Source: Candidatus Zixiibacteriota bacterium
GTDB lineage: Bacteria; Zixibacteria; MSB-5A5; GN15; FEB-12
Assembly: GCA_034003725.1 (NCBI GenBank)
Contig: JAVEYB010000018.1
Coordinates: 1-49,076, forward strand
Direction: 5' to 3'
DNA: 49,076 nucleotides
A model generated the notes under the pieces. It made no database searches. It had not been told where the DNA came from and worked only from the letters and a program-made list of their open reading frames with translations. This document shows positions 1-49,076 of the stretch, in pieces; positions within the stretch are counted from its first letter, which is position 1; every line of letters begins with the position of its first letter. The position numbers and the translations under genes are program-made.

Positions 1-323
1 CGGAGCTGACCTACTAATCGCGTGCTGGCCGATCTGATGGGTGTGTGTCAGGAGCGTTTGCGGGAGAGGGCGGTGTGGTTCGGAGGGTCAGTGGACGTGC
101 AAACGGAGCTGACCTACTAATCGCGTGATGGCCGATCTGAAGGGTGGGTGTCAGCACCGTTTGCGGGAGAGGGCGGTTTGGATTGCCGGGGCAGTGGACG
201 TGCAAACGGAGCTGACCTACTAATCGCGTGATGGCCGATCTGAAGGGTGGGTGTCAGCACCGTTTGCGGGAGAGGGCGGTTTGGATTGTCGGGACAGTGG
301 ACGTGCAAACGGAGCTGACCTAC
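1..323. repeat. Tandem array of 103-bp repeats (three full copies plus a 14-bp partial copy)
   Basis: Copies begin at 1, 104, 207 and 310, each with CGGAGCTGACCTAC. The second and third copies differ at only two positions, and the first is more diverged. The fourth breaks off after about 14 bp. The array begins at the window edge, so its full length is unknown. The period is not a multiple of three, so it does not encode a repeat protein. Within copies 2 and 3, GCTGAC near the start and GTCAGC about 45 bp later could pair. No unique spacers lie between units, so it is not CRISPR. Function unknown. Confidence 0.9.
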
Positions 324-446
324 GGTTATCATGGCGGTTTCGAAGACGGAGCCGCCCTACGATTTCCTGATTTGGCATTAGGGGTCGCTGACGGCAGGTC
401 CGAAGACAGACCTTTCGTACGACGATTGAGTTTTGTTTGAAACTGC
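324..446. other. Non-coding stretch between the repeat array and the glnA terminator
   Basis: No credible gene on either strand. It contains two loosely similar segments, each with a GAAGAC...TACGA core, around 340-365 and 400-427. They may be degenerate repeat remnants. Nothing else recognised. Confidence 0.4.
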
Positions 447-480
447 AAAACGGGCGCGACCGACAGGTCACGCCCGTTTT
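447..480 (-). terminator. Intrinsic terminator of glnA
   Basis: A perfect 10-bp stem (AAAACGGGCG paired with CGCCCGTTTT) encloses a loop that can extend the pairing. On the minus strand the stem ends in a short T run. It lies about 20 bp past the glnA stop codon. Confidence 0.85.
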
Positions 481-501
481 CAATTCTGCGGCTGTCAACG
501 C

Positions 502-1914
502 TTAGAGATCGTAGTACATCTCGAACTCGTAGGGAGTCGGTCGAATGCGAATCTCGGCGACTTCCTTTCGTTTTAGCTTTACCCAGCTTTCCAGCAGGTC
601 TTCGGTAAACACGCCGCCAGCCATCAGGTAATCGTGGTCTTCCTCGAGGGAGTTGAGGGCCTTGTTCAGCGAGGTCGGCAGCATGTGCATGTCGGCCAGT
701 TCCTCGGGTTTCATTTCATCGAGGTTGCGATCAAACGGAGTGCCCGGATCGATTTTGTGCTTGATACCATCGAGACCGGCCATGAGCATGGCCGCATACG
801 CAAGGTACGGGTTCATGGTACCGTCGGGGGGCCGGAACTCGAAGCGCATTTGTTTGGGATCGCGCTGGTAGCCGGGAATGCGGATACACGCGGTGCGATT
901 TCCGACCGAATAGGTTCCTGCGATTGGCGCCTCAAACCCGGGTACGAGCCTCTTGAAGGAATTGGTCGACGGGTTGGTGAATGCGAGAAGTGAATCGGCA
1001 TGCTTGAGCATGCCGCCGATGTACCACAGGCCGATATCGGAGAAGTTTGCCCGGCCGTTTTTGCTGTAGAAGATGGAACCCTTGGCGTCGGCGATATACT
1101 GGTGCACATGCAGCCCGGAGCCGGGTTCGTTAAAGAGCGGCTTGGGCATGAAGGTCGCCGATTTTCCGACGCGGAAGGCCTGGTTTTTGACGAAATATTT
1201 CACCAGCATGGACTTGTCGGCCATTTCCAGAAGCGGCGCGAACTGCACCTCGATCTCATGCTGGCCGCCGCCGCCCACTTCATGATGGTGATATTTCAGT
1301 CCTACACCGACTTTCGCCAGCATGGAGCAGATTTCGGAGCGGAGGTTGTAAATACGGTCCATCGGGGGGGCAATGTGGTAGCCTTTTTTCGATGGGATCT
1401 TGTAGCCGAGGTTTTCGCCGTCATCGGGGGCCTGCCACATGGCCTCGCTCGAGCCCAGATCGTAGAAGGCGGTATCGGGTCCCTGGAAGAAGTTCACGCG
1501 GTCGAAGATGTAGAATTCGAATTCGGGACCGAGGATGATTTTGGCGCCTTTGATCGTTTTGGTCAAATATGCTTCGGCGTCGGCGGCGACCCGTCGGGGG
1601 TTGCGCGAATACGGAAGCACCTTGTCACCGACTTCCATGATGTTGCCCAGCATGGAGAGCGTGGGACGTTCAAAAAAGGGGTCGATGAACGCAGTTTCGG
1701 CGACGGGCAGCATAATCATGTCGCCGCGTTCGATCCGTGAGAATCCGGGCAGCGAGCTGCCGTCGACACCGACACCGTTGGTGAAAAGCCCCGGACCGAG
1801 TTCATCGATAGGAAGCGTGATATGATGCCAGAGGCCCAGCAGATCGCCGAACTTCAGGTCGAAAAACTCCACCCCATTGTCTTTGACCATCTTCTTGAGC
1901 TTGTCGAGATTCAT
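502..1914 (-). CDS. glnA: Type I glutamine synthetase
   Basis: Makes glutamine from glutamate, ammonia and ATP in the cytoplasm; the main route of ammonium assimilation. The 470-residue length matches dodecameric GSI enzymes. Recognisable blocks are the N-terminal beta-grasp segment, VDGSSLPGF, the metal-binding GPEFEFYIFD, the ATP-site block NRTACIRIPGY, and RFEFRPPDGTMNPYLAYAA. The start at 1914 is preferred over an upstream one at 1974 because GGGAGG lies just before it and family similarity begins there. In E. coli GlnA the regulatory tyrosine sits in NLYDLPPEE; here the aligned segment is NLDEMKPEE, so residue 399 is aspartate (codon 718-720). Control by adenylylation at that site is therefore not possible. 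It is monocistronic with a strong terminator. Confidence 0.97.
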   Translation of the reverse strand: MNLDKLKKMVKDNGVEFFDLKFGDLLGLWHHITLPIDELGPGLFTNGVGVDGSSLPGFSRIERGDMIMLPVAETAFIDPFFERPTLSMLGNIMEVGDKVLPYSRNPRRVAADAEAYLTKTIKGAKIILGPEFEFYIFDRVNFFQGPDTAFYDLGSSEAMWQAPDDGENLGYKIPSKKGYHIAPPMDRIYNLRSEICSMLAKVGVGLKYHHHEVGGGGQHEIEVQFAPLLEMADKSMLVKYFVKNQAFRVGKSATFMPKPLFNEPGSGLHVHQYIADAKGSIFYSKNGRANFSDIGLWYIGGMLKHADSLLAFTNPSTNSFKRLVPGFEAPIAGTYSVGNRTACIRIPGYQRDPKQMRFEFRPPDGTMNPYLAYAAMLMAGLDGIKHKIDPGTPFDRNLDEMKPEELADMHMLPTSLNKALNSLEEDHDYLMAGGVFTEDLLESWVKLKRKEVAEIRIRPTPYEFEMYYDL

Positions 1915-1953
1915 CCATACCTCCCTGCCAACAGGCATAAGTACACCAAGGCG

Positions 1954-1981
1954 AACATAGGCAAAAACCGGCAAAAGGCAA
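1954..1981 (-). promoter_or_regulatory. Possible glnA promoter
   Basis: On the minus strand TTGCCT (1981-1976) and TATGTT (1959-1954) are separated by 16 nt, giving a leader of roughly 35 nt before the glnA start. Moderate match to a sigma-70 promoter. No NtrC or sigma-54 site was recognised. Confidence 0.35.
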
Positions 1982-2095
1982 GCGAATCCGGATCCGGGCG
2001 AGTCGGAGCGCGCCAGAAAAAGGTTGCTCCGGGCGCGCCGGCTGCTAGCTTAGGAATCACGAATAATACGCATGTCACACAATGGAGTGCCGCCC

Positions 2096-3991
2096 ATGCG
2101 ATTCCTTGTCTTTCTCATGCTGCTGTTGCCCGGTGGACCGGTGACAGGTCAGGATGTCTCGCTGTTTGACTCTGTCCTGGCGCAGGTGGGGATCACGTCG
2201 GAGGATGTCAGATTCAATCAGGATGAAATGGCGACCTGGCAGGGTGACCGTTGGCGGATGTCTTATTTCAGCCTGTACCACAAAAACCCGTTTTCACTGC
2301 CCGGTCATGGGGAGCTGATTGTCGAGGAACTCCGCGGCAAGCTGGCGGACCTTCCCGGTTTGGTGGCGTTTGCGGGACGTCGCGCCGACCAGCCGATCCG
2401 TCGCGGCCTGATCGGCGACCAGCTCGAGCCATATGCAGCGTCTGCGGATTCACTGCCGTTGTTTTCGATCTGTTACAAGCGCAATGTCCTGACGGGCAAT
2501 GAGAACAAGACGCTTCGCGACGCTATCGATCTGTTCTATCGGGTCGTCGACGACAAGAACAACCTGTTCCGCCGTGCGATAGAGCCAATCGACAAAAACA
2601 AGTATCGTAACGATCTGTGGAGCTACTTCATCTTCGACTCGTCGGCCGCGGCCGACGTTGTCGAGGAGCTGTACGGCAAGGTCGACATGGGGCGGCTGGT
2701 GGCGGGTGCGGAGGATATTGCGGAAGCGCTCAAGCGACTGGCAGCCGTCCTGCCCGAGTGCAGGTTTCCGGACTACGTGGTGAAGATCAGCTCATCGCAC
2801 GGCGACATCTATGTCGGCACGACGGGTGATGATCGCTATGAGTTCATCCAGGCGCCGCTGCTGATTGTCGATGGCGGCGGCAACGACAGGTACGACTTTC
2901 CCGGCGGCAACGAGAAACGACCGATCGCGGCGATCATCGATCTCAGCGGCGACGACACGTACGTGTCGTCCGACACCACGAAGCCGGGGATCGGCGGCGG
3001 GTTGATCGGTATCTCGTACGTGCTCGATCTCGGCGGAAACGATTCGTATACGGGTCATCATGTGTGCCAGGGGGCGGGTGTCTTTGGAGTGGGGGCGGTA
3101 ATCGACCGGGAGGGAAACGATACGTACAGCGCGCGTTATCTGTCGCAGGGCAGCGGGAGTTTCGGGTTGGGCGTGCTGGCGGACGGAACCGGTAACGACA
3201 GCCTGTACTGCTGGACCATGTCGCAGGGGTACGGGTACAGTCGGGGGTGCGGTCTGCTGGTCAACGGCGACGGAGACGATCGCTACGTCGCCGAGGATGA
3301 GACGATATTTTCGGCGTCGTCACAGAACGCCGAGCACAATAACTCGCTGGCTCAGGGGGTCGGGTTCGGCCGGCGCGCGGACTTCGTGGACGGCCACAGC
3401 TGGGCGGGCGGAGTCGGGATTTTGTGCGATATCGCGGGCGCCGACTCGTATTCGGCGGGGCTGTTCGCACAGGGGTGTGCGTACTGGTTTTCGGTGGGGA
3501 TGCTGCTCGATGCCGCGGGAAACGACACGTACGACGGCGTCTGGTACGTCATGGGCAGCGGCGCGCATTTTGCAGTGGGGTATCTCGACGATTTCGGCGG
3601 CAATGATGTGTATACCGCCACACACAATATGGCGGTCGGCGCGGGGCATGACTTCACGATCGGCTACTTCAACGAGCGTGCGGGCGACGACCGGTACACG
3701 GTGCCCAACCTGTCGCTGGGCGGGGGCAACGCCAACGGCATGGGGCTGTTTCACGATCACAGCGGCAACGATTACTACATGACCAAAACCGGCACGACGA
3801 CCCTGGGCCGGGCGAATGCGGAGCAATCGGGAATCCGGTCGGTCCTCGCCTGTTTCGGCATCTTTGTCGACGGAGGCGGAGACGACACGTACAACGAGGA
3901 ATGGGCGGCGAACGGACGACGTTGGATAGGTCCCGCCTCGGACCCCAACCGGCCGAACCGGGCTGCAATCGGAGTCGGGATAGACTTCTGA
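2096..3991 (+). CDS. Secreted protein with about twelve DxxGxDxY repeats (predicted beta-solenoid)
   Basis: I do not recognise a named family. The start at 2096 opens a clear signal peptide (MRFLVFLMLLLPGG) and has GGAG eight bases upstream; the start at 2072 lacks both. Residues up to about 240 form a unique domain. From about residue 255 to the end there are roughly twelve repeats 25-60 residues apart. Each has a core such as VDGGGNDRY, IDLSGDDTY, LDLGGNDSY, IDREGNDTY, LDAAGNDTY or VDGGGDDTY. The cores alternate with glycine-rich QGxGxFGVGxL strands. The GNDxY cores recall calcium-binding RTX nonapeptides, but they are not in uninterrupted tandem. A calcium-stabilised solenoid outside the cytoplasm is plausible but inferred. 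No sorting domain was seen. Confidence 0.85.
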   Translation: MRFLVFLMLLLPGGPVTGQDVSLFDSVLAQVGITSEDVRFNQDEMATWQGDRWRMSYFSLYHKNPFSLPGHGELIVEELRGKLADLPGLVAFAGRRADQPIRRGLIGDQLEPYAASADSLPLFSICYKRNVLTGNENKTLRDAIDLFYRVVDDKNNLFRRAIEPIDKNKYRNDLWSYFIFDSSAAADVVEELYGKVDMGRLVAGAEDIAEALKRLAAVLPECRFPDYVVKISSSHGDIYVGTTGDDRYEFIQAPLLIVDGGGNDRYDFPGGNEKRPIAAIIDLSGDDTYVSSDTTKPGIGGGLIGISYVLDLGGNDSYTGHHVCQGAGVFGVGAVIDREGNDTYSARYLSQGSGSFGLGVLADGTGNDSLYCWTMSQGYGYSRGCGLLVNGDGDDRYVAEDETIFSASSQNAEHNNSLAQGVGFGRRADFVDGHSWAGGVGILCDIAGADSYSAGLFAQGCAYWFSVGMLLDAAGNDTYDGVWYVMGSGAHFAVGYLDDFGGNDVYTATHNMAVGAGHDFTIGYFNERAGDDRYTVPNLSLGGGNANGMGLFHDHSGNDYYMTKTGTTTLGRANAEQSGIRSVLACFGIFVDGGGDDTYNEEWAANGRRWIGPASDPNRPNRAAIGVGIDF

Positions 3992-3998
3992 GACCCGG

Positions 3999-4898
3999 TC
4001 AGGGGGTCGAGACCGGCTGAACCGTCCGGGGCTCGGCCTTGCGTTTGCGTTCGATGGAAAGACCGACGCCGGAGAGGATCAGGGTCGTGCCAATCACAAT
4101 CGATGCGGACACGGTTTCATCGAAGAACACGACCCCGATGAAGAGGGCCACCAGGGGAGTGATAAACGCAATAAGAGACGCGGACAGAGCGGACATGCGG
4201 GCAAGCAGCCAGTAGTAAGACAGAAACGCGACAATCGTTCCCATCAACGCCAGATACAGAATGGAGCCGATCGAGGCCGCGGTGACGTGGAAGTCCGCCC
4301 AGTCTTCGAAGATGATCGCAGACAGGAGCACGAGCATACTACCCAGCAGCATCTGGATGCTGGCGGTGACGACGATGTTCGCCCCGGCATGGAATTTCTT
4401 GTGAATGATAAGGCCGTGGGCGGCGGAGTAGGTTGCTACGACGGCCAGAATAGTCCCGAGGAAGAGATCGTCGCCGGTCTGCAACTGGTCATAAGAGATC
4501 AAGGCGACGCCTACGAAACCGAGGGCTATGCCGATCCATCCGGCCGGGGTCACCCGGGCATCGTTGAGCCTGAAAGTCGATAGCACCGCCACAAAAAACG
4601 GAAGCGACGCGAACAACACGGCAGTGAGCGACGAGCTGATGAAGACCTGAGCGAAGTAGATCAGCGCGTAGTTCACGCCGTACATCCATATGCCCGGGTA
4701 GCCGACTCGCAACCATGACCGAATATCTCGGGGATAGGGATAGCGCATGAGAAAGATGACGCCGTTCAGGATGAGCGTGGCGAGCATGAATCGGAGTGCA
4801 GCCGTTTGGAGCGGCGGGGCGGCGGTCAGACCGATTTTGATGGCGATCCAGGTTGAGCCCCAGATCAAGCACAGTAGCACGTACACGAAGGCGGTCAT
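3999..4898 (-). CDS. EamA/DMT-family transporter
   Basis: Inner-membrane permease of the drug/metabolite transporter superfamily, 299 residues. The hydrophobicity pattern suggests ten transmembrane helices in two EamA repeats. The first begins at the N-terminus (CLIWGSTWIAIKIG is the typical opening) and the second near residue 150 (TYSAAHGLIIHKKF). The C-terminal helix ends in a basic tail. Members export amino acids, sugars or other metabolites; the substrate cannot be read here. Its stop is 7 bp from the stop of the convergent secreted repeat protein, and it is divergent from the HTH/DUF2087 gene. No Shine-Dalgarno is seen, and a TATTAT hexamer sits only 6 bp upstream of the ATG, so the mRNA may be leaderless. 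Confidence 0.92.
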   Translation of the reverse strand: MTAFVYVLLCLIWGSTWIAIKIGLTAAPPLQTAALRFMLATLILNGVIFLMRYPYPRDIRSWLRVGYPGIWMYGVNYALIYFAQVFISSSLTAVLFASLPFFVAVLSTFRLNDARVTPAGWIGIALGFVGVALISYDQLQTGDDLFLGTILAVVATYSAAHGLIIHKKFHAGANIVVTASIQMLLGSMLVLLSAIIFEDWADFHVTAASIGSILYLALMGTIVAFLSYYWLLARMSALSASLIAFITPLVALFIGVVFFDETVSASIVIGTTLILSGVGLSIERKRKAEPRTVQPVSTP

Positions 4899-4904
4899 CG
4901 GCGG

Positions 4905-4935
4905 ATAATAAGGCGGAGCGATCGGACAAAGTCAA
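4905..4935 (-). promoter_or_regulatory. Possible promoter of the EamA gene
   Basis: TATTAT (4910-4905) lies 6 bp before the ATG. TTGACT (4935-4930) is upstream with a rather long 19-nt spacer. If real, transcription would begin at or next to the start codon. Confidence 0.3.
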
Positions 4936-5081
4936 CGGCATAGCGAAAATCACCCGGTTGGCGGCGCGGGTCGCCGCAACGCGACGTGCGAATACGTCAT
5001 AGTCCGAAAAAGAGTTTGACAATAGTGCAAAAACAGCGTTGGTTTGCTCATCCTGCCGTTGAAACTACATGGAGATTTTTA

Positions 5082-5579
5082 ATGGAGTATGTTGAAGGGA
5101 TAATCAAGAACACGGAGTTTTTCACGACCGCTGAGCTGGCCAAGAAGCTGAAAATGAACGTCCAGGTCATCACCCGTAAAGTACAGGCGGGCGAGATCCG
5201 GGCGTTTAAGATCGGCAAGGACTGGCGCATCCCCGAGTCGGCGGTACACGAATGGCTGGAGCGTCACGTGAACGACGGTTCCAACGGTAACGGCAACGGG
5301 AACGGGCATGGGCGCAAAGCCAAGGTCGTGAAAGACTATGTCACGGGCGATCACATCCGGGAACTGCCGTCGAAACGTTTCGAGCGGAAGTACCTGCTCG
5401 AGTTTATCCTCGCACAGTTCGAGCCCAGCAGGACGTATAGCGAGGATGAGGTCAACAACGTGATCAGCCGGTACTACGATGATTTCGCGACCGTCCGTCG
5501 CGAGTTTGTTGCTGAGAACATGCTGGAGAAGGCCGGAGGCGGGTACCGTCGCCGCTCGGGCTACACGTTCTCCGACTGA
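5082..5579 (+). CDS. Excisionase-type HTH plus DUF2087 protein, putative transcription regulator
   Basis: A 165-residue cytoplasmic protein. Residues about 10-62 form an excisionase/MerR-like winged helix (FFTTAELAKKLKMNVQVITR, then FKIGKDWRIPESAVHEWL). A Gly/Asn-rich linker (about 66-77) follows. The C-terminal half matches DUF2087: KRFERKYLLEFILAQF, then YSEDEVNNVI, RREFVAENMLEKAGGGYRR. DUF2087 is usually found as a DNA- or RNA-binding module in small regulators. The start at 5082 is chosen because TGGAG precedes it by 7-8 bp and the domain begins there; an upstream start at 4986 adds unrelated residues. The target is unknown. It is divergent from the EamA gene, which is a candidate target by position only. 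Confidence 0.85.
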   Translation: MEYVEGIIKNTEFFTTAELAKKLKMNVQVITRKVQAGEIRAFKIGKDWRIPESAVHEWLERHVNDGSNGNGNGNGHGRKAKVVKDYVTGDHIRELPSKRFERKYLLEFILAQFEPSRTYSEDEVNNVISRYYDDFATVRREFVAENMLEKAGGGYRRRSGYTFSD

Positions 5580-5615
5580 TCTTCGCGAAGATCGATTTCC
5601 ATGTGACGAAAAGAC

Positions 5616-5643
5616 AAAGCCCCGGCGATTGCCGGGGCTTTTT
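5616..5643. terminator. Bidirectional intrinsic terminator
   Basis: AAAGCCCCGGC and GCCGGGGCTTTTT pair around a short loop. The A run on one side and T run on the other let it serve both the DUF2087 gene (plus) and the DUF2723 gene (minus). Confidence 0.85.
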
Positions 5644-5662
5644 GTGTTTGTAAACGGGCGAC

Positions 5663-8431
5663 TCAATCCTCGAACGCAGGGGGCGGAATATTGCTGGGCA
5701 GGGTGCCGCCGGTGGCGCGCAGGATCTGCTGCACGTAGGGATCGCTGAGATTGATCTTGTACTGCGCGATCAAGGTAGCCGCCTGCCGCAAATCGGTCAC
5801 GTTGTTCGTGCGGGCGAGAATCGTGACCAGCTTGCGGAACGCGTAACTGCTGTTCGGGTTTATCTCAAACGCACGCCACATGTAGTCCAGTCCCCGATCC
5901 ATGAGAGGTTGATCGGCAGTTCGCTGTCCGATTTCGTACATCGTCATGCCGAGATCCTGCATATAAAACAGGTTCTGCGGATTGGACTCCAGGAACGCAG
6001 ACAGGGTGTCCTGAAGCTGGCGATAGACAGCAAGCGCGGCAGCCGAATCGCCGCTGCGTTCCAGATCCTCGGCCAACACATAGCTGGCCTGCCAGTACTC
6101 CGGATACTTTTCGATGAAAGTCCGGATGAAGGTACGCGCTTCGTCGTTCCGGCCGTTGCGATCGAGAGCGTCATACAAGCGGACGGCGTTCATGCCGACA
6201 CCGAGCCAGATGCCGGTCGCGTTGTCATCGCGATAGACCTTTGAATTCTCGAAACCGTCGAACCGGTAGGTATTTCGGAACAGGTCCAGGCCGCGATCGA
6301 TATCGATTTTGTCGGCCGGGGGTTCACGGTCGAGGCGATAGAGCACGCCGACGGCGGTGGCGCGATCGCGGAGATTCAGCGGCGAGGCGTCATACGGAGG
6401 AGAACTGAAATAGACGGGATTCTCCCACCGGTTTTCGAGCACGATTTCGTCGACCATCATATCGGCCACTTTGAGGATGCGCCCCTGGTACGGAGTCGCC
6501 TGGAGATATGCCAGGCGGCCGCGCGGGCGGTCGCGGAATCGATCGGTGGGCTGGCGAGTCTCCCCCATCGGCGACTCGTACGGGTACCACCATATTTGCT
6601 CTTTCGTGAGCGAGATGGGAACGTCGTACTGCTGTTTCATCTGCCAGGTGTACCAGTCGGTGTTCAGCAGCGACAGGTTGACCACCCGAACATCGGTTCG
6701 ATACTTGTACACCTCCTGAATACACCAGAGCGGGAAGGTGTCATTGTCGCCCGACGTGAAGAGGATCGCGTTTTCTTCGCACGTATCGAGCAGATTGGCC
6801 GCGTAGTTGTACGGCAGGAGGTTTTTCGATCTATCGTTTTCGTGATAGTTATCGACGAGCGTGTACCCCGGCAGCAGGACCAACACAGTGCTGGCGTACA
6901 CGAGCGTTTTCTGCATGGATTCGTTGGCGCCGGCCAGTTTCTCACGAAGCAGCTGTATGAGCCCACTGATACCGAGCCCCATGGCGATGCCGAAGAAGAC
7001 AAACGCGGGGGTAAAGAAATAGTCCCGGTTGCGGACTTCCAGATACGCGTCGGCGCCGTCGTACTTTGTCCCGTCGGCGAAGTTCATATACAGCACGAGA
7101 CCGAGCGAGCAGACCAAAAACAAGGTGAAGTACACCATACCGATTTCGGCGCGCTTGCGAATGGCGACGTACATGCCGAAAAGCCCGAGCAGGAAAAAGG
7201 GCGCGAAGTTCCAGCCGGCGGAGGAGTATTGCTCTTCGAAATAGGACCAGTATCCCATGTTGGGATGGCGCCCGAGCTGGTTTTCCCAGGTTCCGCGCCG
7301 TTCGAACATGCGATCCATCATCGACTGCTGACCGTACTGCTTGCGGTCGAGATAGTTTTTGAAGGTATCGTAGTCGCGGTCGGGGTTATTCTGGTCGATC
7401 CGCGGGTTGTGGGCCGATCGCACCGGTATATACATGTGAACCGAGAACCCGATAATACCGACGAGAACGATGGCCATGGCCGTCTTCCATTCGACATTCC
7501 AGCCGAACCGTCGAGCCAGAACTCCGAGGAAGGCGAGGACGACCAGTCCGGCGGGGGCCGCGATCATAAACGTGGAGAACTCAAGCATCAGCGAGGAAAG
7601 CGAGACGATGGCAATCGTGATGGCCCAGTTGATTTTTCGGTACAGGAACGCCAGAAGCAGCGCGCCGAGCGCCAGCGTGACGACATAAAACATGGGCGCT
7701 CCTCCCCTGCCGTTGGCGAAGACGATAATCAGCAGCAGTTCGACAACGATAAAGCTGCAGATCATGATCCAGTCGCGTCGGGTCGCCTGATCATTGAGGA
7801 TATAGAAGATGGACAGGACCGGCACGATCAGGAAGGGCGTCATGTGGATCCCGACCGCCGTCAGGGCGATGAAATAAACCAGGACCATGAGGCGGAGTTT
7901 TCGGGCGAGATTGTGCTCTTCGAAATAGCGCAGAGTCAGCCACAGCATCACGGTCATGATTGCCAGGGACGGTCCGTAGACCTCGGACTCGACCGAGTTC
8001 GACCAGTTCGTAGTCGAGAAGGCGACAAACAGGCCGCCGACGACACCGCCGATGTAGGCGGTCCAGCGATTCAGCGGGGCGTCCTTCTGGTCACCGAAGA
8101 AGTAGCCGACCATCCGTACCGTTACCAGATAGCCGAACAGGGCGGTGAAGCTGGACGAGATGACCGAGAGGTAGTTTATCCGGTAGGAGATATCTTCGAC
8201 AAACGGGATAAGTGACATCACCCGCCCCATAAGGACGAACAGCGGAGTGCCGGGGGGATGGGGTATGCCGAGGATGTACGAACAGGCGATAAACTCGCCG
8301 CAATCCCAGAACGAGAAGGATCGCTGGACGGTCAGGGCGTATACGATGAAGGCGATGGCGAAGACTACGCCGGCGACAATCGCGTTGGTTCGGTCAAAAA
8401 CCTTGCGGGGCACGGCTAACGGGTCGGACAA
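5663..8431 (-). CDS. DUF2723 (TMEM260-like, GT-C fold) membrane protein with C-terminal TPR region
   Basis: A large inner-membrane protein, 922 residues. The N-terminal half has about ten or more transmembrane helices and the DUF2723 signature near residues 38-65 (SFWDCGEFIACSY, GIPHPPGTPL). The family is related to protein O-mannosyltransferases; human TMEM260 is a member, so a glycosyl-transfer role at the periplasmic face is plausible but unproven here. The middle is a soluble extracytoplasmic domain. The last about 200 residues carry TPR-like helices (ALDRNGRNDEARTFIRTFIE, LAEDLERSGDSAAALAVYRQ). The start codon is TTG at 8431, with AGGAGG five bases upstream. It is monocistronic and convergent with the DUF2087 gene across a shared terminator. 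Confidence 0.92.
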   Translation of the reverse strand: MSDPLAVPRKVFDRTNAIVAGVVFAIAFIVYALTVQRSFSFWDCGEFIACSYILGIPHPPGTPLFVLMGRVMSLIPFVEDISYRINYLSVISSSFTALFGYLVTVRMVGYFFGDQKDAPLNRWTAYIGGVVGGLFVAFSTTNWSNSVESEVYGPSLAIMTVMLWLTLRYFEEHNLARKLRLMVLVYFIALTAVGIHMTPFLIVPVLSIFYILNDQATRRDWIMICSFIVVELLLIIVFANGRGGAPMFYVVTLALGALLLAFLYRKINWAITIAIVSLSSLMLEFSTFMIAAPAGLVVLAFLGVLARRFGWNVEWKTAMAIVLVGIIGFSVHMYIPVRSAHNPRIDQNNPDRDYDTFKNYLDRKQYGQQSMMDRMFERRGTWENQLGRHPNMGYWSYFEEQYSSAGWNFAPFFLLGLFGMYVAIRKRAEIGMVYFTLFLVCSLGLVLYMNFADGTKYDGADAYLEVRNRDYFFTPAFVFFGIAMGLGISGLIQLLREKLAGANESMQKTLVYASTVLVLLPGYTLVDNYHENDRSKNLLPYNYAANLLDTCEENAILFTSGDNDTFPLWCIQEVYKYRTDVRVVNLSLLNTDWYTWQMKQQYDVPISLTKEQIWWYPYESPMGETRQPTDRFRDRPRGRLAYLQATPYQGRILKVADMMVDEIVLENRWENPVYFSSPPYDASPLNLRDRATAVGVLYRLDREPPADKIDIDRGLDLFRNTYRFDGFENSKVYRDDNATGIWLGVGMNAVRLYDALDRNGRNDEARTFIRTFIEKYPEYWQASYVLAEDLERSGDSAAALAVYRQLQDTLSAFLESNPQNLFYMQDLGMTMYEIGQRTADQPLMDRGLDYMWRAFEINPNSSYAFRKLVTILARTNNVTDLRQAATLIAQYKINLSDPYVQQILRATGGTLPSNIPPPAFED

Positions 8432-8486
8432 AATCTCCTCCTAAAGCCACGATTCACGGCGGCCGATCTTAGTTAGTAACTAGATG

Positions 8487-8515
8487 TTGTGACAGGCAAT
8501 TGCGCCAAATATAGC
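8487..8515 (+). promoter_or_regulatory. Probable promoter of the small membrane protein gene
   Basis: TTGTGA (8487-8492), a 17-nt spacer, then TATAGC (8510-8515). Transcription would start near 8522, leaving a leader of about 65 nt. Confidence 0.45.
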
Positions 8516-8588
8516 AATGGGACCTCAAATCTCAACAGTTATTTTACCGGCCAATCCCGAAGGGGATTAATACGGGGCAAGGTGCTAC

Positions 8589-8837
8589 ATGTTAATCTGG
8601 TGTGGAATACTGTTTATGTTGGGAATTCTGGCGTTTGCCGATTCCCTGCTGAATATGGGTGAGATCTTCAGGCGCATCAATTCTGTCTTGTTTATGCTCC
8701 TGTCACTGGGGTTGCTGGTTCGGACGACGACCAAGAAGAAAGACGGTACCAAGGAGCGCCTGAAACGGGACATTTACGTGCTTGAGCAGAAACTCCGGAC
8801 CATGGAGCAGGGCCGGGAGAAGCTCGGGAAGTTCTAG
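8589..8837 (+). CDS. Small membrane protein with C-terminal coiled coil
   Basis: An 82-residue product I do not recognise. Residues 1-16 and 32-45 are hydrophobic and could form two membrane helices. The rest is strongly charged (KKKDGTKERLKRDIYVLEQK) with a coiled-coil look. A weak AAGGTG lies 5 bp before the ATG, and a promoter-like pair stands about 75 bp upstream. Both support a real gene rather than a chance frame. It is divergent from the DUF2723 gene and convergent with the TPR protein gene. Function unknown. Confidence 0.6.
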   Translation: MLIWCGILFMLGILAFADSLLNMGEIFRRINSVLFMLLSLGLLVRTTTKKKDGTKERLKRDIYVLEQKLRTMEQGREKLGKF

Positions 8838-8851
8838 TCGCGGCGCGTCTA

Positions 8852-10738
8852 TTACCCGACTCGTCGCTGCTCGTACTGACGCAGTCGCTGTCGGACCTCG
8901 GATATGAAGGGGTAATTGGGGAAATCCGCCAGCAGTCGCCGATAAATCGCTACCGCATCCTCAACCGTTTTGCTGTCCACCATCATCAGGTCCGCCTTGG
9001 CCTTCAATCCAAACGGGAAATAATACGAGTCGGGGAATCGCTCGATCATCCGGTTCAGCGACTGCATCGCTGAAGTCGAATCACGGTCGGCCAGGTCGAG
9101 CTCAGCGAGTTTCAGCAGCGCAATATCGGCCAGCTCCTGACCGCCAGCGAGGCGATCGTAACGCAGGCGCGCCGAGTCCGGCATCCTTCGGGCCGCAAAG
9201 TACAGGGCATCGGAGTAGTCATACGCGGCCTGCTCGTTTTCACCAATCTCGTTGAGGGTCACCACCAGCCGAAGGGCGTCGTTGACATAGAAGCCGCGCG
9301 GGTAGTCGACCATGAGCTTTCGCAGCGCCACCTGGGCGCTGTCGAACTGCTTGCGATATACGCGAATCATGGCCAGCTGGTAGTCGATTTCCTCGTTCAT
9401 CTCCGGGGTCAGGCGGCTGTCCCGGAGGTTGGTGTATGTGCGAGTCGCGATTTCGAGTTCCCCGAGTCGAATCTGGCAGCGCGGTATCTGCAGCCGGGCG
9501 TTGAGATAGCCCATCCCCCGCCGGTAGCCGGCGACAACGGAGTCATAGTAGACAAGAGCGCGGTCACAGTCGTTCAATTCATCAGAGTATATCGTACCGA
9601 TTCGATACAACGCCTCTCCCCTGTCGTTATCCGACTGGGAAGCGGCCACTGCCTGCTGGAGCACGATCACAGCCGAGTCCGGCTTGCCGAGACCGGCGAG
9701 GGCATCGGCGTAGTGAAACAGCGCATCGATAAACACGGGGCTGCGGAGGTCATACCGCGACGCTACACGTTCCGCCATGCGGCAGACCTGGGCGTACTGG
9801 CGGCGCTCCGCACACTGGCGAATGAAATACAGCAGCGCCTCTCCCTGACCGTTGTCGACCGAATCCTGCTGCAGCGTAGTTTCATAGGCACGGACGAATT
9901 GCTCGGTCTGGATGAAGTGAGTGGAGAGCAGTCGAAGGGCGCGAGGATTGAGCGCATCGGCGCTGACATGGAGCAGCGCGTCTTCGGTTTCTTTGCTCGA
10001 CCCGACGAAAGTGAGCATTTCAAACAGGCGCTTTTCGGCATCGGCGGCCATGCGGGACGTATCATCGGCAAGCAGGGGGAAATATTCGCGAACGGCGCGC
10101 CGGTATTTGCCCTGCCGTTCCAGCAGTTGGCCGCACTCGAGCGCGAAGAGGGTTGAATCACCTGTTTCGTGGCGTGCGCGGTTGACATAGTCGAGGGCGT
10201 GGTCGACGACTCCGCTGTTGAGCTGGCTGCGGATAAGATTCGGGATGCGCGGATCATTCCAGTCGGTCAGCAATTCGGCGGCATCGCTGTAAGCCGCGAT
10301 TGCTTCGTCGGTTTTCCCCTGCCCTGCCAGCATTTCAGCGAGTGTGACACGAAGATAGTAACTGGCGGGATCGCGGGCGAGCAACTGACGGAGGAGCGCC
10401 TCCGCTTTGAGGGTGTAGTTCAATTCCCGGTAGCAAACGAGCAGGAGATTCTGCGCGGCGTCGTTGTTGGGCTCCGATTCGAGCACGGATTCCAGGAGGG
10501 CGGCAGCGGCCTCGTGGTTTTCCTGACGTATGAGCGTGCGGGCGACAGCGATACGTCGTTCGGCCTCGGAAAGCACTCCTTGCGGAGCGGACCGGGTGAC
10601 TCGGAAGTCCCGGAGACGGGTGGAATCCAGGGGAGGCGCGAGTTCGCTGCTATCGGCCTGTGTGACTTGCGTTTGCGCACCGGCCGGCAGTGCGGCCAGC
10701 GAGAGGAACATCATGGCGAACAGCGACCTGATCGTCAT
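8852..10738 (-). CDS. Exported TPR-repeat protein
   Basis: A 628-residue protein with a signal peptide (MTIRSLFAMMFLSLAALPAG, cleavage likely after AGA near residue 21). The remainder is alpha-helical TPR repeats throughout: TLIRQENHEAAAALLESVLE, LLRQLLARDPASYYLRVTLA, AEMLAGQGKTDEAIAAYSDA, and later YbgF/BamD-like repeats (YRRLLADFPNYPFISEVRQR). TPR arrays mediate protein-protein contacts, and this one should work in the periplasm. GGGAG precedes the ATG. It follows the DUF4175 gene by 11 bp and so is probably the last gene of the DUF4159-DUF4175-TPR unit, perhaps an adaptor for the large membrane protein. No enzyme domain was seen. Confidence 0.9.
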   Translation of the reverse strand: MTIRSLFAMMFLSLAALPAGAQTQVTQADSSELAPPLDSTRLRDFRVTRSAPQGVLSEAERRIAVARTLIRQENHEAAAALLESVLESEPNNDAAQNLLLVCYRELNYTLKAEALLRQLLARDPASYYLRVTLAEMLAGQGKTDEAIAAYSDAAELLTDWNDPRIPNLIRSQLNSGVVDHALDYVNRARHETGDSTLFALECGQLLERQGKYRRAVREYFPLLADDTSRMAADAEKRLFEMLTFVGSSKETEDALLHVSADALNPRALRLLSTHFIQTEQFVRAYETTLQQDSVDNGQGEALLYFIRQCAERRQYAQVCRMAERVASRYDLRSPVFIDALFHYADALAGLGKPDSAVIVLQQAVAASQSDNDRGEALYRIGTIYSDELNDCDRALVYYDSVVAGYRRGMGYLNARLQIPRCQIRLGELEIATRTYTNLRDSRLTPEMNEEIDYQLAMIRVYRKQFDSAQVALRKLMVDYPRGFYVNDALRLVVTLNEIGENEQAAYDYSDALYFAARRMPDSARLRYDRLAGGQELADIALLKLAELDLADRDSTSAMQSLNRMIERFPDSYYFPFGLKAKADLMMVDSKTVEDAVAIYRRLLADFPNYPFISEVRQRLRQYEQRRVG

Positions 10739-10749
10739 ATGCTCCCCTC

Positions 10750-13700
10750 TTAGCGGGTGGTTCCCGTCTCAGGTTCGCTGTTCTGTATCAGGGCGCGGAA
10801 GTACGCACGAATCTGTTCTTCGTATTGCGGCGGGTAATCGTCGCCGAGATACCGATTGAGGCGGTCTTCGAACTGCGTGCGGTCCTCCAGCAGTCCGGGG
10901 GGAAGTGCCGGTGGGACCAGGACCGGGCTGGATTCGGCGGTGGTGGCTTTGCGCTGGTCGTTGAAGTCGCGGCGCTGCAAAGACCGGCTGGCTTCGAGCA
11001 TTCTCGAATAGATGCGCAACTGGCGCTCGGTGGTTTCCGGTCCGGCGGCGCCCTCCGACAGATCTTCTTCGACTTCTTTCATTTCCCGGGCGATGTCATC
11101 GAGCCTTCCGAGAATCTGCCTCGAACCGGCAAACTCGTCAGCGAGCTGCTCGAGTGACTTGCGGATCGAGCCCTGTTCACCGGCCAGCCGCTGGAGTCCC
11201 TCGCGCATTTGCTGCTGGGCCTCGGACATTTTTCCGTCCTGACCCTGCTGAGGGTTGCTGTTGCACTGGTTCTGCGTCTGTTGGTTGAGCTGCTGCTGTT
11301 TTTTGCTGAGGGTCTCGAGCTGGGCCATGTTTTTATCGCATTGACCGCCGTTGCTGCCTTGCTGCTGTTGGTCGAGCGATTCCATCAGGCGGATGGACGC
11401 CTTATTCAATTGAACCATCGCCTCGCGCTGGAGCTGTGTCGCCTGAGCGCTTCGCAGTCCGTCGAGGTTTCCCATCGACTGTTCCATGGCCGAGACCGCC
11501 TGATCCACCAGCGACTGCAATTCGGCGGCGACGAACGGGGACTGCTTGCCGAGATCGGCGATGTTGTTTTTCAGCCCGCTGCAGGCTGCCATGAGGTCCT
11601 GCTGGGAGAGCGCCATCTCGCGCATCATAGCCGATCGGGGCGCAAGTTCATCGACGCGGCTCAGGAGGTCTTCCTGTTTCTGCGACAGATAGTTGGCGTC
11701 TTCGAGGGCGCGGCGCATGGCCTGTTGAATCGCCTTGCTGTCCTGCCCCTGCATTTGCGCGAGCTGTTGCTGCATCTGCGCTATCATCTGGGCAAGCTTG
11801 GAGGACGCCTGTTTGCCCTGTTCGTTCGACTGCTGTTTTTGCTGCTGCTGCATCGACTGCGACATTTGCTGCATATCTCGATCGGCATCGGTCTTTTCCA
11901 GCGCCTCGGCAAAGGTCCGTGGTTCCGTGAGGGCGCTGACGCGCTCGTCCTCGAGCATCCGGGAAAGCTCGTCAGCCTCCTGCTTGAGCGACTGGAGATC
12001 GCCGGCGATCTCATCTTCGGTGCGACTCATGGCGGGCAGTTCGTCGGCGGCGGCGCTGTCGGTATCGGCATTCATTTTGTCCTGCCGCTTGAGCAGGTCC
12101 TCGGCCTTGCGAAGCATCGCTTCCATCTTCTGTTCGATCTGCATCTTTTTCAGCAGGGCGAGCTGACGCTCGAGCCGCTGGAGCATCTCTTCCTGACTGA
12201 GTTCGAAGTCTTTCATGGCCTGCTGCAGGTCGTCTCGATCCATGCGCTGGAGGGCATCCAGGAGTTTTTTCTGCGCCTCGCGCATTTCCGGTGTGGCGAC
12301 TTCCTCGAACAGCTTCTGTATTTCCTGCAGCTTGTCCATAATTTCTCGGCTCATGAGGGCATTATCGCGAAGTTGCTCGAGCGACTGCTCCATTTTGTCG
12401 GCCATCTTCTCCACCTGCGAGACGATCTCTTCGTTTTTCTGCGCGATTGACTCCAACTCCTTTTTCTGCTGCCAGTCAGCAGACTGTTCGGAGCGGTCCT
12501 GGGCCTGCAGTTTGCGAGCGGCATCTTTGAGCCGCCGGGTAAGTTCTTTGCCGGTGCGCAGCAGGCTCTCGGTGTCGGTAATACGCGCGGCGGTTTCCTG
12601 CTCGGATTGGGCGACGATTTCGTCAAGCGAAGGCAGCCGGGCGATGTACGTGCGACTGCGGCCGATTTTCGGACCGGAGATCTGATCGTTATCCGCAACT
12701 TCGAAGTAGTAGCTGACATAGTCGCCGGGGAACAGATTCAGGCGGTCCATATCCCAGTTGAAGGATACTTCTCCCTCGGTCTTGATTCGGTCGGAGAAGT
12801 GGAGAACGGCGACGTTTTCATCGGAGGTACGACCACCGGAGACGATGCGGTATTTGAGTACGAGCGAGGAGAAACCGTAGTCGTCGTAAATTCGCACCAT
12901 GAGCGGGAGGATCATCTCGTCGGAGAGGTTGGCGTTGAACCCCGGTCTGATGACGTCCACCGACGGGTACTCATCGGGAATGGCGGTGATGTAGTATTCG
13001 ATCGGATCGGGATTGGATTCGCCGAGATGATCGGTAAGTCGTAAGAAATAGGACCGTGACCGGTCGACCACGAGCGACGCATCGCCGATTTTGCCCTGCA
13101 GGTCGAACGGGACGCTGCTCGAGTCATCAAACGCCATCTCGGCGGTCAGGACGGGAAGGTTCGTCTCTATTTTGACGGCAACCCGGCTACCCACGACGGC
13201 CGAGAAGGAACCGTTGTTTTCTTCGATGGTGGTCGGCGCGAGTCCGGTGTAGGCGGGATAGAATATCGACAGGTGGATGTCGTTGATACGGGGGCGGTCG
13301 ACGACATCGACTTTTTGAATTTCAGTTTTGAGACGGCCGGATTCGACGTAGTAGTCAAAGGATTTATTGACCTGCCGAAGCGTCAAGCCGAAGGTCAGGG
13401 AGTCGCCGGCGGTGACGGGGAATCGGTCGCGGCCGACAAGGCTGATACGTTCATGCTGCCACTGTCCGCCGGCATACCGGTAATAAACGGTGGCATCGCG
13501 GGGAATCCGCTGGCCGACCACAACGCCGCCGATCTCTATGTCGCGGTACTTGACCCATTCAGTAGACCCGGGGTATGCGGTCAGGTCATAGGCGAGGGGC
13601 GGTGCGACCAGCTCGGTGGGATTGGAGTAGACTTCGTACGAGTAACTGAAGAGTCCCGGGAAGAATGCCAGCAACAGCACGGCTAAGACAGCAGACACCG

Positions 13701-14169
13701 CCAGCAGGCGCGCGGCTTTGAGGACCGGGTGGAACGACAGCACGGCATTGAAGCTGATGAGGCCGGCCTTTTCGAGCGCCTGTCGTTCGTTGGCGCGGAT
13801 CAAGTCCTGCGAAAACCCCTCGCAGGCTGCGGATCGGGCAAATTGCACGGCCGCCACCAGACGACCCTTGAGATCGGGGTATCGGCGTTCCAGGGTCGCG
13901 GCGACGCGATCGATGTTGCCTTCGAACAGGCGGGCGAGGGCGTATCGACCGAAGAGGAACACGGTCACGAGGGCGGTGAGCGCCAGAAGCGAGATTTTCA
14001 GCCAGACCGGCAGGACCACGACATTCGCCAGCAGCGAGAGTGCGATAGCACAAGCGGTTACGGCAGCAGCGGTCAAAACCAGCCCCGCCGCAAACAGGAC
14101 CAGACGCTGTTTGATCAGGACGGCGCGCAGCCGTCGAACCAGTTCGGAACCGGAGGCGAGCTGTGTCAT
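10750..14169 (-). CDS. Large DUF4175-like membrane protein with Gln-rich coiled coil
   Basis: 1139 residues. Two transmembrane helices lie near residues 24-73 (LVLFAAGLVLTAAAVTACAI, LLALTALVTVFLFGRYALA) and a third near 150-175. An extracytoplasmic beta-rich region with Ig-like strands follows (about 180-520). After it comes a very long helical region (about 530-1080) dominated by Gln, Glu, Met and Lys, with stretches such as QMSQSMQQQQKQQSNEQGKQ. This order resembles DUF4175/TIGR02302 proteins, whose biochemical role is not established. AGGA stands 7 bp before the ATG. It lies between the DUF4159 and TPR genes in one orientation with short gaps. The three products may form one envelope complex; this is inferred from the gene order only. 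Confidence 0.85.
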   Translation of the reverse strand: MTQLASGSELVRRLRAVLIKQRLVLFAAGLVLTAAAVTACAIALSLLANVVVLPVWLKISLLALTALVTVFLFGRYALARLFEGNIDRVAATLERRYPDLKGRLVAAVQFARSAACEGFSQDLIRANERQALEKAGLISFNAVLSFHPVLKAARLLAVSAVLAVLLLAFFPGLFSYSYEVYSNPTELVAPPLAYDLTAYPGSTEWVKYRDIEIGGVVVGQRIPRDATVYYRYAGGQWQHERISLVGRDRFPVTAGDSLTFGLTLRQVNKSFDYYVESGRLKTEIQKVDVVDRPRINDIHLSIFYPAYTGLAPTTIEENNGSFSAVVGSRVAVKIETNLPVLTAEMAFDDSSSVPFDLQGKIGDASLVVDRSRSYFLRLTDHLGESNPDPIEYYITAIPDEYPSVDVIRPGFNANLSDEMILPLMVRIYDDYGFSSLVLKYRIVSGGRTSDENVAVLHFSDRIKTEGEVSFNWDMDRLNLFPGDYVSYYFEVADNDQISGPKIGRSRTYIARLPSLDEIVAQSEQETAARITDTESLLRTGKELTRRLKDAARKLQAQDRSEQSADWQQKKELESIAQKNEEIVSQVEKMADKMEQSLEQLRDNALMSREIMDKLQEIQKLFEEVATPEMREAQKKLLDALQRMDRDDLQQAMKDFELSQEEMLQRLERQLALLKKMQIEQKMEAMLRKAEDLLKRQDKMNADTDSAAADELPAMSRTEDEIAGDLQSLKQEADELSRMLEDERVSALTEPRTFAEALEKTDADRDMQQMSQSMQQQQKQQSNEQGKQASSKLAQMIAQMQQQLAQMQGQDSKAIQQAMRRALEDANYLSQKQEDLLSRVDELAPRSAMMREMALSQQDLMAACSGLKNNIADLGKQSPFVAAELQSLVDQAVSAMEQSMGNLDGLRSAQATQLQREAMVQLNKASIRLMESLDQQQQGSNGGQCDKNMAQLETLSKKQQQLNQQTQNQCNSNPQQGQDGKMSEAQQQMREGLQRLAGEQGSIRKSLEQLADEFAGSRQILGRLDDIAREMKEVEEDLSEGAAGPETTERQLRIYSRMLEASRSLQRRDFNDQRKATTAESSPVLVPPALPPGLLEDRTQFEDRLNRYLGDDYPPQYEEQIRAYFRALIQNSEPETGTTR

Positions 14170-14242
14170 GTCGAAATCCTCGAAGCTGGCATTGCGGGTA
14201 TACGTCGGCGCCGGGCCGACCCTCTATCGTGAGTATCGGTGT

Positions 14243-14977
14243 TTAGTATAACAGAGCGTAGGTCAGTAAGTTCAGTCCCATGCGCAGGGCTTCATCGCGT
14301 TTTTCCGGAGGGTCATTATGCACCTGCGGGTCTTCCCACCCGTCGCCGATATCCGACTCCACCAGGAAATAGACGACGACGCGCCCGTTGATGATTAACG
14401 CGTAGCCACGGGGGGCCTCGTTGTCGTGTTCGTGGATTTTGGGCGGGCCGTTCGGGAAGTCGTAGAAACAATGGTAGATGGGGTGGTCGAACGGCAGTTC
14501 AACGACTTCGCGCTCCGGAAACAGCGAGCGCATCTGCTCAAGAAAGGCCGTTCTCATGCCGTACGAGTCATTGACGAACAAAAAGCCGCCGCCCAGCAGG
14601 TAAGTCCGCAGTCGCTCCCTTTCTTCGGGGGAGAATTCGATTGTGCCGTGGCCGGTTGCAAACAGAAACGGGTACTGAAACAGGTCGGGATCGGTGATCG
14701 TGACCTGTCGTTCGAGGGTGTCGACCGGGAAGGGAGCGTTGTCGCGGACGAATTCGAGGAAGTTGGGTACAGCCGACGCCCCCCAGTACCAGTCGCCGCC
14801 TCCCGAATAATGCAGGCGGGCGACCTTAATCGCGGACGGGTTCGGATTGTACCGCTGGGTGAGATAGTCCTCGTCCATCGGCTCGGGGAAAAACGGCGCA
14901 TTCTGAGCGGTCGTGACGGCGGGGGCCAGAAAGATCAGAAAAGCGCCGACGAGGTTTGTAGGTCCGAACATGCGCAT
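14243..14977 (-). CDS. DUF4159-domain exported protein
   Basis: 244 residues with a signal peptide (FLIFLAPAVTTAQ, cleavage near residue 24) and a DUF4159 domain over nearly all the rest. The domain has the alternating strand/helix pattern of a glutamine-amidotransferase-like fold: IKVARLHYSGGGDWYWG, FLFATGHGTIEFSPEERERL, LLGGGFLFVNDSYG, then LPFDHPIYHCFYDFP. DUF4159 proteins often sit next to large membrane proteins with von Willebrand or DUF4175-type regions; their activity is unknown. The start may be either of two ATGs two codons apart, neither with a good ribosome site. It heads the DUF4175/TPR cluster and is insulated from secF upstream by a terminator. Confidence 0.88.
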   Translation of the reverse strand: MRMFGPTNLVGAFLIFLAPAVTTAQNAPFFPEPMDEDYLTQRYNPNPSAIKVARLHYSGGGDWYWGASAVPNFLEFVRDNAPFPVDTLERQVTITDPDLFQYPFLFATGHGTIEFSPEERERLRTYLLGGGFLFVNDSYGMRTAFLEQMRSLFPEREVVELPFDHPIYHCFYDFPNGPPKIHEHDNEAPRGYALIINGRVVVYFLVESDIGDGWEDPQVHNDPPEKRDEALRMGLNLLTYALLY

Positions 14978-15013
14978 ACACTAAATATACGCCTGCGCTC
15001 CACTTTCCGACTC

Positions 15014-15046
15014 AAAAAAAGCGGCCGTCCGGAGGGGACGGCCGAC
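15014..15046 (-). terminator. Intrinsic terminator after secF
   Basis: CGGCCGTCC and GGACGGCCG form a 9-bp stem. On the minus strand it is followed by seven T residues. It separates the secDF transcript from the DUF4159 gene. Confidence 0.85.
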
Positions 15047-15137
15047 AGAGAGTTACTGGCTGAGACGGTTCAGGTCCCGTGTCGTCAGGCAATTTCCGGT
15101 GACAACACGGGTACGATGATCTCCCGGACGTTTCGGA

Positions 15138-16064
15138 TCATTTGAACCGTCTCGGGCTGCGGGCTTCCCATTCTACCACGATCGGGCTGGCGATAAAAAC
15201 GGAGCTGTACGTTCCGATGAGGACGCCGAGGATCAGGGCCAGTGAGAAGTTCCGAAGCACTTCGCCACCAAAGACGAAGAGAATGGCGACGACGATCAGC
15301 ACGGTTAACGACGTATTTATCGTTCGTGCAAGCGTCTCGTTGATCGACAAGTTCACCGCCGACACATACTGTGACTTTCCACGATACTTTTTGAAATTCT
15401 CGCGAATTCGGTCGAAGATCACAACGGTATCGGAAAGTGAATATCCGGCAAGGGTCAGGAGCGCGACAATGAGTAGCAGGTCGAACTCCTTACCCAACAG
15501 GATCATAATTCCAAGTACCGCGAGGACGTCGTGAAACGTCGCTATGGTCGCAGCCACTCCGGAGCGGAAGTCGAATCGAACTGCAATATAAACGAGAATC
15601 CCGAGCAGAGATATGATCACCGCCCACTGAGCGTCGCGACGGAGCGTCTCCCCGACGGCAGGTCCGATCACGTGCGAAGAGACCCGGGTGAAGGTGTTAC
15701 CGACGAAGGTAGTCTCAACGATTTCGGTGATGCGATTGAGCCGCGCTTCGCCGGCCGCCTCGTCTTCGGGTCGTTTGGTTTTGATAATGAAGGCGTTGGG
15801 AACCTCAAAGTCTTCGACTTTGGTCACCTGGACGTCGGGAAATTCCGACGAAAGGGCCGAGCGAAGTTCTTCGATCGCGACCGGCTGGTCGAAATGCCCC
15901 TGGATCATTACGCCGCCGGCGAAGTCGATACCGAGATTGGCTTTGCCGGTGAAGACCATCACCAGCGCCACGATGCCCAGAATGACCAGGATCGCGGACA
16001 ACGCGAAGGCGGCTTTTCGCTTGCCGATGAAATCTATGTTTGTATCGGGTACTATTCTAAACAT
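15138..16064 (-). CDS. secF: Protein translocase subunit SecF
   Basis: Inner-membrane partner of SecD. The SecDF complex uses the proton gradient to pull exported proteins through SecYEG on the periplasmic side. 308 residues, normal length. It has TM1 at about 19-38, the first periplasmic loop starting with NLGIDFAGGVMIQG (SecF signature), and then five C-terminal helices containing AVRFDFRSGVAATIATFHDV, LAGYSLSDTVVIFDRIREN and the NxSINETLARTINTSLT motif. GAGGT lies about 7 bp before the ATG. It follows secD by 14 bp, so the two are co-transcribed. Confidence 0.97.
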   Translation of the reverse strand: MFRIVPDTNIDFIGKRKAAFALSAILVILGIVALVMVFTGKANLGIDFAGGVMIQGHFDQPVAIEELRSALSSEFPDVQVTKVEDFEVPNAFIIKTKRPEDEAAGEARLNRITEIVETTFVGNTFTRVSSHVIGPAVGETLRRDAQWAVIISLLGILVYIAVRFDFRSGVAATIATFHDVLAVLGIMILLGKEFDLLLIVALLTLAGYSLSDTVVIFDRIRENFKKYRGKSQYVSAVNLSINETLARTINTSLTVLIVVAILFVFGGEVLRNFSLALILGVLIGTYSSVFIASPIVVEWEARSPRRFK

Positions 16065-16078
16065 GTTCTGACCTCACG

Positions 16079-17800
16079 TTAAATCGACAGGGACTTGTAG
16101 CCCTTGCGAATGTCGAAGATCGCCTTGGTAATGATATATGCCGTATACAGCGAAATCGTCACGCCCCAGAACAGGGTCACGGCAAAGCCGCGAATCGGAC
16201 CGGAGCCGAACAGGAACAGGGCGCCGGCGGTAATCAGGGTGGTGACGTGCGAGTCGAGAATGGCCGTAAATGCCCGCTCGTACCCGGCGTCGATGGACGC
16301 TCGCACAGTTTTGCCGGATCTCATTTCCTCACGGATGCGCTCGAAAATAAGAATGTTCGAATCCACCGAGATACCAACGGTGAGGATGATACCGGCGATG
16401 CCCGGCATGGTTAGAGTCGCGCCGAGTCCGGCCAGGACCGCCAGCAGGAAGAAGATGTTGAAAATCAGGCCCATGTCGGCGATAAGGCCGGATACGCGGT
16501 AGTAAACGCCGATAAACAGCAGGACGAGCACCAGCCCCAACAGCGAGGAGTAGAACCCCTTGCGGATCGAGTCTGCGCCGAGGGTCGCGCCCACGACGTT
16601 TTTCTCGATGATTTCTACGGGGGCCGGCAGTGATCCCGCTTTCAGAACGATCTCGAGGTTCACGGCATCCTCGATGGTTGCCGAGGAACCCATGGTGATC
16701 GTACCGTTGCGGCGGATCTTGGAGCTAATGAAAGGCGACGATTCCACCCTGTTGTCGAGCACGATGGCGAGGGGCTTATTGATGTTGCGGCCGGTCAAAT
16801 CGGCAAACCGCGCGGCGCCATCGCCGGACAGCTGGAAGTCGACTTTGGGCTTGTTGTATTCGTCGCGGCCGAACCGCACGTCTTCGAGGAACCGCCCGAC
16901 AAACTCTACTTTACGCTTGAGCAGGTACAGCTCGTAGACTTCGCGCTGGTTCCGGATCTCGGAGCGGGTGGAGAACCCGAACTGCACGTCGATCGGAATC
17001 ACTCGCTGTACTTCCGGCAGGTTCAACCAGCGCTCGAGGCGCTGCCGGTCATCTTTGGAGACGGAATAGCCCGGCCAGTTGATGCCCGTGTTGTTGTTGT
17101 ACAGGGCCATTTCGAGTTTTGCGGTGAAGGGGTGCTCTTCGTCGATCACGTCGATACTTTCGTCGAAGCCGAAGTCCATGGTATCCGCGGCGGAGTCGCC
17201 CATCAGCTCGGCCAGGATGTCTTTCCGCGTCGAGTCCGGGGCGGCCGTCTCGATCGGAGTCGACTCTTCAGGTGCGGCCTGAGACTCGCCTGCATCCCGC
17301 CCGTGGGTCGCCTCGTAGGCGGCGACAACGGAGTCGATACGCGCGAGAATGAGATTGGCGTTGTCGATCGTCTCGAGCAGCTTGAACTCGAGGACGGCGG
17401 TCTGGCCGATCAGTTCTACCGCCCGTTCGGGGTCGGTGTAACCGGGCAGATCGACTATGATGCGCTCGTTGCCTTGTTTCTGGATTACGGGTTCGGCGAC
17501 GCCGAGCCCGTCGACGCGGTTGCGGATCACCTGGATGGCGCGGTCGGCGGCGCCATCGCGGGCAGCTTCGTCAACTTCTTCCGTTTTGACCCGCAGCACG
17601 ACGTGAATACCGCCCTGGAGATCAAGGCCGAGGCGGATAGCGCTCTGCTGGAGGGAGAGCAACTCATCGGGGTTCTCCGCCTGCATGGCGGCCTTTTCCT
17701 CGTTGGACATCGTCCACAGCCGGAACGTGTCCCAGAACGCGATCAGCGCCAGCACAATCATGATGGCGGTGAGTCCCAGTCGCCACTTTTGTGAAGACAT
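16079..17800 (-). CDS. secD: Protein translocase subunit SecD
   Basis: 573 residues. TM1 is at about 8-30, followed by the SecD signature RLGLDLQGGIHVVLRV. The large periplasmic domain has the usual P1 base (IRNRVDGLGVAEPVIQKQG, then RIIVDLPGYTDPERAVELIG) and a head region. Five C-terminal helices include TVGISVDSNILIFERIREEM, a hallmark of RND-type SecD/SecF proteins. An acidic stretch at about 170-230 (AAPEESTPIETAAPDSTRK) expands the periplasmic region. AAGGA stands 6 bp before the ATG. The usual yajC is not upstream; an unrelated secreted protein is. Confidence 0.97.
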   Translation of the reverse strand: MSSQKWRLGLTAIMIVLALIAFWDTFRLWTMSNEEKAAMQAENPDELLSLQQSAIRLGLDLQGGIHVVLRVKTEEVDEAARDGAADRAIQVIRNRVDGLGVAEPVIQKQGNERIIVDLPGYTDPERAVELIGQTAVLEFKLLETIDNANLILARIDSVVAAYEATHGRDAGESQAAPEESTPIETAAPDSTRKDILAELMGDSAADTMDFGFDESIDVIDEEHPFTAKLEMALYNNNTGINWPGYSVSKDDRQRLERWLNLPEVQRVIPIDVQFGFSTRSEIRNQREVYELYLLKRKVEFVGRFLEDVRFGRDEYNKPKVDFQLSGDGAARFADLTGRNINKPLAIVLDNRVESSPFISSKIRRNGTITMGSSATIEDAVNLEIVLKAGSLPAPVEIIEKNVVGATLGADSIRKGFYSSLLGLVLVLLFIGVYYRVSGLIADMGLIFNIFFLLAVLAGLGATLTMPGIAGIILTVGISVDSNILIFERIREEMRSGKTVRASIDAGYERAFTAILDSHVTTLITAGALFLFGSGPIRGFAVTLFWGVTISLYTAYIITKAIFDIRKGYKSLSI

Positions 17801-17966
17801 ACACGGTCCTTTCGTACGTTATCGTTCAATACAGTTGTTGTCGAAGTGATGGTCGAGGGCGCCGCCCTCCGGCTCCCGAGAGGTTCGGCTGTCGCATGTC
17901 CACAATCACACGGGTTGTTACGGGGCGAACAGTCGGACGAGTCGGGGAGTACGGTGAGTCGGCGGT

Positions 17967-18407
17967 TTAGCTTGTGCCGGACGGCTTGGCTCCGACCAGC
18001 GTAAACTGGCGACCAAGCGATGAACTGATTTGGTGAGAGGACGTCGCAATCGCAGGGAGGTTCGGTCGGGCGGCCTCGGGGGCCCTGACGCCGGAGGTAA
18101 TCGTCGAGGCAATCGCCGTCCGGAGATCATCGTTACCGGTCTTGTGAACGCCCAGCGGGACAAGCCAGCCCGACGGTTCAACGTTGAGGGACTTGCCGGG
18201 AGCCATCTCTCCCCCCGGAGCTTCGTCCCCAGAGGGTTCCAGCAGATCGGCGGTTGGTGACGTACCGGCTTGTTGGATCTGCTGCGCGGCAATCAGGGCA
18301 GCCTGGCGTTCGGCGGCGGTGGCACCGCACAGCGCGAGGGCAGCTACCGTCACCAGCACCACAAGCCGCCGGACAGACTCGATAAACTTGTTGAGAAGAG
18401 TGTTCAT
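17967..18407 (-). CDS. Unknown exported protein, 146 residues
   Basis: I do not recognise this protein. It has a basic start and a hydrophobic segment (residues 14-28, RLVVLVTVAALALCG) that reads as a signal peptide cleaved after ATA near residue 31. The mature part is low in aromatics and rich in Ala, Ser, Gly and Pro, and probably poorly structured. A strong promoter (TTGACA, 16 nt, TATATT) lies 18-45 bp upstream, the best evidence that it is expressed. The ribosome site is weak. secD follows after 166 bp in the same direction, so it may be transcribed together with secDF in the position where yajC often stands. It does not resemble YajC. Confidence 0.6.
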   Translation of the reverse strand: MNTLLNKFIESVRRLVVLVTVAALALCGATAAERQAALIAAQQIQQAGTSPTADLLEPSGDEAPGGEMAPGKSLNVEPSGWLVPLGVHKTGNDDLRTAIASTITSGVRAPEAARPNLPAIATSSHQISSSLGRQFTLVGAKPSGTS

Positions 18408-18424
18408 TCGTTACTCGTTGCGGC

Positions 18425-18452
18425 AATATAGCGGTGGCTGCCTTTATGTCAA
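18425..18452 (-). promoter_or_regulatory. Strong sigma-70-type promoter for the 146-residue exported protein
   Basis: On the minus strand TTGACA (18452-18447), a 16-nt spacer and TATATT (18430-18425). Both boxes are identical in sequence and spacing to the promoter at 18799 on the other strand. Confidence 0.65.
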
Positions 18453-18798
18453 TTTAGATTTCCGGTTGGACCCGCCGTCCACGCCCAGATGTGCATGTCA
18501 GGCACAGATGTCCGGAAAAGCCGGCGGCCGGCGGTGTCGGGATCCGGATTCGTGTCGCAGGCCGCACAGTGGTCGCTTCACTATTGTATATCGGTTACAA
18601 ATCGGTTTTGCGGTTTCCGCGTCGCAGCGTTTGAAGCACGTGCTGATGCCGGACAGTTTCTGCCACATTTCCTTTTGCATCGGGATGTGGTGGGGTGGTC
18701 CAATAACCTCGGTCCGGTCCTGACTCGCACCCGTAAGCGACAGTCTTTCAATGCAATAGCGCGACGGATCGCAATCTGATGGGAATTGGTTATAGCGC
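18453..18798. other. Gene-free stretch between divergent promoters
   Basis: About 350 bp with no frame that has both a ribosome site and a recognisable product. It separates two outward-facing promoters of the same design. No riboswitch, tRNA or terminator was recognised. A small RNA cannot be excluded. Confidence 0.4.
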
Positions 18799-18826
18799 TT
18801 GACATGGGGGCGGTCGGGGGTATATT
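18799..18826 (+). promoter_or_regulatory. Strong sigma-70-type promoter of the phosphate transporter operon
   Basis: TTGACA (18799-18804), 16 nt, TATATT (18821-18826). Transcription would start near 18833, giving a leader of about 39 nt before the GTG/ATG region at 18872. No PhoB box was recognised. Confidence 0.65.
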
Positions 18827-18871
18827 GGCCCGAGAATTGTCAAGATTCTGTTAGGATTTGCTGGTAGTGTA

Positions 18872-19996
18872 ATGGCGGCTCACCCCGCGACCGTCCCTGA
18901 TCCGAGGTCTTCAGCATCCAGTCCGTGGGGACTGGTTCTTCGCGTTTTCATTCTTCTGGGTCTTTTGTACATGTTCATGCTGTCCATCACTATGCTTGGG
19001 GCGGCGTTCAAGCTGATGGGCAAGGGGGTGGCGGAGTCGATTCTGCAGGCGACCTCGAATCCCATGGTGGGCTTGATGATAGGGCTTCTATCGACGGCCA
19101 TCATACAGTCATCGTCGACGACAACATCGATAGTGGTGGGAATGGTCGGCACAGCGGCCCTTTCGTTTGACAACGCCGTCCCGATTATCATGGGCGCAAA
19201 TATCGGAACCACGATTACAAACGTGCTGGTGTCGCTGGCGCATATTTCGCGCGGCGATGAGTTCCGGCGGGCATTCGCCGGATCGACCGTCCATGATTTC
19301 TTCAATATCTGTACGGTGATTGTTCTGTTTCCACTGGAACGAGCGTTTGGGATAATCTCTTATTCTTCGCACGTGGTGGAGAAGCTGTTTCGGGGAACGG
19401 GGGGGCTGACGTTTACGTCGCCGATCGCCGATATCACCAATCCCGTCTGCACCACGCTCGCGCACGTTTTGGCGGACAACGGGTGGGTGGTGGCGGTTGT
19501 TGCGCTGGTGATGTTGTTCGTGGCGCTTCGTTATATCGTCGTCGTCCTGAAGGATATGGTGCTGTCGAAGGTTGAGCGATTCTTCGATCGGTACGTGTTC
19601 CGAAACAGTGCGTTGGGATTTTTGCTGGGGATCGTGTTGACGGTTCTGGTGCAGTCGTCATCGATCACGACATCGTTGATCGTGCCGTTGATTGGCGCGG
19701 GTGTGCTGTCGATGCACCAGATTTTCCCTTACGTGCTGGGGGCCAATGTGGGGACGACGGTGACGGCATTTTTGGCGTCATTGGCGGTGGGGTCGCACGA
19801 GGCGGTCAGTATCGCGTTCGCGCACCTGCTCTTCAACGCGTACGGGATCGTGATATTCTGGCCGTTGAAACGAGTTCCGATATTCCTTGCGGAGACGCTG
19901 GCAAAGTGGACGCAGCGAAGCAGGCTGGTTCCGATCTTGTATATTGCGACAGTGTTTTTTATTATTCCGGCAGTCATAATCTATTTCGCGGGATGA
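18872..19996 (+). CDS. Na+/phosphate cotransporter family protein (NptA/PNaS)
   Basis: 374 residues, inner membrane, probably sodium-coupled phosphate transport. It has two inverted-repeat cores, each with the family motif: QSSSTTT at 79-85 and QSSSITT at 261-267. Each is followed by a GANIGTT-type loop (ANIGTTITN near 109, ANVGTTVTA near 291). About eight to nine hydrophobic helices are visible. The start at 18872 has only a weak ribosome site. The next gene, 6 bp away, encodes a free-standing PhoU-domain protein; in many NptA homologues that domain is fused to the C-terminus. Phosphate is the likely substrate, though direction (uptake or efflux) is not shown. Confidence 0.93.
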   Translation: MAAHPATVPDPRSSASSPWGLVLRVFILLGLLYMFMLSITMLGAAFKLMGKGVAESILQATSNPMVGLMIGLLSTAIIQSSSTTTSIVVGMVGTAALSFDNAVPIIMGANIGTTITNVLVSLAHISRGDEFRRAFAGSTVHDFFNICTVIVLFPLERAFGIISYSSHVVEKLFRGTGGLTFTSPIADITNPVCTTLAHVLADNGWVVAVVALVMLFVALRYIVVVLKDMVLSKVERFFDRYVFRNSALGFLLGIVLTVLVQSSSITTSLIVPLIGAGVLSMHQIFPYVLGANVGTTVTAFLASLAVGSHEAVSIAFAHLLFNAYGIVIFWPLKRVPIFLAETLAKWTQRSRLVPILYIATVFFIIPAVIIYFAG

Positions 19997-20002
19997 GGTT
20001 CG

Positions 20003-20683
20003 ATGTTCAAGAAATTCAAGGAGCTGTTCAGTTCAGAGAACCTGCTCGATACGGCGTTTGACACCACGGTCAAGATGCTGGAGTTCGACCGCCAGATGTA
20101 CCAGGCGTCGCGTGACAGCCTTCGCGACAGCAACACCAACGAGCTGCCGTTCGATGTGAGGCAGATGGACCGCCGGATCAATAAGTACGAGCGGGAGGTG
20201 CGCCGGAACGTCCTTACGCACTTGACGATCGCCGGCATTGCAAATCTCGTTCCGGGGATGGTGTTGGTGTCGGTGGTTGTCGATGTCGAGCGAATCGGGG
20301 ATTACACGAAGAACATTGTCGACCTGGCGAAGCTTCACCAGGCGAAGCTGCACGGCGGGCCGTTTGAGCAGACGCTTGTCAAATTGGAGGCGCTTGTCAA
20401 ACAGCATTTCGACATGATCGTGCCGGTGCTTCGAGAGCAAAACAAGGATGCAGCGAGAGAAATCATGCGGGCGGAAGACCAGTTCGGCAAGGAGGCGGAG
20501 GGTATCGTATCGGAACTGGTCCAGAGCGGCAGTCCGCAGTTGAGCGTCGGTGACGCGGTGTCCGTGGCGTTGTACGCCCGGTACCTCAAGCGGATCAACG
20601 CCCACCTGACCAATATTGCGAGCGCCATCGTCAATCCGTTCCCCCGGATCAGCTTCCGTGAAAAGCCCGGCCAGGCCGACTAG
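20003..20683 (+). CDS. PhoU-domain protein
   Basis: 226 residues, all alpha-helical. It has two three-helix PhoU repeats: about 15-100 (FDTTVKMLEFDRQMYQASRD through DVERIGDYTKNIVDLAKLH) and about 115-215 (LVKQHFDMIVPVLREQNKDA through LYARYLKRINAHLTNIASAI). The E/DxxxD metal-binding patterns (DVERIGDYTKN, and a weaker KRINAHLTN in the second repeat) are visible. PhoU proteins bind metal clusters and restrain phosphate transporters. With the adjacent NptA-type transporter it most likely forms a regulated transporter pair. GAGG lies 4 bp before the ATG and the spacing shows one operon. Confidence 0.92.
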   Translation: MFKKFKELFSSENLLDTAFDTTVKMLEFDRQMYQASRDSLRDSNTNELPFDVRQMDRRINKYEREVRRNVLTHLTIAGIANLVPGMVLVSVVVDVERIGDYTKNIVDLAKLHQAKLHGGPFEQTLVKLEALVKQHFDMIVPVLREQNKDAAREIMRAEDQFGKEAEGIVSELVQSGSPQLSVGDAVSVALYARYLKRINAHLTNIASAIVNPFPRISFREKPGQAD

Positions 20684-20706
20684 CGCAGCGGACGACCAAA
20701 GCACAG

Positions 20707-20743
20707 ACGGCGCGAGACGATCGATGACGATCGCTCGCGCCGT
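20707..20743. terminator. Long perfect hairpin between convergent genes
   Basis: ACGGCGCGAG pairs with CTCGCGCCGT. Inside, CGATCG pairs with a second CGATCG around ATGA, with one extra base on each side. There is no strong T run, so it may be a factor-assisted or weak bidirectional terminator for the phoU-like gene and the EIIA-CBS gene. Confidence 0.6.
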
Positions 20744-20766
20744 TCGCATTTGGATGTAAGCCGGGG

Positions 20767-21669
20767 TCAGCCCCGGATGATCATATTGACGATGTCCTTG
20801 CGGAGCAGCACGCCGACGAGGTTGCCTTCCTCGATGACAAAGACGCGCTTGACGTCCTTGAAAATCATCATGGCGGCCACTTCCACGATGCGGGTATCGG
20901 GGGTTGTGGTTTCGTAATCCTCGCGGTAGAGCTGGGAGACTTTGATTTTGTCTTCCTGTTTGAGCAGCTCCTCGAAGGGCTCGACATCGATAGAGTAATT
21001 CAGGTTCGAAATGAGCGATTTGTAATCCGGCAGAGCGGCCTTGATGAGGTCGCGGTCGTTGATCACGCCAACCAGGCGATTGCTGTGGTCAACGACGGCC
21101 AGCGCCGAGAGGCGGTAGCGGAACATGGCGTTGGCCACGTCCTTGAGCGTGTCATCGGGTGTAACGCTGGCCACCTTGTAGCGCATGACATCGCGGACCG
21201 AGAGTTCTTTGTCAATGGAAACGCCGGTGTCGGAGACGAGTTTGATGAAATCGGAAGGCAATTCGATCTTCATGATGCGATCGAGTATTGACGTCGTTCG
21301 CGCGAGACGCGCCAGCCCGGAGAGGGTCTGGAGATACAATTTGGCGATATGGGACGGGGTAAGCAGGAGGCAGACCACGTGCACGGGTTCGGGGACGCCG
21401 GTCTCGACGATACCGGGCCGGGAGATGCCTATGAGGATGAACAACTCGGAGACGGCGTCGGTACGGGCGTGGGGAAACGCGAAGCCGTGGCCGTACGAGG
21501 TGTTTTCGATTTCTTCGCGTTCGCGGACAGACTCGAGGACGGCGTCGTATCCGAACGACACTCCCTCGGCTTTGAGCATGTCCAGCAACTCGCGAACCGC
21601 CTCGTCCTTGGTGGTGGCGCGGAGGCCGAGCCTGATCCGACGTTCCATCAGAAGATTGGCCAGTTTCAC
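20767..21669 (-). CDS. PTS EIIA (PtsN-like) domain fused to a CBS pair
   Basis: 300 residues, cytoplasmic. Residues 1-150 are a fructose/nitrogen-type EIIA domain with the phosphorylatable histidine at H67 in GFAFPHARTDAV. Residues about 160-300 form a CBS pair (VRDVMRYKVASVTPDDTLKD, LVGVINDRDLI, then TTTPDTRIVEVAAMM, GNLVGVLLRKDIV). CBS pairs usually sense adenosine nucleotides, so this protein may link PTS phosphorylation state to energy charge; that role is inferred. The start is GTG at 21669 with GAGGAT upstream. It overlaps the stop of the DUF502 gene by GTGA, so the two are translationally coupled. No other PTS gene is in the window. Confidence 0.9.
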   Translation of the reverse strand: MKLANLLMERRIRLGLRATTKDEAVRELLDMLKAEGVSFGYDAVLESVREREEIENTSYGHGFAFPHARTDAVSELFILIGISRPGIVETGVPEPVHVVCLLLTPSHIAKLYLQTLSGLARLARTTSILDRIMKIELPSDFIKLVSDTGVSIDKELSVRDVMRYKVASVTPDDTLKDVANAMFRYRLSALAVVDHSNRLVGVINDRDLIKAALPDYKSLISNLNYSIDVEPFEELLKQEDKIKVSQLYREDYETTTPDTRIVEVAAMMIFKDVKRVFVIEEGNLVGVLLRKDIVNMIIRG

Positions 21670-22319
21670 GATTTATCCTCACTGTCTGCGGATTGTCCAC
21701 CGGGCGCGCGACGTCGCAGTATCGCAGGCGACGCGACGCCGCCGGAGACAATGAATTTAATACCTTCCTCGACGGTCATATCGAGCAGAATGACATCGGT
21801 TTCGGGCACAACCACAACCATACCTGAAACGGGCGTCGGGGTTGACGGCACGTAGGCGATAATGGAATCGACCATCGCTCCGTCTTGCTCCATTTGCGTT
21901 CGTCCGGCCACAAAACACATCGAGTACGATCCTTTTCGCGGGTACGCCACGAGGGCCACCTCGCTGAAACCGGCGTTTTGCGTCGCGGTCATGGCCTGCA
22001 GCAGTTGCTTGGCCGACGAGTAGATCGGCCGCACGAGCGGCAGCCGCACCAGCACGCGCTCACCGTAATCATAGAGACGAGCGCCGATGAAGTTGCGCGT
22101 AATCACACCGGCCAGCAAAATCAGCAACAGCGTGGCGACCAGCCCCAGCCCCGGAACGTAGTATCCGAAAATCTTCAGGATGACCGGTCCGAGAATGCCG
22201 TCAACCGCATCGAAAAACAGGCGCAGAATGAGGTAGGTCAGAATCAGCGGAACGACGATCAGTACGCCGCTGACGAAGTACCGCTTGATGATGTCAAGTA
22301 GTGAGCGAATGATGTTCAT
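21666..22319 (-). CDS. DUF502 family membrane protein
   Basis: 217 residues. Two transmembrane helices lie at about 17-38 and 55-74, joined by the DUF502 signature FDAVDGILGP. A soluble domain follows (RLPLVRPIYSSAKQLLQAMT, FSEVALVAYPRKGSYSMCFV, then VPSTPTPVSGMVVVVPETDV), and those segments are typical of the family. The role of DUF502 proteins in bacteria is not settled; plant relatives (LCV/COV) act in membrane trafficking. A good promoter is just upstream, and the gene is coupled by a 4-bp overlap to the EIIA-CBS protein. Confidence 0.93.
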   Translation of the reverse strand: MNIIRSLLDIIKRYFVSGVLIVVPLILTYLILRLFFDAVDGILGPVILKIFGYYVPGLGLVATLLLILLAGVITRNFIGARLYDYGERVLVRLPLVRPIYSSAKQLLQAMTATQNAGFSEVALVAYPRKGSYSMCFVAGRTQMEQDGAMVDSIIAYVPSTPTPVSGMVVVVPETDVILLDMTVEEGIKFIVSGGVASPAILRRRAPGGQSADSEDKS

Positions 22320-22351
22320 CCGGCCAGCCCGCGCATTCTGCGTCCGATCGG

Positions 22352-22380
22352 AAAATATCGGGCCTGCCGGTTACTGTCAA
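22352..22380 (-). promoter_or_regulatory. Promoter of the DUF502/EIIA-CBS operon
   Basis: On the minus strand TTGACA (22380-22375), 17 nt, TATTTT (22357-22352). It sits in the gap after nuoN, so these genes need not depend on read-through from nuo. Confidence 0.6.
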
Positions 22381-22395
22381 CGAGATTCATGGGCG

Positions 22396-23904
22396 TCAGG
22401 GTACCAGCAGGCCGAACGCCGCGGGGATGCCTGAGGCGAATTCCATGATGGGGCTCGGATAGAGGCCGAAAAGGATAACGCCCACCAGCCCGATCAGGAC
22501 GACGGCAAAACCCGGCATTGACATCGGCAGCGCGTAAGGCGACTCCTCGGTGGCGAAATACATCGTCTTGATCACGTTGGCGTAGTAGTACAGCGCGAAG
22601 ACGGACGTGATCAGTCCGATTCCCACCAGCCAGTACAGCCAGGTATGCACCTCATTCGATCCGGCCATCTTGATGGCGGCGGCGAAGACGTAGTATTTGG
22701 CGAAAAATCCCGCCAGCGGGGGAATGCCCGCGAGTGACAGCATAAAGACCGACATGCAGGCGGAGTAAAAGGGCGCAGTCCGAGCGAGGCCGCCGTAGCT
22801 GCTGATCTGGGTCGAGCCGGTCTTGTCCTCGAAGATCGCCACCACGGCGAACGCGCCCATGTTTGCGAAGAGGTAGGTGAACATGTAGAATGAAACGGAC
22901 GCCAGCCCGATATCATTGAGGGCCAGCATGCCGATCATGATGTAGCCGGCCTGTGCGATCGATGAGAACGCAAGCATGCGTTTGATGTTGGTTTGCCGGA
23001 CGGCCGCGACGTTCCCCCAGATCATTGCGGCCGCGGCCAGGACGCCGACAAGTACGCCCCAGTCATTGGGGGCCATGACATGCTCGTAGAAGACCTGAAG
23101 ACCATTAATCATGATTTTGGCGAAGGCGACGAGGCCGGCGGCCTTCGAACCGACCGACAGGAAAGCGGCGACCGGAGTCGGCGCGCCTTCATAGACATCG
23201 GGAGCCCACTGATGGAACGGCGGCAACGCAAGCTTGAAGCCGAGGCCGGCAACCAGCAGCACGATACCAAGCATGGGCAGCAGACCGATTTCGCGGAACG
23301 TCAGGTGCGTGGTCGCTATGTTGACGCGCATTTGGAGCAGGTCGGTCGTACCGGACAGGCCGTAAAGGAAGGAGATCCCGTACAGCAGCAGCGCCGACGA
23401 AAAGGCGCCGACAATCAGGTACTTCACGCCCGCCTCAACTGACAGCCGGTTGTCCTTGAAGAAGGCGGCGCACACGAAGAGCGGGATAGTGGTCAGTTCC
23501 AGTCCAATGTAGAGCGACAGCAGTTCGTTGGAGGACGCCAGGAACATCATGCCGACAGTCGACAGCATGATCAGCCCGAAGAACTCGCCGCGATGGTGCT
23601 GGATTCTCTGTTCGAGTGATCCGAATGAGGATCCGATCGCCATAAACGCCGCCCCGATAAAGATGACCTTGAAGAAGAGCGAGCCGGCGTCGTTATAGAA
23701 CATGGCGCCAAAACCGGCGCCTTCAGGCGTCACCGCCAATACGACACCGGTCACCAGAAGACCGAGCATCGCGACGTAACCGGTGGTCGTTCCCGAGCGG
23801 CGCTTTGTCAGCAGGTCGTACGCAATGGTCGCCAGCGCCCAGACGAACAGCACCAGCTCGGGGGCCATCACGCGCAGATTAACTGGAGGAAGCTGGAAGT
23901 CCAT
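22396..23904 (-). CDS. nuoN: NADH-quinone oxidoreductase subunit N
   Basis: 502 residues, about fourteen transmembrane helices; one of the three Mrp-antiporter-like proton channels of complex I. The conserved glutamate is in LLSLYIGLELTTIPLFV and the lysine in LGFKLALPPFHQWAPDVYEG. The second-half channel is marked by NIKRMLAFSSIAQAGYIMIG. TAAGGAT precedes the ATG. It is the last gene of the nuo operon, 6 bp after nuoM. Confidence 0.97.
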   Translation of the reverse strand: MDFQLPPVNLRVMAPELVLFVWALATIAYDLLTKRRSGTTTGYVAMLGLLVTGVVLAVTPEGAGFGAMFYNDAGSLFFKVIFIGAAFMAIGSSFGSLEQRIQHHRGEFFGLIMLSTVGMMFLASSNELLSLYIGLELTTIPLFVCAAFFKDNRLSVEAGVKYLIVGAFSSALLLYGISFLYGLSGTTDLLQMRVNIATTHLTFREIGLLPMLGIVLLVAGLGFKLALPPFHQWAPDVYEGAPTPVAAFLSVGSKAAGLVAFAKIMINGLQVFYEHVMAPNDWGVLVGVLAAAAMIWGNVAAVRQTNIKRMLAFSSIAQAGYIMIGMLALNDIGLASVSFYMFTYLFANMGAFAVVAIFEDKTGSTQISSYGGLARTAPFYSACMSVFMLSLAGIPPLAGFFAKYYVFAAAIKMAGSNEVHTWLYWLVGIGLITSVFALYYYANVIKTMYFATEESPYALPMSMPGFAVVLIGLVGVILFGLYPSPIMEFASGIPAAFGLLVP

Positions 23905-23910
23905 ACATCC

Positions 23911-25389
23911 TTACCGCGCCATCAGGGTCACGAGGTGTTCGAGCGTAGCCTGCATCAGCTCGTTGAGCGGTTTGGGATACAGGCCGATCCACAGGGTGAA
24001 CACCATCAGCGGCGCCACCGTCACTATCTCTCGGAAGTTGATTTCGGTCAATCCGCCCCACCTGGAGAGGTTGAATTCTCCGAGGAAGACATTCTGCACC
24101 ATGCGAAGCATGTAAGCGGCTCCCAGGACCACGCCCAGCACGGCGATACCAACCATGACTTTGTTGAGGGCGCTGAAGGAGCCCACAAAGATCATAAACT
24201 CGGAGACAAACCCGGACATGCCGGGGAGCCCGAGCGACGCCATCGAGAAAAAGACCATGATGCCGGTGTAGATAGGCAGTTTGGAGCCGAGCCCTCCGAA
24301 CAGTGCGATTTCACGGGTGTGGGCGCGGTCATACAGCACGCCCACCAAAAGGAACAGGGCGCCGGTGATTAAGCCGTGAGAGATCATCTGGAACATGCAA
24401 CCGGCGATGGCCTGCACGGACGTGATGGCGCCCAGCGCCAGCATGCAATAGCCCATATGGGAGACCGAGGAATACGCGACGAGTTTTTTGAGGTCCTTCT
24501 GCGCCATGGACACCAGCGCGCCGTAAATGATGGCGATCACGCCGAGCAGGGCGATCCAGAAAGAGAAGTAGCGCACGGCATCAGGAAACATCGGCCAGCT
24601 GATCCGGAGCATACCGTATGTGCCCATTTTCAGCAGGACGCCGGCGAGGATCACCGACACCGCGGTGGGCGCCTCGACGTGCGCGTCGGGCAACCACGTA
24701 TGGAAGGGCCAGACCGGGACTTTGATCGCAAACGCGATGAAGAAGAACGCGAAGCAAACCAGCTGGAGCGTGTGCGGCAGGTTTGATCCGGACTCGATCA
24801 GTTCCATCATATTGAGGGTGTGCGGCTCGGAGGTGAAGTACAGGATAAGGATGGACACCAGCATAAAAATCGAGCCGAACAAGGTATACAGGAAGAACTT
24901 GATGGCCGCATACTCCTTGCGCGGTCCCCCCCACACCCCGATCAGGAAATACATCGGCACCAGCATGACTTCCCAGAAGATGTAAAACAGGAAGAAGTCC
25001 AGCGCGACAAACACGCCCATCATGCCCGATTCCAGGAGCAGGAAGAATGCGAAGTACTCCTTGACGCGGTTTTCAATCCCGAACGAGGCCAGCAACGAGA
25101 TGGTGCTCAACAGGCCGGTCAACGCCAGCAGCGGCACAGAGATGCCGTCGGCGCCGAGGTAATACTGCACGTTAAGCAACGGGATCCAGTTGAACGGGCC
25201 TTCCACAAACGCCATCGCCGCTGATGAAGCGTGGTTGATGTAGTAATCGTACAACAGCCAGAAAGAGACGACCAGCGGGGGGATACTCGCGGCGACCGAA
25301 GTCCATCGGATGGCCCATTTGGCGTTTTTGGGCAGCAGCATCACGAGGAGCATTCCCGCCAGCGGAATGAATATCAGCGAACTGAGCAT
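23911..25389 (-). CDS. nuoM: NADH-quinone oxidoreductase subunit M
   Basis: 492 residues from the start at 25389, proton-pumping membrane subunit. Key residues lie in FYIFWEVMLVPMYFLIGVWG (glutamate) and FAIKVPVWPFHTWLPDAHVE (lysine and the TM7-8 signature). DLKKLVAYSSVSHMGYCMLA marks the second half-channel. A longer reading frame reaches 25452 but adds a basic non-conserved stretch. The chosen ATG begins MLSSLIFIPLAG, the normal first helix, with GGGAGG about 12 bp upstream. Confidence 0.96.
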   Translation of the reverse strand: MLSSLIFIPLAGMLLVMLLPKNAKWAIRWTSVAASIPPLVVSFWLLYDYYINHASSAAMAFVEGPFNWIPLLNVQYYLGADGISVPLLALTGLLSTISLLASFGIENRVKEYFAFFLLLESGMMGVFVALDFFLFYIFWEVMLVPMYFLIGVWGGPRKEYAAIKFFLYTLFGSIFMLVSILILYFTSEPHTLNMMELIESGSNLPHTLQLVCFAFFFIAFAIKVPVWPFHTWLPDAHVEAPTAVSVILAGVLLKMGTYGMLRISWPMFPDAVRYFSFWIALLGVIAIIYGALVSMAQKDLKKLVAYSSVSHMGYCMLALGAITSVQAIAGCMFQMISHGLITGALFLLVGVLYDRAHTREIALFGGLGSKLPIYTGIMVFFSMASLGLPGMSGFVSEFMIFVGSFSALNKVMVGIAVLGVVLGAAYMLRMVQNVFLGEFNLSRWGGLTEINFREIVTVAPLMVFTLWIGLYPKPLNELMQATLEHLVTLMAR

Positions 25390-25417
25390 TGTATGTTCGA
25401 GCCTCCCAGAAGGGTAC

Positions 25418-27502
25418 CTACTTTTCCGTTTGTGTTTCGGCGGCCGCCTCACGGCCGGCCGACCGTTTCGCCATGAACGAAAGAGCGATCAGGGCGACGA
25501 CAATGATGATGGACAGCCACGGCCAATCGAGCGCGACGTGCACCGCTTCATATTTGTAGGCCACAAAAACGAGTACACCGGCCAGTATAAACAGCGCGTA
25601 ATACTGCACCGCGCCGTTCTGAATCAGCCGCAGCATGGCGGAGCCCTGGCGCACCAGCCAGCCGGATCCGTTCACCGCGCCGTCAATGATCCATGTGTCA
25701 AACCACATCTTGATATCAGACCAGACGATAGTCAGCCAGGCCGTGCCGTTGACGGCGCCGTCGACTATCCGCGCATCAAAAGTCCAGAGAAAGCGTCCGA
25801 ACGCCAGAATCGGTCGGATGATGATGAGTGAGTACAGTTCGTCGAAGTACCACTTGTTGTACAGGAAGGTGTGAATAGGACGAAACCGTTCGGCGAGCCG
25901 ATCGGCGGAGATTGCCTGTTTGTAATAGATCAGGTAAGCCAGGCCGATGCCGCCAACCGCGACGATGGTCGAGATGATCATCACATCCCAGTGGAAGCTG
26001 GTGTGGTACGGTTCGCCGTGGAATACAAACGAACTGAATCCATGCAGGGTCGGAATGCCGACCCACCCGGCCGTTACCGCCAGAAAGGCGAGGAAGGCAA
26101 GCGGCCACGTCATCACCCGCGGGGACTCATGGGCGTGTTCATGGCGATGATGGTCGCGGGGTTTGCCGAAAAAGGTGAGGAAACACAGCCGGAACATATA
26201 GAACGACGTCATAAAAGCGATGACGAGCGTCAGGATGTTGAAAATCGGATGACCGTGGGTTGTGGCGACAATTTCATCCTTCGACCAGAACCCGGCCAGC
26301 GGGAAGATACCGGCGATGGAGAGCGACGCGAGAATAAACGTTACGCTGGTTGTTTTCATCTTACCGAGCAGGCCGCCCATCTCCTGGATGTCGTTCGTGT
26401 GGACGGCATGGATCACGGACCCGGCAGCAAGGAACAGCAGGCCTTTGAAAAAGGCGTGTGTCATGAGATGAAACGTGCCGGCATAGAATCCGGCGGAATG
26501 AGCGTGCGGATTCATACCGACATCGTACCCATAAAGACCGAGCGCCATAATCATGTAGCCGAGCTGGCTGACAGTCGAGTATGCGAGGATGCGTTTGATG
26601 TCGTTTTGGACGAGCCCGATGGTAGCCGCGACAAAAGAGGTTATCAGGCCGATCGTCGCGACAAACATCGCGGCGTCGGGCGCACCGACATAGAGGTGCA
26701 TCGAGCGAGCGACCAGGTATACACCGGCCGCCACCATCGTGGCCGCGTGGATCAACGCCGAGACCGGGGTGGGGCCCTCCATTGCATCCGGCAGCCAGAC
26801 ATGCAGGGGGAACTGGGCGGACTTTCCGATCGCGCCGCAGAAGATGAAGGCGGCCATGACGGTCAGCACCGCGGTCGGAATCTGGCCGGTCGACGCTTTC
26901 TCGAACACGCCGCCGTAGTTGAACGTGCCGGCGTACGCGCCGACCATCATCAGACCGACAATAAACCCGAGATCGCCGATGCGGGTCGTGATAAACGCCT
27001 TCTTGCCGGCATCGGAAGCGGACTTCTTCTCAAACCAGAACCCGATCAGCAGGTAGCTCGTCAGACCGACCAGCTCCCAGAAGATGAAAATCATGAAGAA
27101 GTTGTTGGCGAGCACCAGCCCCAGCATCGAGAAGCAGAACAGCGACAGGTAGCTGAAGAACCGGCTGAAGCGGGGATCGTCCTTCATGTAGCCGAGCGAG
27201 TAAATGTGAACGCACGACGCGACGGTGGTCACGACCATCAGCATGACGGCGGTGAGACCATCGATAAGAATGCCGATTTCGAAATTGATGCCTTTAAAGG
27301 TCGTCAGATAGAAATACGACTCGTACGGTACGCCGTGTCGTCCGAGTGTTTCGATCAGGACCGCAAGCGACATGAGCCACGAAGTCAGGATCGAGGCGAT
27401 GGACCATCCGGCAGACAGCTTCTCGTTCCATCGCAGGAAGAAGATGATCATGACGAACGAGAACAGCGGAACCAGCGCGATCAGGTATGCATATTGTGTC
27501 AT
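25418..27502 (-). CDS. nuoL: NADH-quinone oxidoreductase subunit L
   Basis: 694 residues, the distal proton-pumping subunit. Channel signatures are FMIFIFWELVGLTSYLLIGF, FCGAIGKSAQFPLHVWLPDA and DIKRILAYSTVSQLGYMIMA. The long C-terminal part carries the lateral helix and a final transmembrane anchor. Near residues 585-625 a short segment is present twice (IVDGAVNGTAWL and IIDGAVNGSGWL), where most homologues have one such VDGxVN block. A His-rich loop (HHRHEHAHESP) lies near residue 455. It is 10 bp after nuoK and 28 bp before nuoM. Confidence 0.97.
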   Translation of the reverse strand: MTQYAYLIALVPLFSFVMIIFFLRWNEKLSAGWSIASILTSWLMSLAVLIETLGRHGVPYESYFYLTTFKGINFEIGILIDGLTAVMLMVVTTVASCVHIYSLGYMKDDPRFSRFFSYLSLFCFSMLGLVLANNFFMIFIFWELVGLTSYLLIGFWFEKKSASDAGKKAFITTRIGDLGFIVGLMMVGAYAGTFNYGGVFEKASTGQIPTAVLTVMAAFIFCGAIGKSAQFPLHVWLPDAMEGPTPVSALIHAATMVAAGVYLVARSMHLYVGAPDAAMFVATIGLITSFVAATIGLVQNDIKRILAYSTVSQLGYMIMALGLYGYDVGMNPHAHSAGFYAGTFHLMTHAFFKGLLFLAAGSVIHAVHTNDIQEMGGLLGKMKTTSVTFILASLSIAGIFPLAGFWSKDEIVATTHGHPIFNILTLVIAFMTSFYMFRLCFLTFFGKPRDHHRHEHAHESPRVMTWPLAFLAFLAVTAGWVGIPTLHGFSSFVFHGEPYHTSFHWDVMIISTIVAVGGIGLAYLIYYKQAISADRLAERFRPIHTFLYNKWYFDELYSLIIIRPILAFGRFLWTFDARIVDGAVNGTAWLTIVWSDIKMWFDTWIIDGAVNGSGWLVRQGSAMLRLIQNGAVQYYALFILAGVLVFVAYKYEAVHVALDWPWLSIIIVVALIALSFMAKRSAGREAAAETQTEK

Positions 27503-27512
27503 GATCGTATCC

Positions 27513-27812
27513 CTACCACTTCATCACGCTGAAGTTGTCGGTTTCGACGCCGCGCCAGTTTCGATAGACGAGCAGGACGATGGCCAGGCCGACGGTAGCT
27601 TCGGCGGCGGCGACGACGACGATGAAGATGGCGAACAACTGGCCGGCCAGCGGTTCCCCGGCCATATATTTGTTGAAGGCAACGAGATTGATATTGACGG
27701 CGTTAAACATCAGTTCAAGCGACATGAGGATCCCGATCACGTTGCGTCGGGTTATGACGCCGAACAGGCCGATCGCAAAGAGGATTGCGGCAAGATAGAG
27801 ATAATGATGCAT
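27513..27812 (-). CDS. nuoK: NADH-quinone oxidoreductase subunit K
   Basis: 99 residues, three transmembrane helices, the usual size. Family block: GIFGVITRRNVIGILMSLEL-like sequence (here GLFGVITRRNVIGILMSLEL) with conserved glutamate in LMSLELMFNAVNINLVAF, and a second glutamate in VVAAAEATVGLAIVLLVYR. Both are central to the membrane charge axis. Its ATG shares one base with the nuoJ stop (TGATG), so translation is coupled. Confidence 0.96.
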   Translation of the reverse strand: MHHYLYLAAILFAIGLFGVITRRNVIGILMSLELMFNAVNINLVAFNKYMAGEPLAGQLFAIFIVVVAAAEATVGLAIVLLVYRNWRGVETDNFSVMKW

Positions 27813-28315
27813 CAGGATCTCTCCCCCCGCGCGAGGACAACGGCGCCTATCAGGGCTGCCAGCAGCAGCACCGACACGACCTCAAAGGGAAGCATATACT
27901 TCGTCATCAGCAGTTTTCCGATGGTCAGGACGTTGTCGTCGGGCAGTCCCTGCTTGGCCCAATTCCAGACGTTGCTCTTGTAGATCAGACCGATCACGAC
28001 AAAGACAAAGAGCACACAGGCAAACAGGGCCGGCAGAGCGTGCCGGTTGACCTGCTTGATCGTTCGGGAAGCGAGATTGGAGGTCAACATGATGGCGAAG
28101 ATCATCAGTATCGCCACGGCGCCGACGTAGATGAGGACCTGTGCGGCCGCGAGAAATTCCGCATGCAGCAGGATGAAAATCCCCGCGACGGAAAACAGGC
28201 AGAGGATCAGAAACAAAGCGCAATGGAAGATATTTTTCAGAGATACGACGGCGATTGCCGACAGGATGGTGACGGCCGCCACAATCCAGAACACCGGACC
28301 GACGGAGGCATCCAT
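27812..28315 (-). CDS. nuoJ: NADH-quinone oxidoreductase subunit J
   Basis: 167 residues, five transmembrane helices. The conserved helix with the pi-bulge region reads AAQVLIYVGAVAILMIFAIM, diagnostic of NuoJ. It lies 2 bp after nuoI and overlaps nuoK by one base. Confidence 0.95.
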   Translation of the reverse strand: MDASVGPVFWIVAAVTILSAIAVVSLKNIFHCALFLILCLFSVAGIFILLHAEFLAAAQVLIYVGAVAILMIFAIMLTSNLASRTIKQVNRHALPALFACVLFVFVVIGLIYKSNVWNWAKQGLPDDNVLTIGKLLMTKYMLPFEVVSVLLLAALIGAVVLARGERS

Positions 28316-28317
28316 GC

Positions 28318-28953
28318 TCAGGCGTCTCCTTTCTTGTCGTCATCCGAGGGCGTGGTATCCGGCGCCGGATCGCTGTCGGGCCGGGGTGCGGGCGTGTCGG
28401 CCGGGGTACCGTGCTGACCGGGGTTGGCCGCGGCGTCGGCCGGTATCGGCTCTGCCGGCGCTTTGGGGGCGGGCTTCGCGGTCGTCTTTTCAGCGGCCGG
28501 TTTTTTCTTGCGCGTGTCTTCGTACGGAACGTCGCGACCCATTTCCTGCAGTTTCCTCGTGTCCCAGACGAGGTCTTCCTTGTTCCAGGTCGAGAATTCG
28601 TACTTGGGAGCCAGCTTGATGGCCGAGAAATTGCACGCCTCTTCACACAGACCGCAGTAACAGCACAGGGTGTTGTCGACGACGAATGACTTGAGCTGGC
28701 GCTTTTTGTTCTCGTCGCGCGGAGCGTCTATCTGAATCGCGGCGGTCGGGCAGGCGCGCATGCACAGCATGCACATGGTGCAGTTCAACTCGCCGGTTTC
28801 CTTGTCCGACAGCAGCACGACGACGCCGCGGGAGCGTTCGAACATCTGCATCTTCTGTTCAGGATACTGGATCGTGATGGCGTGACGGCCGAGATGTTTC
28901 CCGGTGATCGTCATCCCTTTGACCAGATTGAAGAAGTCTTTCAAGACACCCAT
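28318..28953 (-). CDS. nuoI: NADH-quinone oxidoreductase subunit I (2 x 4Fe-4S ferredoxin subunit)
   Basis: 211 residues, peripheral arm. Two 4Fe-4S sites: C58, C61, C64 and C68 in CTMCMLCMRACP, and C97, C100, C103 and C107 in CCYCGLCEEACN. In the second the usual proline after the last cysteine is asparagine. From about residue 150 there is a Pro/Ala/Lys/Asp-rich tail (KKKPAAEKTTAKPAPKAPAE and on) that normal NuoI lacks and that should be disordered. It passes electrons from the peripheral arm to the NuoB cluster. Confidence 0.96.
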   Translation of the reverse strand: MGVLKDFFNLVKGMTITGKHLGRHAITIQYPEQKMQMFERSRGVVVLLSDKETGELNCTMCMLCMRACPTAAIQIDAPRDENKKRQLKSFVVDNTLCCYCGLCEEACNFSAIKLAPKYEFSTWNKEDLVWDTRKLQEMGRDVPYEDTRKKKPAAEKTTAKPAPKAPAEPIPADAAANPGQHGTPADTPAPRPDSDPAPDTTPSDDDKKGDA

Positions 28954-28969
28954 CGGACCGTATCCTCTA

Positions 28970-30016
28970 TTACCAGTGCCACCCGGCGTATTTCATCCAA
29001 CCGGCCAGAATCAGGTTGGCGAACGTGAGCGGCACGAGAAACTTCCATGCGAATTCCATCAACTGGTCGACCCGCAGACGCGGGAAGGTCCAGCGAAACA
29101 GCATCAGCAACAGCACCACCGCGAACGTCTTCAGCAGGAACCAGATCCAGGACGGCAACAGCGGTCCGTGCCAGGCGCCGAAAAAGAGCGTGGTCGCAAT
29201 CGCCGACACGGTGAACAGGTTCACAAACTCCGCGAGGAAAAACATCGCGAACTTCATCCCGGAGTATTCGACGTTGTAACCGGCGACCAGTTCCTGCTCC
29301 GCCTCGGGGATATCGAACGGCGTGCGGTTTGCTTCGGCGGTAGCCGCCGTGATATAGGTCAGAAACGCGATGATCCCGAACGGCGGTTTAAAGATGAACC
29401 AGTTGAAAATGCCATTCCCCTGTTGCGCGTTGGCAATGTCCACCATCGAGAGCGACCCGGCGAACAGCACGATCGTCATGATCGACACCGCCATCGGAAC
29501 CTCGTAACTGACGACCTGAGCCGCGGAGCGCATGCCGCCCAGCAGGGCATACTTGTTATTGGATCCCCACCCGGCCATCAGCAGCGAGATAACCGTGAAG
29601 GTGGTCACGGCGATGATATACAGGATGCCGACATTGAGGTCGGCTACCCAGAGGTTCTCGCCAAACGGGATGACGACATAGGCAAGGTACGCGGCCACAA
29701 AGCAGAGGACAGGCGCCCAGAAGAAGACCGCCCGATCGCGGGTGGCGACGCGGATGTCTTCCTTCTGCAGCAGCTTGACGGCATCCATAATAGTCTGGTA
29801 CCAGCCGTGCCAGCCGGTGCGCATCGGACCGAAGCGCTGCTGGATATGGCCGGCGATTTTGCGCTCCCACCACACCAGAAACAGGGCCAGGACCGACAGG
29901 ACGCCGAACATGACGGCGCCGAGCCCGGCGTATACCACGACTGTCAGCCAGGGTTCGGGCAGGCCCGTATCGGCCAGAAGTCCGTACATCCAGGTGAAAA
30001 TGCCGTAGAGTTCCAC
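28970..30016 (-). CDS. nuoH: NADH-quinone oxidoreductase subunit H
   Basis: 348 residues, eight transmembrane helices, forms the quinone-binding chamber with NuoB and NuoD. Signatures: ERKIAGHIQQRFGPMRTGWH and, in the critical loop, FDIPEAEQELVAGYNVEYSG, followed by FAMFFLAEFVNLF. Its ATG overlaps the nuoD stop by one base. Confidence 0.97.
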   Translation of the reverse strand: MELYGIFTWMYGLLADTGLPEPWLTVVVYAGLGAVMFGVLSVLALFLVWWERKIAGHIQQRFGPMRTGWHGWYQTIMDAVKLLQKEDIRVATRDRAVFFWAPVLCFVAAYLAYVVIPFGENLWVADLNVGILYIIAVTTFTVISLLMAGWGSNNKYALLGGMRSAAQVVSYEVPMAVSIMTIVLFAGSLSMVDIANAQQGNGIFNWFIFKPPFGIIAFLTYITAATAEANRTPFDIPEAEQELVAGYNVEYSGMKFAMFFLAEFVNLFTVSAIATTLFFGAWHGPLLPSWIWFLLKTFAVVLLLMLFRWTFPRLRVDQLMEFAWKFLVPLTFANLILAGWMKYAGWHW

Positions 30017-31128
30017 TACCGGTCAACCTCCGGCATAATGATATCGAGCGAGGCAAAAACGGCGACCAGGTCGGCAATAAGGCAGTCTTTGATCATGATG
30101 GGCAGAGCCTGCAACTGATTGTATGAACCGCCCCGGGTCTTCACCCGCACGGGCTTGGTGGTACCGTCGGAAAGAACATACACGCCGAGTTCGCCACGGG
30201 AGTTTTCAATTCGCGCATACACCTCACCGGCCGGCGGTTTGAACGTAATGGCGTTGATCTTCTTCTTGGGCTGGATCTCCCCTTCCGGAAGTCCGTCGAG
30301 GGCCTGCGTGATAATGCGCAGCGACTGCTTGATCTCCGCCAGGCGCTGGAGGTATCGGTCGTAGCAATCGCCGTTGTGGTGAACCGGTATGTCAAAGTCG
30401 AACCGGTCGTAGATCGAGTAGGGGTCGTTCCGGCGGATATCGTAGTTGACGCCTGAGGCGCGAAGAACCGGGCCGGACACGCCGTAGGCAACCGCATCCT
30501 GCGCCGACAGGACGCCGACACCCTGGTTGCGCACTTTCCAGATCGGGTTCTCGTTAAGCAGTCCTTCGTAGTCAGACATTTTCCCGGATATGATCTTGAC
30601 GGCCTCGCGGCATTTGGGGACGAATTCGGGCGGCAAATCGCGCGAGACACCGCCGATTCGTATATAATTGTAGGTCAGTCGTTGTCCGCAGGTCATCTCA
30701 AACAGGTCAACAATCAGCTCCCGCTCGCGCAGACCGTACAGAAACGGCGTCAGGGCGCCGATGTCCATCGCGGTGACGCCGTAAAAGAGCAGGTGCGAGG
30801 CAATCCGGTTCAGTTCAAGCATGATCACCCGGATATATTCGGCGCGCTCGGGAACCTCGATTTGCGCGAGTTTTTCCACCGCGAGCGAGAAGACATAGTT
30901 GCACGACATGGCGGTGACGTACTCAAAGCGATCGAGGATGGGGATGCACTGCACATAGGTACGGTTTTCGCAGATCTTTTCGATCGCGCGGTGCAGGTAG
31001 CCGATCACGGGCTCGACTTTGACCACCCGCTCGCCATCCATCGTCAAAATCAAACGGCAGACGCCATGGGTCGACGGATGGTGCGGCCCCATATTGACGG
31101 TGAATTCTTCGGTGCGAAGCGTGCTCAT
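30016..31128 (-). CDS. nuoD: NADH-quinone oxidoreductase subunit D
   Basis: 370 residues, not fused to NuoC. The quinone-site histidine is H21 in GPHHPSTHG and the tyrosine is Y70 in LDRFEY, both present. The residue before that tyrosine is glutamate, where the family normally has aspartate (RxDY). Other family blocks are FALAVEKL-like FSLAVEKLAQIEVPERAEYI, RIGGVSRDLP and the C-terminal IMPEVDR end. The ATG overlaps the nuoC stop by 4 bp. Confidence 0.97.
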   Translation of the reverse strand: MSTLRTEEFTVNMGPHHPSTHGVCRLILTMDGERVVKVEPVIGYLHRAIEKICENRTYVQCIPILDRFEYVTAMSCNYVFSLAVEKLAQIEVPERAEYIRVIMLELNRIASHLLFYGVTAMDIGALTPFLYGLRERELIVDLFEMTCGQRLTYNYIRIGGVSRDLPPEFVPKCREAVKIISGKMSDYEGLLNENPIWKVRNQGVGVLSAQDAVAYGVSGPVLRASGVNYDIRRNDPYSIYDRFDFDIPVHHNGDCYDRYLQRLAEIKQSLRIITQALDGLPEGEIQPKKKINAITFKPPAGEVYARIENSRGELGVYVLSDGTTKPVRVKTRGGSYNQLQALPIMIKDCLIADLVAVFASLDIIMPEVDR

Positions 31129-31601
31129 GCTTCAAACTCCGGCAAACGGACGAAGTCGGGCGCATCCCAGTTCTTGCGCATCGGGTGCCCCTGATCCCAG
31201 TCCTCGGGGAGAAGGAATCGGGTCAGATTGTCGTGTCCTTCGACATTGATACCGAACAGCTCCCACATCTCGCGCTCGTACCAGTTGGCGGCGGGCCAGA
31301 TATCACGGACGCTCGGCACGGACGGATTTTCGTAGGACAGGAAGATCTTGAGATCCACGCGGTTGCCGTTGGCAACGGACGCGAGATGATAGTGGGCCTC
31401 GAGGCGCTCGCCGGTGTCGGTACCGCCAAGGTTGCACAGGTAGTCAAATCGGAGTGTCGGATCATCCCGAAGCGCCCGGGCCACATCGCGAAGGTCGGCG
31501 GCTTTGACCTCGAACACCGGCTCGGCACGCCCGGTATCCAGCAGAGTCAGTTTGCCGCTGAACGTATTTTGTATGCAGGTCTTGACTTCGTCGTGCGTCA
31601 T
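31125..31601 (-). CDS. nuoC: NADH-quinone oxidoreductase subunit C
   Basis: 158 residues from the ATG at 31601. A GTG at 31619 in the same frame would overlap nuoB; neither has a clear ribosome site. Conserved blocks: FDYLCNLGGTD near 50, ANWYEREMWELFGINVEGHD near 110, and the 30-kDa subunit motif FLLPEDWDQGHPMRKNW. The subunit supports NuoD in the peripheral arm. It starts 1 bp after the nuoB stop. Confidence 0.95.
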   Translation of the reverse strand: MTHDEVKTCIQNTFSGKLTLLDTGRAEPVFEVKAADLRDVARALRDDPTLRFDYLCNLGGTDTGERLEAHYHLASVANGNRVDLKIFLSYENPSVPSVRDIWPAANWYEREMWELFGINVEGHDNLTRFLLPEDWDQGHPMRKNWDAPDFVRLPEFEA

Positions 31602-31602
31602 C

Positions 31603-32112
31603 TTACTTCTGCCAGTCACTCAGCTTCTGCTGCTTGATTTTCTTCTGCAGGGTCAGACATCCTTCGAGCAAGGACTCGGGACGGGGCGGACAGCCGGGGA
31701 TATACACGTCGACCGGTACGATATGATCGACGCCTTTTTCGACTGCATAGGAGTCGTAGTAAAACGGACCGCCCTTGATGGTGCAGCCGCCCATGGCGAT
31801 AACGTAGCGCGGTTCGGCCATCTGATCGTGCAGGCGGCGGAGGCGGGGGGCCATCTTCTTGGTGATCGTGCCGGCTACTATAATGAGGTCGGACTGACGC
31901 GGCGACGCGCGGAAGATCATCCCGAGACGGTCGAAATCGTAGCGCGACGCGCCGGTACACATCAGTTCAATAGCGCAACAGGCGGTTCCAAACAGCAGGT
32001 ACCACAACGAGGACGCCTGGCCGTGATGCAACACCGCCTCCAGACTGGTCGTCACAATCGAACCGCCCGGAATGCGCTCGGCATACACCGGAATCTTCTT
32101 TATCACACCCAC
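31603..32112 (-). CDS. nuoB: NADH-quinone oxidoreductase subunit B (N2 cluster)
   Basis: 169 residues. Ligands of the terminal 4Fe-4S cluster are visible: C45 and C46 in [10 protein letters not shown]110 in [10 protein letters not shown] and C141 in PGCPPRPE. The cluster gives electrons to quinone at the NuoB/NuoD interface. The start overlaps the end of nuoA by 10 bp. Confidence 0.97.
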
Positions 32113-32456
32113 TTGAGGGCTCCTTTTTTCCAGGCGTAAAACAGACCGAACATAAGGATCAGAATGAAGATGACCATCTCAACCAGCGCGTACAGCCCCA
32201 GTTGACCGAACGCAACCGCCCAGGGGAACAGGAAGATGGCCTCAACATCAAAAATGACAAAAATGAGGGCGAAGATGTAGAAGCGGTTGTTGAACTGAAT
32301 CCACGAGTCACCTTGCGGCAACTCGGCGCATTCGTAGTTGAGATCTTTTTCCGGATAGGGGTTATGGGGCCGGATGAGCCGGGAGAAGAAAAAGGTAAAC
32401 AGGACTATTCCTGTCCCTACAGCGATAAAACAAAGAACCGCAAGATACTCGGTCAT
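32103..32456 (-). CDS. nuoA: NADH-quinone oxidoreductase subunit A
   Basis: 117 residues, three transmembrane helices. Family signature: [18 protein letters not shown] in the first loop (the cysteine region near the quinone channel) and [18 protein letters not shown] in helix 2. GAGG lies 4 bp before the ATG. It is the first gene of the nuo operon (A-B-C-D-H-I-J-K-L-M-N). A TTGACA lies about 80 bp upstream (32546-32541 on the minus strand) without a clear partner box. Confidence 0.96.
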
Positions 32457-32716
32457 GCTGCCTCAACCCTCACCTCGTCGGTCCGACTATGTGACCGAAT
32501 TCACAATATTTGACCCCGCAAGAAAGCGGGATTTTGGATATTGTCAAGCACTTTTTTGAATCTCCAACCGTACAACTCCTTTATTGCCAATCAGTATGCC
32601 CGACAACACGTTTTGCCGACCGGCAGACATTTGTCAGAGTCACGTAAATGGACTAATACGGTAGATTATACCATTATTTTTTCACGTTACGCGAATGCGG
32701 TCAATACACGCGCCAC

Positions 32717-33103
32717 TCATTTCTCGATGGCGATCACTTCGATCTCGAGCATGGCGTCCAGCGGCAGCCGTTCCACCTGAATGGTGGAGCGGGCAGGCTG
32801 TTTATCGACGAAGTATCGTCCGTACACCTCGTTGATGGCGGCGAAGTCGGCCATGTCGTTGAGAAAGATGGTGGTTTTTACGACATCACCGTAATCCAGC
32901 CCGGCGGCTGCGAGTACGGCGCCGATGTTCTTCATCACCTGTTCGCACTGCTCGGCGGCATTATTGCCGATGACTTCCATTGTGGCGGGATTAAGTGGTA
33001 TCTGGCCGGAGCAAAAGACGAAGCTGCCGCTGGCCACCTTGACGGCTTGTGAATAGGGTCCGATCGCGGCCGGGGCGGTATCGGTCTGAATAACCTGCTT
33101 CAT
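32717..33103 (-). CDS. ridA: RidA family enamine/imine deaminase
   Basis: 128 residues, the standard size of this trimeric family. It hydrolyses reactive 2-aminoacrylate and similar enamines released by PLP enzymes, in the cytoplasm. The catalytic arginine R105 is in PARSTIQVERLP. N-terminal GPYSQAVKVASGSFVFCSGQ and C-terminal LDAMLEIEVIAIE are typical. AAGGAGG lies 6 bp before the ATG, and a good promoter lies 24-52 bp upstream. Monocistronic, divergent from the TPR lipoprotein gene. Confidence 0.95.
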   Translation of the reverse strand: MKQVIQTDTAPAAIGPYSQAVKVASGSFVFCSGQIPLNPATMEVIGNNAAEQCEQVMKNIGAVLAAAGLDYGDVVKTTIFLNDMADFAAINEVYGRYFVDKQPARSTIQVERLPLDAMLEIEVIAIEK

Positions 33104-33126
33104 GAAACCTCCTTGTCAATCTCTTA

Positions 33127-33155
33127 AGCATAGCCGGAGGGCCATCGGTTTGCAA
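33127..33155 (-). promoter_or_regulatory. Promoter of ridA
   Basis: On the minus strand TTGCAA (33155-33150), 17 nt, TATGCT (33132-33127); leader of about 17 nt. Confidence 0.5.
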
Positions 33156-33210
33156 GGTTGAAATGCGGCGGCATACCGAGGCACTCGCTGGGGAATCTAC
33201 GACTATTCCG

Positions 33211-33239
33211 TTGCGTCAACGGCGAAGATGCGGTATAAC
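33211..33239 (+). promoter_or_regulatory. Promoter of the TPR lipoprotein gene
   Basis: TTGCGT (33211-33216), 17 nt, TATAAC (33234-33239), about 30 bp before the start codon. Confidence 0.5.
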
Positions 33240-33268
33240 CAAGGTAGTTTCAACGGAGGAGTATCACG

Positions 33269-34354
33269 GTGAGAGCCAGTTATTCGCGGGTATGGTGCTT
33301 TTCCCTGCTTATTCTGGGCTGTGGTTCGCCCGTTAACACACAGGCGACTGATACCGAACGGCAGGTCATAACGCTCAACGAGGCTGCGGCCCGTTTCGAC
33401 AGGATCGGGATGCTTGACAGCGCCTGGATCGCAGCCGACAGTGCGATTCGCCTGAGCGAGGGCGTCCTCGGACCGGATCATCCGGTAACCGCCCTCAGTC
33501 TCAACGGACTGGCGGCGCTCATGTACAACTGGGGCCGGATCGAGAAAGCCGAAAGCCTGTATACGCGAATATTCACGATCTGGGAGCAGCATCCGCCGAT
33601 CGACAGTACCCTATTCGGAGCGGCCCTTTACAATTACGGGACGATTCAGCTGGAGAAACGACGACCCGGCGACGCCGTGAGCACGCTTGCGCGGGCTGCG
33701 GTCGTACTCGAGGCCACGCTCGGGAGCCGGGACCAGCATGTCGGCGACGCGTACTACACGCAGGGCGAGGCATACCGCGCCTTGAAAAACTGCGAGTCAG
33801 CCTTGCCGGCGTACCGGCGGTCGCTGGAGATCCGCAACACGCTTGAAGGTCCGGCCAACCTCTCGGTTGCCCAGACACTGAACAGTATCGGAGTCTGCCT
33901 GGTCGCGCTCGACTCGTTACAAGAAGCCGAACGGGTGTACCAGCGGGCGCTGACGATCGTGGAACAGGTTAACGGTCCCGACGACGTAGCATCGGCATAC
34001 TGCATGGACAATCTTGCGCGGCTGTATCTGCGTCAGAAACGATATACCGAGGCTGAGCGGCTGTCGTCACTCGCACTCGACGTGTTTCGAGTGACACCGG
34101 GCGAGGGGAGTCCCGAAGTGGCCCAGTCTCTGGTCCTTCGCGGGGAAATCTTTCTGGGGAGCGGTCAGTATGACCGCGCGGTGGAATCCTTGCGTGAGGC
34201 CGAGGCTCTTCTGATGTCACTGGCCGGTCCGTCACACCGGGCCGTGCTCGATGTACGGAAATCACTGTCTGAAGCGATGGCGTTGGCGGTGGACTCATCG
34301 CGCGCCGCTGAGGCGGGCGGCGAACCGGATTCGGCGGCTCCAGATTCAGAATAG
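33269..34354 (+). CDS. TPR-repeat lipoprotein (kinesin-light-chain type repeats)
   Basis: 361 residues from a GTG start with GGAGGA eight bases upstream. The N-terminus is a lipoprotein signal with lipobox LILGC (cysteine at residue 18). Five or six 42-residue repeats of the TPR_12/kinesin light chain kind follow, for example LNGLAALMYNWGRIEKAESL, LNSIGVCLVALDSLQEAERV and MDNLARLYLRQKRYTEAERL. Such repeats bind partner proteins. It should be anchored in the outer or inner membrane facing the periplasm. The tail (AGGEPDSAAPDSE) is polar. Partner unknown. Confidence 0.88.
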   Translation: MRASYSRVWCFSLLILGCGSPVNTQATDTERQVITLNEAAARFDRIGMLDSAWIAADSAIRLSEGVLGPDHPVTALSLNGLAALMYNWGRIEKAESLYTRIFTIWEQHPPIDSTLFGAALYNYGTIQLEKRRPGDAVSTLARAAVVLEATLGSRDQHVGDAYYTQGEAYRALKNCESALPAYRRSLEIRNTLEGPANLSVAQTLNSIGVCLVALDSLQEAERVYQRALTIVEQVNGPDDVASAYCMDNLARLYLRQKRYTEAERLSSLALDVFRVTPGEGSPEVAQSLVLRGEIFLGSGQYDRAVESLREAEALLMSLAGPSHRAVLDVRKSLSEAMALAVDSSRAAEAGGEPDSAAPDSE

Positions 34355-34716
34355 CGCTGACGGCGATTCCACGACCGGCGTTTTTCTGCTTGTATCCGTC
34401 CGATTTATTCCGTATTGATTTTACATCTGAGTCTTGTCGGTCTCGACGATTTCTCATCATTGATGACGGTCTCCCTCGAATCACAGCACGACAGCGGGTA
34501 AAGACTCTCACATCCGTTGTAGACTGGTGCGCCGAGAGCGCCAATACGAATCCGCAACGGTAGTGCAATACGTACTGTGAGAATCCGACCGGTACGCAGG
34601 CAGTCGGCGGTTTTGCAGGGGCGTAGTAAGCCCGATGGAAGTCCGAGCCGAGCCTGTGAACGGGCCGATAGCTTGATTCATCAGTGGCATGGGGATTTCA
34701 CGGTCAGGAGGGTTGT
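34355..34716. other. Gene-free stretch between two lipoprotein genes
   Basis: About 360 bp with no credible coding frame and no clear terminator or riboswitch. It should hold the end of the upstream transcript and the promoter of the DUF1565-like lipoprotein; no convincing promoter boxes were found. Confidence 0.4.
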
Positions 34717-35832
34717 ATGAGAGGCAGACGAAGGTTGGCGGCGATCGGGTTGGTGACGCTTGCGCTGGCGGTTGCCGGGGCATGGCTTGCCGGGTGTAGT
34801 GACGACGACGACAAAGTGTCCGGTCCAAGCGGAGAGCCGGAACCGGTCTATGACCTGTATGTCGACGTGACAACCGGCAGCGACGGCTACAGCGGTAGCC
34901 GAGATTCGTGCTTCAAGACTATTACACACGCGTTGTCGGTGGCGCAGCCCGGCGATTCGATCAAGGTGCGTCCGGGCACGTACAATGCCGCGTCCGGCGA
35001 GACCTTCCCGATCACCATCCCGGACAGTATCACCCTGATCGGCGACGTAGTCAACCGCGGCGTCGGAGACGATACCGTGCGGATCGACGGGGTCGGCGAC
35101 TATGACGGTACAAACTGGGCGACGCTGGTAGCCGGGGACAGTTCGGTGATCACGGGGTTCTTTATCCGTCAGCCGAGCACGGCGCTGACGCGCTATGGAA
35201 TTGTCAGCGAGGACGCAACGTGCACTGTAATCGCCAACACGTTCCGCAGCGAGTACGGCTGCATTCGATTGCTCGGCAGCGGCGACCCCGTTATCAGCGA
35301 CAACACGCTGTCATCGAGCTACTATGGAGTATACAGTAACTGCACGGGGGTAGCGCTGATCCGCGATAATGAGTTCATTGATGGCTCATATATCGAGAAC
35401 GTCACAGGTGACGCAAACATCATCCACAATGCGTTTTCGGGCAATGCGCATCGGGCGATCTCGTCCAACAATCATTCAGCCTTTATCGATAGCAATGTGA
35501 TCGTCGGTTCTTACGTATACGCGGCGTTACGGTTAATGTCGGGGGCGACTCCGACTGTCCGGAATACCTCGATTACGGCGAACGCCGGGTACTGCGTGCA
35601 GATTCTCGGGAACGCCAATCCCGACCTGGGAACGGCGGGTGAGCCGGGCGGGAACACGTTTGCCGCGGGGGGCGGACCATGCGTGTATTCGGAGTCGGTG
35701 GCGATGGTCAGCGCGCTGGGCAACACCTGGCCGAATATGCCCCCTGTCTGCGGGACGGATATCGAGGTGTCAGGTGCCGGAAGCGTGGCGTTCGGGCCGG
35801 GGGCTGCGGACACATGCGAGGCGCCAAAATAA
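34717..35832 (+). CDS. Lipoprotein with DUF1565/right-handed beta-helix fold
   Basis: 371 residues. A basic signal sequence (MRGRRRLAAIGLVTLALAVA) is followed by the lipobox WLAGC, a cysteine at residue 27 and an acidic Asp-rich linker. The mature part opens with the DUF1565 pattern DLYVDVTTGSDGYSGSRDS, FKTITHALSVAQPGDSIKVR and PGTY. It continues as parallel beta-helix turns (VIANTFRSEYGCIRLLGSGD, PVISDNTLSSSYYGVYSNC and others). The fold suggests surface carbohydrate binding or hydrolysis, but no catalytic residues can be assigned. The start at 34717 has AGGAGG four bases upstream; a frame from 34684 adds residues before the signal peptide and is rejected. Confidence 0.9.
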   Translation: MRGRRRLAAIGLVTLALAVAGAWLAGCSDDDDKVSGPSGEPEPVYDLYVDVTTGSDGYSGSRDSCFKTITHALSVAQPGDSIKVRPGTYNAASGETFPITIPDSITLIGDVVNRGVGDDTVRIDGVGDYDGTNWATLVAGDSSVITGFFIRQPSTALTRYGIVSEDATCTVIANTFRSEYGCIRLLGSGDPVISDNTLSSSYYGVYSNCTGVALIRDNEFIDGSYIENVTGDANIIHNAFSGNAHRAISSNNHSAFIDSNVIVGSYVYAALRLMSGATPTVRNTSITANAGYCVQILGNANPDLGTAGEPGGNTFAAGGGPCVYSESVAMVSALGNTWPNMPPVCGTDIEVSGAGSVAFGPGAADTCEAPK

Positions 35833-35904
35833 CGCGCGTGGATTGAGTGCATCGGTGCAGGCCGCGAGCAGCGCGGGCGCCGTGGCTGGATCGACGGCCG
35901 GGGA

Positions 35905-36888
35905 TTAGACCTCGAGCAGACCGGTCGGCCCCATCAGTTCGACGAATGAACGAAGGAGCCGCTCATCGTAGGCGCCCTTGAGAGAGAACAGGATCTTCAT
36001 GGCCGGGAAGGTATCCATGGCGCGCTGATATACTCTCTCGGTCGTCATCGCGTCGAAGGAATCGGTGATGGCGACGATCTTGGAGTACAGGTGCATCTCG
36101 CCCAGCGACAGCCCATGGGGATAGCCGCGGCGATCGCCGCGTTCATGGTGCTGCAGGACGGGATAATATGACGCATCGGACATCATATCCGACTCGGACA
36201 GGATTTCCACGCCCCACTGCGGGTGTTTTTTCATTATTTCGAATTCGATCGGATTCAGGGTCGACCGCTTATTGAGTATTCGGTCGGATATCTTGGACTT
36301 GCCGATATCGTGCAGCAGCGAGCCCATGCCGAGTTCGTTCAAGAACTCCTCGTCCTTGAAGCCGAGTTGCTGGGCCAGGGCGATCGAAAACGTGCAGACG
36401 TTGACCGAATGGGTGTACGTGTAGTAGTCGAACGACGTGATTCTCAGCAGATTGAGAAAGGCGTCGCGACCCTTGAGAATGTACTCGACCGTATGGGTAA
36501 CGAGGTCTTTTGATCGGCGAACGTTTTCCCCGTAGGTCGGGTTGGACAGAACTTCCTTGACCAGATTGGTCGAGGTATCGTACAGGATACCGGCTTTTTT
36601 GTCTTCCTGCACCGAGGGATCGCGGAGGATCTTCTCGAGGTTCTGCTCGATGTAGTGCTGGTAGTTGCTTCGATTGGCGCTGGTTATGAAGAGTCGGTCG
36701 ACGCGGTTTTCGAGCAGGTTACGTCGGGTCCGCTCGGTGAAGGGCAGGTTGGCGGACCGGTACAGGACGAGGCGGTTGTTCACCAGCAGGTACAGGTCAA
36801 AATCGAGGACCGAATCGACCCGGAGCGAGTCCAGGTAGATCGGCATGAATTTCTGTTCGGTGCGGTTTTTGATAGCCGTTGATGCCAT
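35905..36888 (-). CDS. HD-GYP domain protein, probable cyclic-di-GMP phosphodiesterase
   Basis: 327 residues, soluble. Residues 1-125 form an N-terminal regulatory region without a recognisable receiver domain. The HD-GYP domain follows (about 140-327): H160 in YTYTHSVNV, HDIGK with H193-D194, H222 in KKHPQWGVEIL, and HHERGDRRGYP at 247-257. The glycine after the motif aspartate (usually DGxGYP) is arginine here, so partner binding or activity may differ. Enzymes of this family hydrolyse c-di-GMP and control motility or surface life; motAB lies 9 kb away. Start chosen at 36888 rather than 36948 because GGGGAT precedes it and conserved sequence begins there. Confidence 0.92.
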   Translation of the reverse strand: MASTAIKNRTEQKFMPIYLDSLRVDSVLDFDLYLLVNNRLVLYRSANLPFTERTRRNLLENRVDRLFITSANRSNYQHYIEQNLEKILRDPSVQEDKKAGILYDTSTNLVKEVLSNPTYGENVRRSKDLVTHTVEYILKGRDAFLNLLRITSFDYYTYTHSVNVCTFSIALAQQLGFKDEEFLNELGMGSLLHDIGKSKISDRILNKRSTLNPIEFEIMKKHPQWGVEILSESDMMSDASYYPVLQHHERGDRRGYPHGLSLGEMHLYSKIVAITDSFDAMTTERVYQRAMDTFPAMKILFSLKGAYDERLLRSFVELMGPTGLLEV

Positions 36889-36954
36889 GTCGTATCCCCG
36901 ATAACCGTCTCGCGGGTATCGTTCACTGTATCGGCAGAACAGGCGCAAAGGCTT

Positions 36955-36987
36955 AAAAAAACTCCCGCCCGGGCGACGGGCGGGAGA
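36955..36987 (-). terminator. Intrinsic terminator of the 206-residue unknown gene
   Basis: CTCCCGCCC and GGGCGGGAG form a perfect 9-bp stem around a 7-base loop. On the minus strand it is followed by seven T residues. It separates this gene from the HD-GYP gene downstream. Confidence 0.9.
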
Positions 36988-37025
36988 CGCGGACTGCGTT
37001 CGGAGCCGTGGGAGGGGGGCTTTTT

Positions 37026-37646
37026 TCAGGCTCCCAGATTCTTGACCGACTTGATGACCGACTGGAGGGAAGTCGTTATATCTGAAAGCATCTGGGAATA
37101 TCGTTTCAGTAGTTCCGAGTATTGCCAGCGCATCCGGAAGGCCTCTTCCGGAAAGTCGAAGAGTTCCAGCAGGGTCGCCTTGTATATCTCGTCGATGTAC
37201 CGAATGACGTCGAAAGGATAGTCGCCCAGGTCGGCATCATGTACCTCTCCCCTGCCGATGCGCTCTTTGTACACCTCGACTTTTTCCAGCATAACCGTGC
37301 CGAAGCACCAGGGGGTCATGATGACGCCGAAATTGGAGCCATCCGTATAGAAGCGCCGGATCGATTTGAGCAGCTGGTCGATAATGGCGAGTCGGGCGCG
37401 GTAATAGGCCATGGTTTCGCCCTGAGCGGGAGTGGTCCCGAAGATTTTGGCCTGAATGATATCGCGTTCGGCCAGCGCCCGGTTGTACGTGTTCTCCAGA
37501 AACTGGTAGAAGTCTTCGAAGTAGACTTTCGCGTTTTCGGACAGCGACATGATATAGTGCCCGTACTCGTCGTGGCGGACTCTCGGCTCGGTACCGGTGC
37601 CCAGCCGTTCCTGCGAGAACCCTCGGTGATATTTGGCTTCCAACAT
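37026..37646 (-). CDS. Unknown helical protein, 206 residues
   Basis: I do not recognise a family. From the ATG at 37646 (CAGGAG eight bases upstream) the product is soluble and mainly helical: ENAKVYFEDFYQFLENTYNR, YYRARLAIIDQLLKSIRRFY, FDVIRYIDEIYKATLLELFD, and a C-terminal amphipathic stretch SQMLSDITTSLQSVIKSVKN. There is no signal peptide or membrane helix. An in-frame extension to 37730 lacks a ribosome site and is rejected. It has its own strong terminator. It lies between an HD-GYP gene and a beta-propeller lipoprotein, which gives no clue to function. Confidence 0.75.
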   Translation of the reverse strand: MLEAKYHRGFSQERLGTGTEPRVRHDEYGHYIMSLSENAKVYFEDFYQFLENTYNRALAERDIIQAKIFGTTPAQGETMAYYRARLAIIDQLLKSIRRFYTDGSNFGVIMTPWCFGTVMLEKVEVYKERIGRGEVHDADLGDYPFDVIRYIDEIYKATLLELFDFPEEAFRMRWQYSELLKRYSQMLSDITTSLQSVIKSVKNLGA

Positions 37647-37914
37647 TCCTGCCACTCCTGTCAGTTTGCTATCGCTGCAGGGTCCAACTGCATACGCTGT
37701 GCCGTGACGGACAGCAGCGGCGTTCGACACCGGGGTAATTGGCTAAGACGCGATTGGACAACAACTTAAGCCGAGACAACCAGCTTGTGCGGGCCCGGCG
37801 ACTGACCGCCGAAATGCGCAAGCAAATGCGCCCGTCGGCAGATTCATCGCAGGGTAGCTCATGATCGTAAGACGGCTGCGGATCCCGGACCAGCGACTAT
37901 AAAGTCGCCTTTGG
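37647..37914. other. Gene-free stretch
   Basis: About 270 bp between the unknown helical gene and the terminator of the propeller lipoprotein. It must carry the promoter of the former. No clear boxes, RNA gene or repeat seen. Confidence 0.35.
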
Positions 37915-37916
37915 GC

Positions 37917-37957
37917 AAAAGAAAACGGGCGCCCGAGTCAGGGGCGCCCGCTTCTTT
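37917..37957. terminator. Intrinsic terminator after the propeller lipoprotein gene
   Basis: CGGGCGCCC and GGGCGCCCG form a perfect 9-bp stem around GAGTCAG. On the minus strand a T-rich run (TTTTCTTTTG) follows; on the plus strand CTTCTTT follows. It mainly serves the minus-strand lipoprotein gene, 28 bp away. Confidence 0.85.
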
Positions 37958-37984
37958 AATGATGATGGCTTGCAGTCAGCTTGA

Positions 37985-39079
37985 TCACCAAACCCAGTCG
38001 GCGATAAACACGTTGGTCTCTCCGGGAGTGCTGTTGTCGCGGTTGGAGGCAAACACCAGTTTCGTGCCATCGTGGGAGAACATTGGAAACCCATCGAACG
38101 TGTCGTTGTAGGTGACCTGCTCTATTTCGCGGGTGTCCAGGTTGATGAGGAACAGGTCGAACTCGCGACCGCTCTCGGAATGAACGTTGGAGCAGAAAAT
38201 CACGTGTTTCTGATCGGGATGAAAATACGGGGCGAAATTGGCGGCCCCGTTATCGGTCAGCTGAATCGGCTGCCGTTCTTCGAGGTTCATGATGTATATC
38301 TCGAGCTTGCTTGGCCGGATCAGGCCATCCGCCAGAAGCGCCTTGTAATCTTCCAACTCTTCCCCGTCCGGCCGGGAGGCGCGCCAGACAATCCATTTCC
38401 CGTCGTACGAGAAAAACGCGCCCCCGTCGTAGCCCGGCATATCGGTAATCTGCTCGACACCGGAACCATCGGGATTCATCGTATATAACTCCAGGTCACC
38501 GGAACGCACCGAGGTAAACAGAATCTTGTCTCCCTGCGGCGAATAGACTGCTTCGGCGTCGTAACCCGGGGTATCGGTCAGCCGGACAAGATTGGAGCCG
38601 TCCGAGTCGGCCTTGAAAATGTCGTAGGTATCATAGAGCGGCCAGACATAGCCTCGCGACATATCCGGTTTGGGAGGGCACTCGTCGCCACCCAGATGAG
38701 TCGAGGCGTAGATGATTGAATTGCCGTCGGGTGAAATGAATGAGCATGTCGTGACCCCCTTGCCGGTCGAGACCATGCGCTTGTTGGAGCCATCGACATT
38801 CATCCGAAAGATCTGGTCGCACTGCATGGTGTCGACCATCGCCTGGAAAATCAGTTCGTCGGCGTTGTAACTGAAGTACGCTTCGGCATTCTGGCCGCCG
38901 AACGTCAACTGCCGGACATTCGTTAGGTGTTTCTCGCCTTCAAATATAGTTGCCATGACAGGTGTGGCGGCGGGGGTGTCCGCTTTTTTCGCCTGTTCGG
39001 CTTTTTGGCTGCAGCCTGTGACGAGCAGCAGAATAATCGCAAGAACATACGTGTTGTACAAAGTGCTTATTCTCCTCAT
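37985..39079 (-). CDS. TolB-like (PD40) beta-propeller lipoprotein
   Basis: 364 residues from the ATG at 39079. The signal sequence (TYVLAIILLLVTGC) carries a lipobox with the cysteine near residue 23. The mature part holds about six WD40-like PD40 blades with typical cores: FSYNADELIFQA, ISPDGNSIIYAS, YSPQGDKILFTS, FSYDGKWIVWRA, FHPDQKHVIFCS and FSHDGTKLVFAS. Most are followed by an IFRMNVDGSN-type strand. Such propellers are periplasmic or surface binding platforms. An AGGAG inside the first codons could instead serve a TTG start at 39061; either start keeps the lipobox. It is divergent from the HNH gene. Confidence 0.9.
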   Translation of the reverse strand: MRRISTLYNTYVLAIILLLVTGCSQKAEQAKKADTPAATPVMATIFEGEKHLTNVRQLTFGGQNAEAYFSYNADELIFQAMVDTMQCDQIFRMNVDGSNKRMVSTGKGVTTCSFISPDGNSIIYASTHLGGDECPPKPDMSRGYVWPLYDTYDIFKADSDGSNLVRLTDTPGYDAEAVYSPQGDKILFTSVRSGDLELYTMNPDGSGVEQITDMPGYDGGAFFSYDGKWIVWRASRPDGEELEDYKALLADGLIRPSKLEIYIMNLEERQPIQLTDNGAANFAPYFHPDQKHVIFCSNVHSESGREFDLFLINLDTREIEQVTYNDTFDGFPMFSHDGTKLVFASNRDNSTPGETNVFIADWVW

Positions 39080-39102
39080 TCTGATTTTCAGACATAAGCC
39101 GC

Positions 39103-39131
39103 TTGGTCTCACAATCGGATTATAGTAATTT
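39103..39131 (+). promoter_or_regulatory. Possible promoter of the HNH nuclease gene
   Basis: TTGGTC (39103-39108), 17 nt, TAATTT (39126-39131). A weak match, strengthened by the palindrome that begins right after it. Confidence 0.3.
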
Positions 39132-39134
39132 CTT

Positions 39135-39153
39135 ATTCGAGGTCAACTCGAAT
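39135..39153. promoter_or_regulatory. Perfect 7+7 inverted repeat upstream of the HNH gene, operator-like
   Basis: ATTCGAG and CTCGAAT flank GTCAA. The palindrome overlaps the expected transcription start of the HNH gene. It resembles a repressor or controller-protein operator, but no regulator gene is adjacent. It could also form a small leader hairpin. Confidence 0.45.
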
Positions 39154-39184
39154 CCATCGTGCGGAATCAAGGGGTAGGAACGAT

Positions 39185-39868
39185 ATGAAAGATGATATTC
39201 TCACCTATCGTCAGATGTGTGACTCTGAACAGGTGCAGACCCTGCAGCGGGGCATGAACTTCCGGCTGAATCCTGCTTACAGTGTAATTCTGATGTCGCA
39301 GCGCAACAATGCTCCATATAGAGACGAGATTCTGCCAGATGGGATTACAATAATCTATGAAGGACATGATACACCGAAAACGCCTGATGAACCAAGTCCG
39401 AAATCCGTAGACCAGCCCCAATTCACCAAGAACGGAGGGCTAACCCAGAATGGTCGATTCGTCGAAGCAGTACAGCGTTTCAGGAGTGGCGAACCAGCCG
39501 AGATTGTAAAAGTCTACGAAAAAGTACTCTCGGGCGTGTGGTCTTTCAAGGGTCTATTTGAATTGATAGACTATCAGTTTGTGAGTGATGGAATTCGTAA
39601 TGTATTCAAGTTCAGATTGGTCCTTTGTGATCGAGTACCAGAGAACAGGGAGCGTGACTTGCCGGTGAGGAGCAGGATTATTCCATCAAATGTAAAGATG
39701 GAGGTCTGGAAGCGCGACGGAGGAAAGTGTGTCATATGTGGAGCGACGGACGAATTGCATTTTGATCACGAAATACCCTTTTCGAAAGGCGGTACGAGTA
39801 TTACAGCGGCGAACGTGCGCATTCTTTGTGCCCGCCACAATCTCAAGAAGAGCAGTCGCATAGAATAG
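39185..39868 (+). CDS. HNH endonuclease with probable SRA-like (modified-base reader) domain
   Basis: 227 residues. The C-terminal HNH/zinc module is clear: C182 and C185 (CVICG), D194-H195 in LHFDHEIPFSKGG, N210, then C215 and H218. The first about 150 residues show the order of motifs seen in SRA/YDG domains: AYSVILMS, an ITIIYEGHD strand (where SRA has YTGxGG), an L/N-rich segment, VKVYEKV, SFKGLFELIDY (YDGLYxVxxY in SRA) and FKFRLV. SRA-HNH proteins cut DNA with modified cytosines, so this is a candidate stand-alone modification-dependent restriction enzyme. The SRA assignment is by motif only. AGGAA precedes the ATG. Codon and base use are visibly more AT-rich than neighbours, suggesting transfer. 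Confidence 0.85.
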   Translation: MKDDILTYRQMCDSEQVQTLQRGMNFRLNPAYSVILMSQRNNAPYRDEILPDGITIIYEGHDTPKTPDEPSPKSVDQPQFTKNGGLTQNGRFVEAVQRFRSGEPAEIVKVYEKVLSGVWSFKGLFELIDYQFVSDGIRNVFKFRLVLCDRVPENRERDLPVRSRIIPSNVKMEVWKRDGGKCVICGATDELHFDHEIPFSKGGTSITAANVRILCARHNLKKSSRIE

Positions 39869-40193
39869 CGATAGTCGAGATTTGGAGAATGTTAACTGAA
39901 TACCTGGCAGTCGGTAAAGTAATCGGCTTACATGGCACATATCCCGCCAATTTGAACTCAGCAAGGTGCGGTAGTAGGGTTAAATATCGTCGACCAGAGG
40001 GAAGTCGCTCTATCGGATCTCGGATAGCCCTGCTGTGATGAATCCGAGTGAATCCTTGAATCTCCGCCCCTTTATCCGCCTCAACATCGTCACCACCACC
40101 CTTATCCTACTGCTTAGGATCCGCATACAAGATCGCATCTGGAAGTTCTACCCATCTGCTTCGGTCACAAGGTATGTCTCGGCGGATGAAGCA
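39869..40193. other. Gene-free stretch downstream of the HNH gene
   Basis: About 325 bp, AT-richer near the HNH end. No credible frame on either strand, no terminator hairpin with a T run, and no repeat matching the other side of the HNH gene. It may be part of the acquired segment. Confidence 0.4.
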
Positions 40194-40679
40194 TCACCGG
40201 TCAAAGGCGGGGCTGTAGCCGAGCAACCGACGGATATAGGCAAGTTGCCCGAGATGAACGGCTTCGTGTGTCAGCAGGAACGCAATGGTCCCACGGAGAT
40301 TTTTCTCCTGCCCGGGCCCTTCGAACGGAGCCGCACTCAACAGGAGTTCCTCGGTGGCGCGTTCCAGCAGGGCCGGAAGGCGGTCGGCAATTGCTTTCCA
40401 CTCTACGAGTATTTCGGAGAGCACGGGATACGCGCTGTTCTCGAGAACAGGCTTACCCTGGTCGTAGATATCTCCCCAGGGCGTCTCCATCTGCTCGCCC
40501 AGCATGCGCACGATGGCAAAGCGAATCGAGGTGATATGACCGACGATGAAATTGATCGAGTTCGCCTTGTTCACCGGCCGTACGAATTGATCTTCCTCCT
40601 GCACGCCTTTGATCGTCATTTCGAGAATCCGGTGGTGCAGGGCGTACAGATCGGCCATGCTTTTGATGCTGGGATGCAT
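40194..40679 (-). CDS. DinB-family (DUF664-like) putative metalloenzyme
   Basis: 161 residues, four-helix-bundle DinB fold. The three metal-binding histidines are H48 (IVGHITSIR) and H138 and H142 (LLTHEAVHLGQLAYIRRLLG). Relatives include thiol-dependent S-transferases such as bacillithiol transferases, and proteins of unknown role induced by DNA damage. The reaction here is not known. AGGAGG stands 5 bp before the ATG, an ideal ribosome site. It is downstream of mfd by 63 bp in the same direction, so both may share a transcript. Confidence 0.9.
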   Translation of the reverse strand: MHPSIKSMADLYALHHRILEMTIKGVQEEDQFVRPVNKANSINFIVGHITSIRFAIVRMLGEQMETPWGDIYDQGKPVLENSAYPVLSEILVEWKAIADRLPALLERATEELLLSAAPFEGPGQEKNLRGTIAFLLTHEAVHLGQLAYIRRLLGYSPAFDR

Positions 40680-40742
40680 AATTTCCTCCTGGGTTTGATC
40701 ACGTGAAGTACAGCCTAAACGTCACAACAGTCGAGCAGGTTC

Positions 40743-43700
40743 CTATATTGCCTTGCTCAGGACGCCGCGCAGGTAGCCGAGTCGCTGGAGGTGGTTTATC
40801 TGACCGAGGTCAAGGGTGATTCGCGGGTGACCAAGCATGGAGAACTCCATCGGCTGGTCGGTAGCCTTGCGCAGGGACTCGACCTCGGCGCGACTGAGTC
40901 GGTGCTGCTCTTCATAGAACAAGTTGACCCGTCCGGCGCGCATGGTCACTTTTTCGAGTCCCATCATGGACGCGCAGATCTTGACGCCTGCGGCATCGAA
41001 GAGGTTCACCGCCGACGGTGGTAGTTTGCCGAAGCGGTCGGTGATTTCATCGCGAAGACGCTCGAGTTCGTCGAGGTTGCGGCAATCCGCGACCCGTCGA
41101 TAAATATCGACTTTCTGCTGGTTGTCATTGACGTAGTTCCCGGGGAGGAAGAGCTCGACATCGAGTTCAATGCGGGTTTCGGGGAGGCGCTGCAGAGGTT
41201 GTCCGCGGAGCTCGGCGACCGCTTCTTCGAGCAGTCGGTTGTACAGGTCGTATCCGACCTCTTCGATGAATCCCGACTGTCGTGCCCCGAGAATAGTCCC
41301 GGCGCCGCGGATTTCCAGATCGCGCATGGCCAGGGCGAATCCGGCGCCGAGATCCGAGTGCGCCTCGAGCGCACGAAGCCGCTTGATGGCGTCGGCGTTC
41401 ATCAACCGTGTCGGCGGTGTCATCAGGTATGCATAGGCGCGCCGCGATGATCGTCCTACCCGGCCCCGTATCTGGTACAGTTGCGCCAGTCCAAAGCGGT
41501 CGGCGCGGTTTATGATAATCGTATTGGCTGAGGGGATGTCGAGACCTGACTCGATGATGGACGTACAGATCAGCACGTCATATCGCTTAGCCATAAACCC
41601 GAGCATGATACCCTCGAGCGATTTCTCGTGCATCTGGCCGTGAGCGACGGCAAACTGGACCTGGGGCAGCAGTTTTTTGAGATAGCGGTGCATCGCTTCG
41701 ATCGTCTGGACCCGATTGTGAACGAAAAACACCTGTCCCCCCCGGTCGATTTCGCGGAGGATACCGGTGGCAATGACGGCCGGGTCGAATTCGACAATCT
41801 CCGTGATGATCGGCAGGCGGTCTTTGGGCGAGGTATTGATGATCGACATATCCCTCGCTCCCATCAAAGACATCTGCAGTGTGCGCGGGATCGGGGTGGC
41901 CGTCATGGCAATCGTGTCAACACTCGCCTTGAGCCGTCGCAGCTTTTCTTTGTGCCGAACACCGAATCGGTGCTCTTCATCGATGATCAGCAGCCCCAGA
42001 TCCCTGAAATGAACGTCGGCCGACAGCAGTCGGTGAGTGCCGATGACGAGATCAACGGTCCCGGCAGCGAGACCATCGACTGTTGCAAGCTGCTCGGCGC
42101 GGGTGCGAAAGCGCGAAAGGACTTCGGTGCGTACCGGGAACTCGGCCAGACGTTCGCGAAAGGTCGCGTAATGCTGTTGGGCGAGAATAGTCGTGGGTAC
42201 CAGCACGGCAACCTGTTTGCCGGCATCGACGGCTTTGAATGCCGCCCGGACGGCGACTTCGGTCTTTCCGTAGCCGACATCGCCGCAAATCAGGCGGTCG
42301 GTCGGCTGATCTTTTTCCATGTCGCGTTTGACGTCGGCGATCGCCCTTGTCTGGTCACGTGTTTCCTCGAACGGGAACGACGCCTCGAGTTGTTTGAGCC
42401 AGGTGGTATCGGGACCGAATGCGAACCCGGGCTGTGACTTTCGCTCGGCGTACAGCTTAATGAGGTCGGCGGCCATATCGGCGACCGCCTTTTTGGTCCG
42501 GGCTTTCAGTTTATCCCAACCCGGCCCGCCGAGTCGTGTCAGCGCCGGTGCGCTGTCCTTTCCCGCGTATTTTGACACACGGTTGAATTCCTCGATCGGG
42601 ACGTACAGCTTGTCCTGTTCCGCGTACTGCAGCAGCAGGCAATCCCGGTTCCGACCATCCACTGTCAGCGTTTCCAGTTTGATATAACGGGCGATGCCGT
42701 GATCGGTGTGAACGACATAATCACCGTGGTTCAGGGACGAATAGTCGGCGATCGCCACGCCTTCTTTGAACTTTTTGCGACGGACGCGGCGGTGATAGCG
42801 ACTGAAAATCTGGTGGTCGGTAAGGATTGCATAACCGTCGCTCGGGCAGACAAACCCGCCTTTGAGGTCAGCGACTTCGATCGGGGGACGGGTATCGAGC
42901 TTGGCTTTCTCGGCGATCAACTCGTCGAGCCGGGCGGCCTGTCCCTCGGAATCGGTGGCGATGAAATAGGTGATGCCGGCCGATTCGTACTCACGGATGG
43001 TCTCACCGAGCAGGTCCAACCGGGAGCCGAGCGCCGGATGCTCGCGGCAGTCGAAGCTGACAATCTCGCCGCGTCCCCCCTTGAAGGGAACGCGGTCAAT
43101 CTGTCGAAATTGATCGAGGCGGTCAAACAGCAGACTCCGCGTCACATAATACTGGTCCGGATCGGGGAGCCGCTGCAGACGGCCGGCGAGGCGCTCACGC
43201 AGCGAGCCTGCCTCTGCAAGGATGGAGTCAGCTTCCTCGCCGATTGTTCCGTGGCCGTCGAAGATCACCACCGTATCCCGGGGGAGATAGTCGGACAAGC
43301 GCCCTTGCGGGATGCCGAAAAGCAGGGCCAGCCATTCCAGTCCGGGCAGTTCGGGATCATTGACGTAGCGTCGACGGATATAATCCCCGTCGTCTTCGGG
43401 CATCTCGGCGAGATACTGCTCGAGGGTCTCCTGCGTGATGGGGATTTCACGTCGAGGCAGGAGGGTGATGCGCTTTTGAGAATCGACAGTGCGCTGGGTG
43501 CCGACGTCAAAATGTCGAATGGTTTCGATCTCGTCGCCGAAAAACTCTATTCTGACAGGCGCCTCGGCGCCGGGAGTGAAAAAATCCACCAACCCACCGC
43601 GACGTGCGAAATCGCCGACTTCTTCAACCAGGGGTACACGATGAAACCCCAGCGATACCAGCTTGTCGACCAGGCTATCGATGTCCTGCTCGTCGCCAGC

Positions 43701-44177
43701 CTTCAGGTCAATCATCGCCGAGGCAAGGTTCTCCGGCGGGATAGTCGGTTCCATCAGGGCTCGAACAGGCGTGACGACGACATCGAGATCGCCCGCGCGC
43801 AAAGCGGCCAGCGTGGAAATACGTTTTCCCATAATCTCGCCGACGGGCGCGCGGAAGTCGTAGGGAAGAATCTGCCGCGAGGGGTAATGTCCGACCCGTT
43901 CGGGTCCGAGGAGAAACAGCAGATCCTCATACAGGTCACCGGCCTCTTCGGAGCGCTGCGTGACGACCAGAATCGGTGATTTCCCTGTGGCGGCAAGCGA
44001 GCGGATCAGCACCGCCGTGGACGACCCGGCGAGCCCGGTGACGACACAGGGAATCCCCGGCTGTGATTGCTCGAGCATGTGTGACAGCCGAACGAAGGGT
44101 CGGCCGGACATAAAGCGTTCGAATACGTACTCGAGTCGGGTACGCGAAGCGGCGCGGGTTTCCATTCGATCGTTCAT
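40743..44177 (-). CDS. mfd: Transcription-repair coupling factor Mfd
   Basis: 1144 residues. Mfd pushes RNA polymerase off DNA lesions and recruits UvrA for nucleotide excision repair. Order of domains: UvrB-like N-terminal region (1-300, with YPSRQILPYDFRAPVGEIMG), the RNA-polymerase-interacting domain starting near 482 (LNHGDYVVHTDHGIARY), a superfamily 2 translocase with Walker A GDVGYGKTE at 632-640, DEEH at 733-736, TATPIPRTL at 759-767 and motif VI YQIRGRVGRSSRRAYAYL, and a C-terminal TRCF domain (ETRIELDVELFLPGNYVND). GGAG is 4 bp before the ATG. Its own promoter and a terminator-like hairpin form the leader. Confidence 0.98.
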   Translation of the reverse strand: MNDRMETRAASRTRLEYVFERFMSGRPFVRLSHMLEQSQPGIPCVVTGLAGSSTAVLIRSLAATGKSPILVVTQRSEEAGDLYEDLLFLLGPERVGHYPSRQILPYDFRAPVGEIMGKRISTLAALRAGDLDVVVTPVRALMEPTIPPENLASAMIDLKAGDEQDIDSLVDKLVSLGFHRVPLVEEVGDFARRGGLVDFFTPGAEAPVRIEFFGDEIETIRHFDVGTQRTVDSQKRITLLPRREIPITQETLEQYLAEMPEDDGDYIRRRYVNDPELPGLEWLALLFGIPQGRLSDYLPRDTVVIFDGHGTIGEEADSILAEAGSLRERLAGRLQRLPDPDQYYVTRSLLFDRLDQFRQIDRVPFKGGRGEIVSFDCREHPALGSRLDLLGETIREYESAGITYFIATDSEGQAARLDELIAEKAKLDTRPPIEVADLKGGFVCPSDGYAILTDHQIFSRYHRRVRRKKFKEGVAIADYSSLNHGDYVVHTDHGIARYIKLETLTVDGRNRDCLLLQYAEQDKLYVPIEEFNRVSKYAGKDSAPALTRLGGPGWDKLKARTKKAVADMAADLIKLYAERKSQPGFAFGPDTTWLKQLEASFPFEETRDQTRAIADVKRDMEKDQPTDRLICGDVGYGKTEVAVRAAFKAVDAGKQVAVLVPTTILAQQHYATFRERLAEFPVRTEVLSRFRTRAEQLATVDGLAAGTVDLVIGTHRLLSADVHFRDLGLLIIDEEHRFGVRHKEKLRRLKASVDTIAMTATPIPRTLQMSLMGARDMSIINTSPKDRLPIITEIVEFDPAVIATGILREIDRGGQVFFVHNRVQTIEAMHRYLKKLLPQVQFAVAHGQMHEKSLEGIMLGFMAKRYDVLICTSIIESGLDIPSANTIIINRADRFGLAQLYQIRGRVGRSSRRAYAYLMTPPTRLMNADAIKRLRALEAHSDLGAGFALAMRDLEIRGAGTILGARQSGFIEEVGYDLYNRLLEEAVAELRGQPLQRLPETRIELDVELFLPGNYVNDNQQKVDIYRRVADCRNLDELERLRDEITDRFGKLPPSAVNLFDAAGVKICASMMGLEKVTMRAGRVNLFYEEQHRLSRAEVESLRKATDQPMEFSMLGHPRITLDLGQINHLQRLGYLRGVLSKAI

Positions 44178-44201
44178 TGTTCTCCGTTACTGCGCCAACA
44201 C

Positions 44202-44231
44202 AAAAACCCCCGGCAAGCTTCTTACCGGGGT
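44202..44231 (-). terminator. Terminator-like hairpin inside the mfd leader
   Basis: On the minus strand CCCCGG and CCGGGG form the stem around an 11-base loop, followed by five T residues. It sits between the mfd promoter and the mfd ribosome site, with no gene upstream on that strand. It therefore looks like an attenuator rather than the end of another gene. Confidence 0.65.
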
Positions 44232-44252
44232 CTGTACTGGTATGCGGCCAGC

Positions 44253-44281
44253 AGTATACATATTTCGGTCGAATTCGACAA
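44253..44281 (-). promoter_or_regulatory. Promoter of mfd
   Basis: On the minus strand TTGTCG (44281-44276), 17 nt, TATACT (44258-44253). Transcription should begin near 44246, about 70 nt before the start codon and 15 nt before the hairpin. Confidence 0.55.
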
Positions 44282-44741
44282 GTTTTTTGCGGGACGTATC
44301 GGTGCGTATAATATGGACTATAGAACACTACGTTGCGTCCGCCGGACGGGATCCCGGCCCGGGTCATAAGTATATGTTGCATGATGAGATATGGCAAACC
44401 GTGGCGGCGCGGGAGGAATTGTCAAGATTGTGTTAGCAAGCGGCTATTTGATGGTTAACGGGGTTTATAGACTCTGACTCATGGCGGTCACTCTGCATTC
44501 AATCAGCCGGCGTTATAAAAGCAGAGATAATAATGACACTACTGGCGTTCGCGGCCGTGGCCTTTGGCCCGGTGCCCCCGGTCTTCGGCGAGCGGTCCCT
44601 GAGCAAAGTGTAATACGGGCTCCCGAGACGGCGCGGGAACACCGGCATTCAGGTGAGTCGTTCCGCGTCCTCGACACCAAGAAAAAAGTCGCGCTCAGCC
44701 GCACCTACTGAACTCGGTGCCCCCTTTTCTCGCCAAAAGTC
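44282..44741. other. Gene-poor stretch between mfd and the NTF2-like gene
   Basis: A TATAAT at 44307-44312 (plus strand) has no good upstream box. At 44416-44436 is a 21-base motif also found at 18834-18854 (one mismatch). At 44533-44613 is a 26-codon frame that reads like a signal peptide (MTLLAFAAVAFGPVPPVF) and then stops; a different frame continues with protein-like sequence to 44711. This could be a decayed secreted-protein gene or chance. Confidence 0.3.
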
Positions 44742-44769
44742 TTGCCACTGCCGATCTTATGTATATGAT
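44742..44769 (+). promoter_or_regulatory. Promoter of the NTF2-like gene
   Basis: TTGCCA (44742-44747), 16 nt, TATGAT (44764-44769), about 50 bp before the start codon. Confidence 0.5.
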
Positions 44770-44820
44770 TAGCGGCGATAGGACTACGGTTGACAGGTGT
44801 CAGGGAAAGGAGCCCGGGGT

Positions 44821-45315
44821 ATGACCGGAAGTGCCGGCAGTCCGGTAAGACGATTCATTGCGGACCCGAATGACGTGGGGTCGATCGAAGCGATCATCAC
44901 CGCGTTGTACGAGTCGGTATCGTTCGAGCCCGGTTCTGAGCCCAATTGGAACCGATTGCGTTCGTTGTTTCTCGATTCCGGAAGACTGATTCCCCGTCGT
45001 CCCGGCGCCCTGCCGGAAGTCCAGTCCATGAACATCGAGGGGTTTATCACGCGATCAGAACCGGTACTGCGTGCCGGGCAGTTTCTTCGCAGAGGCTTTA
45101 TCGAGAGAGAAATCACCCGGCGTATCGAGCGGTTCGGCGGTATCGTGCATGTCTGGAGTACCTATCAGTCGTCGTTCGCCGACGGTGGTGAGCCGTTCAC
45201 GCGCGGAATCAACAGCATTCAACTGGTCTACCACCACGACCGGTGGTGGGTGCTCACGATCTTCTGGGAAGACGAGACGCCGAATGTGCCGCTGCCGGCG
45301 GAGTACCTGGCGTAG
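44821..45315 (+). CDS. NTF2-like (SnoaL/DUF4440-type) protein
   Basis: 164 residues from the ATG at 44821, with AGGAG eight bases upstream. A GTG at 44797 is possible but less likely. The layout fits a cone-shaped NTF2-like fold: an N-terminal helix (VGSIEAIITALYESVSFEPG, PNWNRLRSLFLDSGRLIPR), a middle helix (NIEGFITRSEPVLRAGQFL), then paired strands (EREITRRIERFGGIVHVWST, GINSIQLVYHHDRWWVLTIF, ending WEDE). Members are often small-molecule-binding proteins or stress-related enzymes of unknown substrate. No signal peptide. It is convergent with motB. Confidence 0.82.
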   Translation: MTGSAGSPVRRFIADPNDVGSIEAIITALYESVSFEPGSEPNWNRLRSLFLDSGRLIPRRPGALPEVQSMNIEGFITRSEPVLRAGQFLRRGFIEREITRRIERFGGIVHVWSTYQSSFADGGEPFTRGINSIQLVYHHDRWWVLTIFWEDETPNVPLPAEYLA

Positions 45316-45325
45316 GCGGTCAAGC

Positions 45326-46177
45326 TCAGTCTCCAACCTCGGCCATCAGATCCGAACCAACTTCCATCTGGTCATACGCCCGTTCGCGTGACTCGTACAG
45401 CACAAGTATGCTGACCCTGCGGTTGCGTTGGTCATCCGGAGTGTGCGCGATCATGGGGATCTTGTCCGCATACCCGCGAACCTCGCGCACCTGCCCGAAA
45501 CGCAGGCCGGAGACCTCCATCAACTGCCGCGCGGCGTTGGCGCGGTCGGCTGACAACTCCCAGTTGGAGTATGCAGCATCGCCGGTAATGGACCGATCAG
45601 TGTGCCCCTCGACGACCAGGGAGTTCTGGAGTTGGCCGAGCTGGCGGGCGATCGTTACCAGGATTATGGCGCTCTTCTGAAGAAGCTTGGACGACCCGGG
45701 CTCGAAGAAGGCGGGTGCGTTTTCCGATTCGTTGAGGATAATCCGCAAACCCTCGGAGGTCATCTGCAACTTGACGTTTTTCTTGAGACGCTTGAAGGCG
45801 TCTTGTTTTTCCAGTTCATGGAGAATTCCCTGCGCGGCGGCGGCCATCTGTTTCTGTTCCTCGGCGCTGGGGAGATGTTCCTTTTTGATGACTTCCTTCA
45901 CGAGCGTATTCGCCGAGCTGCCTTCCTTTTTCAACACCGACGCACTGCCTTTGAGGACGCCGGCTCCGCCTTTCGTCTGATACTTGCCGGGATCACGGAA
46001 GTACTCACTGACGTTTTTCTTGACCTGGTCGGACTGACCGACGAGCCACATCACAAGGAAAAAGGCCATCATGGCCGTCATGAAGTCAGCAAAGGCGACC
46101 TTCCATGACCCGCCGTGGTGGCCGTGTCCGTATTTTTTGACACGTTTTATGATGATTGGCTGTTCGCTGTCAGCCAT
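45326..46177 (-). CDS. motB: Flagellar motor stator protein MotB
   Basis: 283 residues. It has the proton-accepting aspartate D31 in the single transmembrane helix (VAFADFMTAMMAFFLVMWLV), a plug and linker, and a C-terminal OmpA-like peptidoglycan-binding domain (LVVEGHTDRSITGDAAYSNW, ELSADRANAARQLME, DDQRNRRVSILVL). The protein anchors the stator to the cell wall. It starts 5 bp after the motA stop, and motAB form one unit. No other flagellar gene is in the window. Confidence 0.96.
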   Translation of the reverse strand: MADSEQPIIIKRVKKYGHGHHGGSWKVAFADFMTAMMAFFLVMWLVGQSDQVKKNVSEYFRDPGKYQTKGGAGVLKGSASVLKKEGSSANTLVKEVIKKEHLPSAEEQKQMAAAAQGILHELEKQDAFKRLKKNVKLQMTSEGLRIILNESENAPAFFEPGSSKLLQKSAIILVTIARQLGQLQNSLVVEGHTDRSITGDAAYSNWELSADRANAARQLMEVSGLRFGQVREVRGYADKIPMIAHTPDDQRNRRVSILVLYESRERAYDQMEVGSDLMAEVGD

Positions 46178-46182
46178 GGCTG

Positions 46183-47043
46183 CTACCTGCGTTTGGCCTG
46201 ATTACAGGCATCCTCGAGCTCCAGAAAGGTGGGCCGCACTTCGGCGAACAGCGAGCGGCGGGCAAATTCCACGGCAATCACCCCCGCTACCCCTTTGTGG
46301 AAGGAAAGCAGCGCCTGTTTCATGCAGGTCAGGTACTGGCCGTTTTCTTTGACCCGGTGCTTCATGCTGTGGGCAATCGGTCCTACAAATCCATAACAGG
46401 CCAATACGCCCATAAACGTCCCCGTGAGAGCCGCGGCCACGCTGTGACCTATCACTTCAGGTCCCGAGTCCAGCTGGGCCATGGTGATGACAATACCGAG
46501 AACGGCAGCGACGATACCGAGTCCCGGTAACGCGTCCGCGACTGCGCCGACGGCGTCCGACGGCCGTCCCTCATCGTCGTGCAGGACCTCAAGATCCGAA
46601 TCCATCAGGTCCTCCAGGTCGTGAGGCTGCACGGAACCGGAGATAACGACGCGCATGGTATCGGCAAAAAACGCAACGGCATGGTGATTCTTCAGGAATT
46701 TGGGGTACCGCTTGAGGATCTCGCTTTCGTTGGGGTGCTCGATGTGGTTTTCCAGACCGACCAGGCCGTCGCGGCGGGCAACGTTGAAGATCTCGTACAT
46801 CATGACGAGCAGGTCGAGGTAGTCTTGTTTCTTATACCCACCCCCGACGAGCACGCCTTTCAGTTGGCCGATCAGCGCCTTGATGACCGGCATCGGGGTG
46901 GCAATAATCAGGGATCCGAGAGCGGCGCCGCCGATGATCAGCACCTCGTTCGGCTGGTTCAGGGCCAGTGGATGACCGCCGTGCCACATAAACCCGCCCA
47001 GAACGCTCCCCAGTACCACGATTGCTCCAAGAAAAAACAGCAT
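46183..47043 (-). CDS. motA: Flagellar motor stator protein MotA
   Basis: 286 residues, four transmembrane helices; with MotB it forms the ion channel that turns the flagellum. Family blocks: WHGGHPLALNQPNEVLIIGG, PMPVIKALIGQ, the cytoplasmic charged region (RRDGLVGLENHIEHPNESEI) and PGLGIVAAVLGIVITMAQLD, followed by GTFMGVLACYGFVGPIA. The frame is open to 47319, but the family starts at the ATG at 47043. The ribosome site is weak. Upstream on the minus strand a TTGCCG box with TAGTAA 17 nt later is a possible promoter. Confidence 0.95.
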   Translation of the reverse strand: MLFFLGAIVVLGSVLGGFMWHGGHPLALNQPNEVLIIGGAALGSLIIATPMPVIKALIGQLKGVLVGGGYKKQDYLDLLVMMYEIFNVARRDGLVGLENHIEHPNESEILKRYPKFLKNHHAVAFFADTMRVVISGSVQPHDLEDLMDSDLEVLHDDEGRPSDAVGAVADALPGLGIVAAVLGIVITMAQLDSGPEVIGHSVAAALTGTFMGVLACYGFVGPIAHSMKHRVKENGQYLTCMKQALLSFHKGVAGVIAVEFARRSLFAEVRPTFLELEDACNQAKRR

Positions 47044-47203
47044 AGGTGCGCGTCTTGCCTCTTCAGGAGTGGTTCGAGCCCAATTGCATATTACTATGAT
47101 TTTCGTCAGGTCGCGGCAAAACCTGAAGCCGTTGCCTGTCTCTGCTGTTCCAGTGGCTTTCGACGGTGCAGTAAATGAGCAGTCAGGCCGGGGCCAAAAA
47201 CAC

Positions 47204-47232
47204 TTGTCAGGGACGGGCGATGGCCCTAGATT
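47204..47232 (+). promoter_or_regulatory. Possible promoter of the antiporter gene
   Basis: TTGTCA (47204-47209), 17 nt, TAGATT (47227-47232), about 38 bp before the GTG start. Confidence 0.4.
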
Positions 47233-47269
47233 CCGCGAAAAATTGTCGGCCCTGGAAGGAGGAACTGAC

Positions 47270-48622
47270 GTGCGAGTACTGACTGGCCGTCGCTGGTGGT
47301 TGTTTCTCGCCGTAATCACGGTCTATCTAGGACATTCTCTGGCATTCGGTTCCGAGAGTGGCGAAGGTGGTCATGGCGGCGAAGTCCTCTCCACGTTGCT
47401 GGAGCTGGTCGTTATCCTGTTGGCAGCAAAGCTGGGCGGCGACTTGTTCGAGCGCTTCAACGCTCCGGCTGTGCTGGGCGAACTGGTCATGGGAATTGTC
47501 ATCGGAAATCTCCATCTGGTGGGATTCGACGTTTTCGAGCCGTTCAAGACCCACATCGTGCTGGAGATACTGGCTGAGATCGGGGTTATTATCCTGCTGT
47601 TTGAGGTGGGGCTCGAATCCACTGTCAAGGAAATGCTCCAGGTCGGCGGTACGGCGTTCATGGTCGCCACGTTTGGCGTCATCGCGCCGTTTTTCCTCGG
47701 ATGGGGAGTCGGGGCGTGGTTCATTCCGGACCACGGGACGCTGGTCCATGTCTTTATCGGAGCGACGCTCACCGCAACCTCCGTCGGTATTACCGCGCGG
47801 GTACTCAAAGACACGGGCAAGATAAACACGAGGGAAGCCAAGATTATTCTTGGGGCCGCGGTTATCGACGACATTCTCGGTCTGGTGATTCTGGCGGTCG
47901 TTACGGGAATTATAACGGCTGCTGCGAGCGGCGGCGACGGCGGAGTAAGCTCACTGCAGGTGCTTTGGATTATCAGCAAGTCAGTGCTGTTCGTGGTCGG
48001 CGCGATCGTGATCGGGTCTTTGGTATTGCCTTACTTTTTCCGGTTTGCCATCGTATTAAAAGGAAAGGGCGTATTCCTCTCGTTCGCGCTTCTGGTCTGT
48101 TTCTCACTGGCATATATCGCGGGCAAAGTCGGCCTCGCACCGATCGTCGGAGCGTTTGCGGCAGGGTTGATACTGGATGATATCCATTACAAGGGTTTCA
48201 CTGAGCGAGGCGAGCACGTAATTGAGGAACTGATCGCACCGATCGCGACGTTTCTAGTCCCTATTTTCTTTGTGCGGATGGGAATGCTGGTCGATTTGTC
48301 CACGTTTGCCAAGGTTGAGATTCTCGGATTCGCCGCAGTATTGACACTGGCGGCTATTGCGGGCAAACAGGCGTGTGCGCTGGCCATTTGGGATCGTGAC
48401 ACAAACCGTCTTGCGATCGGCCTGGGAATGATTCCCCGTGGCGAGGTGGGGCTCATTTTTGCCGGAATCGGGGCGAAACTGATGCTTGACGGTGAGGCGG
48501 TGATCACCAGTTCCACGTATTCCGCGGTCGTGATTATGGTGATTGTCACGACCCTCGTTACACCGCCGCTGCTGGTTTGGTCAATGAAGCGCGGTTCCAA
48601 GGTTTTGCCTCCTGCGGCGTAA
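47270..48622 (+). CDS. CPA2-family cation/proton antiporter (Na+/H+ exchanger domain)
   Basis: 450 residues from a GTG start with GGAGG seven bases upstream. A frame open to 47069 adds an unrelated, basic stretch. A signal-like first helix is followed by about twelve transmembrane segments. Family features: FNAPAVLGELVMGIVIGNLH, GVIILLFEVGLESTVKEML, the ion-binding AAVIDDILGLVIL with paired aspartates, and LGMIPRGEVGLIFAGIGAKL near the C-terminus. There is no RCK/TrkA regulatory domain. It exchanges sodium or potassium for protons at the inner membrane; the ion is not readable from sequence. Divergent from motAB. Confidence 0.94.
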   Translation: MRVLTGRRWWLFLAVITVYLGHSLAFGSESGEGGHGGEVLSTLLELVVILLAAKLGGDLFERFNAPAVLGELVMGIVIGNLHLVGFDVFEPFKTHIVLEILAEIGVIILLFEVGLESTVKEMLQVGGTAFMVATFGVIAPFFLGWGVGAWFIPDHGTLVHVFIGATLTATSVGITARVLKDTGKINTREAKIILGAAVIDDILGLVILAVVTGIITAAASGGDGGVSSLQVLWIISKSVLFVVGAIVIGSLVLPYFFRFAIVLKGKGVFLSFALLVCFSLAYIAGKVGLAPIVGAFAAGLILDDIHYKGFTERGEHVIEELIAPIATFLVPIFFVRMGMLVDLSTFAKVEILGFAAVLTLAAIAGKQACALAIWDRDTNRLAIGLGMIPRGEVGLIFAGIGAKLMLDGEAVITSSTYSAVVIMVIVTTLVTPPLLVWSMKRGSKVLPPAA

Positions 48623-48687
48623 TGCTCGGCGCGGGGCCTGTGGATGGGCCAGACGCGAATAAAAATCGGAATTCTTTGGCGAGGCGC

Positions 48688-48717
48688 TTGACAGGACCGT
48701 GGTGAGCCCGTTATTAT
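48688..48717 (+). promoter_or_regulatory. Promoter of the repeat/tRNA-fMet transcript
   Basis: TTGACA (48688-48693) and TATTAT (48712-48717) are 18 nt apart (TTATTA at 17 nt). The expected start, near 48724, falls about five bases before the first 58-bp repeat. Confidence 0.55.
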
Positions 48718-48728
48718 CGGGGTCTGAT

Positions 48729-48902
48729 CGCGGGGTGGAGTCCGCCGCTGGCGGAGTAGCTCGCCGCGACATGAAAAGATAGAAACCGCGGGGTGGAGTC
48801 CGCCGCTGGCGGAGTAGCTCGCCGCGACATGAAAAGATAGAAACCGCGGGGTGGAGTCCGCCACTGGCGGAGTAGCTCGCCGCGACGTGAAAAGATAGAA
48901 AC
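48729..48902 (+). repeat. Three 58-bp direct repeats resembling the 5' half of initiator tRNA
   Basis: Copies start at 48729, 48787 and 48845. The first two are identical and the third differs at two positions. Each begins with CGCGGGGTGGAG, exactly as the tRNA-fMet gene that starts 58 bp later at 48903, and also shares CTGG and TAGCTCG with its D arm. Between these lies an added hairpin, TCCGCC/GGCGGA. The first 40 nt can fold as one long hairpin (outer CGCGG/CCGCG). The last 18 nt (ACATGAAAAGATAGAAAC) look unstructured. The units are contiguous without spacers. Confidence 0.95.
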
Positions 48903-48979
<77 letters not shown>

Positions 48980-49012
48980 AATAGCAGTCCATTCCTCTGG
49001 GGAGAGGGAATT

Positions 49013-49076
49013 CTGTTTACCGTCTATGTCATTTTGTCTGAGTCGGGGCGACGGTACACCGGCTACAGCGAAGATC
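49013..49076 (+). CDS. Partial GIY-YIG domain nuclease gene, start uncertain, cut by window end
   Basis: Translation from 49013 gives LFTVYVILSESGRRYTGYSE, the opening of a GIY-YIG domain (VYVILSE... then RYTGY standing for the GIY and YIG elements). No ATG, GTG or TTG precedes it in frame within a sensible distance. GGGGAGAGG lies just upstream, so a CTG start at 49013 or ATT at 49010 would be needed. Members are small homing-type or UvrC-like nucleases. It follows tRNA-fMet by about 30 bp. Whether the gene is intact cannot be seen. Confidence 0.6.
   Translation, partial: MFTVYVILSESGRRYTGYSED

Follow-up and report, generated by a model that had tools for sequence, protein, structure and literature searches.

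A conserved terminator-like hairpin in the mfd leader of Candidatus Zixiibacteriota, a probable attenuator of mfd

Leader terminators and genes for polymerase-acting factors

Two described bacterial leaders place a terminator ahead of genes for factors that act on elongating RNA polymerase. The rimP leader (Rfam RF01770), as characterized by Naville and Gautheret in 2010 (PMC2965389), precedes the transcription-factor operon rimP-nusA-infB; it is described there as a short conserved terminator that is not part of any larger conserved element and whose general form has no visible antiterminator, the proposed regulation proceeding via a protein such as NusA. The greA leader with GraL, according to the account in PMC6829880, carries a terminator 19 nt after the transcription start and precedes the gene for a rescuer of stalled polymerase, and its feedback on its own expression has been measured. 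As described in PMC2965389, the greA and rnk leaders have a clear antiterminator, and 5' terminators are in general weaker than those at gene ends. Riboswitch and T-box attenuators likewise have a terminator between promoter and gene, and require an aptamer or T-box domain together with an antiterminator.

Here we describe the leader of mfd in a bacterium of the little-studied phylum Candidatus Zixiibacteriota and in its relatives. The window, that is, the whole stretch of DNA that was analysed, comprises 49,076 nt (contig JAVEYB010000018.1 of assembly GCA_034003725.1). Mfd is a remover of stalled RNA polymerase that helps DNA repair and can also promote mutation; control of its amount seems little studied, which is an impression from the literature and not a survey. 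By comparative analysis we consider it likely that the mfd leader is a bare, leaky, promoter-proximal intrinsic terminator that attenuates mfd.

By analogy of layout, the rimP leader and GraL are the closest parallels to the mfd leader. The likeness to the rimP leader lies in a short conserved terminator with neither a larger conserved element nor a visible antiterminator; the two differ in the 5' arm, G-rich in the rimP leader (GGGc...gCCC) and C-rich in the mfd leader, as well as in the gene, and RF01770 had no match in 13 genomes of the Zixiibacteriota group, which leaves the mfd leader outside that family. The likeness to the greA leader lies in the terminator placed a few nt after the start (about 16 nt in the predicted mfd transcript) and in a downstream gene for a protein that deals with stalled polymerase. 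GraL, however, belongs to another phylum and lies upstream of greA or rnk, whereas the gene here is mfd (TIGR00580); the antiterminators of the greA and rnk leaders have no consistent counterpart in mfd leaders, and the GraL feedback was measured, whereas feedback at the mfd leader is hypothetical. In contrast to riboswitch and T-box attenuators, the window's predicted transcript has only about 16 nt before the hairpin; neither an aptamer nor a leader peptide was found in the order-level leaders, which have no room for one.

This kind of regulator is known, while mfd as its target gene and the RNA family look new. A literature search of titles and abstract openings, with most subscription journals outside its range, found no attenuator or leader terminator of mfd; the word mfd is absent from the main text of the survey PMC2965389, and two passages of PMC8297930 treat mfd purely as a termination factor. 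For the amount of Mfd, such a conserved leader terminator offers a concrete, testable control point. If the proposed role is true, mfd joins nusA (in the rimP operon) and greA, whose products act on polymerase and whose own leaders hold a terminator, and the leader provides a clean case of an attenuator with the transcription machinery as its only sensor.

The mfd leader in the window

A preliminary description of this locus had read a promoter, then a terminator-like hairpin with five T residues, then a ribosome site and mfd, and this arrangement was confirmed on the minus strand at 44281-44177. The sigma-70-like promoter (44281-44253) consists of the -35 element TTGTCG (44276-44281; often TTGGCN or CTGGCN in relatives), a 17-nt spacer and the -10 element TATACT (44253-44258), and agrees with the consensus at 9 of 12 positions in the promoter scan. 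Typical distances between a -10 element and the start place the predicted transcription start region at 44243-44247, with 44246 as the predicted start. The conserved and covarying hairpin CCCCGGTAAG-AAG-CTTGCCGGGG (44208-44230) starts 22 nt beyond the -10 element and has GC-rich arms of 10 bp, CCCCGGTAAG at 44230-44221 and CTTGCCGGGG at 44217-44208, around the loop AAG (44220-44218). One extra G (44207) stands between the hairpin and the T-tract TTTTT (44202-44206), the putative terminator U-tract, whose direction is supported in relatives. The T-tract is followed by the conserved tail GTGTTGG (44195-44201), which fits the GYGYT-type pattern of the leader slices, by the ribosome-binding site GGAG (44182-44185) and, 24 nt from the T-tract, by the ATG at 44177. 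The gene itself (40743-44177, minus strand) encodes the transcription-repair coupling factor of 1144 aa, as identified from the list of open reading frames and by the NCBIfam model TIGR00580 (1025.9 bits; cut-off 800). In the window and in its relatives a GC-rich stem is thus joined directly to a T-tract, as in an intrinsic terminator, and the whole lies between promoter and gene, as in a leader attenuator.

The predicted 45-nt RNA (44246-44202) folds into this hairpin only, at -18.3 kcal/mol (z -3.29), with 1 of 200 shuffles equally good. Within 1.5 kb around the leader there are two terminator-like sites, an unremarkable count given 1.6 +/- 1.5 expected, and three promoter-like sites (0.5 +/- 0.8 expected). 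With the terminator-like count near expectation, the window by itself is suggestive, and it is conservation in the phylum that raises the hairpin above chance. Rfam gave nothing for 44100-44800 at E up to 10, and no second copy of the whole leader was found in the 3.73-Mb assembly.

The remaining details of the preliminary description fared differently. Its view that no other minus-strand gene would need this terminator holds: the nearest upstream ORF lies on the opposite strand, and all three minus-strand ORFs of at least 80 aa between motB (45326-46177) and mfd are judged spurious, namely 43936-44397, which covers the hairpin and overlaps mfd, and 44784-45116 and 45055-45336, which overlap the plus-strand ORF 44797-45315. 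A small CTGG/CCAG hairpin noted ahead of the terminator is not supported: its CTGG (44251-44248) comes before the predicted start, the hairpin is probably not part of the transcript, and it is absent from the same-genus relatives L010 and L011 and not conserved.

Conservation, direction and covariation across the phylum

Upstream regions of mfd were collected from the genomes of the same family and order (best 30 matches), from the contigs of named genomes, and from other members of the order and phylum. At class and at phylum level the searches covered an identical set of 132 genomes. The collection comprises 105 leader slices, equal to 101 distinct leaders, which were scored by a rule of a CCC...GGG hairpin followed by TTT, widened to accept TAATT for the full set. 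In the first set 45 of 46 slices conform, and the remaining one (L028) has the hairpin with TTG; under the widened rule 86 of 105 slices, or 83 of 101 distinct leaders, carry the element, among them L201 of family f13, which is probably a chance hairpin. Four further distinct leaders have the element by eye (L028, L059/L179, L160 and L215). The other 15, L201 included, contain 14 judgeable leaders that are without the element or doubtful (L225), and L182, which with just 47 nt of upstream sequence is too short to judge. In three genomes whose mfd had earlier been missed or only partly found (G035, G053 and G054), the element likewise stands 30-65 nt upstream of the first Mfd residue in the alignment.

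The element is present in 13 of 19 families (f1, f2, f4, f5, f6, f7, f9, f10, f15, f16, f17, f18 and f19), in f19 in four of six slices by eye. By eye it was not seen in the mfd leaders of f3, f11, f12, f13 and f14 and is doubtful in f8; f6, f8 and f11 are represented by one genome each and f3 by two. These families and the two f19 slices without such a leader indicate that mfd does not need the element. The stem design varies by family (CCCCGG in f1, CCCCTCCC in f4, CCCACCCCCC in f9), and the features kept across families are a C-rich 5' base, a G-rich 3' base and a T-tract, mostly also with a G[T/C]GTT-like tail. In some leaders the T-tract is short or broken, as TTTCG in many of them and as the TTG of L028.

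Two kinds of deviating leaders were observed. Three leaders of f5 (L205, L212 and L213) retain the hairpin and the GYGTT tail and have TAATT as their T-tract, as if termination were weakened. Leaders of f9 and f10 (L194, L196, L198, L200, L203 and L206) look longer; an apparent extra hairpin, such as ATGCC/GGCAT in L198 and L200, lies downstream of a possible promoter and upstream of the terminator.

The element is directional with respect to mfd. The alignments A1 and A2 were picked by a rule that requires CCC...GGG and TTT, and the fair count is the one that is blind to the tail: a CCC...GGG hairpin of -7 kcal/mol or better occurs in 94 of 105 slices, and of these 94 hairpins 82 have TTT no more than 6 nt away on the side of mfd, as against five with AAA on the opposite side. 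This one-sided tract at the stem base would be left unexplained if the hairpin stabilized the mRNA or tuned mfd translation without terminating transcription, and we regard such a role as unlikely, although it would suit a hairpin near the 5' end that in f15 lies about 12 nt before the likely ATG.

A -10 box with at least five of six matches is located 19-33 nt upstream of the hairpin in 41 of 43 order-level leaders, compared with 6 of 43 control stretches taken another 110 nt upstream, where those of L029 and L045 run past the contig end. In the outer families, some of which are without a -10 at the set distance, the promoter is harder to recognize. On the other side of the element, 9-29 nt separate the T-tract from the first Mfd residue, as extrapolated, in 36 of 45 order-level slices, so that most order-level leaders have no room for another promoter after the hairpin and mfd transcripts should run through the putative terminator.

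The nearest upstream ORF, as located by a crude caller with a threshold of at least 85 aa that misses smaller genes, is on the same strand in 41 of the 64 leaders with at least 500 nt of upstream sequence and on the opposite strand in 23, namely the window and 22 others. Since the hairpin is kept with the upstream ORF in tandem or opposed, it belongs with mfd and is not simply a neighbour's terminator. A terminator of an upstream gene, or its remnant, with no role for mfd would agree with seven of ten f15-f17 leaders, where a same-strand ORF stops 21-45 nt upstream of the hairpin (in the remaining three there is too little upstream DNA to count); the opposed ORFs, the -10-like box just before the hairpin and the lack of room for a later promoter make this origin very unlikely.

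Covariation was analysed in the 28 of 43 order-level leaders that have identical spacing (27 distinct rows). The inner stem has a covariation score of 0.229 versus 0.111 +/- 0.019 in shuffles, and 82.6% of the cells in the stem are paired versus 73.9 +/- 1.5, both values being reached by none of 500 shuffles and both dropping when the partner is slid by one to three columns. Two further measures are weaker: the number of pairs altered on both sides (6 versus 4.2) is equalled in 16 of 500 shuffles and is also 6 at a one-column slide, and the number of further pair types (17 versus 14.6) is equalled in 65 of 500. The outer four C-G pairs are invariant in the aligned rows, partly as a result of row choice, because the selection rule for A1 and A2 builds in part of the invariance of the CCC...GGG and TTT letters. 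In the loop and upper stem the sequence varies freely, and the innermost pairs are made by only roughly half of the rows. Alignment A1, made with MAFFT, dropped 2 of 45 rows (L055 and L056, with an element identical to that of L047); the covariance model R1 derived from it had three pairs only and no RNAalifold covariation, owing to stems misaligned in A1, and was replaced by R2, which is based on the 28 leaders.

The same data bear on the possibility that the inverted repeat is a DNA operator, placed just past the mfd promoter and bound by a repressor. A palindrome near +1 whose CCCC/GGGG base does not vary among the aligned rows, itself partly due to row choice, is compatible with an operator; inner arms that change in sequence yet keep pairing, stem designs that differ among f1, f4 and f9, and a one-sided T-tract argue against it and render it the least probable of the explanations.

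Two extensions of the fold were considered. An ACAC/GTGT lower stem, joining the A-rich flank to the tail and attractive by eye in f2 and f7, does not pair clearly beyond the level of pairing between leaders: permutations gave z -1.2 for 43 leaders (1146 of 10000 as good) and z -2.35 for 86 leaders (104 of 10000 as good, with relatedness ignored), and this stem is regarded as suggestive. As for an antiterminator, no consistent alternative fold was found in the order-level leaders; for the flank preceding the hairpin, pairing is weak with the 5' arm (-3.2 kcal/mol on average, -8.6 at best) and uneven with the 3' arm (-5.0 kcal/mol on average, -13.8 at best).

Specificity of the element and the proposed attenuation

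In its own genome the best match of model R2 is the mfd leader (46.4 bits, E 3.1e-8). The second match (32.9 bits, E 1.3e-4) is an ordinary strong terminator on the plus strand (5607-5654), used for comparison only, between the convergent genes 4986-5579 (plus strand) and 5663-8431 (minus strand); it resembles the mfd leader in stem, T-tract and tail (GTGTTTG), which indicates that the mfd-leader shape is the shape of a real terminator. When 61 genomes were searched, 57 had a match at E up to 0.5 and the strongest 34 matches were all at mfd. Fifteen further match regions include three with the mfd N-terminus by tblastn and one (G013) that looks like an mfd leader at a contig end. The other 11 are not at mfd: eight are no more than about 50 nt away from where an ORF ends, three are unclear, and eight of the 11 have AAA on the 5' side by eye.

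These matches also bear on the idea that the product is the short RNA itself, a small RNA of about 45 nt acting elsewhere while mfd is expressed by read-through. The promoter-to-terminator unit has a shape typical of such RNAs, and GraL is reported to act in trans as well (PMC6829880). We nevertheless find this role improbable, given that conservation is poor ahead of the hairpin and in the loop, with no visible seed, that the 34 strongest matches are all at mfd, and that eight of the 11 non-mfd matches sit near ORF ends.

The combination of promoter, hairpin and T-tract is rare at other genes. In a 400-kb sample of the window's own genome, 1 of 290 other ORFs passed the strict joint test, compared with 50 of 105 mfd slices, the window's own among them, a contrast that somewhat favours mfd because its slices were tried at up to three start positions and the control ORFs at one. 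The failures are partly absences of the element, partly outer families without a placed -10, and partly single misses at the order level (L016, L031, L032, L053 and others). The GYGYT-type tail occurs somewhere in 58 of 105 mfd slices and follows 1 of 76 intergenic terminators of the same sample, or 3 of 76 by a looser pattern, the patterns for the two groups being similar, not identical. Given this rarity the tail seems to be more than a local terminator style, yet the terminator at 5607-5654 has it too. The conserved GYGTT tail goes beyond the standard parts of a terminator and counts against reading the leader as a plain terminator.

Outside the phylum, 33 of 45 mfd loci from other groups (L063-L108 without L097) extend far enough upstream, 12 being skipped, and none of the 33 leaders conforms to the CCC...GGG rule. 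A looser rule of hairpin plus T at -10 kcal/mol is satisfied by 6 of these 33 (L066 and L067 from Paenibacillus, L075 behind a tRNA gene, L072, L079 and L089) versus 75 of 105 Zixiibacteriota slices.

The suggestion in the preliminary description that early termination may control mfd is partly supported: early termination appears to be the best-supported reading of the sequence, with a directional element kept near the gene in 13 of 19 families, whereas the small hairpin that accompanied it falls away. RNA polymerase would start near 44246 and transcribe about 16 nt before the hairpin forms, then slow on the U-tract about 45 nt from the start. Part of the complexes would be released as an RNA of about 45 nt and the rest would read into mfd 24 nt downstream. 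Because the leader has no visible sensor of its own, the released share is expected to depend on the state of the elongation complex, as set by pausing, elongation factors and perhaps Mfd. A leaky terminator of this type would cap mfd output and respond to whatever alters polymerase behaviour at the U-tract.

Leakiness is suggested by the d-score of d'Aubenton Carafa, which has a median of 4.3 for the mfd-leader hairpins, 51 of 86 being above 0 and 35 of 86 at or below it, and a median of 26.6 for gene-end terminators of the own genome, 15 of 20 being above 0. Partial read-through fits the weaker prediction for the mfd-leader hairpins.

A special case of the attenuator is feedback by Mfd, in which the hairpin and T-tract mainly pause polymerase and Mfd raises release, limiting its own synthesis. 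The conserved T-to-G steps after the hairpin resemble the elemental pause consensus. GreA, likewise a rescuer of stalled polymerase, is described as repressing its own gene via the terminator in its leader (PMC6829880), and in B. subtilis Mfd is reported to influence polymerase at RNAs that form structures (Ragheb 2021, as summarized in the review PMC8174841). As the rimP-leader and GraL parallels concern factors acting on elongating polymerase, as Mfd does, the hypothesis is a reasonable one; we give it a fairly low probability, since several families keep mfd without the leader element, and since the GreA/GraL effect is reported to work only in vivo, by a mechanism described as unsettled (PMC6829880). 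It is similarly doubtful that the leader senses Mfd activity throughout the phylum, as a tuned pause-terminator in which the T-tract and GYGTT, together its conserved tail, would keep polymerase in the state on which Mfd acts; Mfd would then set its own level by clearing polymerases off its leader.

Several other repeats and hairpins were noticed. In the two Paenibacillus leaders, mfd is preceded by a terminator-like hairpin (-16.9 kcal/mol) and TTTTT that are unrelated to the element described here. In the own-genome sample (L233-L252), a strong hairpin with T7 at about 337618-337649 (minus strand) lies 42 nt before the gene of a zinc-ribbon-like protein; it was not picked out by the strict promoter-plus-terminator test. 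The window contains two tandem arrays: one at its start (1-323) has a 103-nt unit in 3.1 copies, and the other (48729-48914) has a 58-nt unit in 3.2 copies with 98% matches and runs into the start of the tRNA-Met gene at 48903-48979.
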